Below, piece by piece: positions 1-64,000 of a DNA stretch of 64,000 nt. Below the pieces are notes generated by a model. That model was not told the origin of the DNA. It saw only the letters and a program-made list of their open reading frames with translations, and made no database searches. Source of the DNA: Beroe forskalii (lineage: Eukaryota; Ctenophora; Nuda; Beroida; Beroidae); the NCBI GenBank assembly GCA_011033025.1, contig WFMF01000251.1, positions 186,001-250,000 on the forward strand. The letters run 5' to 3'. Within the stretch, counting starts at the first letter, position 1; each line of letters opens with the position of its first letter. Position numbers and translations under genes: made by a program.

Positions 1-108
1 CACATCCATGAGATCACTCGCAGACTCCTCAACAGACCACCAAAGACTCGCCCATCGAGAAGAAGCAGGTAACTGATTTAATTTTCTCTCACTAATACGA
101 AACACATT

Positions 109-798
109 ATGACAGTGACAAACAAAACAAAACCAACTCGAATTTCCATAACTAAAAGAAATTTGAAATTTCTCTCGTGGAACATCCAAGCCCCATCGAC
201 AATTGAAGGAAACAAGTTTAGCATTCAAGAGTTTAAAGAGGTTATAACTGAACACGACTTTGCCTGTTTACAGGAGGTCAGGGAGGAGGTTCACCTACCT
301 GGATACAGCGTAGTGAGTAGTCTCAGGGAGGAAAGCAGATCAGGAGGTGTGGCCATCTTAGTTAAAAAGGACCTTTTACAAGGTGTTGAGTTCATTAAGA
401 ACAAAGAGTGGCCAGATTACTTAACATGTCGTCTCAAACGAGACTTCTTCAGACTAGAGAGTGACATTTTCTTAGTTAACGTATATGCCAGACCACACAA
501 CTCAGCAGACTTAACCCAAAACTCTCAGCTTCTAAGTGGCAAGGATACTATTAAAAAGGTGGAGGAGGATATCAACGACCTACGAGGATTGGGAGAAGTC
601 ATTCTCTGTGGGGACCTGAATGCTAGGATAGGGAGCAACACTGGCATGGTTCGTCATGACTCAGGTCAGTTTGTGCCTATGCCAGAGGACTACACACCAG
701 ATGAGTTAACGACCAGGTTTTCGCAGGATTCAACTAGTAACACATATGGTACTCACTTTCTTAACTTAGTGAAGAATAACCAACTTACAAAATTTTGA
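109..798 (+). pseudogene. LINE endonuclease (EEP) domain fragment
   Basis: This open frame of 229 codons reads as the apurinic-type endonuclease domain of a non-LTR retrotransposon, which nicks the target DNA at integration. Visible motifs, in order, are FLSWNIQ, CLQEVREEV (catalytic Glu), NVYARPHN and GDLNARIG (Asp/Asn pair). The frame stops before the C-terminal SDH-type motif that completes the domain, and no reverse transcriptase follows on this strand, so it is a broken 5' fragment. It lies about 1.2 kb from the opposite-strand RT copy and could come from the same LINE family, but the window does not join them. The start codon at 109 is the first Met and the true 5' end is unknown. Confidence 0.8.
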
Positions 799-2029
799 AA
801 ATTTTTTAATTTAAAATTAAATTAAAAAAATTTAAGAATTTTTTCATTTCTTTAATAATTTTTGTCAATGTAAAATTTTAAATTTTCTTTGGGTTAATTT
901 TTTATAACTAAAAGGGTTTTTTTCTGAGTTATTTATTCAAATTTAATTTATCATGGGGATTCGTTTCCCCCTCGGTAAGCTAAAAAAAAGGGGAAAAACC
1001 AAAAAGGAATCTAGTCAATGAATTGTAACGAGCTTATATTTAAAATTGGAAAAGACTTTTTAAAGTCCGGTTTCGGGGAGTTAAAATTATCTTTTTTTGG
1101 GGAAGTTGAAATGCCCATTTTCAGGAAGTTAAATTTATTTTTGAGGAGCAAATGCCCCTTTTTTTTCGGGGCCCGGTATAATTTGGCCAAACCAAACGCC
1201 ATGCCCATAGCCTACCCCGGGAAAAAAAAGCCAGTTTCGTTTGGTAAAAAAGTTAAATTATTTTTGCTCGGCAATTAAAGTACCAGATTGAAAATTTTTT
1301 CCTTTTTTTTCATTTTGTCCTCACTATATTCTGCTTTTTTGGTGTCCCGTTTTTATGGAAATTTCACGTTCTGAAACTGCATTGTACATACTTTTTAAAA
1401 TAAATTTGTTTTCTTTTAAATTTCAAAACAAATGTGATAATTTGAATTGATTTCATCAATCTCGGGGAAATCACCAATGCTCAAACCAACCAGTTCAGAT
1501 TCAACCCGCTCCTCAAACGATCATACCCAACCCCACCGGGGAAACCATCCCTTTAACCCCAGAAAGATTCACCCAAAACCCACAAGGGCAACCCCCAGCA
1601 GCAAAAACCAAAACCTGAAAGGGGAATTCCAGCAAGTTCCAATTCGGGCAGACTCCGACAGCTCCACCCCAAGAATAGCAAAATTTAAAAGAAACATCCA
1701 GCAGTTTAACATCCACCCTTTAGAAAATTTTCCTAGCAATTTTGGGCAACATCCAACACACCCCCCAGAGAAAGCAGGGGAGTATTAAAACCGAATCCCC
1801 CCAGCAAAGAAACCTCCATAAAAGGGCCCCCGTTTAGAAACCCCAACCGGGACCCTAGACCAACTTTCCCCCCGCTGTCCAAAATTTACAGTTTCAGCCG
1901 GGCCCCAAAACCCCTGTAACTCAGTGGCTGGGTAGCCTTTTCAAAGACCCCGGTGGGTGTCTATGGGAAAAGGGTGTCATGAAGTTATGTCAGAGGTTTT
2001 GCCAAGGTTTACAAGGTTTACAAGTTTAA
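799..2029. other. no gene seen; homopolymer-rich sequence
   Basis: This stretch is rich in runs of A, T, G and C. The short open frames on both strands look like no protein family and lack splice signals or biased codon use. The density of homopolymers suggests poor consensus quality or decayed repeat DNA. Confidence 0.5.
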
Positions 2030-4838
2030 TATAAAATAATTAACTAACGTTGTTGTTATATTGTACAACAACAATAACAAACATCATCCTTTATTTCATG
2101 TAAAAGTCTTTCCTGTCTCATATTTTCATATTTGATAATATACTGATATCAAAAATTAAAATCTCACAATATTTTCATTGTTCATAATGGTTATGATAAA
2201 CAAAGTCACACAAATTGTCAATAGCTGTTTGAAATCCATTTCATCATTTCACAGTTGTCTCTTCCTAGCAATTTGAACCATAAACGCATTGTCTGAGAAT
2301 ATTTAGAATATTCGTCAACCATTTCGTTAACCTATTATTTGAAAGTCGATTCGGTTGGGTGAAACGCACAAAAAAGTTAACTGTATCATCACACTTTTCA
2401 TATGGGCAGTTTAATCCCACGTTAGTTGAATAAAATAGTGATTTCTCACGTTAGGTGATTTCTCACGTTTCTTTCGACGTTAGATAATGGGTGACTTCTA
2501 AGTACAATACTATAATCATCTGTTTTAGCATTAATCCTCGCACACAGGGGTTGTAGGGTGATAATCTATCGTAGGGCATTACTGTGCTGAGGTGTGACCG
2601 AGTCTTGGGGCATAGGCTGTGAATAAGTGAGGCCCAATATGTAGGATATTTCCAACCCTGTAGATTTGGCAGTGAAATCAAACCGATGTAAATGTGTAAG
2701 AGTAAAGTATGAGAATTGTTAATCAGTATAAGTGACGAATGTGTACACCATTTTTACCTTCATTTTAGTTTTGTGATATGCCATTCGCTATATAAATAGT
2801 GAGTGTGTTTGCTCGGTTCTCTTTTTCTTTTAACTCGTTGATATATTTGCGTCTGGTTTCTATGATATGGCATAAAACGTGCACATACAGTTGATTATGT
2901 ATTCGCGTCTCTGATTTTTGTAAGATATCCCCGGTTTGAGTGACTGTGTGATGTTCGTTAAATGTGCTGTGGTTGTCCGGGTTTGTCAAGACATGATATG
3001 GTGATAAAAGAGTGTGAAAGTGAGTTTTGGTTGGGGTTGATTAATGGGCACGTGAAATTGAGATCCCGGGGCTTTATTCAGTCTCGTGATAAGCTTATTG
3101 CGCAGGCTACCATAAAGGTCACAGTCATTGATTGCGTGAGCCTCATCTTCTACCACGTTTACACCCATTGATGTGTTACACCATGAACAAATACGCGCTT
3201 CTCTCGGTACGTTATTGTATCTTCCACGTTCTATTTCCAGATCATGAGAACTAATTCTGAATTTGGTTGTGTTATATCTTCGTGAAAACCCTTTGATATA
3301 TCTAAATATGGTTCTCTCATGAATTTTTTCTTGCATGCATGATAGAATGATAATTTGGACGATTCTGATTTTTCATATTCCCAGCAATTAGTGAAGTGTT
3401 CAGTAAGTGACTTTACTATAGTCTGTACGCGGAATTTGCGACTTGGTAGCGGTTGAATTCTTGATTGGCCATTTGGCGCAATTTTTGGTTTGAAATTTGG
3501 ATTTTTTAACACACGCGACGCTGTTACGTGATCTTGGTGATAAATTTCATCAATTTTTAAAAGGGGTTCAATGTTTTTGTACCAAGGGAGATTTAATGCT
3601 TTTTGTTCACACAGTGCAGCTTTGATAAATGTGCTCTCAGGTAGTTTGGATATTCGTTTGAAATAATTAAGTGTAAGACGAATTGCTTGATAAATCAGAG
3701 GGTATCTCCCACTCTCACCCCAGACACCCACATTAGAAGCTTTGCGGTGCACACCTAGTGCCCACTTGAGGAATGAAAGATGAACTTTTTCGGACGGCAT
3801 ACGGTTGATTTTGGAAATGAAATTCCTTACATTGAATGGGCTGTGTTCGACATGCTTGATCATACCTTTGTTAATGGTGCTGGTTGGCGTCCAGATTGGA
3901 GCACCGTAGAGTGCTATAGGTTTTATGAGTGAGTCAAATAGGGTGTTGAGTGCTCTGAATGATAATTTTGAGCGGATCACAGTGCGTTTCAGACCAAAGA
4001 ATGCTCTCATGGCTTTGGTTTTAAGAATTGATTGAGCTGTTGATAGTTCACCAGTATTGCGAAGCGTAATTCCTAGGTAGCAGTAATTGTCGACAATTTC
4101 CAAGTTAGTGCCGCCAAGTTTAAATTCTAGATTTTGATCTGATATACCATTCTTTTCAAAAATCATGACTTTTGTTTTAGTTTCATTCACTTCAATACCC
4201 CATTCGGTGCAGTATTTCGCGAGAATGTTGAGTTGTTCTTGGCATGTTTTGGGATCGAGTGACAACATGATAAGATCGTCGGCCCATAGAAGATGACTTA
4301 TTTTGAGGCGTGACAGTTTGGGACCACAAAATTTTTCTAAAAGCGGTGAGAAGTCACTTATGAAAATTTTGAACAGATCTGGTGAGAGAGGGTGACCTTG
4401 CTCTGTACCCTTTGATATGTCTATACGTTTACTAAGATGCCCCGAGAGTTTGATGAATGCATATGAGTTAGTGTACATATACTTAAGGACACTGAAAAAT
4501 TTTCCTGTCACACCCATTTTGGCTAATTTTTGGAATAATGCTTGGCGACAAACAGAGTCGAATGCTTTCTTGAAGTCCACAAATATTGCGTAGACGGGTT
4601 TATGCATCTTCCTATACTTAGCTGCAATAGTTTGCATGGTTAATATGTGATCGTATGTTTGCGCACCCTTGGTGAACCCAAGTTGGTTAGGGGGGTCAGG
4701 GCAATTTTCACTTTTGAATATTTTCAATCGCTCTAGTAAAATAGTTGAGAACACTTTGCCTATCACACTACTCACAGCAATGGCTCTGTAGTTATCAGGG
4801 TTAGAGACATCCCCTTTTTTATGAAGAGGGGTTATTAT
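2030..4838 (-). mobile_element. LINE (non-LTR retrotransposon), copy 1, 5'-truncated
   Basis: This is the reverse-strand 3' part of a non-LTR retrotransposon. It holds reverse transcriptase, a C-terminal Cys/His motif and about 0.7 kb of 3' untranslated sequence. The 3' half aligns closely with the second copy at 8143-10146, including shared text such as the stretch around 2085 matching that around 8220. The 5' side ends abruptly at about 4838, inside the RT domain, where a minisatellite begins. No clear poly-A tail is visible at the 3' end near 2030, unlike copy 2. Whole-element boundaries were read by comparing the two copies. Confidence 0.85.
3231..4838 (-). pseudogene. reverse transcriptase ORF of LINE copy 1, frameshifted
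   Basis: The frame begins in mid-domain (HKKGDVSNPDNYRAIAV) and contains the RT blocks AIFVDFKKAFDSV, GTEQGHPLSPDLF and LLWADDLIML, where the catalytic box is WADD rather than FADD or YADD. The RT domain is followed by a thumb and C-terminal region. Near 3290 the frame shifts relative to copy 2 (after LDISKGF). The downstream part, with a CSWC...EDEAH...CDLY zinc-knuckle-like motif typical of LINE C-termini, is in another frame at 2986-3336. Together with the 5' truncation this makes the copy non-autonomous. RT copies element RNA at the nicked target. Confidence 0.85.
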
Positions 4839-5145
4839 AGTGGTGAAGTGGTGTCAGATTGGAGTGATGTCAGAGTGGAGTGATGCCAAGGTGAAGTGGT
4901 GTCAGAGTCGATTGGTGTCAGAGTGGAGTGGTGTCAGAGTGGAGTGATGCCAGAGTGGAGTGGTGTCAGAGTGGAGTGGTGTTGGAGTGGATGGTGTCAG
5001 AGTGGAGTGATGTCAGAGTGGAGTGAAGTTGTGTCAGAGTGGAGTGGAGTGGTGCCAGAGTCGAGTGGTGTCAGAGTCGAGTGGTGTCAAAGTCGAGTGG
5101 TGTCAGGTTCGAGTGGTGTCAGGTTCGTGTGGTGTCAGATTGCTC
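4839..5145 (+). repeat. minisatellite, unit about 16-18 bp (gtggtgtcagagtggagt)
   Basis: A degenerate tandem array of a GTGGTGTCAGAGTGGAGT-like unit directly abuts the truncated 5' end of LINE copy 1. The apparent open frame through it (repeating SGVRVEWCQ) reflects only the unit structure. Short related tracts (agtggtgtca) recur near 57540-57660. Confidence 0.85.
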
Positions 5146-5260
5146 AGCTAATCGAAGGATCTAAGGTAATTAAGCCAGTTACGGTAATACAAAATAAAAA
5201 ATTTTAATTCGAATTTCATTTATCTATCCCCATGTTTTAACCCAAGTTCCATCTCTTCAG

Positions 5261-5359
5261 CAGCAAACTACCCAACAGCTGCAAACTCAAAGCATGCAAA
5301 ACATACAGAGTCAGCGGTTATACAACGTTATCAACATAGCTCAACAACAACAGCCTCAG
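5261..5359 (+). CDS. orphan glutamine-rich internal exon (candidate)
   Basis: A 99-bp open segment is bounded by a good acceptor (catctcttcag) and donor (cag|gtgagc). It encodes 33 residues rich in Gln (begins QQTTQQLQTQSMQ, ends AQQQQPQ) and is a whole number of codons. The codon pattern and both splice sites support a real coding exon or a recently broken one. No partner exon was found in the repeat-rich flanks. Gln-rich segments like this are common in transcription factors and co-activators, but nothing here identifies the protein. It may be a fragment left when LINEs and other repeats rearranged the region. Confidence 0.4.
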
Positions 5360-5534
5360 GTGAGCGGTGATTCGAAAAAATACATTTCCATCGAAAATTA
5401 ATTTAAAACAGTTTTTTGACTCGGTTTTATATCCTTAAAATTCAATTGTCCTTCCTCAATTTTCTAAATTTGGCAAATCGACATTGGATCCCCAAAGCCG
5501 GGCTTCAGTGACCCCGCAAAGGCCGAAGCCTTCC

Positions 5535-5735
5535 ATTTTATCCTCCTAAGTAGCAGGAGTGTAACCAGATTTTTGAAAAGGAGGCGGCGAGTTACATTCA
5601 AACCTGTTGAATGTTTATTTTGCTTGGCTGAAAGGTTTCATTATAACAAAATGAACAATTTTTTTTCCTTTTTTCTGTCCAAAAAGGGGGAGGTTGCCGC
5701 CTGTGTTGCCTTCCCCTGGCTACGCCACTGCTTTT
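5535..5735 (-). repeat. dispersed element, copy A (pair of 49548-49697)
   Basis: About 170-200 bp whose reverse complement matches the element at 49548-49697. Shared text includes a GGCGTAGCCAGGG-type end, a gtccaaaaaggggg core and cattcaaacctgttgaatgt-like sequence. It codes for nothing recognisable and is probably a short non-autonomous transposon. Confidence 0.7.
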
Positions 5736-8142
5736 ATCCTTGTTAGTAGCAATCCCTTGAACAATTGTATGATAATAAATCATCATCTCACGTTCGAACC
5801 CTGTCCTCCTTTCATTGTAATACGCGTGTGCTCAGTGTGTAGATCGTATATAATAGGGGGACTGTGTATTATTATAGCGGGAAAGATGATGCCCATATAA
5901 GGGATGATTACTTAACTTCGTTTACATTAAATTACACAAACACACACATGTCACGCACTCTATTTGAATGTAATTTGTTACATTCGGTCGCACTGAAATG
6001 ATAGGCGGTTACTATAATGATCTCATTATCACGGTTTACAATGCTGATTTCATCACATCAAAGTTCGAACAGTCTGTTTTTCAAAAACCATTATGGTGTT
6101 GATTGTTGATGTATTATGTAACGCTGGATGGAATCTGGGCTACTTGATATGCCCAAATATGGTATAATTGGATATAATGAGAAATGCACATGGTTGTTTA
6201 AACTTAAGAGGACAGTTGGTGAACAGTGATTTCATGAAAATTGCATAAGTTTTTACCTACTATTATTCTGAATGTAGGTGAACAAGAATGAAATATGACT
6301 AAACTAAAACCAAGATGCTAAACTAATTAATCTCATTTATATAAGGCTCAAGATCTAGGTGCGGGATATAATCTTTTCTTGGAATGATATAAGTTCTCGT
6401 AACTATACTTAATACCTATACTTAGATATTAGATAAATGTACAAAATGGACAAAAAATCTTGGGTGTGTCCAATCTACACGTGACCTACCCTAACTCAAC
6501 AAACAATTCAGCCATTTTTTGACGCTGGTTAATCCCTGAACTGCAAAAGTATGGGCGTAGGGATCGTTCACATATTACGTAATCAGCCAGGGGAAGGGAG
6601 GTTTTTCAAATGATGTTACGTTCGATGTAATAATACCTATACTGACAAATAAAACTATTTTATAAACTTGATCGGCCACGAATTGATTATCTAATGTGTG
6701 AAAGAGCCCTTATTATAAGGTGAATAGCAACACATATCATGAGCGAACCAAATAGTTAAGCAACGTACACTTATATCCAATGTACAGCAAACTAAAGAAT
6801 AGAGACAAGCAAAACTAAACAGTAGGAGTGACTCATTGACTCAATCAATGCTTTGAAGTAAGTAAACACTGCACACATACGCATACGTAATAGTACATAG
6901 CGTGCTTGGCAAAAATAAGCAGTTCAATGTCATCAAGTCTACGTGTTAAACCTTGATAATGACTTCGTCTTGATTAAGTGCCTCTTATTAAACTTATTGT
7001 AATATCATCCCATGTGACAAATGGGGCAGCAGTAAGTAAGTCATTATTGCAATGGTTTCGAAACACATGTTTGATGATATTTTAACTACATACTTCTTAC
7101 CTCTGTACATACTACATACCATGATGATCAATGACCATATCAATCGAGATTCGAGAATCAAATTTTAAGAAATGAGACACCATTGACCATTCCATGTTTA
7201 TAAAAACCTATAGATTGTGTGAAATGTCGAAATATCACAAGTCAAAACTAAAAACTTTCGAAAAATCAAAAATTTATCCTCGAAAGACCCAGAAACTACA
7301 ATTCCAGGATGTCAGGGTGACAACAAACCAAAGAGAAGTAAAGTATTTCACTACCATAAAACTACATGTACCTAGGAAGTAGAATGGTCCGTTAACTTCA
7401 TTACGAATATTTAGGTGGCTGGGAATACGCATCCATCATAAGTTAACGTGGTAAAGTTACGATACCGAACAGTGTATTTGATAACAAGGCGAGGCAGATG
7501 ATGAAACAAGAACCCCCTATTTTCTTATTTTAATTTACAAACCACTGTATAGAAGTGCTGGGGTTTGATCCGTCCATATCTCTGTTTTATGATGAGTGTA
7601 GTAGAGCCCCGTGTACTACCGGGATGCGATTATCACATGAATCAATTTGAAATCATTAATCAAAGGCCAAACTCTTTAAAGCTGAACTTTGAAAATGATC
7701 AAAACATCAAACGGGATGTATTTATACGACACGTCAAAAAATTCGTTCAGTCAGTTGACAAGGAAATTCTATTTAGCAAGCATGTGAGCTCTGAGCTCAT
7801 GCGTTATGATTGATGACGTGCCGTACTAAATGCGTCCTCAAATAATCACCTGGATGCCATGAGTCATCAAATTAAGATATCAATTTTCACAAATTTTGTT
7901 AAATATTGTTTGAAAAAATGATTATTAAAACAAATCAAAAGCTGTTTGCCAATAAATGGGTACCTAAATGATGATAACCATTGCCAATGTTCCTTCAAAT
8001 ATCATACCGTGTACCTTAATCTTACTATATATAATTCTTCATCATATATATATTTATCTATGTAATTATGTTTGTCTGGCGTCTGTCCGGTCTGACACCA
8101 CTCCGTAATGTATCAGAAGACGTGAAATTAGATCCTTGACAC
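5736..8142. other. no supported gene; AT-rich intergenic
   Basis: Only short, compositionally unremarkable open frames occur here (for example 7194-7382 and 7565-7813 on +). None has a recognisable domain or convincing splice sites. About 20 bp near 8085-8110 (gtctgtccggtctgaca) recur near 10250, on the other side of LINE copy 2. Confidence 0.5.
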
Positions 8143-10146
8143 TTTTTTTTTTTTTTTTTTAATATAAAATATTAACCAAATAACGTTGGTTGTTATATTG
8201 TACAATAACAAAAACAACAAACATCCTTTATTTCATGTAAAAGTCTTTCCTGTCTCACATATTTCTATATTTGATAATATCCTGATAACAAAAATTAAAA
8301 TCTCACAATATTTCCGTTGTTCACATCGGTTATGATAGACAAAAGTCGCGCAAATTGTCAATAGCTATTTGAAATCCATTTCATCAGTTCACAGTTATCA
8401 CTTCCTAGCAATTTGAGACTTCATGTTTCTTTCGATGTTAGATAATGAGTGTGACTTCTCGGCACAATGCTATAATCATCTGTATTAGCATTAATCCTCG
8501 CACAGAGGGTTGTAGGGTGATTATCTATCGTAGGGCACTACTGTGCTGGGGTGTGACCGAGTCTTGGGGCATAGGCTGTGAAAATAAGTGAGGCCCAATT
8601 TGCAGGATATTTCCAACCCTGTAGATTTGGCAGTGAAATCAAACCGATGTAAATGTGTAAGAGAAAGGTATGAGAATTGTGAATCAGTGCATAAGTGACG
8701 GAATGTGGCACACCATTTTTACCTTCATTTTAGTTTTGTGATATGCCATTCGCTATGTAAATAGTGAGTGTGTTTGCTCGGTTCTCTTTTTCTTTTAACT
8801 CGTTGATATATTTGCGTCTGGTTTCTATGACATGACATAAAAACGTGCACATACAGTTGATTATGTATTCGCGTCTCTGATTTTGTGAGATATCCCCGGT
8901 TTGAGTGACTGTGTGATGTTCGTTAAATGTACTGTGGTTGTCCGGGTTTGTCAAGACATGATATGGAGATAGAAGAGTGTGAAAGTGAGTTTTAAGTTGT
9001 GGTTGATTAATGGGCACGTGAAATTGAGATCCCGGGGCTTTATTCAGTCTCGTGATAAGCTTATTGCGCAGGCTACCATAAAGGTCACAGTCATTGATTG
9101 CGTGAGCCTCATCTTCTACCACGTTTACACCCATTGATGTGTTACACCATGAACAAATACGCGCTTCTCTCGGTACGTTATTGTATCTTCCACATTCTAT
9201 TTCCAGATCATGAGAACTAATTCTGAATTTGGTTGTGTTATATCTTCGTGAAAAACCCTTTGATATATCTAAATATGGTTCTCTCGCGAATTTTTTCTTG
9301 CATGCATGATAGAATGATAATTTGGACGATTCTGATTTTTCATATTCCCAGCAATTAGTGAAGTGTTCAGTAAGTGACTTAACTATAGTCTGTACACGGA
9401 ATTTGCGACTTGGTAGCGGTTGAATTCTTGATTGGCCATTTGGCGCAATTTTTGGTTTAAAATTTGGATTTTTTAACACACGCGACGCTGTTACGTGATC
9501 TTGGTGATAAATTTCATCAATTTTTAAAAGGGGTTCAATGTTTTTGTACCAAGGGAGATTTAATGCTTTTTGTTCACACAGTGCAGCTTTGATAAATGTG
9601 CTCTCAGGTAGTTTGGATATTCGTTTGAAATAATTGAGTGTAAGACGAATTGCTTGATAAATCAGAGGGTATCTCCCACTCTCACCCCAGACACCCACAT
9701 TAGAAGCTTTGCGGTGCACACCTAGGGCCCACTTGAGGAATGAAAGATGAACTTTTTCGGACGGCATACGGTTGATTTTGGAAATGAAATTCCTTACATT
9801 GAATGGGCTGTGTTCGACATGCTTGATCATACCTTTGTTGATAGCGCTAGTTGGTGTCCAGATCGGTGCTCCATAGAGTGCAATAGGCTTTATGAGTGAG
9901 TCGAATAGTGTGTTTAGTGCTCTGAATGATAATTTTGAGCGGATCACTGTGCGTTTCAGACCAAAGAATGCTCTCATGGCTTTGGTTTTAAGAATTGATT
10001 GAGCTGTTGATAGTTCCCCAGTATTGCGAAGCGTAATTCCTAGGTAGCAGTAATTATCGACAATTTCCAAGTTAGTGCCGCCAAGTTTAAATTCTAGATT
10101 TTGATCTGATATACCATTCTTTTCAAAAATCATGACTTTTGTTTTA
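8143..10146 (-). mobile_element. LINE copy 2, 5'-truncated, with poly-A tail
   Basis: A reverse-strand copy of the same LINE as at 2030-4838. A T-run at about 8143-8160 on + is the element's poly-A tail, marking the 3' end. The 5' junction lies near 10146, where identity to copy 1 stops. It carries only the RT C-terminal third, the Cys/His region and the 3' UTR. No obvious short target-site duplication was found immediately at the two junctions. Confidence 0.85.
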
Positions 10147-10343
10147 ACTAGACTATATGGATTGTAAAGCACTGTCTCATCAGAAAATTCACAGTATGTT
10201 ATGAATGTTTTGATATGAGGTCTCAGGTATTGCTTTCTAGCAGGACCCAGTCTGTCCGGTCTGACATCACTCGCAACCCAATCGAGCACCCGACCGGAGG
10301 TCGCGGGTTTTGCTAGTGAATAAAATTTCCAATCAAATGACAT
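8730..10343 (-). pseudogene. LINE RT C-terminal ORF fused to unrelated upstream sequence
   Basis: This 537-codon open frame is chimeric. From about 10146 downward it is the LINE C-terminal region, starting at KTKVMIFEKNG and continuing through CSWC...EDEAH...CDLY; here the frame broken in copy 1 is intact. Its first 65 or so codons (MSFDWKFYSLAKPATSG...) come from the flanking sequence and are not homologous to copy 1. The N-terminal RT catalytic blocks are absent, so it cannot be an active transcriptase. The fusion is an accident of the insertion site, or the upstream segment is part of another mobile element; no family was recognised. Confidence 0.75.
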
Positions 10344-10599
10344 GTTAAATGAAATTACATTTTACTGCAGTTTTTAAAACTGAAACGTTAATCACAGTTA
10401 ACTGAAATATTAATTATAGGTATTCATTCCTGGGCTACGATATTTATAAGCTCACTGTTACATTGCATTATGATAAGAAGGCAATCACAGCCCTTTTGCG
10501 AGTGATATATATTATGTACTTTGTCACTGTCAATTGCCAGGTTTCACAACACTTAATGAGACACACGAGCTGATTGTAAAATAGCAAAGTACTTTCAGA

Positions 10600-10685
10600 A
10601 CATCATCAGTGCTACAATCATATTTGAGGCCCCCATTGCCTCAAATTTGATTGTATAAAGTAGTGTTGTAAAGTTTAAAATTATG
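10600..10685 (+). repeat. dispersed short repeat (ctcaaatttgattgtataaa family)
   Basis: Text around 10640-10683 (ctcaaatttgattgtataaa, then agttta) recurs near 49050-49095 with few changes. Related sequence flanks 43100-43210. It sits just upstream of the RILP-like gene. Confidence 0.5.
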
Positions 10686-10746
10686 TAACTATATTTTTAT
10701 ATATTTATCTAAATATGTTTACTCATTTCCCATTGAAAAGGTAGCT

Positions 10747-13700
10747 ATGGGCCAGGAAGAAGAAGAGGATTCGTTTGACGAGAGCTATGTTTACGAGGAG
10801 TTTTCTGGGATTAGATCATCATTCGAACAACTTATCGACAGGTTTGGTCTAACTTTTCCATAAACTTTTCATTATTGATGACAGGTTTGACCGCATTTTG
10901 TGTGGCTAATTTGAGATTGAGCTTAGGCTGTGAAAATAATCATTGATTAATGGCATCAGCTGAGCGACCAATTCTGAATAATGACATATTAAGAAGATCA
11001 TAATCTATAATGAATACTTCATCCAAATTCAGGTTGAAATTGACATGAAAAATTTGTCGAAACATCCCTAACATGACGGTGTTTTATTTTGTCTTAGAAC
11101 ACGTGATCATTTTCCCATTTTCAGCCACGGTTACGAAGCTATCGAAGGCACCATGAGACGTGTTGTTAAAGTTCTCAGTAAGTTTGAGGCTCTCATCTTC
11201 TCCCGACGGCAGGCAACCATTCAACTTGCTAATGCGCAGCTAACGCTAGAAGAAGTGAGTTTAAACAATGATTAATGATTAGTGATCACTGATTAGTGAT
11301 CAGTGATCAGTGTCGACATATTTTCCTGTTGACAGTTGCACCTTGCGTCGTATTTCATTGATCTCTTGATGAAAATATGAAAATTATCACATTTACCAAC
11401 TTAGAACTTGATAAGAACATTTCAGGAGAAAGAAGCAAGTGCACAAAAAGATCAGACCGCGAAACAGAAAATAAGAGCTCTTGAGGTAGGTTTGCGTTCT
11501 CATATTTTAGTAATTTTACTCGTGACTTAAAACTTAATGATGACACCACGCGTCATCAAGCAACGTATCTGCCTTGGATTTGATTGAAACCCCCTGGCAG
11601 ATTGCTTCTTTTAACGGGTGAAAAAATAAATTCATTCATACATGATGATAGGAAGACCCATGCTGATTACTAAACCCTCTTAATTAATCAGGAGCAAAAT
11701 GCCCGGATATCTGAAAGGAACAATGAACTTCAGAAGAAGCTAAGAGAATTCCAGTCCTCACGGAATTCAGAGGTGTTTGGCATTTAATTATGCTAAATTA
11801 ATTTCCATAATTCAGTGATTATTTACACTTTTACAGATTGTCAATGATAAAAACCACTAGGGCCCAGTTGTACCATTTGTCCTCTTTAGTGAATCATGCA
11901 AAAGAAATATAGGTACGTAGGTACTTGAAAGAGTGAGGTCTCCTAAATTGGCTGCTATATTTTCTCCGATTTTCCCAACACGCTGACTCCTTACTAATAC
12001 TTTAATTAGGCATAGCGCAGGGTTTTTCACAATTTTCTTGCAGCATTTCAATATCTCATCTTCGCAGGAAAATCCCGTGGTATCCGGTCAGGATACATCC
12101 GAAGTGTTGGAGAAGCTGAATAACGTTATCGCTACACAAACTAAAACCCTGAATGAACTGAGAGATGAATACGAGGAGTTGAGTGCTGTAAGTAACTGTT
12201 ATGCCCCCTTAAGTTCTTCTTTTGTAACCTTCAGGATTTCAAAAGCCCCCAAGAAACCTCTTGCATTTCTTGACCAGTTGGCCCCCACTAAGATTTTCTC
12301 TACAATTTTAGAAGATAAGTTCAAATGTAGCACAAAGCTCGGTTCATAGTCGTTTCAATTTTTTAATCCCTACTTCGTACAAGTGTCTAACGCCATATAT
12401 TCTATTCAGCACAACACCAGGCAGTCAGCTCTGATCCTAAAACTAAAGGCTGGTCTTCAAGAAAGCGTACACAGTCATCGGGCTCTTAAAGCCAGGAACG
12501 ATAGACTGGTGAATGAAAAGGCGGCCTTGGAGGCGAAACTCGCCGCTTTTGGGGTAAGCTGCTTTTGGGGTAAGCTGCTTTTGGGGTAAGCTGCATTTGA
12601 AGTAAGCCGCTTTCGGGGTTACACGCTTTTTGAGTTACACGCTTCTGGGGGAAAGAGACAATCTTCTAACTTTCTGAATTTTCTTGTTGCTGTAGAATTA
12701 CCGACATGACGAGATTATTGCTCCCATTGACCCACTATCCTGCCCCAGCAACACTGTAATAATGTAATAGAGTCCGTTTATTGTGACGTTTAATGTTAGA
12801 GCACGTGTAAATGTTTATACCTACTGTGGGAATGTCGCAAAACACTGCGAAAGTTAATCTTACTTTTACTACCGACGGTCAAAATGGAAGGCGCGGAACT
12901 TTATTTTGAAATATTAGCTTTGTGATCGATAACCCATTTCGAATGCACTTACCGCGCGCGCATTTTGTGCTTTCAGTTTGAAGCGTGGGAAAATTCTTGA
13001 ATTGGACACAAATTACGAATTCCACTCTCTTTTTATGCTTTTAAGACACCTCTCATCAATTATTCATTACTTCAGGCTGTTGAAATTGAGACTGGCACTG
13101 AAAATATTGGGTCTCAGAGGAAACCATCGACTGCTGAGGTATGTACGGTGTCAAGATTATTCGTCCTTCCTTATTAGCATTTTAGTGCAATGCGGAGCTG
13201 TTCATGAAGTGTAGGTGCAAAATTTAAGCAATCTTAGACCCCTCACCCTTTTGCACAATCTAATTTTCACTACCTCCTACAGAGTTCAGTGGAAGATCCA
13301 GACATCCAGCAGGCTCGATTGGAATACCAGAAATCTGCTTCGCAGGTTTGAGATCATTTACCCTAAGTTTTATGCAGCTAAGAGCATGATTGATTATCAT
13401 GCCCAATAATTCTGAACATCTAAATCTTGGGGGTTCGAAAATATAGGATTTTTTCGTGAAATTCTCAAATCCAAAGTCTTATCTGTATATATGAAACAAA
13501 TACTGAATATCGATTTTATGATCCAATGCAGGTGATCAGGGATATGTTGAGCGGCGAAAGTCCAGTATCAGGCCGGAAACACAGTGTGGTTAACAAGTGT
13601 AGGTGTGAGGAAAGTGGGTTCAAGTTTACTGTGGATGAGATGACCATGCTACTTAATGAGAGGTATGTTCGTTTGTGTTGGTTTTTATTATCTGCATTTG

Positions 13701-14164
13701 TTTAGTTTATTTTTGTTCAATTTGCTTTGAAGTTCGTCTGTTTTCTGTTTTGGGGCGCTCAGTTTTGATTGATAGTCAATCAAAAGTTAGCACCGCATTG
13801 ACAGCAAGGAAAAGCATAATACGCCGCAATTAGACACAATAGTCAAGTTTCTTCGTCCTAGGAATATCACGAAGGAAAAGTTGCTTGTTGCGGAGGAGGA
13901 ATTATCGTACTTTCGTCTTGAGCAAGGTAAGGAAACTTTATCAAAATATTCATGTAGCTATTTGTTCTCATATTACTTGATTGATGAAAGGACGTTAAGA
14001 ATCGGCTTTTAAACTTATGACGGGTTTTTAACTTTTAAAAACTAGGTGGAGACGATATAGTCACTGAAGAGGGCTTTGCTCTGTTGGATCCTCCTCCACC
14101 TACCCCCAGCCCCATCACCAAATCTCTGTTCGATCAACTCTCACCACTCGATGAGAACACGTGA
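10747..14164 (+). CDS. RILP-like Rab effector (RH1/RH2 coiled-coil protein)
   Basis: Twelve exons join in phase into 376 codons: 10747-10841, 11125-11254, 11426-11485, 11692-11772, 12068-12187, 12410-12553, 12696-12755, 13076-13138, 13283-13345, 13532-13662, 13862-13926 and 14046-14164. An N-terminal RH1-type segment (VYEEFSGIRSSFEQLID then EAIEGTMRRVVKVLSKFEAL) is followed by long coiled coil. A C-terminal RH2-type helix (FTVDEMTMLLNERN, EEELSYF) and a Pro-rich tail complete it. This layout and length match RILP/RILPL proteins, which bind GTP-loaded Rabs (Rab7, Rab8/10 classes) to control lysosome or cilium traffic. JIP3/4 share RH1 and RH2 but are far longer. The exon at 12696-12755 is the least certain, though it fits phase 0. 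The donor of exon 6 lies in a tandem duplication. Confidence 0.85.
12541..12610 (+). repeat. tandemly triplicated 5' splice site (17-bp unit)
   Basis: The end of RILP-like exon 6 and its donor (gcttttggg|gtaagct) are repeated three times at 17-bp spacing, then fade into diverged copies. Each of the first three copies has an intact GTAAGC donor. Use of the second copy would add 17 nt and shift the frame. Confidence 0.8.
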
Positions 14165-14940
14165 CTCAGTCACGTGGTATTTGGAAAGTCACGTGAAATT
14201 TATATCGTGTGATTGTCACGTTGAAACAAAATATTTTTCTCGTTTAATCATAAACTATGACTGGTCAAATCATCAATTAATGAAATAAGTCTGACGATGT
14301 TATTATCTGTAATTGTCCCTTTTTTTGTTTGTATACCAATATTTAATTACTTTTCGTGAAATTTTTGTTCATTTGATGACAAAAATATTTATTTAGATCT
14401 TTATTTTTGGGTATAAAACTGTATTAAGTGAGGACTGTATTTAGTGAGGGATTCAACTTCATAATCATCATTTTCATGTTTTTATGTTGCTGATTTTCAA
14501 ACTTTGTATAGATGTTTCAAATTTGCTTTGTAAGTGTTGTATTATGTTTTATTTAAATGATTTTTAGGAAATTGATAAGGATGTTGAACTCAGTGATTAT
14601 TTTCATTTTAAAACAAAAATTAGCTTTTGAAAATCACATTTGTTTTCATCAAAAATACTTGAAAACATTTCTCTTTTTAATCGGAATGTAATTAGGGTTA
14701 ACTGTAAATCATAAATCGAAATTCAATATTTTCTTATTTTGGGTGTCCTCATTCGACTTTGATTTCAACATTTGATTATTACCATGTCGATTTTCAGTTC
14801 TTTATCCATACTGCTAGTTTCAACATATTCGTTATGCCACTGCTACTCTGATTCTCTAATCTTACAATCTTTCACTCAACATTGTTTCTCAAGACTGATT
14901 TTGAAGTTTCCATTGATGTCCTTAGACCTAATGCCCCATT
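14165..14940. other. intergenic, convergent 3' ends
   Basis: AT-rich 3' flank of the RILP-like gene. No open frame or family is recognised. It probably holds that gene's 3' UTR. Confidence 0.5.
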
Positions 14941-15470
14941 AGATAATTAGATAGATAATTAGATAGCCCTGATGCCACTTTATGGCACACCAAATAGTTC
15001 CCACCGCTGTCCTGGCACCCTGATGCCACCTTGAATAGTTCCAATTGCTGTCCTGAAACTTAAATAGTTCTCTTTTAATCGGATGCCACATTAGGGACTG
15101 TTAAATGCCAAAATTCAATGCCTTTGCCATTTTAGTTCCCACCGCCGTTTGATACCAACCTGATGCCACTTTATTTATCCATACTGCCGTGATGCCCTGA
15201 TGCCACTTTATATAGTTCCTACCGTCCTGTTGCAAGACTGAGTTTGTTTTCATTGATGTCCTGAGACCTTATGCCACATTAAATGCCACATTAGATGATT
15301 AAATAGTTCCCACTGCCGTCCTGATGCCACTTTAAATAGTTCCCACTGCCGTCCTGATGCCACTTTAAATAGTTCCCACCGCTGTCCTGATGCCACTAGA
15401 ATATCTGATGCCACTTTATATAGTTCCCACTGCTGTCCTGATGCCACTAAGCTGCATGTGCAGAGCTGGT
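14940..15470. repeat. minisatellite (atgccactttaaatagttcccac...gctgtcctg, about 34 bp)
   Basis: Degenerate tandem copies of a unit that reads tgatgccactttaaatag then ttcccaccgctgtcc on +. Spacing is about 34 bp where best preserved, at 15300-15445. The array runs into the last coding exon of the LRR gene and supplies its stop codon. Confidence 0.8.
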
Positions 15471-18400
15471 TTGCCCGACTGAACACTGAACAGTTTCCTC
15501 TGGAAGTACTCTCTGATGCATCCCATCCCAGCACCTAAAGGGGAAGATGGTTGTCATTTTTTTGAATAATCCTGGCTCATTAAATATCTCCTCAAGTTTA
15601 GCCTACCTATTTGGTTTCTTAAAACATTTCCTTGTGTTTACCTATGATTTCCGGGTTCGGATCCTCAAGAGGGTTATTGTCACATTCAATCACAGATACT
15701 CGAGGTAGCCGTACTATTTCAGAGGGCAGGGCCGTGACTCCATTGTCAGCGAACCTTAACTCCTGGAATTGATTCAGGATTTCAAAAATTTAGATTCCCA
15801 GATTATTGATTTGGAATAAAAATTTGGAAATTTATATTTTTAGTTTCTAATATCATTAAGTTTCTTTAAATCTGAGTATTGGAATCATTGTGGCACGCTT
15901 ACCGAAAGGTTGTTCATCCCGTAGATTGTGTTTGGAAGCTTGTCAAACGTGTTGTTGTTCAGAATCAGTGTCTGAAATGGATTTGGTATAGGTCAGGGAT
16001 GAAGTAATAGTCATGATAGTGATCTTTTCCGTAACGCCAAATCCATGGGAAGAAGCTTACTTGTGACATTCTTTATATTAATGCTTTTTGACCTTCATCT
16101 TACACGCAATTCTAGATAATTCTGGAAAATTCCATGATTATATTCTCCCACCTGAACATTACACAGCTTCCCCATTTCATCAGGCAGCACTGAGATATGG
16201 CAGTTTCCTATATCTATGTAGTGGAGAGATGCAGTGTCACAGAGGGGCTGGGGGAACTCCCGGAATTGGTTGTAGGAAAGGTCTATAATCCGGAGTTTCT
16301 TGAGTTTGGGAAGGTTGACGGGCATCGTACGCAGGTTGTTTCTTTCACGTTCAACAGCTGAGGAGACGTGGATTTTGGTAATGGGAAGTGATAAAGAGAT
16401 GTTAAAGTTTTAAGCTTTAGCTGTTTTGGTCTGAGGATAAGATTATCAGTTGCCTCATCATCATGGTTCACAAATATTCGTCGACAAGTTGTTACAAGAG
16501 AGCTAGATACCTGAATGTTGGTCAGCTCACAGATCTGTTCGGGAAGTTCCTTCAGCCCGTTTCCTGCGCACTGTAACTCCCGCATGTTCTTCAACTGGAA
16601 TATCTCTCGCGGGAACACCTGAGGAAATCACGTGTTATTAGTCTGGTGCGAGTTTTTCATAAGCAATGCAATGTTGAATTGGTTGCAAATTTCCGAGAAT
16701 ACCGAAAAAGTATTTTCGGAAACGGCTGTTATAGTTGTTGAATAAGAGGCGTTTGATAACGAATTTTCATCTTTTAGTCGTTTGAAGTGTTGTTTTTGTC
16801 ATCTTCATCCTATATAATCCTAACCGAGAGACTGTTGTTGCTGATGTTGAGTGTTCTGAGGTTGTACAACCACTCAAAAGTCTCCGGGAGTTTGAACAGG
16901 TCCAGTTTGTTGATGCTCAGATCCCGCATGCCGTACAGTTGTCCAATGCTGTCTGGCAGAACATTGAACCTGCGGAAAATAGTGGGTAATTGATTGATAA
17001 TTCAAGTTAAATTTTGGACAAAAGTCAAAATCTTTCACTGCATTTGCATTAACCCTCACAAAATTTTACTTTAAATTTGTCCGGACTGATGATATAAGCC
17101 ATGATGACTGAAATGAGTGCTGCGGACTCATTTCATCTGATGATCATTGCTCACTAACTTGTTCTCCCCGCATCTCAGATCGTCTAACTCCGCAGCCAGG
17201 GGGAGAGCATCCGGGAAGTTCTCAATTTCGTTGCCCTCGATCCAAAACCTGTCCAGCACCTGCAGCTGACCTGCAACCAAATAGTTTTTGCTTTGGTGTC
17301 TCGACCTTTTGGGGCGCAGCGTGTTGCGCAACGCCTGGGTACTTTTTTAAGCGCGTTGCAAGTACTTTGATATTAAGAGTTCTTTAATATTGAAAGTTCT
17401 TTAATATTAAAAGTTCTTTAATATTGAAAGTTCTTTAATAGTCAGGTCAAATTTTCCAGTATTTACCTATGTCATCGGTGACCTCTGTTATCTGATTGAA
17501 ACTGAAACTCAGCATCCTCAGTGACTTCATCTTCGGTATACAGTTAGGAATGAACTTGAAGGAGTTGTTTTCCAGTCCTAGGACCTGAGAATAGGGTTTA
17601 CGACACGGTTGAAATTACTTGGACCTTGACTAAAGCGGTTTATTTTAATCCAGGTCTCTGAGATATTGGAAGTTTTCAATAGATTATTTCATTGTATTCC
17701 TTATTTGCATAAATTCATAATGATCTACTTTAACTTTTGAAATATTTTATAAAACATTAACTAAAATCACCTCCAAGGTAGAAATGGCCTCCATGGACTT
17801 GGGCAGACCCCGCAGTTTGTTCTTGCTGGCTATCAGAATAACGAGACTCATGAACTCCCCCATCGTGTCAGGTAGAGACTTTAACTCGTTTCCGTGGATA
17901 TTGAATATCTGGGAACTGGGGTGTGATGCAGTTGAAAATATGTAATCATAACCCTTAACTAGTTAACTCTGGGCTATTGGCATTATCATGCTTATCAAAA
18001 TATGAATTTCGTTCTGTAGCCCCGATTTTTTGGCAATCTGGCATTGTCCAGATCTGGTTTTGCTGAATAAGCTGTAACCAAATCACTAACCTCTAAACCC
18101 TCCATGAGGGGCATATCATCAGGTAGCTTCTCAATCTTGTTATTCCTCACAGACAGTCTCCTGATACAGTGACACCGTGACATAAAGTCTGGGATCTCTG
18201 TCAGCAGATTACCGTCCAGATACAGGGTTCGGAGACTACCTAGCTGCTCTATCTCCTTGGGGATTGTACGGATCTTGTGGGGATTGCAATGGTGAGTTTC
18301 TTCCATCTTACTTTCATGGGGTGCGAAAGTATGGAGAATTTTAGAAAAATCACCAAATAGTCTTTTCTGGAAAGTAGCCTAGAACAGGGCCCGACAAAAA

Positions 18401-21400
18401 GAGTCCTCTTGAAATTGGAGATTTTCAATTTTCCGAAAATTCCTCATCAGACTATCAAAATTCTTCATCAGAGTTAAATCAAAAGTGTTTACTTGTTTTT
18501 AGCCATGCTGAGACACTCAATATGTCGCAGGTTTACAATAGATGTGGGGATCTCCTCCAGTTTGTTACCACTCATATCCAACACCTGTTGGATAGTTTAA
18601 GGATTACTAGGTTGTATCAGACTGGGGCGTATCAGGCGGCAAAACCTGGGTGGATCAGGTGCTAAGTTTGGATGGATCAGGAGGTGCCGATAAGGACAGG
18701 CGCCAATTTAATGAAAATGTAAGTGTAGGCTGTTTGTAAAGAAAATCAAGAATCATCTCAGAGATTTCAATGTCCATCTATGTCTTTCAAACAATGTATT
18801 TTCACCTTAGTATCTATATTATAAAAGAATAATATACCCTAAAAAGCTTATTAAAACACATAATTCCCCTGTATTTATAACAAATCTCACCCTCAGGAAG
18901 GGAAGCTTGTACAGCTGGCTGGGCATCTTGGAGAAGGTGTTACCGTACAGCTTACCATGAGATAAAACCTTGCCTGAAATGAGAAGCAGATGATATGAAA
19001 AAAGGATGAGATAGGACCTTACCTGGAGAAAGCAGATGATCGAAAAAGTTAGATGAGATAGAACCTTACCTGAAATGAGAAGCAGATGATCAGAAAAAGC
19101 TAAAGGGATGATTGATTCAAGGATATGAAGTCTGAAATGGGATTGATCAAAAAAGGAAGATGGACCCTTGCCTGAAAAGAGAATTTAGATGATCAAAAAA
19201 AGGATTAGATGTTAGAACTTTCCCTGAAATGAGAAGTAGATGATCAGAAAAAGGATTAGATGTTAGAACCTTGCCTGAAATGAGAAGCAGATGATCAGAA
19301 AAAAGGATTAGATGTTAGGACCTTGCCTGAAATGAGAAGCAGATGATGATCAGAGAAAGCTGAAAAAGGGATGATTGGTTCAAGGATGAAGTTCATAATT
19401 GAAGGGAAGATGGACGGAAGAATAGAATGTTGGAGGATCAAGAATTTTGAGGTTAGGATATTTTTTAGTTAAACGCACACCTATTTGATGTCAATTTAGA
19501 AGTCATTACACCATTGACCAATGACCAGGTGCGTGATGTACACAATTGAGGTACAATAATGGCCATGATAATTGCGAAGGAAGAATACGATTTGGGTACT
19601 AATTTACATTTTGCTCAGATCATTTGCCGGGCTGGAGCCCTGTTACATAAATTACAAAATCTAGAGCTCTGAGCTCATACAAAATTTAGATCTACACAAA
19701 ATATCTAGAGCTCCATACTCTCTTTTTTCTCTGTTCATACGGTCTGTTTATATCCTTGACACATCACAATTAGACAACTCACAATGAACATACATTGATG
19801 ACGTCACAATAGCTCTACCAATGAAAATTGACATCTCCATAGATAACGTCACAATATAGCTATATATGAATCTATGAATGAAGGCATGACATCATACCAC
19901 AATTATAAGTTATGAGAAGATGAATATTAAGTATGAGGTAAGAAGACAGCATACAATACATCATTAGTGTATAGGTAGACTACCACTGGACTGCCGATAT
20001 AGACACATTTAGAAGAGAGCTTAGTCTTAGTACATCAGATAGTCTGATAGCTAACGTAGGACTAGCGTGGTCTTAGTACATCAAATAGTCTGATAGCTAA
20101 CGTAACGTAGGTCACATTGCTAGCTTAGTATTAGTACAGCAGATCTAGTCTGATTGCTAACGTAGGACTAGCTCAGTATTTACTCGGTATCAAATATTAG
20201 TACAGGCTTACAGGGCAGGAAATTGGCCGGCTCAGCATTTACTCAGTAGTCACTAATTATTTGAGTATTCGTTCAGCTTTATTCAGTTGTCATTCTTTAT
20301 TCAGTTAAAGGAGCTTTTTCTATCAGCTGTAGGTACTCTCTTTGTATTTAGTTATTTGCACAGTATTTACACGGCATTCACTCAGTATTGTACTGCGATA
20401 TCGTCATGTTGGAAGCTGTCACTTTAAAGAATTCATACCGTATCTTCGTAACTTGAAGCTGTCACTTATTACATACCCTGTCACTTAGCTTATTAGATAA
20501 TTAAGATTCCTTTCACTTAAATAATCTAAATTTCTCGTTGATCCCTAAAACCCTGACTCATATCTTAAGTTTTGAGTTCGCCAGACCTCATTAAGTCAGT
20601 ACATAGCAATTTAAATAACGGCTCTTTGTAGGGCAGATTATCCTTGTTTTTTATTGTACTTCAGGGATAACATTCAATTAAACAAGCAATTCACATAGAA
20701 GTAATCTAGAGCAATTATTCTATTTTCATCCTCTGCATTCTGTACTGCTCAGTATAAATTATCATTGCTTTGTCTTGAAGCCATTTATTCTTAGGTAGAG
20801 AAGTAGACAACAAAAGTTTTCTCGTTTTATCTTTTCGTTTGGAAGGTTTCTACTTCAAGTACGCAAATGCCAAATACCCTGTAGGTATGCACTAGCCTTT
20901 GTATTGTAACTATGCTGCATACGGTATACACTATACATTGTATACACTATACAATTAATTGTATAGTGTATGTATTATAAATTGCACATTCTAAGATTTT
21001 TGTACAATTTCCTCCCTTGCCTAAGTAGACTTCTTGTAGATGGATCAGTAGGTCCAGGTGCTCCAAACTTTCCATCTTGTTCCGAGACAAGTCAATCCAC
21101 TGAAAGTAGGTAATCTCTGTCATAAATTATTTGATAAAGTTATACGTAATAAAAACAAAATTTTCACTTGGCAGCGAGGTTCACCACTAATCTCTTGGAA
21201 TGACCTACTCATATCTCCAAATGAAGTTTCCAAAATATCAGGGGTGAACCCCCACCTCTCCTAAACACAGAATTAATACGAAACCGCAATTTGATATGTC
21301 AAACCATGTTGTGCTTTAGGTAAAAGTATGAATTATAAATATGCCATTGCCTAGATGTTTTTTTTCTTTTTTAAATCTTACTCACGGTACACTGTTGCAT

Positions 21401-22984
21401 GTCGGTATTGAAACAGATCTCCTCAGGAATGGTCTTCAGTCCCTTTAAACCCAGATCAATTCCGATCTTACCGTCACTCCGTTCTTTTATCGTTACCTCC
21501 ACCTTTCCTGAAAGCAATGTTCATATAACTCAACATTTAACTTTTCAGGTCGTCTTTGATCAAAATTTATGTCAAAGTGATTTCATTAAAATGGCGTAAT
21601 TTTTCTGATTTTTGTTGCACCATAACTTCTTTCTTTTCTCTTTTTGTACCTGTACGAATTAATAATGAAGGACATGTCTCATTGGAAGCATGCGATTCTT
21701 ATTTAACGACCCTATCCGTTGCATTTTCCTCGAAGCTAACTACATCAAAATTGACTTTTTCCATTTATCAAACTCCTTGGTAACTTACAAGAGTCAATGT
21801 TAAAATTGTGGTTAGCTTTTTGTACGAAAAAAGCCAACGGCATTAGTCGGTATGACCTCATATTGTCTATTAACCATTTCCAGCAATGGTAATATGACGT
21901 TATCATCATTCTCCTCTTCGTAGTCTACAAAGTATACATACAATATATTAGTTAAAAGTTCCTATGGCAACCACTCCAAAATTATGGGTGGAAGAGACTA
22001 ATAATAGGGTAGTTTGAGGTACAGTTGCGATGACGTCATTATCATAGCTCTAAGTGGTATCCTAATGAGTCAGAACCGCCTATTTTTGCATGATATGTGG
22101 AAACCATAACACAAGATCTATGAAATATAGTGCACATTTTATGATGTATCTATATATACATGAAACTGTATCAGAATGTCACAAATCCGGCCCGTAGTTC
22201 TAATGACCATGGCCGGTAAAATACATTATCCTTCTCATACTGTACTGTCAGGTTTTTAATTGTTAGTGTTTTCTTTCCTCACAGAGTTTTATTTCTTTTG
22301 CTAGTAAAGCGTTCCTTTCACTCGTACGAAACTCGTCGCATTGGAACTTTTTAATAGTGTCGATGTCGATCTCCAATGTGTTAAGGACTTCAGAGCAATT
22401 TAAGATTTTGGTTTTTGAACCACTCTAGCATTAAAAACATCAGATTAGCTATGATTAATAATTGTCATACCTTACCCATGGTTGAGTTAAGAGCTGTCCG
22501 GGAAGGTAGTTGCCTGTAGGGCAACAAATCGTTCTTCAGCACAGAGAAATTGTCGAATATGTTCGTTTCCTTCATTCGACACAGCATGTCGTAATGGTCC
22601 ATCTGAGGAGGATTTTGTGTCAATATATCAAAAATGTGCTGCTTTCAGTTTTTTTCTAAGTCAGTTTTTCAATTCTTGTTAAGTTGAATTTTAAATTTTG
22701 TTGTGACAGGAATTTTTTGATTCCTCGCAATACACATATCATTATCTCTATCAGATTCTTTAATTTATGCTTTAATATCTTTAGAATGCTTTATCTTTAA
22801 AATACGTTATCTTTAAAATGCTTCTTAAAATGCTTCAACAACGCATCGAAAGTTCTAGAACTCCCCCATCCTTTATAATAGGTTTACTCTTCAAATCACT
22901 GATCCTCTGCAAGCGTTCCACATGATCCGCCACTTCCATCCTCGGTCTTCTCTGGAAGTTGGGGGCACTTTGTCCACTACCCAT
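15416..22984 (-). CDS. leucine-rich-repeat protein with N-myristoylation signal
   Basis: About 16 exons encode roughly 640 residues. Exons from 5' to 3': 22984 to about 22888, 22602-22476, 21507-21386, 21099-21021, 18973-18891, 18584-18493, 18273-18091, 17908-17771, 17584-17467, 17270-17159, 16969-16825, 16618-16511, 16357-16152, 15971-15903, 15762-15642 and 15534-15416. The N-terminus MGSGQSAPNF fits N-myristoylation (Gly2, Ser6). After a polar region come many SHOC2/Erbin-like LRRs (LRTLYLDGNLLTEIP, LKTLILNNN-type), ending NNPLEDPNPEI and IREYFQRK. A membrane-associated scaffold is inferred; no exact orthologue was recognised. Three joints are imperfect. The exon 1 donor is unclear. The 18493/18273 joint is off by one base. 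A base appears missing near 16340, inside an LRR. The intron after 21021 fits GC-AG. The last exon ends in minisatellite. Confidence 0.8.
18960..19350 (-). repeat. about seven tandem copies of an LRR-gene 3' splice junction
   Basis: On the minus strand the authentic acceptor ctcatttcag|gcaaggt at 18973 is repeated six more times upstream in the same intron, at roughly 50-100 bp spacing. Copies centre near 19022, 19069, 19167, 19218, 19268 and 19321 within a larger unit containing agcagatgatcagaaaa on +. In the copies near 19022 and 19069 the junction reads ag|gtaagg, so acceptor and donor consensus coincide. Confidence 0.75.
20942..20971. repeat. perfect 30-bp palindrome
   Basis: The half-site atacactatacaatt is followed directly by its exact reverse complement. 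It lies in a long intron of the LRR gene, flanked by a partial direct copy (tatacactatacattg). It may be a hairpin or the ends of a tiny inverted-repeat element. Confidence 0.8.
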
Positions 22985-23029
22985 TGCACTGGCTATACGG
23001 AATAGTCAGGGTTATCCGGGGTAAATTCA

Positions 23030-23275
23030 ACAGGGAATAGACAGCAGCTCAACAGCCATTGAAAGATAGAACAGTTGCTGAATTGTCACTTAAAAAAGAC
23101 TGAACAGCCATTGAAATAAGTCTGAACAGATATTGAACAGGCACTGACATGAGACTGAACTAGGGCTGGACAGCCGCTAAACAGCCATTGAACAGGCACT
23201 GAAATGATAGTGAAGTATGACTGAACAGTGAACAGTCATTGAACAGGCACTGAGCCTGTTCAGTAGCTGTTCGGT
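23030..23275. repeat. degenerate tandem repeat (ctgaacagccattgaacagg)
   Basis: Short irregular repeats of a motif like ctgaacagccattgaacagg lie just upstream of the LRR gene start. They do not code. Confidence 0.65.
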
Positions 23276-24721
23276 CCCACTATTCAAGAATTACCCACAC
23301 GAAACACTTGTAAATGGAAACTATAACAAAATATTTATATACCAACACAACCTAGCAAAATCTTCAAAGCACGATTAATATAATCTAAGCAAGATTAATA
23401 TAATCTAAATCCGACCTTAAGTAAAACATTGTAAACTTCCTGCTCAAGAACCAAAGCAAATAATTTTCTCATCTAAATCTAACTGCTAACAATAAACTTT
23501 ACAATTACATAAAATAGTCCTAACTGTAAAGTGTAAGCGCCCCAAATTAATGGGCGTTCACTTACAGCTTTACAATTTACATAAATACCAGTAATGAATA
23601 TCACATTTTACATAAATAGCACAAGTACAGTTCTAAACGAAGCGGTGTATCAACTACTATAAAACCACTCTTACATTTGATGATTGCGATGCTTCTTGCA
23701 GAACAATCACCACTGGACGCACATCAAAAACTGATTTCAAAAGTGACGTCATTATCATGGGTTAAAATCGTGAATTGATGCCGTCAAAAGTCTGTTTTCA
23801 ATCACTAAGATCGGTAGTATTGAAGGACGTTGCTTGTTGAAAGTACACTTTGCAAGCAAAAATATATAAGTCGAATACAACAATTAACATTTTAACAGGT
23901 CAATCCATCTGCTGCAATTATTGTGTGAAATTTGGCTGCAGTTTTATTTCTATTTGATTGTGTTTCCTGTTTCGTTACATTGTCAAAATGAGACTCATTT
24001 TGCTTTGTGTTCTTATCTCGTGTGTATTTTTCGACGTATTTTTCCCGAAATTCATTCATTTGAGAAAAATTCGGTGCTCATCGGACTCCACTAAAGTGAT
24101 TTAAGTGTTGTCAGTGCATACTTTTCATGATGCAGAGAATTGTATGAAAAGGTCCAAGCAAGAGATTATAGCTCATAGATCGATATTTTAACATAATCTC
24201 AATCTGACGTCGCTTTTGCATCATTTATACATTTAACACTTGATGCAATAGATCTTTTTTTAAATTTTGTACTTTATGCCTTGGCATTTCTTTAGGTAAT
24301 TTATTTTTGCTGATTTTGTATTTCGCTTGCTTTTGATGTCAGCCAGTTTTATCTGAATAACAACTGTTTTCCTTTCCAAAATAGCTCCTTGTCTTATTAC
24401 AGAAACACTGGAAACGTTGAAAGATAAGCCAGCCATAAAGCACGATTTAAAAAATGCGTCAATTAGGCACCATATTGATTTAACTCTGAACAAAAAAGTA
24501 GGTAAATATAAGTCAAATAAGGCTAAATTCAATGATCGATTGTTAATGTGGCTGATTAATCTCCCGTTACTGAGGTGACGCCACCTCTGAGATCGGTGTC
24601 TGCAATTTCCACAAAACCACAATTTGTACGCGTGTGATACTGATTTAACAGTATATTCACGGCGCCGCACGATCGGCGAAATTCAGAAGAATTCTCATTT
24701 CCCAAGTTGGCGACACCTGCC
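23276..24721. other. intergenic between LRR gene and receptor 3' end
   Basis: The stretch is mostly AT-rich. One short frame at 23988-24104 on + starts with a good context (tcaaaatga) and a hydrophobic, signal-like N-terminus (MRLILLCVLISCVFFDVFF). It is 38 codons long and lies about 120 bp downstream of a tatataag motif. That could be a small secreted peptide or a first exon, but no partner was found. Confidence 0.35.
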
Positions 24722-27700
24722 TTACATTGGTGTTGTTGCTGTACATCCCTCATTCCCAGAAGAGCTAGATAGAGTAGGCTGTTCCTTCAGACTTGCCATT
24801 TCAAGCGAATATTGCTCCTCTTCAATATTTTCTCCCTGGGGGATGATCGTGGGTTTTACATTTTTACAAAATTCGTTCATAACGTTTTTGTGAAAATTCT
24901 TTAAAATCCTCAAATTCAAACGGGTTTCAAACTCAATGGATTTCTAGGTTCATAATTATTTAGGCTAAATTGATCTGCACTGTATTGCTAAGATAACCAA
25001 ATGCTTACACTACTTACATTGCCATCCCTTGATAAAGCCACATTCCTTTTAGCTGCAACTCCGCTCTGTTTTTTCTCAACAAACGACCCATTAGTCATAG
25101 GTACATCCAAGGTAAGTTGCTTAGGTAGTTCCTGGGGCGGTTCTCTTTTTCGCAAATAATAACTTTGCAGCGACGAACACATACATCTTGACGAGAAACA
25201 TCTTGCATGCTCGTAAGAAATTAGCTGCGTGATCCGATGTAACCTCATCATAAAACAGTGGATTGAGGACAGAGTTAATCGGCAGGATCACCACCGAGAA
25301 AAGAGAATACCAGTCTGTTGCGTCCAACACTTCGAAGGAGTGAAGAATGCAGATTAGGATGAACGGAAACCAGCAGATTGAATCAGTTGCTATCATCATT
25401 TGTATCTTTCTTTGGGTTTTCTGGTTTCTCCGGCCAACTTGTTCGCCTATTCTTCTTGCTATGGCTGCGATTGAGAAGTAACAAAGTGCGATTATCAGCA
25501 AGAAAATCGAGTATATCCCGTGGACAGACCAAACGAAGAACCGTTGAGGATCTTTAGGACTTACGAAGAACTTGAAGTAGCATGCATTGTTCCCGTAGAA
25601 GTGAACGGTTTTCACCTGAAATCAGTAATTAGGGATATGCACAATGAAACAGCATAGATTATCGGTAGTACTTTCGTTATTACATCGTTGGCCTATAATT
25701 GGAGGGGATAAATTTGTATCAATATTATAGCAATCAACAATAAATTGTCAAATTACTACAAACTACTCGATTACCTTACAACTACAATTCACCTGGCTGG
25801 ATATTCCTCCATAATCCATGGAGAAAATATCATTGATCAAATTCCTGACTACATCCCAACTCAGAAGACTTGCTTTCAATATTCGACCACCATAATAAGC
25901 ATCGATTATTGTTATATGCTTTGATTTATCCAGGACACCGATGAAAACTTTGAGCTTTGGGTCATAACTCAGACCGTTTATAAAGATATCTTTAAGAAAA
26001 CCAGAAACTGGCACGATTGAAAGAACGATTGATAAGATAACCACCGATACACATGTAAGTGCAATTCTAACTGAATGTTTTTTAGTAGCACCCCTAGGGG
26101 CTACAAGAAGGAGACTTGTTAATCATTCGGAACCTTACAACACTCAAAACCGTCATGGAAAACATGGAAATGAAGGAGCCTGAAGTACTGATCACACCTA
26201 GGAACGAACAAACGTTTCCGGTTCTCCAATCAGCTTGGAGCTCACAAAACTCATCTCCGTAGAAAAGATCGAACAAGGAAAGGGTCAGCAGATAGATCCC
26301 AATCAGCAGATCACCGAAACCTATAAGGAGCACCCAGGCGTTGTTATTGAGGGATCTGATATTCTCACATTTCAGTATCTTCATGATACATCTCCTGATG
26401 TTTGCCACATTTAGGAGAGTTGCTAACACCCCGTACATCCAAGATATTCCCTTCATGAACATCCCATCCAGGAGTTCTTTAGAGCAATGCTCATTGCATT
26501 CATCGGAGAAGTCTAAGCAGTGAAAAGTCCCGTCGCATTTGTGAGGTTTTGGGATATCAAGTAGCGTTTGATCTGCGCATTGAAAGTGGTTGGTGCATCT
26601 GGTTTCATCAGCGAAATCACCACAATCATCCAACCAGATCACAGACTTTGGAGTATGGAATACATTTCTGGGTTCTTTCACAGACAAAGAAATCATTGTG
26701 GTAGGTATCGTGTGATCTTATCACATATGATAGATATGGGCGTCCAGATGAATCACGAGCATAGGTTCCTATAAAAGACTCGGGATTTTGATCTCGACAT
26801 AAACTCATTTTTGGAGAACTGCTTAGTGGACATTCTGAATGGAAACAAGATCCTGTGCAGCTCATGAAAACATATGTTTCACCGTACATGTTGTCGCAAT
26901 GTTGTTTGTTCAAAGGTATTTGGAGTCGAGGACGTTGTGAATCACTAATACCCAATATTTTGTGCATTGGATACCTGAACGGATTTAGGGAACAATTTGT
27001 TAAACGTTTAAATGATACAATTAAGTTTAAAATCAGAAGCTTTCGAAAATCATATGATTAACGGCGTCAGCTAGAGATGGAAGGTGCGAGCGTGCTTATA
27101 AATGATATGAGAGGTGTCAGGGGGAGGGAGATGGGTTGTGAATGTGTGTGAGCTGGTGACTGATAATAAAATATCTACCTGAACGGGAATGAACGGCACA
27201 GGAATCCCCCTTGAGACGCTCCACGTTTTTCATTCCCGGCAAACAATACAACAAACTCTGAGCTGTCCTATGTTGAGCGTTGTGCTGATAAACAGACCTG
27301 AAAACCTCCGGAAAGCTCCTGGATACCTTACAGACCGTGTTCTCAGACCCACAACTCTCCACCCCATCACACAAGCTGTCATAAGCCACGAAATGGACCC
27401 CACTCATCCTGCACAGAAACACATCCTCACAGCCGCCGGAGTATTCTACAGCAAAACGTTTAGTTAGTCCTTTGCCACAAGTGGGCCATGAAGATCCATT
27501 CTCATCCTTTCCATCCAGGCAATCCTCAAAACCATCCCCCAGCCAAGGCAGAGCCAGTGGCATCAGTTTCATATCTGGGTGTCCTTTTCTGGCACACTGG
27601 TTTTTGGTGAGGTGGAGACACATTGGGTCCACCTCATCACTGCCATCTGGGCAGTCCTCAAGTCCATCGCAGAACCTGTGCTTGTGGATCAAGCACCCTC

Positions 27701-30289
27701 CTGAGGTGGAGAAACAGAGGTTTTCCATGTTGTCATCGCAGAGTTGACCCCTTCCTGCACAGACCTAAGATGAGAAGTTCCTTAGGAGGTTTATTTATGG
27801 AGGTTGTAATTTGGGGATTTTTCGGAAAAATCCCTTTTTTCACACACCATTACAGTTTATAATGACATCGTCATCATAATATGTGAACAACGGTAATGAC
27901 TTGAGAAAATACTAGAACGTATAATATGAAAAGTACGAACCCGTGCTGGGGTTATGATTCAATATTTTTTCGAAAAATCAAAATTTCTTTACGTACTTAT
28001 TTCACCAGGATCTAAAAGTACGTACTGATACGGTTCATCTGAAAGGTACGTACCGTACGTACTTCTCATCTTAGGCACATACCATGACTTTAGATACGTT
28101 GGAAGGGAATTTGTTGATGTTGCACAACACACCCACCCTCACTGGGTCAGAACAATTTGTTTGATGCATGAAATCTTCTTCGTCTTCATACACGTTTATG
28201 GTTGCACACCTGGAATAGTAAACAGGAATTAAACAGGAATTAACTAGAATTACACAGGAATTTAAAAAGAGTCTTAGTTACCAAATACAATAGATACCAA
28301 ATGCAATAAATAAAATTGAACCATACCTGGTAAAATTGAATAACGTCATATTCCTGCTGATTCTTTTACCACTTTCTCGATCATAACGTTTTCCCATGCA
28401 GCTCATGTTAATTCCATCTTCCTCACAGTTTACCTCAAGAGATTAAAGTTTAAACTATGTAACTTATAAGAGAGAGTTGTAATCAGAAGCTGTGATTACC
28501 GTCGTCTGCTGAGAGTGAAGTATGGAGCGGGGTTTAAATATGAGTGATCATGATTTCAAAGGAGGTTGAAGGGTGTCGGGTGGGTGGCAGCTGTGACGAG
28601 AAAATCAAAATATATATCTATACGTTTACCTCATCTCTTCCATCTTTACAGTCCTCAACCCCATCACAAACATCCATTGGGTTTACATACCCCATAGGGG
28701 CGCCCGGCTGCCTTTCAATTCGACAGTACAAACCTGGATTGTTAAATAGGTGCAAAAATACGCGCATTGTTAACGTACGTGACAAGAAATGGCATAACCA
28801 GGTCTGAAAAGGGGTTTTAAATACCTTATTGGCTCTTATATAACCGGCCGTCATTAAGGACAAAAACGACTTTGATGATGACCCCCTTCTGACCCCCTAC
28901 TGACCCCCTGCTGACCCCTAGTCCCCAACTGATCCCCTGCTGACCCCTAGTCCCCTACTGACCCCTGCTGACCCCCTACCGACCCCCTACTGACCCCTAG
29001 TGAACCCCTGGTGACCCCCTGCTGACCCCCTTGTGACCCCTGCTCGGCACCCTTTGAATTCGGCAGTACAAACCGTATAGGTATCCATTACATTCGGCCT
29101 CATCCTCACATGTCTGTATCTCTGGCTGACAGATGCCATCGCAAATAAAATCCCGTCCTACTTTCTTTCCTGATCTCAATTCTGCGCCAGCTCCTCTATA
29201 ACACTTTTCTTCGTACATTATCGTGTTGTCACAGCGTAAAAAATCAGTGTTTGTTTCGTCACAAACGTATAACTTGGTCACCAGTTGACTCCCTAGGAGG
29301 ATGTAGGTTTGGTCGACGGAACAGATAAAGTCACCGCACATTAAGGATTCCCACTGTAGAGGGCCGTTCTCTCGAACTCCACATACCTGAAGTAGAAATG
29401 GAAATATAATAAGCGGTTACATGTCGAAGTGGTGACTGTATACCGCAACTTACATGGTCGAAGCGACCTGCGACAGCCGAGACTGTGTAAGTAAGATAAT
29501 GGACGAGGCGTGCCGAGTTCAAATTTCCACATAAATTTTCACTCAATCATATCAAAATAAATATTATAATAGCAAGTGTCTTTTGTCTTAGTGTTTACAA
29601 AAATTACAAAAATAATGTTTTTTTAGGCCTTAATGTCCTCAACATGCTAAAAATATGTTAATACGAGGTGCATAAGAAGACAAGAAACCTGCCAACAAAT
29701 TTCCAAAACCGAGAAATACGGAAAAAGTTTATTCCCACCTGGTAGAAATTTGTGTCCCCAGTGCAAAATTCACTGAACTTCTCATCGTAAAATGTTCGAG
29801 AGTTGACGCACTTGAAAAGGGTGCGGGTGGTATCTGCAGGATCGTTGCAGACATATTTCAGATATCCGTTCCATTCTCGGAGTTCACACGTGATTCGGTC
29901 ATTCGTTTTTGCTGAAAATAATTGAAAATAACTATAAAAACAAAAATCTATGATGAGTACTATATAACTTAAAATCGTTCTCGGACCATATTGGAGCATC
30001 CAATCCCCACTTTATTTCTTTTTTAGTTTTGAATTTCCTAGTTTGCTATGCTGTTCAACAAGCTAACATATAAGGATCAACAAAGATTCATTTTGCCTAC
30101 ATAGTTACCGATTGGGCCCCTGTCTTTTGATCTTGTCTCTCTGCTCAGTGAGCCTGCAGCCGATTCATACTCCTCCCTGCTCAGTGAGCCTGCAGCCGAC
30201 TCCTCCTTGCTCAGTGAGCCTGCAGCCGACTCCTCCTCCCAACCAAATGACGAAGCTCTTGAAAACAAAAGGAGAATGGTCAACATCAT
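24722..30289 (-). CDS. LDLa-containing 7TM receptor (GRL101/relaxin-receptor type)
   Basis: Exons read 30289-30109 (signal peptide MMLTILLLFSRASS, then three EESAAGSLS-type repeats), 29911-29739, 29386-29074, 28733-28630, 28433-28327, 28209-28083, 27774 to about 27182, 26974-25775, 25615 to about 25018, and a tail near 24919-24722. The ectodomain has several Cys-rich LDL-receptor class A modules (CDGLEDCPDGSDE, CDGVEDCKDGRDE, CGDFADETRC). The membrane part shows TM1-TM3 (GVLATLLN, LLIGIYLLTLSLFDLFY), a TM6 with CWFPFILICILHS and a TM7 with LPINSVLNPLFY (NPxxY). This matches LGR/GRL101-like class A receptors, with LDLa rather than LRR dominating. Frame breaks by one base occur near 26640 (inside an LDLa), near 26090 (second intracellular loop) and near 25160 (tail); the 27182/26974 joint is also off. 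These are either assembly indels or pseudogenisation. Confidence 0.75.
27775..28074 (-). mobile_element. introner-like DNA transposon forming a receptor intron
   Basis: A 300-bp element has perfect 14-bp terminal inverted repeats, ctaagatgagaagt at 27775-27788 and its reverse complement at 28061-28074. It is flanked by an 8-bp direct repeat matching at 7 of 8 positions (gcacagac at 27767-27774, gcacatac at 28075-28082). On the coding strand the intron starts with GT inside one target copy (gtatgtgc) and ends with the AG of the element's own terminus (cttag). The next exon begins with the other target copy (gtctgtgc). The 8-bp duplication suggests a hAT-like origin. Inside, sequence near 27785-27850 resembles the MITE at 48195. 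Confidence 0.8.
28870..29046. repeat. minisatellite tgaccccctactgaccccctgc in receptor intron
   Basis: Tandem 10-12 bp units of tgaccccctgc type. On the transcribed strand it is G-rich with runs of 4-5 G, so it could form G-quadruplexes. A related array lies at 56100-56190 in a WD40-gene intron. Confidence 0.85.
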
Positions 30290-31204
30290 ATGGAATGGGT
30301 TACTGTGTCTTCTTTATTAGAACCTGATCAGAGCCTAGGCTGATCCATCTAGTGCAAAAAATAGTTACTTTGAGAATAAAATAAAGATTTAAAGCTTCAA
30401 CAAGATTAAATGTCTCGATATCGAGTGTCGTGAGATGAAATGTCGTGAGACCAAATGCCCTGATATCAAATGCCCACAAATCGAATGTCGTGAGATTAAT
30501 TGTCAGCTTCTAGCTCATCCCCCAGCCCGCGATAAAGAAGACGATGTACCGAAAGCTCAGAAATGGGTCCTTATTGCTATGCCTCGCACATTGCTGCTGT
30601 TATAAATTAATATGTGAATATTTCGCAATACCAATCATTATATTTGTGATTTTCCCCGGATGGCAAAAAACAAAGAAGCAATCTATAAATATTTCCCTAT
30701 GCGTGATCTTTTAAAATTGCCTCATTGTTTTCAAATCCCTTTCCGTAAGACACAAAATTGTGCTGTATTCTTATGACGCATCACATTCCTTTTCATTCAG
30801 TGTGTTGAGGGCCTTTCAGGGATTTTATTTATTCTTATTGTACTTATTTATTTATTTCAAAGCCCTAAGAGGTGCCCCACCATGGGTTTCAATCCAATAT
30901 ATTCTTTTTAATGTGGCTTATTGGATAAATCCATATTGACGTATTCCTAATATTGTTTGCTGGAAAACATTTAGGCTTTTAGTTTGAAAATATTAATGGC
31001 GAATGCTTATATATGGGTCATTGTGACGAATCGTATTACGTACTGATACTGTAACCACTATAGAGGACGAACAATGAACACATTATTTTAAAAGATTTAC
31101 TTCGAAAAAGCACTCGTTTTAGCGGCTTCGCAACAAAACTTAGCCAATATATGTGCATTTCGGTTTCGGTTCGGTTAACCAGTCGTATCCTAGGTGAAAG
31201 ACGT
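30290..31204. other. divergent intergenic region, receptor and NWD1-like genes
   Basis: About 0.9 kb separates two genes transcribed away from each other, so it probably holds both promoters. A small tandem tract (aaatgtcgtgagat-like) lies at 30415-30500. Near 31160 there is a fragment of the ggttcggttaacc repeat family seen at 35440 and 56440. No clear TATA box was assigned. Confidence 0.45.
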
Positions 31205-34200
31205 ATGTTTAGCCTCTGCAAGTCGAAGAAGACTAGCAACAGCACCGAAGGAAGGGCTGATGACTGTAAAAACACTCAACCCAAAGTTCAGGAACCCAGC
31301 TCGACGGCTGCTGAGGAGGAACCTTCAGTGAGGTAGGTGATTTTAACAATAAAAACGTTTTGAAACCTCCACAAAAAGCAGTTTTCACAAAAATCAAAAC
31401 CAGAATTTCAAGGAATTTCTAGCACTCGATCCACAGATTGAGGCATAACATTTTGACTGATTATAAAGGGCAAGCAGGAATCCCCGACTGAGTAACATAC
31501 AGTACTACAGTAAGGTATGTGATTTACCTTATCGGACATAATCATATCACGGATCTAGTCTTTCAGTCTTATTCTTTCCGTCCGACAACCAAAGTTAAGA
31601 CAATGACAGACAATTAACCATAACAATAACAACCATAACAATCAACCATAACAATATCTACTATCCAGGACAACAGTGTCTATAATCTAGCTAGCTCACT
31701 CAGACAACCAGAATTAAGACAATAAAAGACAACCAACCAAGACAATAATCAACCAGGACAATAACATAAATGAATATCTAACTGACTGTGCAGAGCCACA
31801 GTACGCCGGATCATTATGTGTCATGGACTCATGGAAGTATCTGCCTTATTGGACATAATTATCACAGACTTAATACTTTCAAGGACCTTAAAATATTCAC
31901 ACTTGATGATGATCCGGCCACTTCACATTTTCAACACTGAATGTCTCACCCATAAAGAGCAAAAAAATTCCAGGTAATTTAAATGGCCATATAACGCATA
32001 TATGTGCACTGTGCAGACCACTCGATTACCAGAGGGCTCGAAAAAGACGCGCAAAATTGTGTGCTTTCTATGGAATCTTGTAGAAAGTTAATGCGCGAAC
32101 AGAATATCTGTGCATCTTTTTCGAGCCCTCCGGCAATCGAGCGATCACCGATGCGTAATGCCGTAATATAGTGGTTCCTTTTCCAGAACGGAAGAACCTA
32201 CGGATGAACCTACGGAAGAACCTACGGAGCCGATATCTCTCAAAGATGTGAAATTCAATGAATGGTTGGACGAGAATCTGTGCAACAAGGGCAGTGAGAA
32301 AATCACTCCTGCCGAGCGAGGCGTAGGCGAGTGGACTGAAATCCGACTGTTCCTGTCCTCCACCTTCATAGACACCCAAGCGGAGCGAGATAAACTGATA
32401 AAAGTAGTGATCCCGGAAATTAACCGGAAAATGGCGCCGCACTTCATACGGGTTATCCCGGTGGACTTACGATGGGGCGTTCTGGCGGAGGAAACGAAGA
32501 GTTGCTGTGATATCCAGAAAACTTGCCTTAATCAGATCGACAACTGCCGGTTGAACGTGAAACAGACGCCTTGGTTCCTGGGTCTGAGGACAGAGAGGTA
32601 CGGTTGGGTCCAGGGCGAGATGATGGCTAGTGAGGGCTTTGAAAAACCCGAGTTTTACGACTGGATTGACAAGTTACGTAAGACTGATAAGACGGTCAGT
32701 ATAACCAGTTTGGAGGTTTGTCACGCCACTCGGACCCCTAAAAAACTGCCACCATACCCCACCGTGTTTTTCTACAAACGTAACTTCTCGGAGGAAGCTA
32801 AAACCCGGATGGAGGAAGATAAGTTTAACTGGGTCTTTGAGTTCGAGTACACGGATAAGGAGATAGAAGATCCTGACCTGAAACACCAATATACGCTTAT
32901 CTCAAACGCAGAGGACTACAAACGAGATAAGGTATTTTTATTTAGATTTCAGATTTTTTAGATTTTAGATTTTAGGTCAACTTTCATTGGAACTATAGCC
33001 AACTTCTACATTCTTAAAGGGGTTCGTCTCGAACCTCTTTTGGACTGTAACTATAACATTTCTATTTTACTTTTAAGGAATCGCTGGATGAATTCCTGAA
33101 AGATAAGAACCATGTGCTGTTCGCTGACTACAGCGCCGATTACATCAACGGTCATGCGTATTATACGGCAAAAAGAGAAAACGCAAAGAGTTTCGGAGTT
33201 GGATATGCGGCGGGGTTGGACGATTTTGCGAAAAAAGTTGAAGAAGATCTGTTGGCTGCGATCAAGATGAACTTCGCGGAGAAGGATGTCGATAACATTG
33301 ACCCGTATGTGTTTGATACGATTCAGCATGAGAATGCGGTGAAGCTGAAAGCTTCTACCTTTGTGGGGAGGGACAAGATGATGAAAGACGCTTTAGCCCA
33401 TGTTACAGGTGCGTGATAGGCGGTTGCGATGTATGGTTTTAGTTTTTAGAATTGTGAAATGATTACAAATTCGCATACTGTAGCAGACCAATTTTACTAC
33501 ATGGTGCTGAATTTTCAACGTAAAGTGTTACTCTATTCAGACACTGCTATCTAAGAATTAGAAATCAATTCACACATAAAATTGATTAATTATTCTAATT
33601 ATTCAATAATTAAATGATTAATTATTCTGATTATTACAGGTACTGACTCGGATACCACCCTAATTCTCCACGGTGAACCAGGCTGTGGAAAATCAGGGCT
33701 CCTTGCAGCTGTTTCCCAACAAGCCATGGAGCTCAGATCAGGAAAGAAACACTTCGTTTTTATCCACGCCGTGGATTCATGTCCAGGATCAAATCTCCTG
33801 GAGAAATTCTTGCGGAGGCTGCATGTGAATTTGCGGGCTTTTAGGCGGGCTGCGGGTGAAAACAAGGTAAATTCCTCCCCGCCTGCTTCCATGACAGATC
33901 TTAAACAGGAGCACCATTCGTTTATTGAGGAAACTGGAAACACCTACCCCAAGTGTAAGTTTATAATCATTGTGGATGCTGTGAACCAGTTCAACGAATC
34001 AAACAGAGCCTGGGACATGTGGTGGTTAATGAGGAAAACTTGCCCGAAAAACGTACGATTCATGATTTCCACGCTCAACGAAGAGAACAACACCTTTGCT
34101 AATGCTAAAACAAGTTGTCCCTCCGCTGAAACCCTCGAAGTTACCAGCATGTCAAAGGAAGATCTGGTCGAAATGGTGAGCACAAATCTTGCCAGATACA

Positions 34201-37200
34201 ACAAGAAACTTACGACTTACGATGACAGACTTCTGGGTAACCAAATGGATATCTTACTGACGAAATCCTCCTCTCCGCTCTTCCTGATCGCTGCCTCGGA
34301 AGCGCTCCGGAAGTTCGGAATCTTCGAGAAAGTCTCGGAGTACATCAAATCACTCCCCAATACGATCACCGAACTCTTCAGGTAAACAAAATTTAATTCT
34401 ATTATTGGCAATGTACTAATCTGTGAAATAGTGCTGCCCTAAAAATCAATAATGATGATATTCTGACTGTATCGACCTGTGTAGTTATGTTATTTCACAA
34501 TTTTTTCTAAGCTTAAAGTATCGAACTCTTCAGTTTCCTGGTGGACGAGTGGTGCGTGGAGTACGGTAAGATGTTCACTGAGGACGTGTGTGGACTAATC
34601 GCACTGTCGAAGGACGGACTTCTGGAGAACCAAGTTAATGATATCCTGGCTTTCAAAGAGGAGAGAGAAAAGGGCGGGAGTGGGTTCCTCTACGAATCCT
34701 CATTTTCTCGGATCTACGATTCGTTAAGTAGTTTCCTAGCAGCTGGAGGGGGTGGGTATCTCCGGTTTTTCCATGACCAACTCAAATACACGATCCGAGA
34801 TAAGTTCCTGGACAGCGAGTTCACGAAACAAACCCATGAGTTAATGGAGGATTTCTTCATGTCCGTGATAAGACCCCAACTCTGTCCCAAACCTGAAACT
34901 AAGACTCCTGACTACTACGCTCATGTGCTGAACCAAGTGGTGTTTCACCAGATTCAAGCATCCCAAGGAGGTTCTCTGGAGGGTGTGAAGGAGACTCTGA
35001 GAAATATTTACTTCGTTAGAGAACGGGTTATCGCGGGGCAACAGAATATTCTAAACGATGATTATCTGCATGCCATAGCCACTGCAAGTGATGCTGAGGA
35101 TGTCCGGGCTCTGAAGCTCTGGGCTAAGTTCGTTCAGCTCTACTCTCCAAATATAAAAGAGAGCCCTGATTTTGCCCACAACATGGCGCTGAACCAAGCA
35201 CCATCCTCGGTTGTTCATCAGGATACGGCACTGCTCCAAGCTCCTGCAAAGAGCAACGGATATCCCCTCATTTGGGACAATATTCCAGAAGCAGACGACC
35301 CGATGTCAGTTAAAATCACCTCCGCCGGTGTGGACTGCGTCGCCTCGACTGTGAAACGTGACGTTATCATCGTAGCGACAGGTGACTAGCAAACTATCGG
35401 TTTATACCAAACAACTGGATACCATTTTTCTCAATATTTTTAATCTCAATATTCGGTTATTGTTTCGGTTGGTTTATAAAGCCGGTTGACCGGTTTTTCG
35501 TATTCGGTTCGGTTATAACCGGTCGTATATCCTACACTTACAGGTGACTCGGCCATGACTGATGACATTCGGTTAACCGGTCGTCTATCCTATTCCCACA
35601 GGTGACTCGGCCATGATATTCGACCAGAGCAGCGGGGAGACGCTCCACAAACTCCTCGTTACAGCGTACTCGGTGTGCCTGACACCGGACGAGGAGAGGC
35701 TGCTCGTGGGGGACCAACGAGGCCTCGTCCACTGCTTCGATGTGGACTCAGGTAGTGATTTCAATCTATACTCAAATACTGTATAAACCATATTTTGTAT
35801 TTCACGTTGTATCTTACTATTCAAATTGAATGTTCCCCAAGAACTGACATTCAGTCTTGCCCCTGGTTTTGCTGGTTTTGGGCTTCTGTTATTATTCAGT
35901 CAATCTCATTCTCAGTATTTTATCAATTTTTGTTGTTTACTTGCCTCCCTGCTTGCAATTCATTTATCATCAGGGGCTCTGGTGTGGACAAGCGAGGATC
36001 TGATGAACGGATGCGTGGTTTGGATTGGGTTTGACGGAGAGGGGAATGTCTTGGCAGGCACGGGGCATCACCAGAAAACTATCTGTTGGGATAACCACAA
36101 CGAATCTGATGTTATAATGAAGCTGAATGGGATCACGCCCGAAACATCCCTAAAGTTCTCCTGTGATGAACCAGCCTGGCACTACACTTTCAACAAAGCT
36201 TCAGGGAAAATGGCGAGCACTCACAAGGGCCATGTGGCTATCTGGGATATTGAAAAGGGCGAGAAGTTGTTTCAGGAAGAAGATGAGGGTGGAAGTGGAT
36301 GTATCTACTGTATCGACACCCATCCTACGGACAGCGTCATTATTTCAGGTACTTAATTCAGAAGCATTTCATAAATAAACTTTTTCGCCCGGTTCCTTAA
36401 TTACATGCATTCTTAATTTCATGAAATTAGACGTTTCTAATTTAAAAATGTTAGTCTCCTTTTTCTTATAATAATTGGTTCGACTAATTGAAGACTAACA
36501 GTAAGGTTTTGGAATAAATAAAATGGAAGAGTAATTTACATTTCAAAGTCTGCGCTGAAACTTAACTTTCCTAACTTATATTGGAATCTAAAGGGGGGTA
36601 AATTCTACTCGCAACAGCTGCTTAAATATAATATGCACCGTGATTTTTCCTCCCTCAAATCACGTCAAACGAACCGTGTTAAAACTGTTATCAAATCACA
36701 TACTAGTCTTATGACCACTGCTACTAGCGTCCTAGCGCTTATCAAATACTCAAAAAACTTAAAACATTAACCATTGCCGGTTTCTCAAATTAAGCTTAAA
36801 TTTCCAAACATGACCGGTCTTAATCTAGAATTTTATTCACATTACTGAAACGGAACTAGAACTTCTACTACGGAGCTTACAAAAAGATTCTTCATTTCTT
36901 TTTTTCCTGACGATTAATTTCATTCAAACTAAAATTTTCAGGTAATAGCGAGCTGAAAGTGACGGAGTGGCAGATCGAGGAGGATCATTTGGTGTTGTTA
37001 AGACAGATTGAGTTGCCTTGTCTCAGCGGGTGGGCGTACGGCGGTGTCTGGAGCTGCAGGTGAGTTGATAGAATGACTAAGAAACAGCGCGCAGTCGCGC
37101 ACACTTAAAAACAGTGCGCGCGACCATAGAAACAGTGCGCGCGCACATAGAAACAGTGCGCGCGCACTTAGAAACAGTACGTGCGCACTTTGAAACAGTG

Positions 37201-40079
37201 CGCGCGCACTTTGAAACAGTACTGCAGGTTAGTGAGCTGCGTTCGAAAAGGGACTTTTGTTTTTTGAAGCTTTTGCTCCTCCTTTTTGTTATTGAAACAA
37301 AATTGCCGCCAATTGAATTTTTGTTATCAATGAATATTCCTCTTCCAGGTACAGTGGGGATGAAGGAAAGTTCATTTACTGCACGGAACCCCACTCTCAG
37401 AGTATTAAGATCTACGGGCAGGGGGTGAATAACAAGGTGGGAGAGTTGAAGGGACATCCGGAGTGTGTCAACTGCATCAACATTGTACCGGGTGAGTGTA
37501 ATATTGTATACATTTTATGAAATGTCCTCGTTGTATTCTGTGAAGCTGTGAAATGTACATTGTACATTTTATGAGTATGACAATAAAATGTAGTTGACAG
37601 TTGTACATTCTATGATATGACCATACATTTTAAGATTTAACATTCTATGACATTTACATTCATTGTACATTCTATTTCTAGTAAATGTGCATTGGATACA
37701 TTCTATGTAATGTACAGTGTACATTCTAGTAAATGTACAATCATCTCCTCATCTCAACAGGAACGACTAACGAGATCATATCGTGTGACCGAGGCAAGAT
37801 ATCGGTGCTGTGGCAGTTGCCTCAGAAGGAGGAGGATATTGACGCTTGCAAGCAGGAGTTCGATGAAGTGGTCAGTTTTATTGATATCATTCATTTGAAG
37901 CATTCCTTGGGATTTTCATTTGTTGTTGACTTATGGTTCAGTCTCAACTGGGAGTTTGGAGATGGACCTTGGAGTTTCGGATCCCCAGGCTTTGTATTCA
38001 GTTTCACAATCAGTCTTTGCCAGACATTTTGGAGTCGAAAATCAAAAAATCCGTTCGTATAATAACTTTGATTTGGGTTAAAAAGCTTCCTTAACTCCTT
38101 TAAAATTGAACTGCCTAGTAATTCCAAGTCCCCCTTACTTTTTCAGGTGCTGTGGAGTGGTTTCAGCCCTGATAACGCCCACTTCGTGACTGCCACGAGC
38201 AAAGTGGTCCGGCTTTGGGATACGCCCTCTCAGAAGGTCGTAAAGTCCGTGGATTTCCCAGGCTACTACGGTAAGCTGCTTCCCAATCCCATGGGTATTG
38301 ATAATTTGAATTAGGGTAGATAAGCAGCCTTAAAGTTAGCGCTCTGGCAGACTGGCAGACTGTGCTATGATGTCCCAACATAAATTTTCTCGCCCTCTCC
38401 TCCCTAAGGGAGAAGGGGGCCATGCACTCCAACATCTTATGTTTTATCAGGTACACGCGGGTATTTCCATGGTGACGGGTCGTATCTGTTCATTAGCTCT
38501 AAGATGAACGTTACAGTCTACTCCTTCCCGGACCTGGAGGAACTTGCTGACTACCAGGGTAGGTGTGGAGAACTATAGTTGTTATCGGTGACATAATGGT
38601 GACATTTCCGTGGTCGTTAACCGATGAATTACCGCTCACAGTTACTTACTGGTGGCTATTGACTAACCAGGGACATACACTTACAGTTACTCAATAATGT
38701 AAGCCCCAAGTAATGTTATAAATTAAAATAACGAATATCCCCTTCCGCAGTCCTGAAGACGGATGACGGTTCCATGCGTCACTTCACAGTAGCTCAGGAC
38801 GGTTCCCACTTCCTTGCTGCCGAGTGCAGGAACATGGACTCAGACAGTTCCTGTGCTTTTGTGTGGAACTGTGCGGACCCCCTGGCAGCCACGGAGAAAT
38901 TCATTAAAAGGTGCGAATAACTAAAAGTATAACTATATTAAGGACAAACTCAAAGCAAACTTGGCAGAGTGAGAGCTTGAAATGTTCAAAAAATGCTGCT
39001 GGTTTCCGATTATTTTAAATTTGCGCAAATGTGCCATGCAACGCAATTTACTTGTACATATTTTAATTCCGTGCCATTTTTCATTACCCTTGCCGCTAAC
39101 GGGTCCATAATCCTAAATTCAAATTGCAATTTTTACTTTTACTTTTAGCAGACCGAGCGCATTTGACACTTGTTCTATATTTAACAATAACACTCAATCT
39201 CTAATTTGATTTTAATGTTAACCCTTCCACCTTCAGCGACTACGGTGGCCGCCTGTTCGCGTCCGACATCTCCCACGACTCAACTCGAGGCCTGATTGGC
39301 GGGCACGGCGGGTCACGTGTGATCAGCATGACCAATGGGGACACGCTGGTCAGCGTGCCGGACCACGGGTTTATGTTCGTGGCGTTCGTTCCGGGGAGCT
39401 ACGAGTTCGTGGTTGATGGTAGGTTTACTTTTAGCTTTGAGCCTGTTTTAGACTTATACTTATAGTTATAGTGGTAAATTAAAATATGATCGAATTTGAA
39501 ACAATCAATGGTTTTAGATTTAGATTAATTGGACTGCGGCGACAGCCTAAGGCTAACTGCTAGTGCTAAGCTTATGAACCTCAACCAGACACTTTCAGTT
39601 TTACTAAGACTGAGACCCGATTTTTCTGCATGTTAAAATCTAAGTTGCATTCACTGTTCATAACCAATGGTTATTAACCATTGTTCAACTTCATCATGGC
39701 GATACAGTCAAACTATAAATCACTCATCTCTAATCATTCAGGTGGAAGTGCTTTCTACCGATACGAGGAATCAGGAGACCTAACCGCTAGCTTCTTCGGG
39801 CACCAAGGATCAATCAACGACGGCTGCTTCAGGCTCGGTTTCAACAGCGGAAAGGACGGAGAAGACGGATCAGAGGACGGAAAAGACGGTTCAGAAGACC
39901 AAATTATCACATGTTCATCCGACGGAACAGTTCGGATATGGGACTTGGACTCGGCCGAGGTTCTGTACACGTTTTTCAATCACCGCTCGCAAAACATGAA
40001 AATGGTCGATGTAAACAGTGCTGGGGATATGGTTCTTGCACCGAACTCCAATGGCATGCTGTATATTTTGACCACGTGA
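31205..40079 (+). CDS. NWD1-like DUF4062-NACHT-WD40 protein
   Basis: Fifteen exons join in phase to 1533 codons, close to NWD1 length: 31205-31332, 32187-32931, 33078-33408, 33640-34381, 34534-35381, 35602-35751, 35974-36348, 36942-37059, 37349-37491, 37761-37870, 38147-38270, 38451-38558, 38751-38910, 39237-39418 and 39742-40079. An acidic EEPTDEPTEEPTEP tract precedes DUF4062 (RLFLSSTFIDTQAERD, residue about 94). A NACHT-type NTPase follows, with Walker A GEPGCGKS near residue 413 and Walker B FIIIVDAV near 508. A helical region then leads to WD40 repeats from about 870 to the end (VAIWDIEK, VRLWDTP, VRIWDLDS). Such STAND proteins are ATP-switched scaffolds of the TEP1/NPHP3/NWD1 type. The exact ligand is unknown. 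An in-frame ATG at 31151 would add 18 residues but lies in repeat-like sequence, so 31205 is preferred. Confidence 0.9.
35440..35600 (+). mobile_element. MITE-like sequence and duplicated 3' splice site in NWD1-like intron 5
   Basis: The intron 35382-35601 holds gaccggtt/ggttaaccggtc sequence related to the inverted-repeat element at 56440-56540. Its last 40 bp, including the acceptor and first exon bases (acaggtgactcggccatga), occur twice, at about 35522-35560 and 35582-35618. The 5' splice site also reads acag|gtgact. Confidence 0.65.
37085..37225 (+). repeat. minisatellite gaaacagtgcgcgcgcactt (intron of NWD1-like gene)
   Basis: About seven tandem units of roughly 20 bp with an alternating-purine-pyrimidine GCGCGCGCAC core (Z-DNA-prone). 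The same unit forms the array at 41195-41440, downstream of the gene. Confidence 0.9.
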
Positions 40080-41190
40080 CGTGGGATTAGCCAATGAGAA
40101 GCCGGGAAATCAGGATTATCCAATGAGAAGCCGGAAAATGCTGAATCCGGCAACTTTTAGTTTTAGTTAGGACGTGTCGACTTTCACTTGTGATTCCGGA
40201 ACTGCGATACGGGTACTTAAAGTTAAAAAGTTAAAAGTAAGGTGGTTTCATCGTTCCGCGACCATGAAAAAACGCACACAATTTTACGATGACTTCCGCC
40301 CACATTCAAAACAGCATGCGCGAGCATCAGCAATGGCGTGCGTTTTTCATTTGATCAGTTCATTCGATCGACGCGGAACGATGCAGTTGCCTAAAACTTT
40401 TGTGGCTCAGTAAGTTGATTATTATTATTTTCTGGTCGAGCTTCAGCTACTGCTAAAAAAAGCTCGCTGAATAAATCCCGTTCTTAAATTGGAATAATTT
40501 GGTAATATGGGCTTTGTTATACTTACAAGTTATGCGGAATATTCTCCTTCGTAGTCGTACCCCACATACCCCCACAAGGCATATTTTGCTTCACTAATGA
40601 TAATGAAAGTTAAGGTAGATTAAAATGGATTATAGTGCGGAAACGGAACCGTTGATTTCTTTTATTGCCAAAATTTCCGGTTCCTCCCTTAATTCTGAAG
40701 AATATCAAGGCAGATCGTTCAATTCATCAAATTTCGGGTGAATATTCCGCGATAACAGTAATAACAGGAAAACTCTTTCATATTTTGGAATAATAGAATT
40801 AGAAAGATACATTGTATAATTACAAATACAAATACAACACGGGAGGTAAATTTTGATTTTATTTTTAGCAATAACAGAAAAAATCCCTTTAAGCATTTAC
40901 TTTTAAATTAGCTGCTAAATTAGCACAAGATTTAGATACAAATTGTTTTTGAAAATACAAGTAAATAATTCATATTTAAGTTACGACACATATAATTATA
41001 ACTGTAAATTTGAAGTTTTACGCTTGCGTTCTGTTTTTAGATATTTTGATCAACCGTATTTGATAGTTTTAATTGTCCATGAGGGAGTCTATGATGGGCA
41101 CCACTCATTCTGATTGCCTTAACATCCCCACTACGTCTTTATTGGATCTTCTTTAACTCCTCAAAGCTCCTGAAAGAGACTTAACGGTGA
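40080..41190. other. intergenic, 3' flank of NWD1-like gene
   Basis: A direct repeat (ccaatgagaagccggaaa type) just follows the stop codon at 40092-40135. A 79-codon frame at 40174-40413 resembles no family. The rest is AT-rich with no supported gene. Confidence 0.5.
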
Positions 41191-41194
41191 GTGT

Positions 41195-41440
41195 GCACTA
41201 AGAAACAGTGTGCGCGCAATTAAAAACAGTGCGAGCGCACTTGAAACAGTGTGCGCACTTATGAACCGTGCGCGCGCACTAAAAACAGTGCGCGCACATA
41301 GAAACTATACGTGCGCACTTAAGAACAGTGCGCGTGCACTTAGAAACAGTGCGCGCACACTTAGAAACAGAGCGTGCGCACTTTTGAACAGTGCGCACGT
41401 ACTTAGAAAGCAAGTGCAAGCTTGGAGATAGTGCGCGTCT
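41195..41440 (+). repeat. minisatellite gaaacagtgcgcgcgcactt, second array
   Basis: Around twelve diverged units of the same repeat as at 37085-37225, lying about 80 bp beyond the 3' end of the phosphatase gene. It is noncoding despite an open frame. Confidence 0.85.
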
Positions 41441-41521
41441 ATTTTGTACAAACATTTATGCGCAAAACCATAATCACGTCGCGCGTTCGGCCTCGGCCCC
41501 TCGAAATACTGACACTGGTTT

Positions 41522-44500
41522 TCAGTACTCCTGCTTTAAAGCTCCTTTGTCAAGAGCAGCAAGGTCAATGCGAATAGATCTGATCTTGTTCCTATCAGCC
41601 AGAATGCATGCCGCCTGATTATCCAGCCCACGGTATTCGGAGGAGGAGAAGACTGTCAGCAGCTTCCCTTTTTTCTGGATCTGTAAATAGAGGGAATAAG
41701 TGGGATAGAGGGAATTCCGCTAGAATTGTGAGAATTCTGTAATAGAGTTGTTGAAATATTAGAATATAACCCCGTTAAAATTGTGGGAATTTGGTTTGAT
41801 TTGTGGGAATTTTGTTAGAATACGGGGAATATTCCGATAGAAAAGTACTGGGAAGTCAGAATTTTGGGAATTTGTTAGAATGGTGGGAATTTCATAAGAT
41901 TAGGAGAAATTCCGTGAGAATAGTGGGACTTACGTTACAACAGTGTAAATTTTCATGAATTGTGAAAAAGTTAGGCAAATCTATTAACCTGACAACCGGC
42001 CTTCTTGACTTCATGAGCCCTGATCACATGGGTCAAATTATTCCTCTCCAAGAACTGTTCCAACGCGAAATTACTGAAATACCAGATATTGGGTCCACGG
42101 TCGTTGTTCTCCGTAAACCCATCCTGTTTCTCATTAATCCTCCTCATTTCCTGCTCCTCCAGCTTATCTTCATTTTCAAGAGGATCATTCCAAAGCAACT
42201 CATGTGCGAAATGGGAATTTACGTGGGGATGTTTGATTTTCCGGGGAATCTCGTTAATGGCTTTAATGAATCCGCCGCCGTGTTCAGGAGACGGGATACC
42301 ACCGTGGACACAGAATAGCTTCTTGTCAATTGTTGCTGCGAGGGGCAGATATTCGAAACATCGATTGATCGAATCCCAGACTTTCCTACCCATGGCTTTA
42401 CCGAACTTCGATTCGCATTCTGCCATGAAACTGAATTCCCGTTGGATCCATCTAGTTTCGTGGTTTCCTCTCAACAGGATGAACTTCTTCGGATTAAGAG
42501 CTTTCTGAGCGAAGAGATAGGCTGCAACTTCGACCCCGAAGTCACCCCGGTCCACGTAATCTCCCAGGAACAGGAAGTTTCCGGGGGTCAGAGAGGGTCC
42601 CATGGGCCACAGCAACTTCTCAAAGGAAGACAAATCAGCGTAATTCCCGTGGAAATCACCCAGAATAAACGTAGGAGACGCCAGTCGGATGAGTCTCGGT
42701 TCTGCTGCGAAGATGTTGATGACAGCATTACAGAGTTTGACAATGCTCATCGCTAGATGTCTCGGCTCCACTGTGCCCCAGGAGAACGCTTCCTTGGGCA
42801 GACCCCCGTTATCCGGATCTGCATCCAGCTTCTGCTCAAAGAATCTCAACAAATCGAGCATTTCGTGTGGTGTGCTCGTCGCATCGAAGCTTTCTACGGA
42901 TTTCTTCCTCAGTGCAGCTCTCACTTCCTCGTTCTTCTTACCAACCTGAGGGTGCATTAGGTAAATATTACTAATTAGGTAGTAGTACTAATTAGGTGAA
43001 TATTAGGTAAATATTAGGTAAATATTGGGTGAATATTAGGTAAATTAGTGTTACATACTTTGTGGTTTTAGAGTTTATATTTTCATTAATTATTATTTGC
43101 ATACCTGAAGATGTCGTATATCGAGCGACGAAATTCATTGTCATTAAAGAATCACATCATTTGCATTTGTACTTGTACCATTGAGTCAAAAGATAATAAA
43201 CAAAGTACCCATTAATATTGCCAACCTGAGCTGAGCTGAGTGTCATCAGATCCGGGTTGTAGAAGTGATCTGATCCATACAGCACAGCAAGATCCTTGAC
43301 AAATCCAGCTCGTTGTACGTTCACAGTGTGGGTAGCGAAGTTGTAATCGCCCGGGTGGCCGGGTTTTTTGAGTTCCATGACGGTGTCCAGGTTAGAGTTG
43401 GTGGGGATGGGTTCGAGGGTGTTATCAACTGTTAGAGGACCTGAAATAACCAGGTTTCAGTCCTTTTAAAGAGAGTGTTATCGACTGTAAGAGAACCTGA
43501 AATAAACGCTGTTCAGTGCTTTTAAAGAGGGTGTTATCGACTGTTAGAGGACCTGAAATAAACAGTTGTTGGTTTGTAGGTTTGGGCGAGGAGAAACCTC
43601 AAATTTGATTGACGTTGTCAGACCCGCGCGCAAAAGGGTTCAGACAGCGTCTGGCAACAATCAAAATGGGTTAATGAACCGAGTAAACGAGTCAAGGCAA
43701 AAGCAAGTAAAAAGTCGTACCTCTCTCCAGAGAATCCTTGTCAACTCTAAACATCCTGATCTTATCACTATCCACCAGCACACACGCTGCCTGGTTCCTC
43801 CCTCCCTGGTATCCCGAGGAGGAGAAAACGGTCAGAAGTCGGGAATTCTGCTGGATCTGGAAGCCAGCCTCCTTCACCTCATCAGCGCGGATCATGTGTG
43901 ACAGTTTGTTCCTCTTCAGGAAGGATTCCAGAGCGGATTTAGAGAAGAAGTAGGCGTTTGTCCCGCGTTTGTTGTTCAACAAAAACCCGCCCGATTCAAC
44001 GAGAGCAGCTTTCTTTTCGGGAGCTAGGTCTTCTTCTCGACCCGCAAGAGGTTCAGATAGCATCACCTGAGCATTATAACATTATTTTTTAAACTCATTG
44101 AGATATTCCTGATGACGTTTCGATGAAATTGAATTCGAGAACTAAAGGCCGTTCAGCTCGCTGAGCCAATACAAGTAGAGAATACTGAAAATCATTCACT
44201 CTACTATGGTACAATGCGGGCCATAAATGAATGATTATATCCGCTATTTCAGTTACCTGAGCTGCGATTGGTGATGTTTTGGCAGGTTCACCCAGATCGT
44301 GAGGGATACTATCAAACTCGTAGAGATACCCTCCCTTATGATACGGGGCCGGGAACCCACCGTGGGCACAGAATATCTTATCATCAATCACAGCAGCGAG
44401 GGGCATCACATCAAAACACGTGTTAATCGCTTTCCACACTTTCTGTCCCATGTTAGGCCCGAGTTTAGCGATGCATTCCTTTTTGAAGGTCGATTTCTCC

Positions 44501-47500
44501 TGAGTACTCCTGATTTCGTGGTGACCTCGCAGCAGGAAGAAGGATTTGGGAGATACGAGTTTCTGAGACAGCAGATACGTCACTACTTCCAAGCCGTTGT
44601 CTCCTCCGTCCACGTAGTTTCCTTAAAAGGTACGAAATTTGGGGAGTTTTTTAAAAAAATCCCCACAAGATCTCGATATAATGTCATCATCATACGTTAA
44701 CATGTGCAATGTTACAAAAAATATCCCCAAATTTCGTGCCCCCAAAATTCCGATCCCCGGAATCATTGTCCCATGTAAATTCAACGCGTATAGTTACCCA
44801 GGAAGAGGAAGTTGCTCGGTGTACACTTGGGTCCAAGCCGCCAGAAAATCCGCTCGAACGCCGCCAAATCCCGGAAGTTGCCGTGGAAATCCCCGAATGT
44901 ATAGGTGGGACTGGAGATGAGGAGGAGGCGGGGTTCTTGGAGTAGGACATTCCGGGCCTGCTCAGCGATACTTAGAATACAGGCTCCGAGGAGAGTGGGG
45001 TCGACATTACCCCACTTGAACGCTCCCTGGCAATTAATATTAATAATTAATAATAGTCGACAATTCGACATTACCTCAATTGAACGCTCCCTGGGATAGA
45101 GGAGAAAACTTATCTTTACATCCGATCAATAAGACATATATCAAGAAATATTAAGTTGGTTATTTTATATTTCAATTTCATATCTATAATTCACATCAGT
45201 AATATTATATTTTGTGATTTATCTAGTTCAGAGCATGACTGTTAGGAATCGGACAAACCATTGACTGCAATTTATCATATATTTTATTAATTATATTAAT
45301 CAAGTTACTGGTACCTTGGGTTTACCCTGGTTCCTCGGGTCGCATTCCAAGGGTTCTCTGAAGAGTCGGAGAAGTTGGAGCATTTCATTAGGGTTACTGC
45401 GTTCTCGGAACGCCTCACGGGACTGGAGACGCTCCAGTTGGGTTTCTAGCGTGTCTACCGTGGCACTCTCGCACACCTAGGAGTGTTATTAGGTGTTATT
45501 AGGTGTTATTAGGTGTTATTAGGTGTTATTAGGTGTTATTAGGTGTTATTAGGTGTTATTAGGTGTTATTAGGTGTTATTAGGTGTTATTAGTAATAAAC
45601 TTCACGGCACTGGAGACGCTCCAGTTGGGTTTCTAGCGTGTCTACCGTGGCACTCTCGCACACCTAGGAGTGTTATTAGGTGTTATTAGGTGTTATTAGG
45701 TGTTATTAGGTGTTATTAGGTGTTATTAGGTGTTATTAGGTGTTATTAGTAATAAACTTCACGGCACTGGAGACGCTCCAGTTGGGTTTCTAGCGTGTCT
45801 ACCGTGGCACTCTCGCACACCTAGGAGTGTTATTAGGTGTTATTAGGTGTTATTAGGTGTTATTAGGTGTTATTAGTAATAAACTTCACGGCACTGGAGA
45901 CGCTCCAGTTGGGTTTCTAGCGTGTCTACCGTGGCACTCTCGCACACCTAGGAGTGTTATTAGGTGTTATTAGGTGTTATTAGGTGTTATTAGGTGTTAT
46001 TAGGTGTTATTAGGTGTTATTAGGTGTTATTAGGTGTTATTAGTAATAAACTTCACGGCACTGGAGACGCTCCAGTTGGGTTTCTAGCGTGTCTACCGTG
46101 GCACTCTCGCACACCTAGGAGTGTTATTAGGTGTTATTAGGTGTTATTAGGTGTTATTAGGTGTTATTAGGTGTTATTAGTAATAAACTTCACGGCACTG
46201 GAGACGCTCCAGTTGGGTTTCTAGCGTGTCTACCGTGGCACTCTCGCACACCTAGGAGTGTTATTAGGTGTTATTAGGTGTTATTAGGTGTTATTAGGTG
46301 TTATTAGGTGTTATTAGGTGTTATTAGGTGTTATTAGTAATAAACTTCACGGCACTGGAGACGCTCCAGTTGGGTTTCTAGCGTGTCTACCGTGGCACTC
46401 TCGCACACCTAGGAGTGTTATTAGGTGTTATTAGGTGTTATTAGGTGTTATTAGGTGTTATTAGGTGTTATTAGGTGTTATTAGGTGTTATTAGGTGTTA
46501 TTAGTAATAAACTTCACGGCACTGGAGACGCTCTAATTGGGTGTCTAGCGTGTCTACCGTGGCACTCTCGCACACCTAGGAGTGTTACTTACTTACTTAC
46601 TTTGGGGTGGAACGGTATTATTCGGCCGAAGCCTTACAAACCGTGCCGTCAGGAACAACCTCTGCTGGCTGAGCCTAAGGCTCCCTAGGAGTGTTATATT
46701 ATACATGGATACACGCCAATTTCGGGATACTTCCGAGGGCGCAGCCCGAGAGATGTATCCGGTTGTGGCCCGCGAGTCCTTAAAGGGCGAGGGCGTATTG
46801 AACTTAGAAGACATTGGAGTTTTATTAGCGTTAGTATTGAACTTAGAAGACCTGAGAACGCCTTCTGAAATTTCTAAATTGCCATTTGTACGTTATAACT
46901 GACAGTGATACCAATCTAACAGTTGGGAGGTTACAGCTGTTTCACACTCTTATACACTCCCAGCAGAGTTCTTTGCAGTGCAATGCTGCCACCATCTCTT
47001 GCGTAAGCGTGAGGTCAGTGGATTTTGCACAAAAAAACTCCGAAACACGCCTTTAAGATCAAGACATTTCTCGGAAATTCTGAAGATGATCTTCAGAATT
47101 TCCCAGTATATTAACTCAGCCTGAGAGGCAGTAAATGAAGTTCATGAGGTGGCTCATTCAAGTGAGGAACATCTGGTTCCAATTCCTTCAATCTTACGAA
47201 TTATCTGATTGCAATTCAAGGAATATTAATTCGCCGAACAGTTAATTCGTAGCCACCTGTGGCAAAAATGGAGGGAGTGTAGCCTGAGAGAGAAAGTGAG
47301 AGCACAAAAAATTTTGCACAAAAAAACTCCGAAACACGCCTTTAAGATCAAGACATTTCTCGGAAATTCTGAAGATGATCTTCAGAATTTCCCAGTATAT
47401 AACTCAGCCTGAGAGGCAGTAAATGAAGTTCATGAGGTGGCTCATTCAAGTGAGGAACATCTGGTTCCAATTCCTTCAATCTTACGAATTATCTGATTGC

Positions 47501-50500
47501 AATTCAAGGAATATTAATTCGCCGAACAGTTAATTCGTAGCCACCTGTGGCAAAAAAATGGAGGAGTGTAGCCTGAGAGAGAGAGTGAGAGCACAAAAAT
47601 TTTGCACAAAAACTCCGAAACACGCCTTTAAGATCAAGACATTTCTCGGAAATTCTGAAGATGATCTTCAGAATTTCCCAGTATATTAACTCAGCCTGAG
47701 AGGCAGTAAATGAAGTTCATGAGGTGGCTCATTCAAGTGAGGAACATCTGGTTCCAATTCCTTCAATCTTACGAATTATCTGATTGCAATTCAAGGAATA
47801 TTAATTCGCCGAACAGTTAATTCGTAGCCACCTGTGGCAAAAAATGGAGGGAGTGTAGCCTGAGAGAGAGAGTGAGAGCACAAAAAATTTTGCACAAAAA
47901 AACTCCGAAACACGCCTTTAAGATCAAGACATTTCTCGGAAATTCTGAAGATGATCTTCAGAATTTCCCAGTACTATATTAACTCAGCCTGAGAGGCAGT
48001 AAATGAAGTTCATGAGGTGGCTCATTCAAGTGAGAGAAAGTGAGAGCTCCTTTCTCCCTCCACCATCTGGGGCCAGTTGAACTCATTGATATGTTTTGTG
48101 TTATGCTGTAGGTATGTGCCTACTTAGGAGCTTTAAAACCCCCCGAGACACATGACTTGGTCTTATCGCTGCAACTTTGTACCGTGTTTTATATACCTTA
48201 GGAGGTTTATTTATCAAGGTTGTAATTTGGGGATTTTTCAGAAAAATCCCCATTTTTCACCCACCATGAAATTTCGAAATGACGTCATTATCATAAGTTA
48301 ACAAGAGTAATGACTTAAAAATCCCCATATTTTCAACCTACCAAAATTTGAAACACCGAAATTTTATTCCAAATAAATACACCTCCTAAGGTAGATTACA
48401 ATATAGTAGTAGCCCGCTCCTTCCAGCGGCCCCGTTATATTTCGCGTATCATTCCGCCGGATATGCATATTTTCTAGCGCGCAGCAGTACTAAGTGACGT
48501 CATACTCATATGGGCGGCGGATTACTCTTGAACCAAATATAGTCTCTAGTTCTATCAATTACATTAATCTGATGATGCGATATAGCCGATCTAGGTGATA
48601 TCTGGGACGATTCAACGTCCCAAATATGAAGAAAAAGATTCTGCTGTCACATACGAAATAACCAGTCGTATTTTTTTGTTTTTTTTTAAATAATTAATAT
48701 CCTGATGATTGAATGAATATTAACCTCTTGTGATAATTTGAGGTTGATCAGTATGATTAAAGACGTATTCTTGTTCCTGGTGCTCCTTGGGGAATGCTAC
48801 AGTATGTATTGCTACAGTGGCGCAACTAAGAATGGCGTGGGCGAAGTCAGAAAAGCAGTTTGTGATAAATATGTCAAAGAATGTGAAATGTGAGTATAAA
48901 CCGATTTCACGGATAGGGTCGTTCAATAAGAGTCGCAATGTGATTACAATAATTGATGATTACTTTATTTATTCTCTTTCGACTCAATGGTACAAGTACT
49001 AATCTAAACGATGTGACAATAAATTTCGTCGTTCAACGACATCTTCAGGTCTCAAATTTGATCGTATAAAGTAATGTCGTTAAGTTTAAAACTTTCATCC
49101 TGTTTAATCCTGTCTTATCCCGTCTAATCGTGTTTAATCGTGTTTAATCGTGTTTAATCCTGTCTAATCCTGTCTAATCCTGTGTAATCTTGTTTAATCC
49201 TGTCTAATCCTGTTTAATCGTGTTTAATCCTGTCTAATCCTGTTTAATCCTGTCTAATCCCGATTAATCCTGTGTAATCTTGTTTAATCAATTAATCCTG
49301 TCTAATCCTGTCTAATCCTGTCCAATCCTGTTTAATCCTGTCTAATCCTGTCTAATCCTGTTTAATCCTGTTTAACCCTGTCTAATCCTGTCTAATCCTG
49401 TTTAATCCACCGCAGCAACACTATATGGGCAGACTCCTCTGACGGCACTGGACATGTCGTAACGAAGCTGTATAAATGCGGAAGCACCTTGGCAGGTTAC
49501 AAGTGTATTTGATTATCCCGTCACCTGCTCACTCAGAGGCGTAGCCAGGGGGAGGCGACATAGGCGGCCGCCTCCCCCTTTTTGGACAGATGATAAGAAA
49601 CTTTTGTTCATTTCGATAATATGAGCTCGCATTTGAGCCAACAAAATAAAACATTAAACAGGTTTTGAATGTAACTCGCCGCCCCCCTTTTCAGGATCTG
49701 GGTGCCGGTGAGGGTCACATCCACCTCCCATCTCCAGCTGAGGTTAGGCTATATCATTTATAGGGTCACCACCTTCCATCTTCAGCTGACGACGATAATC
49801 ACATGATTTTGTAAAACTCCTGATTTTCAGTTTTATAGTTTATCGTATCATTCAACGTTTTAAACTTACACCCTGTCAGATTACAAGTGTTTGGTAACAG
49901 AGGACACGCAGTGTTGGATGTGCAATTATGGATTGAACCCTGAAAAGGCCTCGGAAAACGGCAAGTGAGCGGGATCCTCAAACGGGGATCTAGTTTCTGT
50001 CACGTGAATTACCTAATAGTATTTCTAGTATTTAGGCAAGGGGTGTTTTTGAGGGACAAGGGTGGGGGTGAGGGTTCTTATTTTGTGAGGCAAAGTAGAG
50101 GAAAGGGTCATAATTTTTTTAAGGTTTTATCCAACCTCAAAGGGTCAGGACTTTCGTGAGATCAAAATATAATTTCGTTAGGAAAAAATTCGGCTTCCTC
50201 AAGGCATCCTTATAGTGGTCGTATCAGTGTGCAGTGAGGAGTATATACCTATGGAAGATATTTACTCATCGATCAAGTTCATTTTCAAGTATTTATGGAT
50301 GAAAATTTGGAAAAGCCTCGGAAAAGGAACAAATAGTCGGATCCTCAAATTATGATCTATATTCTGTCAAGTGAATTCGCTAATGTTCTAGTATTTATGG
50401 AAAAAGTTTTTACGACAAATTAAAAGTTGCTTCTTATTTTGTCGCAAAGTAGAGGAAAATCATAATTTTTTCACAGTTTTATCCAACCTCAAAGATTTGG

Positions 50501-51148
50501 AGATCAACAAAAATAGTCAGATCCTCAAATGATTGATCCTATGAATTAAAATGTAATTGTAACATAAAATATAACAATAAAATGTTATTATACATCAAAA
50601 AGTCGGCCATTTTTACGTATAATTATGGACAAAAATAAATATTTTGGAATCAATGAAAAATAGTTAAGTCGGATTAAGATGTAACAAACCTCAGTGGCAC
50701 TGTGTGTCAAGAAATCGCCCATCCCCCCATGGGCAGGTTTATCAGGTCCCCAGAGGGGGGTGATGTCACTAACAGAACCACACCGGGACACTTTAACCGA
50801 ATGAGCAGCTAGTTGGTAATGGGCCGTAGCGGGACCTGGGTTGTTAAATAACATGTAACTTAGGGCCCAGTTTTTTCATCGATTAACGAATCGTTTATTC
50901 AGAATAATCTCTTTCAAAGAGAATAGTTTTTCAGCTCTAAACGAATATGCCAAGCCCTCTCAGATGTTTCTCTTCATGCCATTTCGTAGAATCATATCTC
51001 CTCATTTCATTTCGTAGACCCGTATCTTACCCTTGTTGTCGACGTAAGGGTCCAGGTAGCTTGAAGGAAGGTTGGGGGTTTCAAGTCGAGGGGAGTTAGA
51101 TAGGAGCTTGTGTTGGGGCGAGATAGAAGCTCGGGTGTTGATCGCCAT
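41522..51148 (-). CDS. tandem PPP-family phosphatase, N-terminal unit catalytically degenerate
   Basis: Nine exons join in phase to 898 codons: 51148-51031, 50835-50690, 45476-45315, 45026-44798, 44621-44257, 44066-43721, 43440-43226, 42945-41989 and 41680-41522. The protein is two copies of the same unit, each a leader (...HSVKVSRCG / HTVNVQRAG...) plus a PP1-like PPP domain. Unit 2 keeps GDFHGN, GDYVDRG, RGNHE, CVHGG and RAHEV, so it should bind two metals and act on phospho-Ser/Thr. Unit 1 keeps GDFHGN and CAHGG but reads GNYVDGG, RGHHE and RADEV, changing the metal-bridging Asp, the catalytic-site Arg, the Asn ligand and a His ligand. Pseudophosphatase is inferred. The two-unit layout makes a fused regulator or substrate platform plausible. 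Intron 2 (45477-50689) is 5.2 kb of satellites. Confidence 0.85.
43095..43210 (-). repeat. dispersed repeat in phosphatase intron (pair of 48955-49080)
   Basis: The reverse complement of this segment matches 48955-49065: both contain gactcaatggtacaagta and a cgacatcttcaggt end. It lies in the intron between phosphatase exons 7 and 8. Confidence 0.7.
44630..44742. mobile_element. MITE in phosphatase intron 4
   Basis: Inverted ends ggtacgaaatttgggga and tccccaaatttcgtgcc bracket about 110 bp that also contains a tttttaaaaaaatccccac hairpin arm and tgtcatcatcat. It is related to the element at 48195-48395 and to part of the receptor introner. Confidence 0.75.
45415..46590 (-). repeat. higher-order repeat: eight copies of a phosphatase exon 3 acceptor module
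   Basis: The real 3' splice site and start of exon 3 (cacctag|gtgtgcgagag through about 70 bp) is followed upstream by seven more copies on the same strand, near 45603, 45761, 45889, 46054, 46189, 46347 and 46514. Successive copies are separated by arrays of a 10-bp unit (ttattaggtg) with 11, 8, 5, 9, 6, 8 and 9 repeats. Copies 2-7 are nearly identical, indicating recent amplification. The outermost copy has several substitutions (ctctaattgggtgt). Confidence 0.95.
46591..47020. other. unassigned sequence between arrays
   Basis: This begins with an acttacttacttact tract after the last higher-order unit. Frames on both strands between 46582 and 46902 lack recognisable domains. The segment from about 46620 to 46690 may be the end of a dispersed repeat. 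Confidence 0.4.
47025..48040. repeat. satellite, unit about 288 bp, 3.5 copies
   Basis: Three full units and one partial unit start near 47025, 47312, 47600 and 47888 and are nearly identical. Each contains a perfect inverted repeat, ggaaattctgaag then cttcagaatttcc with a 5-bp loop. Small indels distinguish the units, mostly in A-runs. Confidence 0.95.
48195..48400. mobile_element. MITE with ccttaggaggt(g/t)tattta ends
   Basis: Inverted ends ccttaggaggtttattta and taaatacacctcctaagg bracket about 200 bp containing an internal ggggatttttcagaaa/aatcccc hairpin and gacgtcattatcat. Related sequence lies at 27783-27900 and 44630-44742. Confidence 0.85.
48753..49513 (+). CDS. possible small secreted peptide, nested in phosphatase intron
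   Basis: A candidate first exon at 48753-48801 encodes a signal-like N-terminus (MIKDVFLFLVLLGECY) and ends at a|gtatgt. After an intron filled by a ctaatcctgt array, an acceptor at 49411-49415 leads into an open stretch. In one frame it reads NTIWADSSDGTGHVV through YKCGSTLAGYKCI and then a stop. The canonical splice gives a different frame with a stop after about 15 codons, so the Cys-containing reading would need a one-base correction or another junction. It is antisense to, and inside, the 5.2 kb phosphatase intron. No family is recognised. Confidence 0.3.
48955..49095 (+). repeat. dispersed repeat (pair of 43095-43210; part shared with 10640)
   Basis: It contains gactcaatggtacaagta, cgacatcttcaggt and ctcaaatttgatcgtataaa in this order. 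The first part matches the inverted copy at 43095-43210 and the last part matches 10640-10683. Confidence 0.7.
49095..49410. repeat. short-unit array ctaatcctgt (10 bp)
   Basis: About thirty diverged copies of a tttaatcctg/tctaatcctg decamer. It lies in the putative intron of the small peptide gene and inside the large phosphatase intron. Confidence 0.95.
49548..49697 (+). repeat. dispersed element, copy B (pair of 5535-5735)
   Basis: It starts with ggcgtagccagggggaggcg and ends near cgccgcccccctttt. Its reverse complement is at 5535-5735. It probably represents a short non-autonomous transposon. Confidence 0.75.
49698..50689. other. remainder of large phosphatase intron
   Basis: Mostly noncoding, with two partly similar blocks around 49930-50160 and 50300-50520 (aaaagcctcggaaaa... 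and tttatccaacctcaaag). A Cys-rich minus-strand frame at 49799-49966 (SIHNCTSNTACPLLPNTCNLTGC) follows a possible acceptor, but no partner exon was found. Confidence 0.4.
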
Positions 51149-51179
51149 TGCCTCTGTGAAATATTATAAAGCATGGCTG

Positions 51180-51610
51180 AAGACATTGTGAAATATATTC
51201 TCATGATTTCATGAATTATTGTCATGAGTTATTTTATGAATTATATGATTTCTCTTTTAACAAAGATTAAATGTGTTTTTTCATGTTACAGTTGAAAATG
51301 ACTCGTTTCTGATTTCATGAATTATTGTCATGAGTTATGTTATGAATTGACTTCTTTTCTAACAAAGATTGAATGTGATTTTTCATCTTACAGTTGAAAT
51401 TGACTGTTCTTTCGATATCATGAATTATTGCCATGAGTTATGTTATGAATTGACGTCTTTTCTAACAAAGATTAAATGTGTTTTTTCATCTTACAGTTGA
51501 AATTGACTCATTTTTGATTTCATGAATTATTTTATCAATTATTTTATCAATTATGTTTTCTTTGTTTACTAAGAATTAATGAGTTTTTCCTCTTACACTT
51601 ACGATTGAAA
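51180..51610. repeat. tandem repeat, unit about 105-120 bp, 3-4 copies
   Basis: Copies share tttcatgaattattgtcatg, cttttctaacaaagatt and cttacagttgaaattgac. It lies between the phosphatase start and the 3' end of the PH-domain gene. Confidence 0.8.
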
Positions 51611-51643
51611 TTGACCCATTTTTGGCATAACTTGCAGAAAATT

Positions 51644-54600
51644 TCAGGTGGGCTTCCTCAATAACATAAAATTGAAAACGTCTGTACCCATTCTCTTGCT
51701 TTCAAGTTTAGCAGCTTCAATAAGTTGGTTGGGTCTGACTTCAACCTCCTGTTGGGGGTCAAAACGCATCCAATCCTGTAACCGCGCATCAGCTCCTGAA
51801 ATCGAGAAAATTATTGATTTTTAAAAATGCGTCACGTAATTTATTACCTGAATTAACATTTTGGGAGGATTCTGATTTCACGAACTTGCCAGTGTACGAT
51901 GGTTGTTTCGTTACCCATCGATCGATTGGAAAACTCGATCAGTTTGATGGACGACGATGCAGGTGCATAATATCGACGGCGTATTACTTCACCCACAGGT
52001 CCATTTGGCATTGGCCAAAAAGCGCACGAGTTGACTGAAAACTCTTTCGCTGATTGGTCAATGTCTTCACGATTTCGCGATTCTATGGGTGAGTCAATAT
52101 GCTACCGAGTAAATGTGTTCTCACGTTGTGATGCTACTTTCTGGCAAGTTTCCAACGCTACAGTACCTCGTCTGCCACCACTGTAAAGCTGATCTGTAAC
52201 AATAGTCAGGGAGTCATTTTCTAAAGATATAAGCTGGTGGAGTCAATTACTGACTATTTCACACAAACAATAGTCAGGGGGTCATTTTATAAAAATATCA
52301 GAGTGTTGGAGTCAATTACTGACTATTTCACATTTATTTTAAAATAAGATTATTTTTACAATTATTGACCAATTTACACTTTTGTGATGAGAACATTTTA
52401 ATCAGATTTTCCTGCAGATTCTGCCGGATCAACCATAATTAGCGGCATGGATTGAGAGAAACTAAAGTGGATCAGAAACGACTACAACGAGATAGATTCT
52501 AAGTATGATCGAGAAACCGTTCTCATGACTAAGTGAGCCATGGGGCAAGATATATCGATATCTTTTCTGGGGCTGGGCTTCGAAAATCTTCTCTTTCATA
52601 TTCTGAATATCGAGTTCCTTGGACCTGATCTGTTCCGATCTAGTTTCACATCTGCATAGGTGAGTGAGTGGGTGAGTGAGTGGGTGAGGAGTGGGTGAGT
52701 GAGTGAGTGTATGCGTATTGCGGGAGCTATTCAATAATCCAGTGAGTGAATGAGTGAGTGAGTTACTAAGCGACTTAGTGTGTGACTATTAAGTCACTGG
52801 ATGGCTGAGTAATTGAGTGAGAGATTGAGTAATTTTAAGTAGAAACTCACTGGCTTGTTTGCTTAAACAGTTCGTGATGGATTAATTCGTGATCAGTACT
52901 TCTATTTTCCAAGTCGGTGTTCAATTCTTCCACTTTGCGTTTTATAGCCTGTAAATTGGATATAAATTAGACCATCAAAAACTCTTCAATATGGAAAATG
53001 AACACTAATTAAGCAATATTTTTTAATGAACCAGCGCCACGATTACATTCATTTTCATTCTTAGTTCAGATAGTAAGTGACTCACAGATACAGATTATTT
53101 AGTTTGATTGAACAAATCAAAATTTAATTTAAATTCATTTCAAGAAAATCATTTTAAAATGATTTTTGAGGCGTTTTCTTACCTGGAGAGCGTCGCAACC
53201 CATTTCCTCCACCATATCATTCAGTTCATCGCAGTAGTGGTTGTCCACTGTCTCTTTCGTATCCTGGGACAAAATATACTCAATTAGTTTGTCTACAAAC
53301 AGTCTACAGATTGTCTATTTTTCCATTTACAAGGTCCGACAATTAACCTCAAAGTGCCACGTTTGACCTCATAACCTCAAAGTGCCACGTTTGACCTCAT
53401 ACTGCGAGAATTATATGATGAAAGTTTACGTCGTATCCAGACTCTTTGAGATGAATAAATCTAATTACTCAATGAGAAGAAATATCGTGGCTCGAAAAGA
53501 AATGTCGTAGCCTGATAGTATTTTCCATACCCTGAGATGAAGTTTTGTAGCATGTGATGAAGTGTCGTAGCTGGGAATGAATTCTCGTAGCTTATGGTGA
53601 TCTGTTGTGTCCTGAGATGAAGTGTCGTAGCATAAGATAAAGTGTCGATGCTTAATCAATTGCCGTATCTATAGGTAGATAAGTGTACTTGGTAGTTGAA
53701 AATCAATTGTTTCTGAGGCCATGTCGCACTTTGAGGTCAATTGTCGGACCTATTAGGGAGGTAAATTGTCGTAAGGTGAAAATTCGGGCACCCGTAATCC
53801 GACAGCAAAAACCCACTAAAACCCACTGAAAACCCACTCTCAAACTCACCTAAAACCCACTGAAACCCACTTAAAACCCACTGAAAACCCACTGAAAACC
53901 CATTTAAAACCCACTGAAAACCCACTTTCGTGTCCGATCCAACGCGGTTGATATCTCCGAGTCCCACCATGGTCTGGGACCTCCGTACCATGTGGAGCCA
54001 GTTTTTACACATCACATCGGAGGGGAAGAGAAGAATCACGTTCCGGGTACCCTGTCGAGAAGTGTGACGTCATTAGGGAATTTATGACGTCATTTTGATG
54101 AGTCAAATTAGGGAATTTATGACGTCATTTTAAAGAAATTTTAAGATTGAGAGTGTGGATTTGATGACTTGAATATCATGATTTCGGGTCGCATTTTTGG
54201 ACATGAACCGTTAAAAATGAACAGCTTCATTTTTTGCTTGATACATGTATGATACATGTATACTTTTTTTTTGGAACAACGAATGTCAATATTTTTCCAG
54301 AACTTACGAGTCCAGGAATGTTAGTGATCAGAAGGAGCCTATCACTTCCCTTGTCCTCTTTTGTACACTGTAGATCAGGCATCTGAAATTGTAAGGGTTT
54401 CATTAAAAAATTAAAAGATTTTCGCTATTACTGGCTTCATAGAACTTAATGAAAATTACAAAAAAGCATTCAATTTTTGAAACGTCTTGAGTAAATAAAT
54501 GATTGATATGTAAGATTTAAAACATTTCGTATCATTAAAAACAATTCAGGCATCTCCTCGGGAATGGGTTTGATCACCATTTCCGCTACTCCCAAATCAT

Positions 54601-55111
54601 ACACCCCTATCGGCTCCTTCGTCTCAGCACCCTTGTTCTCTGTAATATGATTTGATGAATAGTAATGAGCAAAAGCTATATTGTAATCCAGCTTTCGTGT
54701 GTTTTTTTTGAATAGGTAATTGCTGGCGATAAATTCAAAAATATATAAATAAATCTAAAAAACAACAGAAACTTTAAACTGTGTTTACTTTCTGCAGCAT
54801 CGTCCTCAGGCTGGTAGTAGAGTCGCAGTAGACAGTCCTCCAGACGGAACGTTGCCTGGCAACGGACTGCCCCAGTGTTCAGCTTATCCGCAAAATCTGT
54901 GGAGTTTAAAGATATTTCCATGTGTTTGGAAACGGAAAAAAAGATATATCCTTGTGCTTGGAAACAAAAAATTCGGGGTTTCCATCGATAAATCGTAAGA
55001 ATTACCCGTCGGCCGAAGTGTAAAAATGCTACCTTTAGATTGATTGTAGAAGCCATTGAAGTAGTGGACTTCCAGCTTCAGTTCCTTCACTGTAATGCTT
55101 TGTCGAGCCAT
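51644..55111 (-). CDS. PH-domain plus coiled-coil protein
   Basis: Nine exons give a 308-residue protein: 55111-55033, 54896-54789, 54639 to about 54554, 54382-54308, 54051-53926, 53263-53183, 52948-52851, 52651-52530 and 51795-51644. The first half resembles a pleckstrin-homology fold, with a strand-like start (ATFRLEDCLLRLYYQ) and DRLLLITNIPGL. After GTRNVILLF comes a closing helix with Trp (CKNWLHMVRRSQ). The second half is charged coiled coil (IKRKVEELNTDLENR, IRSKELDIQNMKEKIF). PH modules bind phosphoinositides or proteins; the family was not recognised. Two joints are odd. The third intron has no GT at the expected donor but is flanked by an exact ATGCCTGA repeat. The donor after 52530 (a|gtcatg) is weak; reading through instead gives a stop at 52462. 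Confidence 0.65.
52640..52770. repeat. simple repeat (gtgagtgagtgg)
   Basis: A tetranucleotide-like gagt/gggt tract lies immediately 3' on + of a PH-gene acceptor, inside the intron between its seventh and eighth exons. Confidence 0.85.
53340..53760. repeat. degenerate repeats in PH-gene intron
   Basis: Two tandem copies of ctcaaagtgccacgtttgac at 53350-53400 are followed by a looser array of atgaagtgtcgtagc-like units from 53480 to 53660. It is noncoding. Confidence 0.65.
53795..53926 (-). repeat. 13-bp array gtgggttttcagt starting at a splice donor
   Basis: On the coding strand the PH-gene donor acgaaa|gtgggt opens directly into about ten units of gtgggttttcagt. Every unit carries both a donor-like GTGGGT and an acceptor-like TTTTCAG. 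Confidence 0.85.
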
Positions 55112-55826
55112 GCTAGAACAACATGAGATTAATAAATAGGATAAAATAATAAGTTATGAGATAATATATTGAATGATAAGGGGAATTTCTTCAAAAATTG
55201 GGAAATCTTAATCCAACGGATCTCGAGTCAAGGAAATAAAGCAAGCACGAAATTAAAATATAAATTTTTTGTACAATTTTTAGATAAGATATTCTACGAC
55301 ATACAAACATCTTCAGTAATAAGATACGCACATAAAATCACATCCTAACTTCTTCCATATCGTAAAAGAGATAAAAGCATAAAAACAAATAATATGGGTT
55401 TAATCTCGGGAGAAAAATGGAAGTGCAGTTTATTCACATTTTTGAGAAACGAGATTTTTAGACATAAGGAATCTAAAAAAGTGATCAGGAAAGTTTGTCA
55501 TTTATCCATGGAATATGAAATTTACCAACAATTTGAGGCTAAGTCTTCGAGACAAGCCTTTTAAATTTAACTCTCCGAGACCAGCCTTTTAAAGATTGAG
55601 ACATCGCTGAAACCAATTTGAGGCAAAGTTACATCAGTCTATTTAAAGTTGCAGCTTAGCAACGATCCCGTTCATCTCATAAACCTTCTACAGCAAACTG
55701 AGGCAATTGCTGAGACACAGTTGAGACACAGTTGAGACGTTGCTGAGACTACTTGAGACGCATTAAGACATTACTGAGACTACTTGAGACATTATTGAGA
55801 CGCAGTTGAGACATTACTGAGACGTC
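55112..55826. other. intergenic with ttgagac repeats
   Basis: AT-rich with no gene seen. From about 55680 to 55826 it is built of ctgagacacagttgagac-like repeats that run up to the stop codon of the WD40 gene. Confidence 0.6.
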
Positions 55827-57533
55827 TCACATCATCCTATTGTAGGGTTTATAAGAGTTCCAGATACAGATGCTACCATCCCACGAACTACTAATGTACT
55901 GGGACCTCTCCGGAACATGTAGCAATCCCCGAACTGAGTCTCGGTGTCCAGAGTGGGTTGAGAGACGTTTCATTGTGCCACTCTCGTAAACCCTGGAAAA
56001 GCGGGAGTTTGGGGCTGCAAGGAATTGTAGGCCAGGGCGTCACATTAGAATGAATTGACTACTCCAAAGTCTTATCTGCTGGGGCTGCAAGGGGTTTTGG
56101 CCCTTTAATATGGGCACGTAGGGGGTCAGTAGGGGGACAGTATGGGGTCACCAGGGGGACAGTAGGGGTCAGTAGGGGGTCAGCAGAGGGTTATTGGTAT
56201 ACTTCCATACGACTAAGAATTATAATTACCTGATTACATCCTGTAAACCGACAATCACGGCACCGTTCAGAACGTCACACGTCAGCGCAGTTATAGGACA
56301 CTGAAATCATGTAAGAAAAATTAGAAAAGATGAACCGAGGAGAAATTGGGAAAACACAATTTAGATTCGTAATTAAAGAACGAAGGTAAATTTGGGCCAT
56401 ATCAGATGGCCTCCAAGCGCCCCAACATATCTTTCCTAGAAACGACCGGTTAACCGAACCGAAACCGAAATACCGGATAGCCGGCGCTTTTAGCCAACCG
56501 AAACCGTAACCGGATTCATTGTGAAATGGTAACCGGTCGTTTGGTACTCTTTCCCTGACCTACGTCCATAGACCATAACTATCCTCAGATAACAGGACAG
56601 CGGTCGATATGCCGACATTAGATTCCTCACATTAGTATGAATTATACACATCTGGTGTATAAAAAAGTCACTTTTTGGTCCATATGCCGACAAGTAAATC
56701 AGAACTGTAATCCATCGAATGGTATATCTAACCTGGGTGTCAACGACTGCCGTTACTATCCTCAAATAGTCCCCCTGTTCCAGAGTCCAGGTCCTCAGAG
56801 TACAATCATCACTGCCGCTCACCCAGGCCCGGGCTACACTGTTCCAGATAACGTGCGAAACTTCGCTTTCATGACCTGCGCGAGATATTTCCTTGTGTTT
56901 GAGTTTTAATAAAAAATCATCCTGATTGAAATTCAGAAAATCCACCGACACACTTGGATTTTGTCTGACGTCGCGCGCGGGGCGCGCGCGCGAGGGGGTC
57001 AGGCAACGCCTGACAACTTGGATTTAGGGAAAAATCTGTGTAAAAATGTATCAATGTATTATTTAACGTTGAAAATACCAATCACCTTGTAAAACATGGA
57101 GAAGTTGCCAGTTGTTGGGTTGAGTTGTAAACTTCCGAATGTAGATAAGCTTATCAGCGGATGAGTAGGCGAACTCTTGTCTATCATTGGCGTAGGCAAT
57201 GTCTGTTATTGCTTCTTCTGACGCTACCTGGTGCAAAGTTTTAAATTTTCAAAGGAGAAATTTAGGGGTGGTTTTGAAGAGGAAATCACAAATATTTTAT
57301 TTGTTTTTCACTTATTTTCTTCCAGAAAACTGGTACGGTTTCCATGATCAAGGGTAGCTAAAACAGTGTTCTGAAAATGTAAAACGAAATGAAAACCTCG
57401 CAGCCTGCCGAGTTAATGTAGGTCCCCACTAAGGTTCCAAACCGTAGGTCCCACATACACAACCGTCTGTCAGCCCCACAACTCAGTAGGTAGGTTGTTT
57501 GGAGCTGTTTCGGGTGTGACACCAGCGCTAGTC
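55827..57533 (-). CDS. WD40-repeat protein, 3' portion
   Basis: Five exons join in phase: 57533-57397, 57227-57086, 56875-56733, 56300-56230 and 55992-55827. They encode about 219 residues of beta-propeller. WD-type signatures include LCMWDLRFGTLVG, GHESEVSHVIWN with SGSDDCTLRTWTLE, and a last repeat GHRDSVRGLL to SSSWDGSICIWNSYKP near the C-terminus. The first exon starts in phase 1, so one or more upstream exons are missing; none was found between 57534 and the window end. WD40 propellers are interaction platforms. No particular complex is indicated. The third intron holds a MITE and the fourth a G-rich minisatellite. Confidence 0.8.
56100..56190. repeat. minisatellite agggggtcagtaggggg in WD40-gene intron
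   Basis: Tandem 10-12 bp units of the same family as the array at 28870-29046, here in the opposite sense relative to the host gene. Confidence 0.8.
56440..56540. mobile_element. MITE with aaacgaccggttaacc ends
   Basis: About 100 bp with inverted ends aaacgaccggttaacc and ggtaaccggtcgttt and an internally repeated ccgaaaccg motif. It sits in a WD40-gene intron. Related sequence is in NWD1-like intron 5 and near 31160. Confidence 0.8.
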
Positions 57534-59440
57534 CTGAAATAGTGGTGTCACCAAAAGAATAGTGGTGTCAATGAAATCAAATCGATCTGTGCGTTTGAAC
57601 GGTGAAGTGACACCAGCTGAAAAGTGGTGTCAGACGTCAGTGAATAAAAGTGGTGTCAAAGAGAAAAGTCGATAGGTTTGACAACCCCAGTCCCCAGGTC
57701 AAAAAAAGGTTCATGTATCGAATTGTTGCTGTTTTTGAATTCACCCAAAATTTTGTCCGAATTCAAACGCGCGCGCCTAGCGCGCACGCACGCGTTCCTG
57801 TTACAGCAAATATGAAAAAAGGTCCTTGGAGCAATAATTTTACATCGCGCGCTCCACGAAGTTTTATGAAAATTTGCCACCTGCTCAAATTTGGCAATTC
57901 AATGAAAGTTAAAGATAAGACCAAGAATTGTAATTTAGATTTTAGAATTCGAAGTTTTTCTAAATTTAGCTCGTATTCAATCGTACATCACTTTACTGCA
58001 TCAATTTCAAACTTATGTGCAATAATATAGCAGATTAGGTTACATCGATTGTCCCAATTCTTACATTCTTGACCAATTCACCATTGAAATGAAAGATTAA
58101 AAGAACTATGATGAATGAAATATGAATCAGTTCATATTTTCTACTTTTAAGTTTTACGGTTATACTGTGATCCAACAATTTCTGTTATCCTGATGATTTA
58201 CGATTATCTTTTATTGAATGATTAACAATTACTGATTGCCGAATTTATGAAATATCGAGTAATTGTCCTTAAGTATATCAGATCATTAGACAAATAAGGT
58301 AGCTAACTGACTTTAAGCTTATAAAGGCCTATAAAATCGATGTTTATTCAAAATCTTAAGTAGTTGATTAATTTCAAAGAAGAAAATTATCTATATCAAT
58401 TAATTAGCCCTTGGCTGGCACCATAGTCCTTTGTTCATGAACATGGACTGCTGCCGAGGGGCGGTCAGAGGACTGCTACCTAAACATGCTGTAATTTAAA
58501 TGCATATAATTCCATAATTAGTACATCTAAATGATATAAAGACTTCAATTGATAATAACAAATTATCAATTAATTATCAATAGAATATACCAATTATAGG
58601 CTGCAGCAGTCCTTTGATATGTATGAGTTCCTAATAATCATCGGTCTCGCTCCAAAATCGGTCTTTATAAAGTTATAAGCTCGAATTCGACTCTCCAAGC
58701 TGTCCGTTGTAGAGAAGGTTTAATTAGGGTTAGGTTTTAGGTTGACATTTGCCAGTGATCTGGCTTTCTTCATTGCTTTTTTAACGAAAATGCCGAATTC
58801 TTTAATCTTGATGACCTGTATTACCAAACACCTTAGGATTTAAATCTTGGCTGTATAATCACATTCGTCGCAAAGACCTGTAGTCTGTACGGAGCCCCTC
58901 AGCTTCAATTCCTTGTTTAACATGCCGTACAGCAAGGATTTACACTGAGTTCACCATGGTTAGGCACTTAGACACCCATTAGTACTACGACGAAAGTTTC
59001 ATTTATACCCTCTGTCGAATGGAAATGTTCCCTAACAACTTTGAAGTATTCAGAAAATTAGCTTTCAATATCCATGTCGCAAATTTGTCATAATTTATGT
59101 CAGAAGACCCCTTGGCCTCAAAGAATCGCCCCTTCTTATAGTCCCCATTTGCTAATCTTCATTCATGAGCTAGGCAGGCTACTATTGGAGTAATACAGAT
59201 AATAGCATTCGATGTCGCATAATTTGTCATAAGCTATTTAAGAACACCCCTCAAGCTCAAGAACAATCGTCGTTTCTTATATTCGAGAATCTCCCTTTAC
59301 TTATCTTTAATCATGGGCGAGTATTCGAGAAATTCAGACAAGTCGCAATCTCCAATCACCTTCCTTAATTACAACCGTCGCTTTAAAAGTAGATGATTGG
59401 GTAGTATGTTTTGATAAAAGTGTCACAAGAGTTGTGATTT
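57534..59440. other. no supported gene
   Basis: AT-rich sequence. The 126-codon + frame at 57650-58030 has no recognisable domain. A diverged duplication of about 120 bp lies at 59060-59330 (two blocks with gtcgca...tttgtcataa). Confidence 0.45.
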
Positions 59441-59800
59441 TTGTCCAATGGATCCATTGGATCCATCATGTCCAATGGACGTCCATTGGACATCCATTGG
59501 ACATCCATTGAACATGATATCCATCGGTTAAAATGTCCAATGGTGTTCAATGGATCCAATGGATCCATTGGATCCATTTTTGATGTTCAATGGACATGTT
59601 CAATGGATCCAATGGACACAATCACCAAACATGGTTTGGTAGATCACCAAACATGGTTTGGTAGATGGACATCAGTCTGGTATTTTTCTTCAATGGATCT
59701 ATTGTTTCCATTGGATCCAATGGATCCATTGTGTCCATTGAACACCATTGGACATGTCCATTGGATCCATTGCACATTGTGTCCATTGGAAGACAACGAT
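59440..59800. repeat. palindromic simple array (atccattggatccaatgg)
   Basis: Irregular units of atccattggatccaatgg/gtccattggacat. Because ccattgg and ggatcc are self-complementary, both strands show similar open frames (MDPMDPLDPL-type), which are not genes. Confidence 0.9.
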
Positions 59801-60739
59801 ACTGCCTTAATTTGACAACGATACTGCCTTAATTTGACATAGTGTAGAATAGAATGCGATTGGAACGGCGACACGCTTAAAGTGGATGCAAGTCACAACC
59901 TTTGAAATCTTTTCTAAACGGGCCACCCTTTGGCTCCTGTCTTTTCTCCTCCTGCCCCCAGTTAGCACACTTCAATGCTAATTAGGATCGCACTAGCTCA
60001 TTTCAAGGTTTAGTCCCTTCCCTCTCCTCTCTGAATATAGAATCGATATTCAGCACGTTTTGTTTTATGTTTGTCATATATACGCATACACCTTTTTAGT
60101 CATGGATAACACTTCGGATACAGTTACATTACGGATATAAGTGTGAAGTAACGCAAATAGAATTATTTCACTCGGCTTCCCCTCATCGGTTCCTGTAATG
60201 ATAATCGACAAAATCTACGCCTTAATTCTGTTATCATCTTTTCTGCTGTTAAAAGGTCCGCCTTGAAAAAGAAGGTTGTTATTTTCTTTTTTGCTGTTAT
60301 GAAGTAACTAATCTAATTCAAGAATTTAGAAGGTTTGTGATTTTTGGGTTATTTCATACGTAAGCATGAAGCTTAACTAATCTAATTCAAGAATTCTATT
60401 CTGTTTACAGTTATGGATTTGGGTGTGCCGAAACAGACAAACCGGATACCCAGTAATCTCGACAAATGGGTTCCGTGGATAGGCACGTGTATTTCATTTA
60501 TATAACTGTTTTCAGAGTACGCTTGTGTTAAGCTATACTGGAACGGCAGGTGCACCAGATAAAGGCAGATAGTTACAGGACATTGCCTGATGGATTTTTA
60601 ATAGCCCTGGGCCCATGATTATTAATATGAACTTTACTTAAACTATGGAACGAGGGGGGGTGGGCAATAAATGCACAAACTTTGATACGATTTTACTCAG
60701 CGTACTGTTCCCAAGACTATAATGGAGACTTTATTAATA

Positions 60740-61020
60740 TGACTATAATACGACCAGAATATGACTATAATACGGCTGTAATATGACTATAATACGACTA
60801 TAATACGACCATAGACTGTATGGGTAATTGACTATAATACGACTATAATACGACTATAATACGACCAGAATATGACCATAATACGACCAGAATATGACTA
60901 TAATACGGCTGTAATATGACTATAATACGACCAGAATATGACTATAATACGGCTGTAATATGACTATAATACGACTATAATACGACTATAATACGACTAT
61001 ATTACGACTATAACATGACA
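60740..61020. repeat. short-unit array actataatacg
   Basis: About twenty-five units of gactataatac/gaccagaatat-like 11-12 bp repeats. Confidence 0.95.
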
Positions 61021-61738
61021 ATTATATTTGGATAAATTTCGTCGCGAAACTGCAAAAAATGAGTGGTTTTCGATACGAATATTATCAAAATATTTTCGTC
61101 TTAAAGTGGTAATAGTATTAGTACGTAATGCGGTTCGCCCCTTCGGGGCTCGACATTATTACTCACCTTATTACTACATTATCACTATTATTACTTTTGT
61201 AGTAGAATTTTGGATGCTGATTTTCTAGAGAGTTTCTAGAGGAGTAGAGAAGGTCACGTGGGAGCGGGGGACCAAAGGTCAGTTTCTGGTTAATTCATTG
61301 TTTCTGCTAGATTTTAGTAGCGGAAAAAGCAAATTTTACGAATGTTAACGTAGATATTAAAAATTCTAAATAATATAGTCTCTTTATTCCAGCTACAAGA
61401 ATCAACGAAGGAATGTAGCTAAGCTGCATGAGATTTGAGACGTTTTAACGCCAATTTTATAATTTTAGATTCATTTCCACATTCCTGATTTTCATGAAAC
61501 TTAACGATAACCGTGATGCCTGAGAACTTTTTAGCTCTAATAAAAGTAAAAAGTTCCCAACTTTGTAAATTATAACCTCCATATAAACGAAGTTGAGGGA
61601 ATTGTAAGCTATTATGTCAATATGTCATGAATATTCAGTATGATATACGAGTCATTAAACCATTTCTTTGTTTCAAACTGTCAAACTGTCATCCTTATAC
61701 TCTTTAATTTACATAACCTGGCCCTATTTTCTGTGTCC
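61021..61738. other. no gene seen
   Basis: AT-rich sequence with only short frames and no recognised repeat. Confidence 0.5.
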
Positions 61739-61990
61739 TCAGCAGCACACTAAATATTCACTCTTTAGAGCTTCTATATGACAAGACCAGTTGAGTTTTT
61801 CATCCATATTCATAATGACGCGGCCTGGGTAAGAATCTCGCTTCTTGGAGGTACGTTTAACTTTGAAGTTGTTAATGGTTAGTAGGTCGGGGTCGTGGTC
61901 GTGGACGCTACTCTGAAGGCTAAATTTACGTAAGGGAGCCTTTCTTTTATTGAATTTGAGGTTCAATTTTGAATGGAATGGTGATATCAA
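61739..61990 (-). pseudogene. non-LTR reverse transcriptase remnant
   Basis: A frame of 83 codons contains TINNFKVKRTSKKR followed by VIMNMDEKLNWSCHIEAL. This resembles the thumb segment of LINE RTs (V K x x K x LG V x x D x x L x W x x H I). A few residues before it are scrambled, suggesting old frameshifts. It is not from the 2-10 kb LINE family as far as can be seen. Confidence 0.6.
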
Positions 61991-62836
61991 GCACGTGATA
62001 TCAAGCTTAATTAGCCATTTATATGCGACAACTTATCAGCTTTTAGATTGCTGATGAGAAATTCCCAATGAATTTTCCAAACGACTGATTGTCATTCCTT
62101 CATTCAGATGGTCAAGCAATTGTCTACTTCAAGACGTGTTATAAGAAAATAACAGTGCTCTTCTCACTTTGAATTCACTGATAACACTCGAGTTGAGCAA
62201 GGGCATTCGCACAGCTTTCAGCTTTACACTTGTGAGAATTTCATGAACCTCTGAGCGATGCGTTTTTGTGACTTTGCAGACAAATTTACACGTGTTTTCA
62301 TGATTGCAAGTTCAAGTTACGTACAAGTAATTTATGCGCACGATAGCAATTTCTTATTCAGTTGTCTGTCTAAAGCTGTTTTCAAAAAGCAATAATTAAT
62401 ACCCCACGTCATTATGTGAACATTTGCATATATAGGAATGCGATTAACAGGGAGTCATCTGAAGCAAGACACGCTTTCACAATGGTTACACCGCTTGGAA
62501 GGTTGCTCATGTGAGACACTGAGTCAAAAGCCAATGAATGCCAGAGTTTGGTGTGGACTTCAGATCGTCATTTGTAGCCAATTATTAGACTTCAGGTTAC
62601 CGTATTATAACACCCTGCTCCCGCAGATTCTTTATATTGTACACCTCAACCAAATCCTATTCCATACCACCTTCGTACTTACCGATAACGCTCGAACCAA
62701 GCGTTTGACGATTTTTTTCGGTGTCAATTATACATAGACTTCCCTTGTCTGATCGGTCATACTGATTTAGACCTCGCGTCTAAACCTGATGCATCCCTCG
62801 GGAAGTATCCCAAAATGGACTCGATAGGCATTAGGC
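61991..62836. other. upstream flank of secreted-protein gene
   Basis: No supported gene. A 99-codon + frame at 62438-62737 lacks a recognisable domain. This stretch probably holds the promoter of the following gene. Confidence 0.4.
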
Positions 62837-62881
62837 ATGGGTATATCATGTATTTTATTTATTCTATCAATGTATACAGCG

Positions 62882-63540
62882 ATGATTCGGTGGAATATAT
62901 TCATTTATCTAGCCAACTTGCTTCTCCTTCCGTCAGGTATTAATTTGTTGAATTTTGTTGAATTCTTTAACTTTTGCACAATTGACTTGTATACTTTAAA
63001 TTTCGTCAACAGTTCCCCGTCAAATCAAACACATTTCTTTGAATCTCAGTTCTGAAAATGGCAAAAATACCTTTTTTGTATTGATACTGAATAATCAAGG
63101 AATAATTTTTCCTTGGTTTTATGAGATTTCCATCCTTGTTTCAGCCACTGAGAATTGTGGGGAGCTATGGAAAGGCGGTTGCGCAGAATATCAGCAAACA
63201 AAGATAAAGTCTGCACCCGCGTCTTCAATCGCAGACTGCATGGGAGAGGTTTAAGATTTAAATAATCTCTGATAATTTTAATTTAGGCTCTCAAGTTTTA
63301 CCCCGGAAACGTTTACCCCTAATCATTTACCCTCACAGTTTCGCCCCCCTTAGCATTTACCCCTCAGAGCTTCCACCCCCTTTATTCCCCAGTGCCGTGC
63401 AGTACCGGAATGCGGGGTATACTTCGTACACAACACAGAGTACACCTGTTCGCTACATCGTGCAGAAGCCGTCACCGTGTGTAGTCGGGGTCATGAAACT
63501 CTCATCTGGACTGCGTATGGACGTTTCAGCTGCTTGGAAG
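62882..63540 (+). CDS. secreted PAN-like / SUEL-lectin-like protein, 5' part
   Basis: Three exons join in phase: 62882-62936, 63145-63248 and 63393-63540. The first encodes a signal peptide (MIRWNIFIYLANLLLLPS). The mature start is followed by a Cys-rich segment with PAN/Apple spacing (ADCMGECRAVPECGVYFV then YTCSLHR). This leads into EAVTVCSRGHETLIWTAYGR, which has the C-x(2)-G...A-x-YGR pattern of the SUEL/rhamnose-binding lectin domain. The second domain is cut by a phase-1 donor at 63541, and no in-frame continuation was found before the window end, so the gene is partial. Secreted carbohydrate binding or matrix adhesion is inferred. An in-frame ATG at 62837 exists, but 62882 gives the cleaner signal peptide. 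Confidence 0.55.
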
Positions 63541-64000
63541 GTAATATTCGTGGCAATTTGCCAAATCGCGGACTCACCGCTAATCGATGCCCGTTCAGCG
63601 CTGATTGGAGCTTATTGGCGCTAATCGGCGCTTATCAGCGCAGATAAGTGCCTACTACTACCAGTAGCTCAGTAGGCACTTACGCTTATCACAGTTTAAT
63701 TTGAATATCGAAGCGCGAACTGCGAAAGTGTAAATTTACCCAATAAATCTTATAAACTCAGATATCCGTAATCAGGAATACCGCTGAAGAGTTGTAAACT
63801 TTCAGGAATCTAAGCATCAAGCCTTTATCAGAAAGTCAGGAGAACCGGATTGCGACTCATTTGTTTCAGATCTCCGCACCTAATGAAGCTGTAACTCATT
63901 TTAGTTCAGTTGGGCAGACTCAGACACAGTCATTGACTGGAATTTGATATCTTCGTATTAACATAGATATCCTTAGAACTCCATCCTCAAATAGTCAAAT
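63541..64000. other. intron of the secreted-protein gene, to window end
   Basis: It contains a small cluster of repeated gcgctgattgg/cttatcagcgc motifs at 63595-63690. Acceptors near 63804 and 63870 lead directly to stop codons in the required phase, so the next exon is probably outside the window. Confidence 0.4.

Follow-up and report, generated by a model that had tools for sequence, protein, structure and literature searches.

How does an exon acquire an intron? The old question of the origin of new introns is raised by a receptor gene in the window analysed here, a 64-kb stretch of Beroe forskalii DNA, because one of its predicted introns (intron e) appears to be little else than a transposon. 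Our preferred answer, to which we give a probability of about 0.85, is that a hAT-like MITE inserted in an exon at GTATGTGC, duplicated 8 bases and survived as an intron, its splicing being predicted from the DNA. The locus would then be a clean case of intron gain, for which the target duplication can be seen, the family that supplied the element is at hand and a paralog still shows the unfilled site.

The element spans 310 bp (27765–28074) and is bounded by exact 14-bp inverted ends. The CTAAGATGAGAAGT end lies on the plus strand at 27765–27778, and its minus strand reads as a pyrimidine-rich acceptor ending in CTTAG; the exact 14-bp partner lies on the minus strand at 28061–28074. The 8-mers that flank the element on the minus strand, GTATGTGC (28082–28075) and GTCTGTGC (27764–27757), are identical at 7/8 bases. 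Predicted intron e (minus strand, 27765–28082, 318 nt) is GTATGTGC, the would-be 5′ splice site, plus the 310-bp element, and terminates in CTTAG. The preceding exon (minus strand, 28083–28209) ends in SNVSKVM, and the following exon (minus strand, 27179–27764), which carries an LDL-receptor class A domain and starts VCAGRGQLC, opens with the second copy of the duplication. Joining the exons across 28082–27765 preserves the frame, and splicing would restore SKVM followed directly by VCAGRGQLC. An earlier note on this DNA had described this arrangement: one transposon with an 8-bp target duplication as the whole intron, perfect 14-bp inverted ends, a direct repeat matching at 7 of 8 bases at the element borders, the 5′ splice site in one repeat copy, the AG in the element end (CTTAG) and the next exon opening with the other copy. 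All of this was borne out, and that a single element makes up the whole intron stands with its size and start corrected from 300 bp and 27767 to 310 bp and 27765. When we scanned the window for exact inverted ends of at least 10 bp, 60–700 bp apart and flanked by 8-bp repeats with at most one mismatch, three places were found in the 64 kb, and GT..AG borders occurred only at intron e; the same scan gave none in 10/10 order-1 Markov controls.

Does the site exist without the insertion? The host gene is a member of a large LDLa receptor family in this genome. This family is very large, and many members consist of one uninterrupted open frame some 1000 aa long. Searched against the genome, the junction peptide gave 151 matches, and 150/326 candidates were scored. 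Among these, the best 11 other matches (66–76% identity) cross the site free of stops in open frames of 768–1296 aa, and most of the lower-scoring paralogs listed, which are 33–57% identical, show no stop within the matching region. At the nucleotide level, the insertion was absent from the site in 4/4 paralogs examined: in paralog L090 the target is present exactly and unfilled (ATG GTATGTGC AGG), and ATGGTATGC stands in its place in the remaining three. The upstream copy of the duplication thus looks ancestral, and the exon copy GTCTGTGC looks to bear a synonymous change of a Val codon from GTA to GTC. Because the window gene is nested by identity in an intronless family, gain is favoured over loss. 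Thus, at the level of DNA comparison, intron gain by a hAT-like MITE in a receptor exon is strongly supported.

What kind of element is it? Its right half yielded 62 match rows in a genome search, and the pattern of its 14-base end, with at most one mismatch, occurred 97 + 98 times, compared with 42 + 36 times for a reversed control pattern. We counted as paired those copies with both ends at no more than 3 mismatches in all, accepting ends more than 600 bp apart for one copy only (C254); several right-half matches and single ends were left unpaired. This gave 37 paired rows and, after removal of a spurious pair within the window copy, 36 copies with both ends among the loci examined, so that other genomic copies sharing the ends of the element, as the introner interpretation supposed, do exist. 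Most copies (32/36) are 317–380 bp long, with a median pairwise identity of 0.91 and a nearest relative at a median of 0.98; the remaining four measure 92, 99, 310 (the window copy) and 4269 bp. The 8-bp duplication is perfect in 30/36 copies, has one mismatch in 4/36 and is absent in register in 2/36, so that 34/36 show the target duplication expected of a hAT element at 0–1 mismatch. The hAT terminal consensus is YARNG; the family ends, CTAAG, fit it at positions 1, 3 and 5 and depart from it by the T at position 2. We then considered the target itself, using 33 duplications (the two copies with no matching duplication and the duplicated locus C703 were left out). T at position 2 plus A at position 7 was counted 41 times out of 66, against 19.4 in a flanking-DNA null (sd 3.7, maximum 33 in 5000 draws). 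This is the preference nTnnnnAn, given as the target pattern of the hAT transposase Hermes in PMC10368747, and it fits the hAT-like identity proposed earlier.

Is the window copy a recent and complete arrival, as the earlier note had claimed? Compared with the copies of 317–380 bp, it is 79–89% identical at its right end (mostly 85–89%) and 74–86% identical in its left part. Its middle is deleted, and much of its left half is a fragment (plus strand, 27780–27908) of a different, very common MITE with CCTTAGGAGG ends. We judge the window copy to be old because it is at most 89% identical to its relatives, whereas these have a nearest relative at a median of 98%. The element is therefore an old, rearranged copy: neither "complete" nor "recent" is supported, and the intron gain itself is supported by the uninterrupted site in the paralogs.

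Could the element belong instead to the P superfamily, in which an 8-bp duplication goes with a THAP transposase? The 4.27-kb copy in C254 does contain a THAP domain. Its borders show, however, that a TTAA-AGGACCAGTAAACTG...CAGTTTACTGGTCCT-TTAA element is nested in an ordinary MITE copy, and the THAP part sits in this nested element, which is flanked by a separate TTAA duplication and has AGGACCAGTAAACTG as its ends; a THAP transposase belonging to the MITE itself was not found in C254. In addition, a relative of the nested element scores for both THAP and Pfam "Mutator", and the target pattern of the MITE family is hAT-like. The profiles PF21787 and PF21788, which we take to be those of P-type transposases, had no match here and none in any control genome either, so their silence carries no weight. 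We dropped the P assignment, which had been drawn from the THAP domain, once the middle of this copy was recognised as a TTAA element inserted into it, and now hold membership of the P superfamily to be improbable. For the same reason, the copy of 4269 bp was ruled out as the autonomous parent of the family. TTAA duplication and a THAP domain are traits of the Kolobok superfamily, to which the nested element therefore points. This Kolobok-like element lies in MITE copy L078 (C254:99544–103812), and its relative (L099, in C370) has an open frame of 730 aa in the piece examined, with the THAP and "Mutator" matches.

Two further explanations accept the hAT-like MITE and dispute how its intron arose. 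The intron could be older than the element, which would have inserted into it, the paralogs being intron-less retrocopies. Retroposition could indeed yield such paralogs, and in introns a and g of the same gene repeats occupy just part of each intron. Yet predicted intron e contains nothing besides a single target copy and the element, with no leftover of an older intron, the 8-bp target is present as exon sequence in L090, and the nesting of the window gene within the intronless family by identity also speaks against it; we consider an older intron very improbable. Alternatively, the gene copy was already dead, and the element simply sits in a pseudogene whose family lacks introns, without forming one itself. 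Paralogs without an intron at this site agree with this, broken paralogs do occur (L097 and L098), and the window gene itself differs from paralog L089 by 1-nt indels near 27186, 26632 and 26115. With these three frameshifts the assembled gene copy is broken; either it has recently become a pseudogene, in which splicing may no longer matter, or the 1-nt indels may be assembly errors. Against an insertion into a dead gene, the alignment of the gene (29858–25121) with L089 has seven interruptions, all 7 of which can be assigned GT..AG borders with colinear joins, a score that is partly a matter of construction since we set the borders by eye so that they would read GT..AG. Five joins are gap-free, join c has a 3-nt gap 7 bases upstream, and join f has a 1-nt deletion 8 bases upstream. 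Moreover, 14 internal indels are multiples of three alongside the 3 single-base ones (two alignment-end gaps are omitted from the count), and window-specific differences by codon position (118/67/176) resemble those of paralogs (85/64/156 and 90/74/167). Both features point to a long protein-level constraint on the gene, and we regard prior death of the gene copy as unlikely. Gain of an intron by exonic insertion of the hAT-like MITE remains the reading that we prefer.

Does the same MITE form introns elsewhere? A frame of at least 100 aa runs over the joined flanks of 13/36 copies, the window's included, so frame length alone does not set the window copy apart. Three of the 12 other long-frame copies (C122, C184 and C580:1312715) were set aside as repetitive by eye, and a Pfam scan of the other nine, which is blind to exons that lack a Pfam domain, gave 0 matches above the curated cut-off. 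On the long-frame strand, GT stands at the donor position only in the window copy and in those of C1 and C691. The C1 copy (L069, C1:1656182–1656280), which has two sub-threshold Pfam matches, is a 99-bp MITE inserted exactly at the apparent donor of a coiled-coil-like exon, which ends in ATG and is followed by GTACGTTT; its duplication, GTACGTTT, is the first 8 bases of the intron, and the donor apparently predates the insertion. In total, a whole predicted intron could be shown for 1/36 paired copies, the one in the window, and one more adjoins a donor site. The earlier designation of an introner thus holds for the arrangement at intron e, where the element ends fall at the splice-site positions, the duplication giving the donor and the end giving the AG, but not for the family, in which many similar intron-forming copies were not found. 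We rejected the family as a mass introner on these counts and on the 0/9 Pfam-supported flanks; a few further copies beyond the window's may nevertheless form whole introns.

What is the mechanism of intron gain? We propose that a non-autonomous hAT-like MITE entered the exon at GTATGTGC and duplicated 8 bases, a step for which the evidence lies in the DNA. The upstream copy of the duplication would read as a 5′ splice site, GTATGT, and the inverted end would provide a pyrimidine-rich acceptor, ACTTCTCATCTTAG. Splicing would then take out the element together with exactly one copy of the target and restore the pre-insertion mRNA, which is how the insertion could have survived as an intron. Such a fit may be common in this family: GT occurs at the donor position in 11/66 strand orientations of its insertions, and the end ACTTCTCATCTTAG would give an acceptor in either orientation. 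Because both ends carry CTTAG and the target preference favours T at position 2, GT donors are expected to be frequent and AG always at hand. An exon insertion would thus have roughly a one-in-six chance (11/66) of being a ready-made intron.

Is intron e alone in carrying a repeat? Two further introns of the gene, both on the minus strand, are made of what we call repeat family 2: intron c (28434–28629), with a 10-bp direct repeat TGAGGTAAAC at either end, and intron f (26975–27178), with an 11-bp direct repeat CCGTTCAGGTA at either end. The same family, with a further insertion within, occupies an apparent intron of another gene (plus strand, 49496–49879), which has CAG[G/A]TTACAAGTGT at either end, a direct repeat of 14 bases with one mismatch. 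Their best matches to other copies have E values of 1.5e-43 (c), 6e-17 (f) and 3e-12 (49496–49879). Intron b (minus strand, 28734–29073) has a 24-bp imperfect direct repeat at either end and a G-rich minisatellite within, and may have been born by duplication of exon sequence; intron g (minus strand, 25616–25792) contains a repeat of about 126 bp and has CAGGTGAA at either end. Over the splice sites of introns a to g, exact direct repeats run for 5, 11, 10, 6, 3, 11 and 8 bases; in 42 mismatched donor-acceptor pairs the runs average 4.8 bases and never exceed 8, a length reached by 3/42. The runs of b, c and f exceed those of all 42 pairs; at intron e the exact run is 3, and its 7/8 duplication comes into view only if one mismatch is tolerated.

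In C290, a weak match (53% identical, residues 1–43 of 55) runs through the 49.5-kb junction without interruption. Copies of repeat family 2 also occur with 11-bp duplications away from such introns (L092 and L096), and when 6 of the 39 other scored matches were examined by eye, exact introns were found in 0/6; many copies are thus ordinary insertions. Variable starts together with duplications of 10–14 bp suggest that repeat family 2 is a retroposon. Introns c and f and the intron at 49496–49879 are better introner candidates than the hAT-like MITE of intron e. From these sequence features, an otherwise intronless receptor seems to have gained several introns from transposable elements, and these gains, seemingly independent of one another, can be studied in a single member of a family without introns. 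A limited literature search met no comparable case of a gene that had gained several introns within an intronless family. We entertain, tentatively and with more doubt than belief, a broader reading in which exonic transposon insertions are often rescued by splicing here, the introns of the receptor come mostly from at least two unrelated classes, and the hAT MITE is pre-adapted to intron gain. The two classes may be the hAT-like MITE and the retroposon-like repeat with its 10–14-bp duplications, and the pre-adaptation may lie in the hAT target preference combined with CTTAG ends.

How does intron e compare with known systems? Giroux and colleagues are said to have described in 1994 a non-autonomous hAT element, Ds, in a maize exon, from which it was removed by splicing. 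Intron e is alike in that a non-autonomous hAT-like element entered an exon, with removal predicted; it differs in lying in an animal-type gene, and probably in taking its acceptor from the outermost bases of the inverted repeat and its donor from the target duplication. Intron creation by maize Ds is cited in the review PMC3443670, which describes it as not understood whether target preference, or the sequence of the element itself, predisposes some transposons to create introns. Both can be measured here, with GT at the donor in 11/66 orientations and AG available from both ends. The element resembles hAT MITEs, with Hermes as the target-site reference (PMC10368747), in its 8-bp duplication, nTnnnnAn target, short inverted ends and a family in which no coding capacity was seen, and differs by its CTAAGATGAGAAGT ends. 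For introners derived from DNA transposons, Gozashti et al. 2022 (PMC9860276) report families that account for anywhere from 5 to over 2,000 introns in a genome, with the spliced mRNA length unchanged for most families. Intron e shares their arrangement, with the 5′ splice site from the duplication and the 3′ splice site from the element, as in the Symbiodinium example given there, and is unlike them in that a whole predicted intron could be shown for 1/36 paired copies of its family. Intron e thus adds to the known transposon-made introns with a duplication donor and an element acceptor, and the locus is unusual in how many gains a single gene of an intronless family appears to have undergone.
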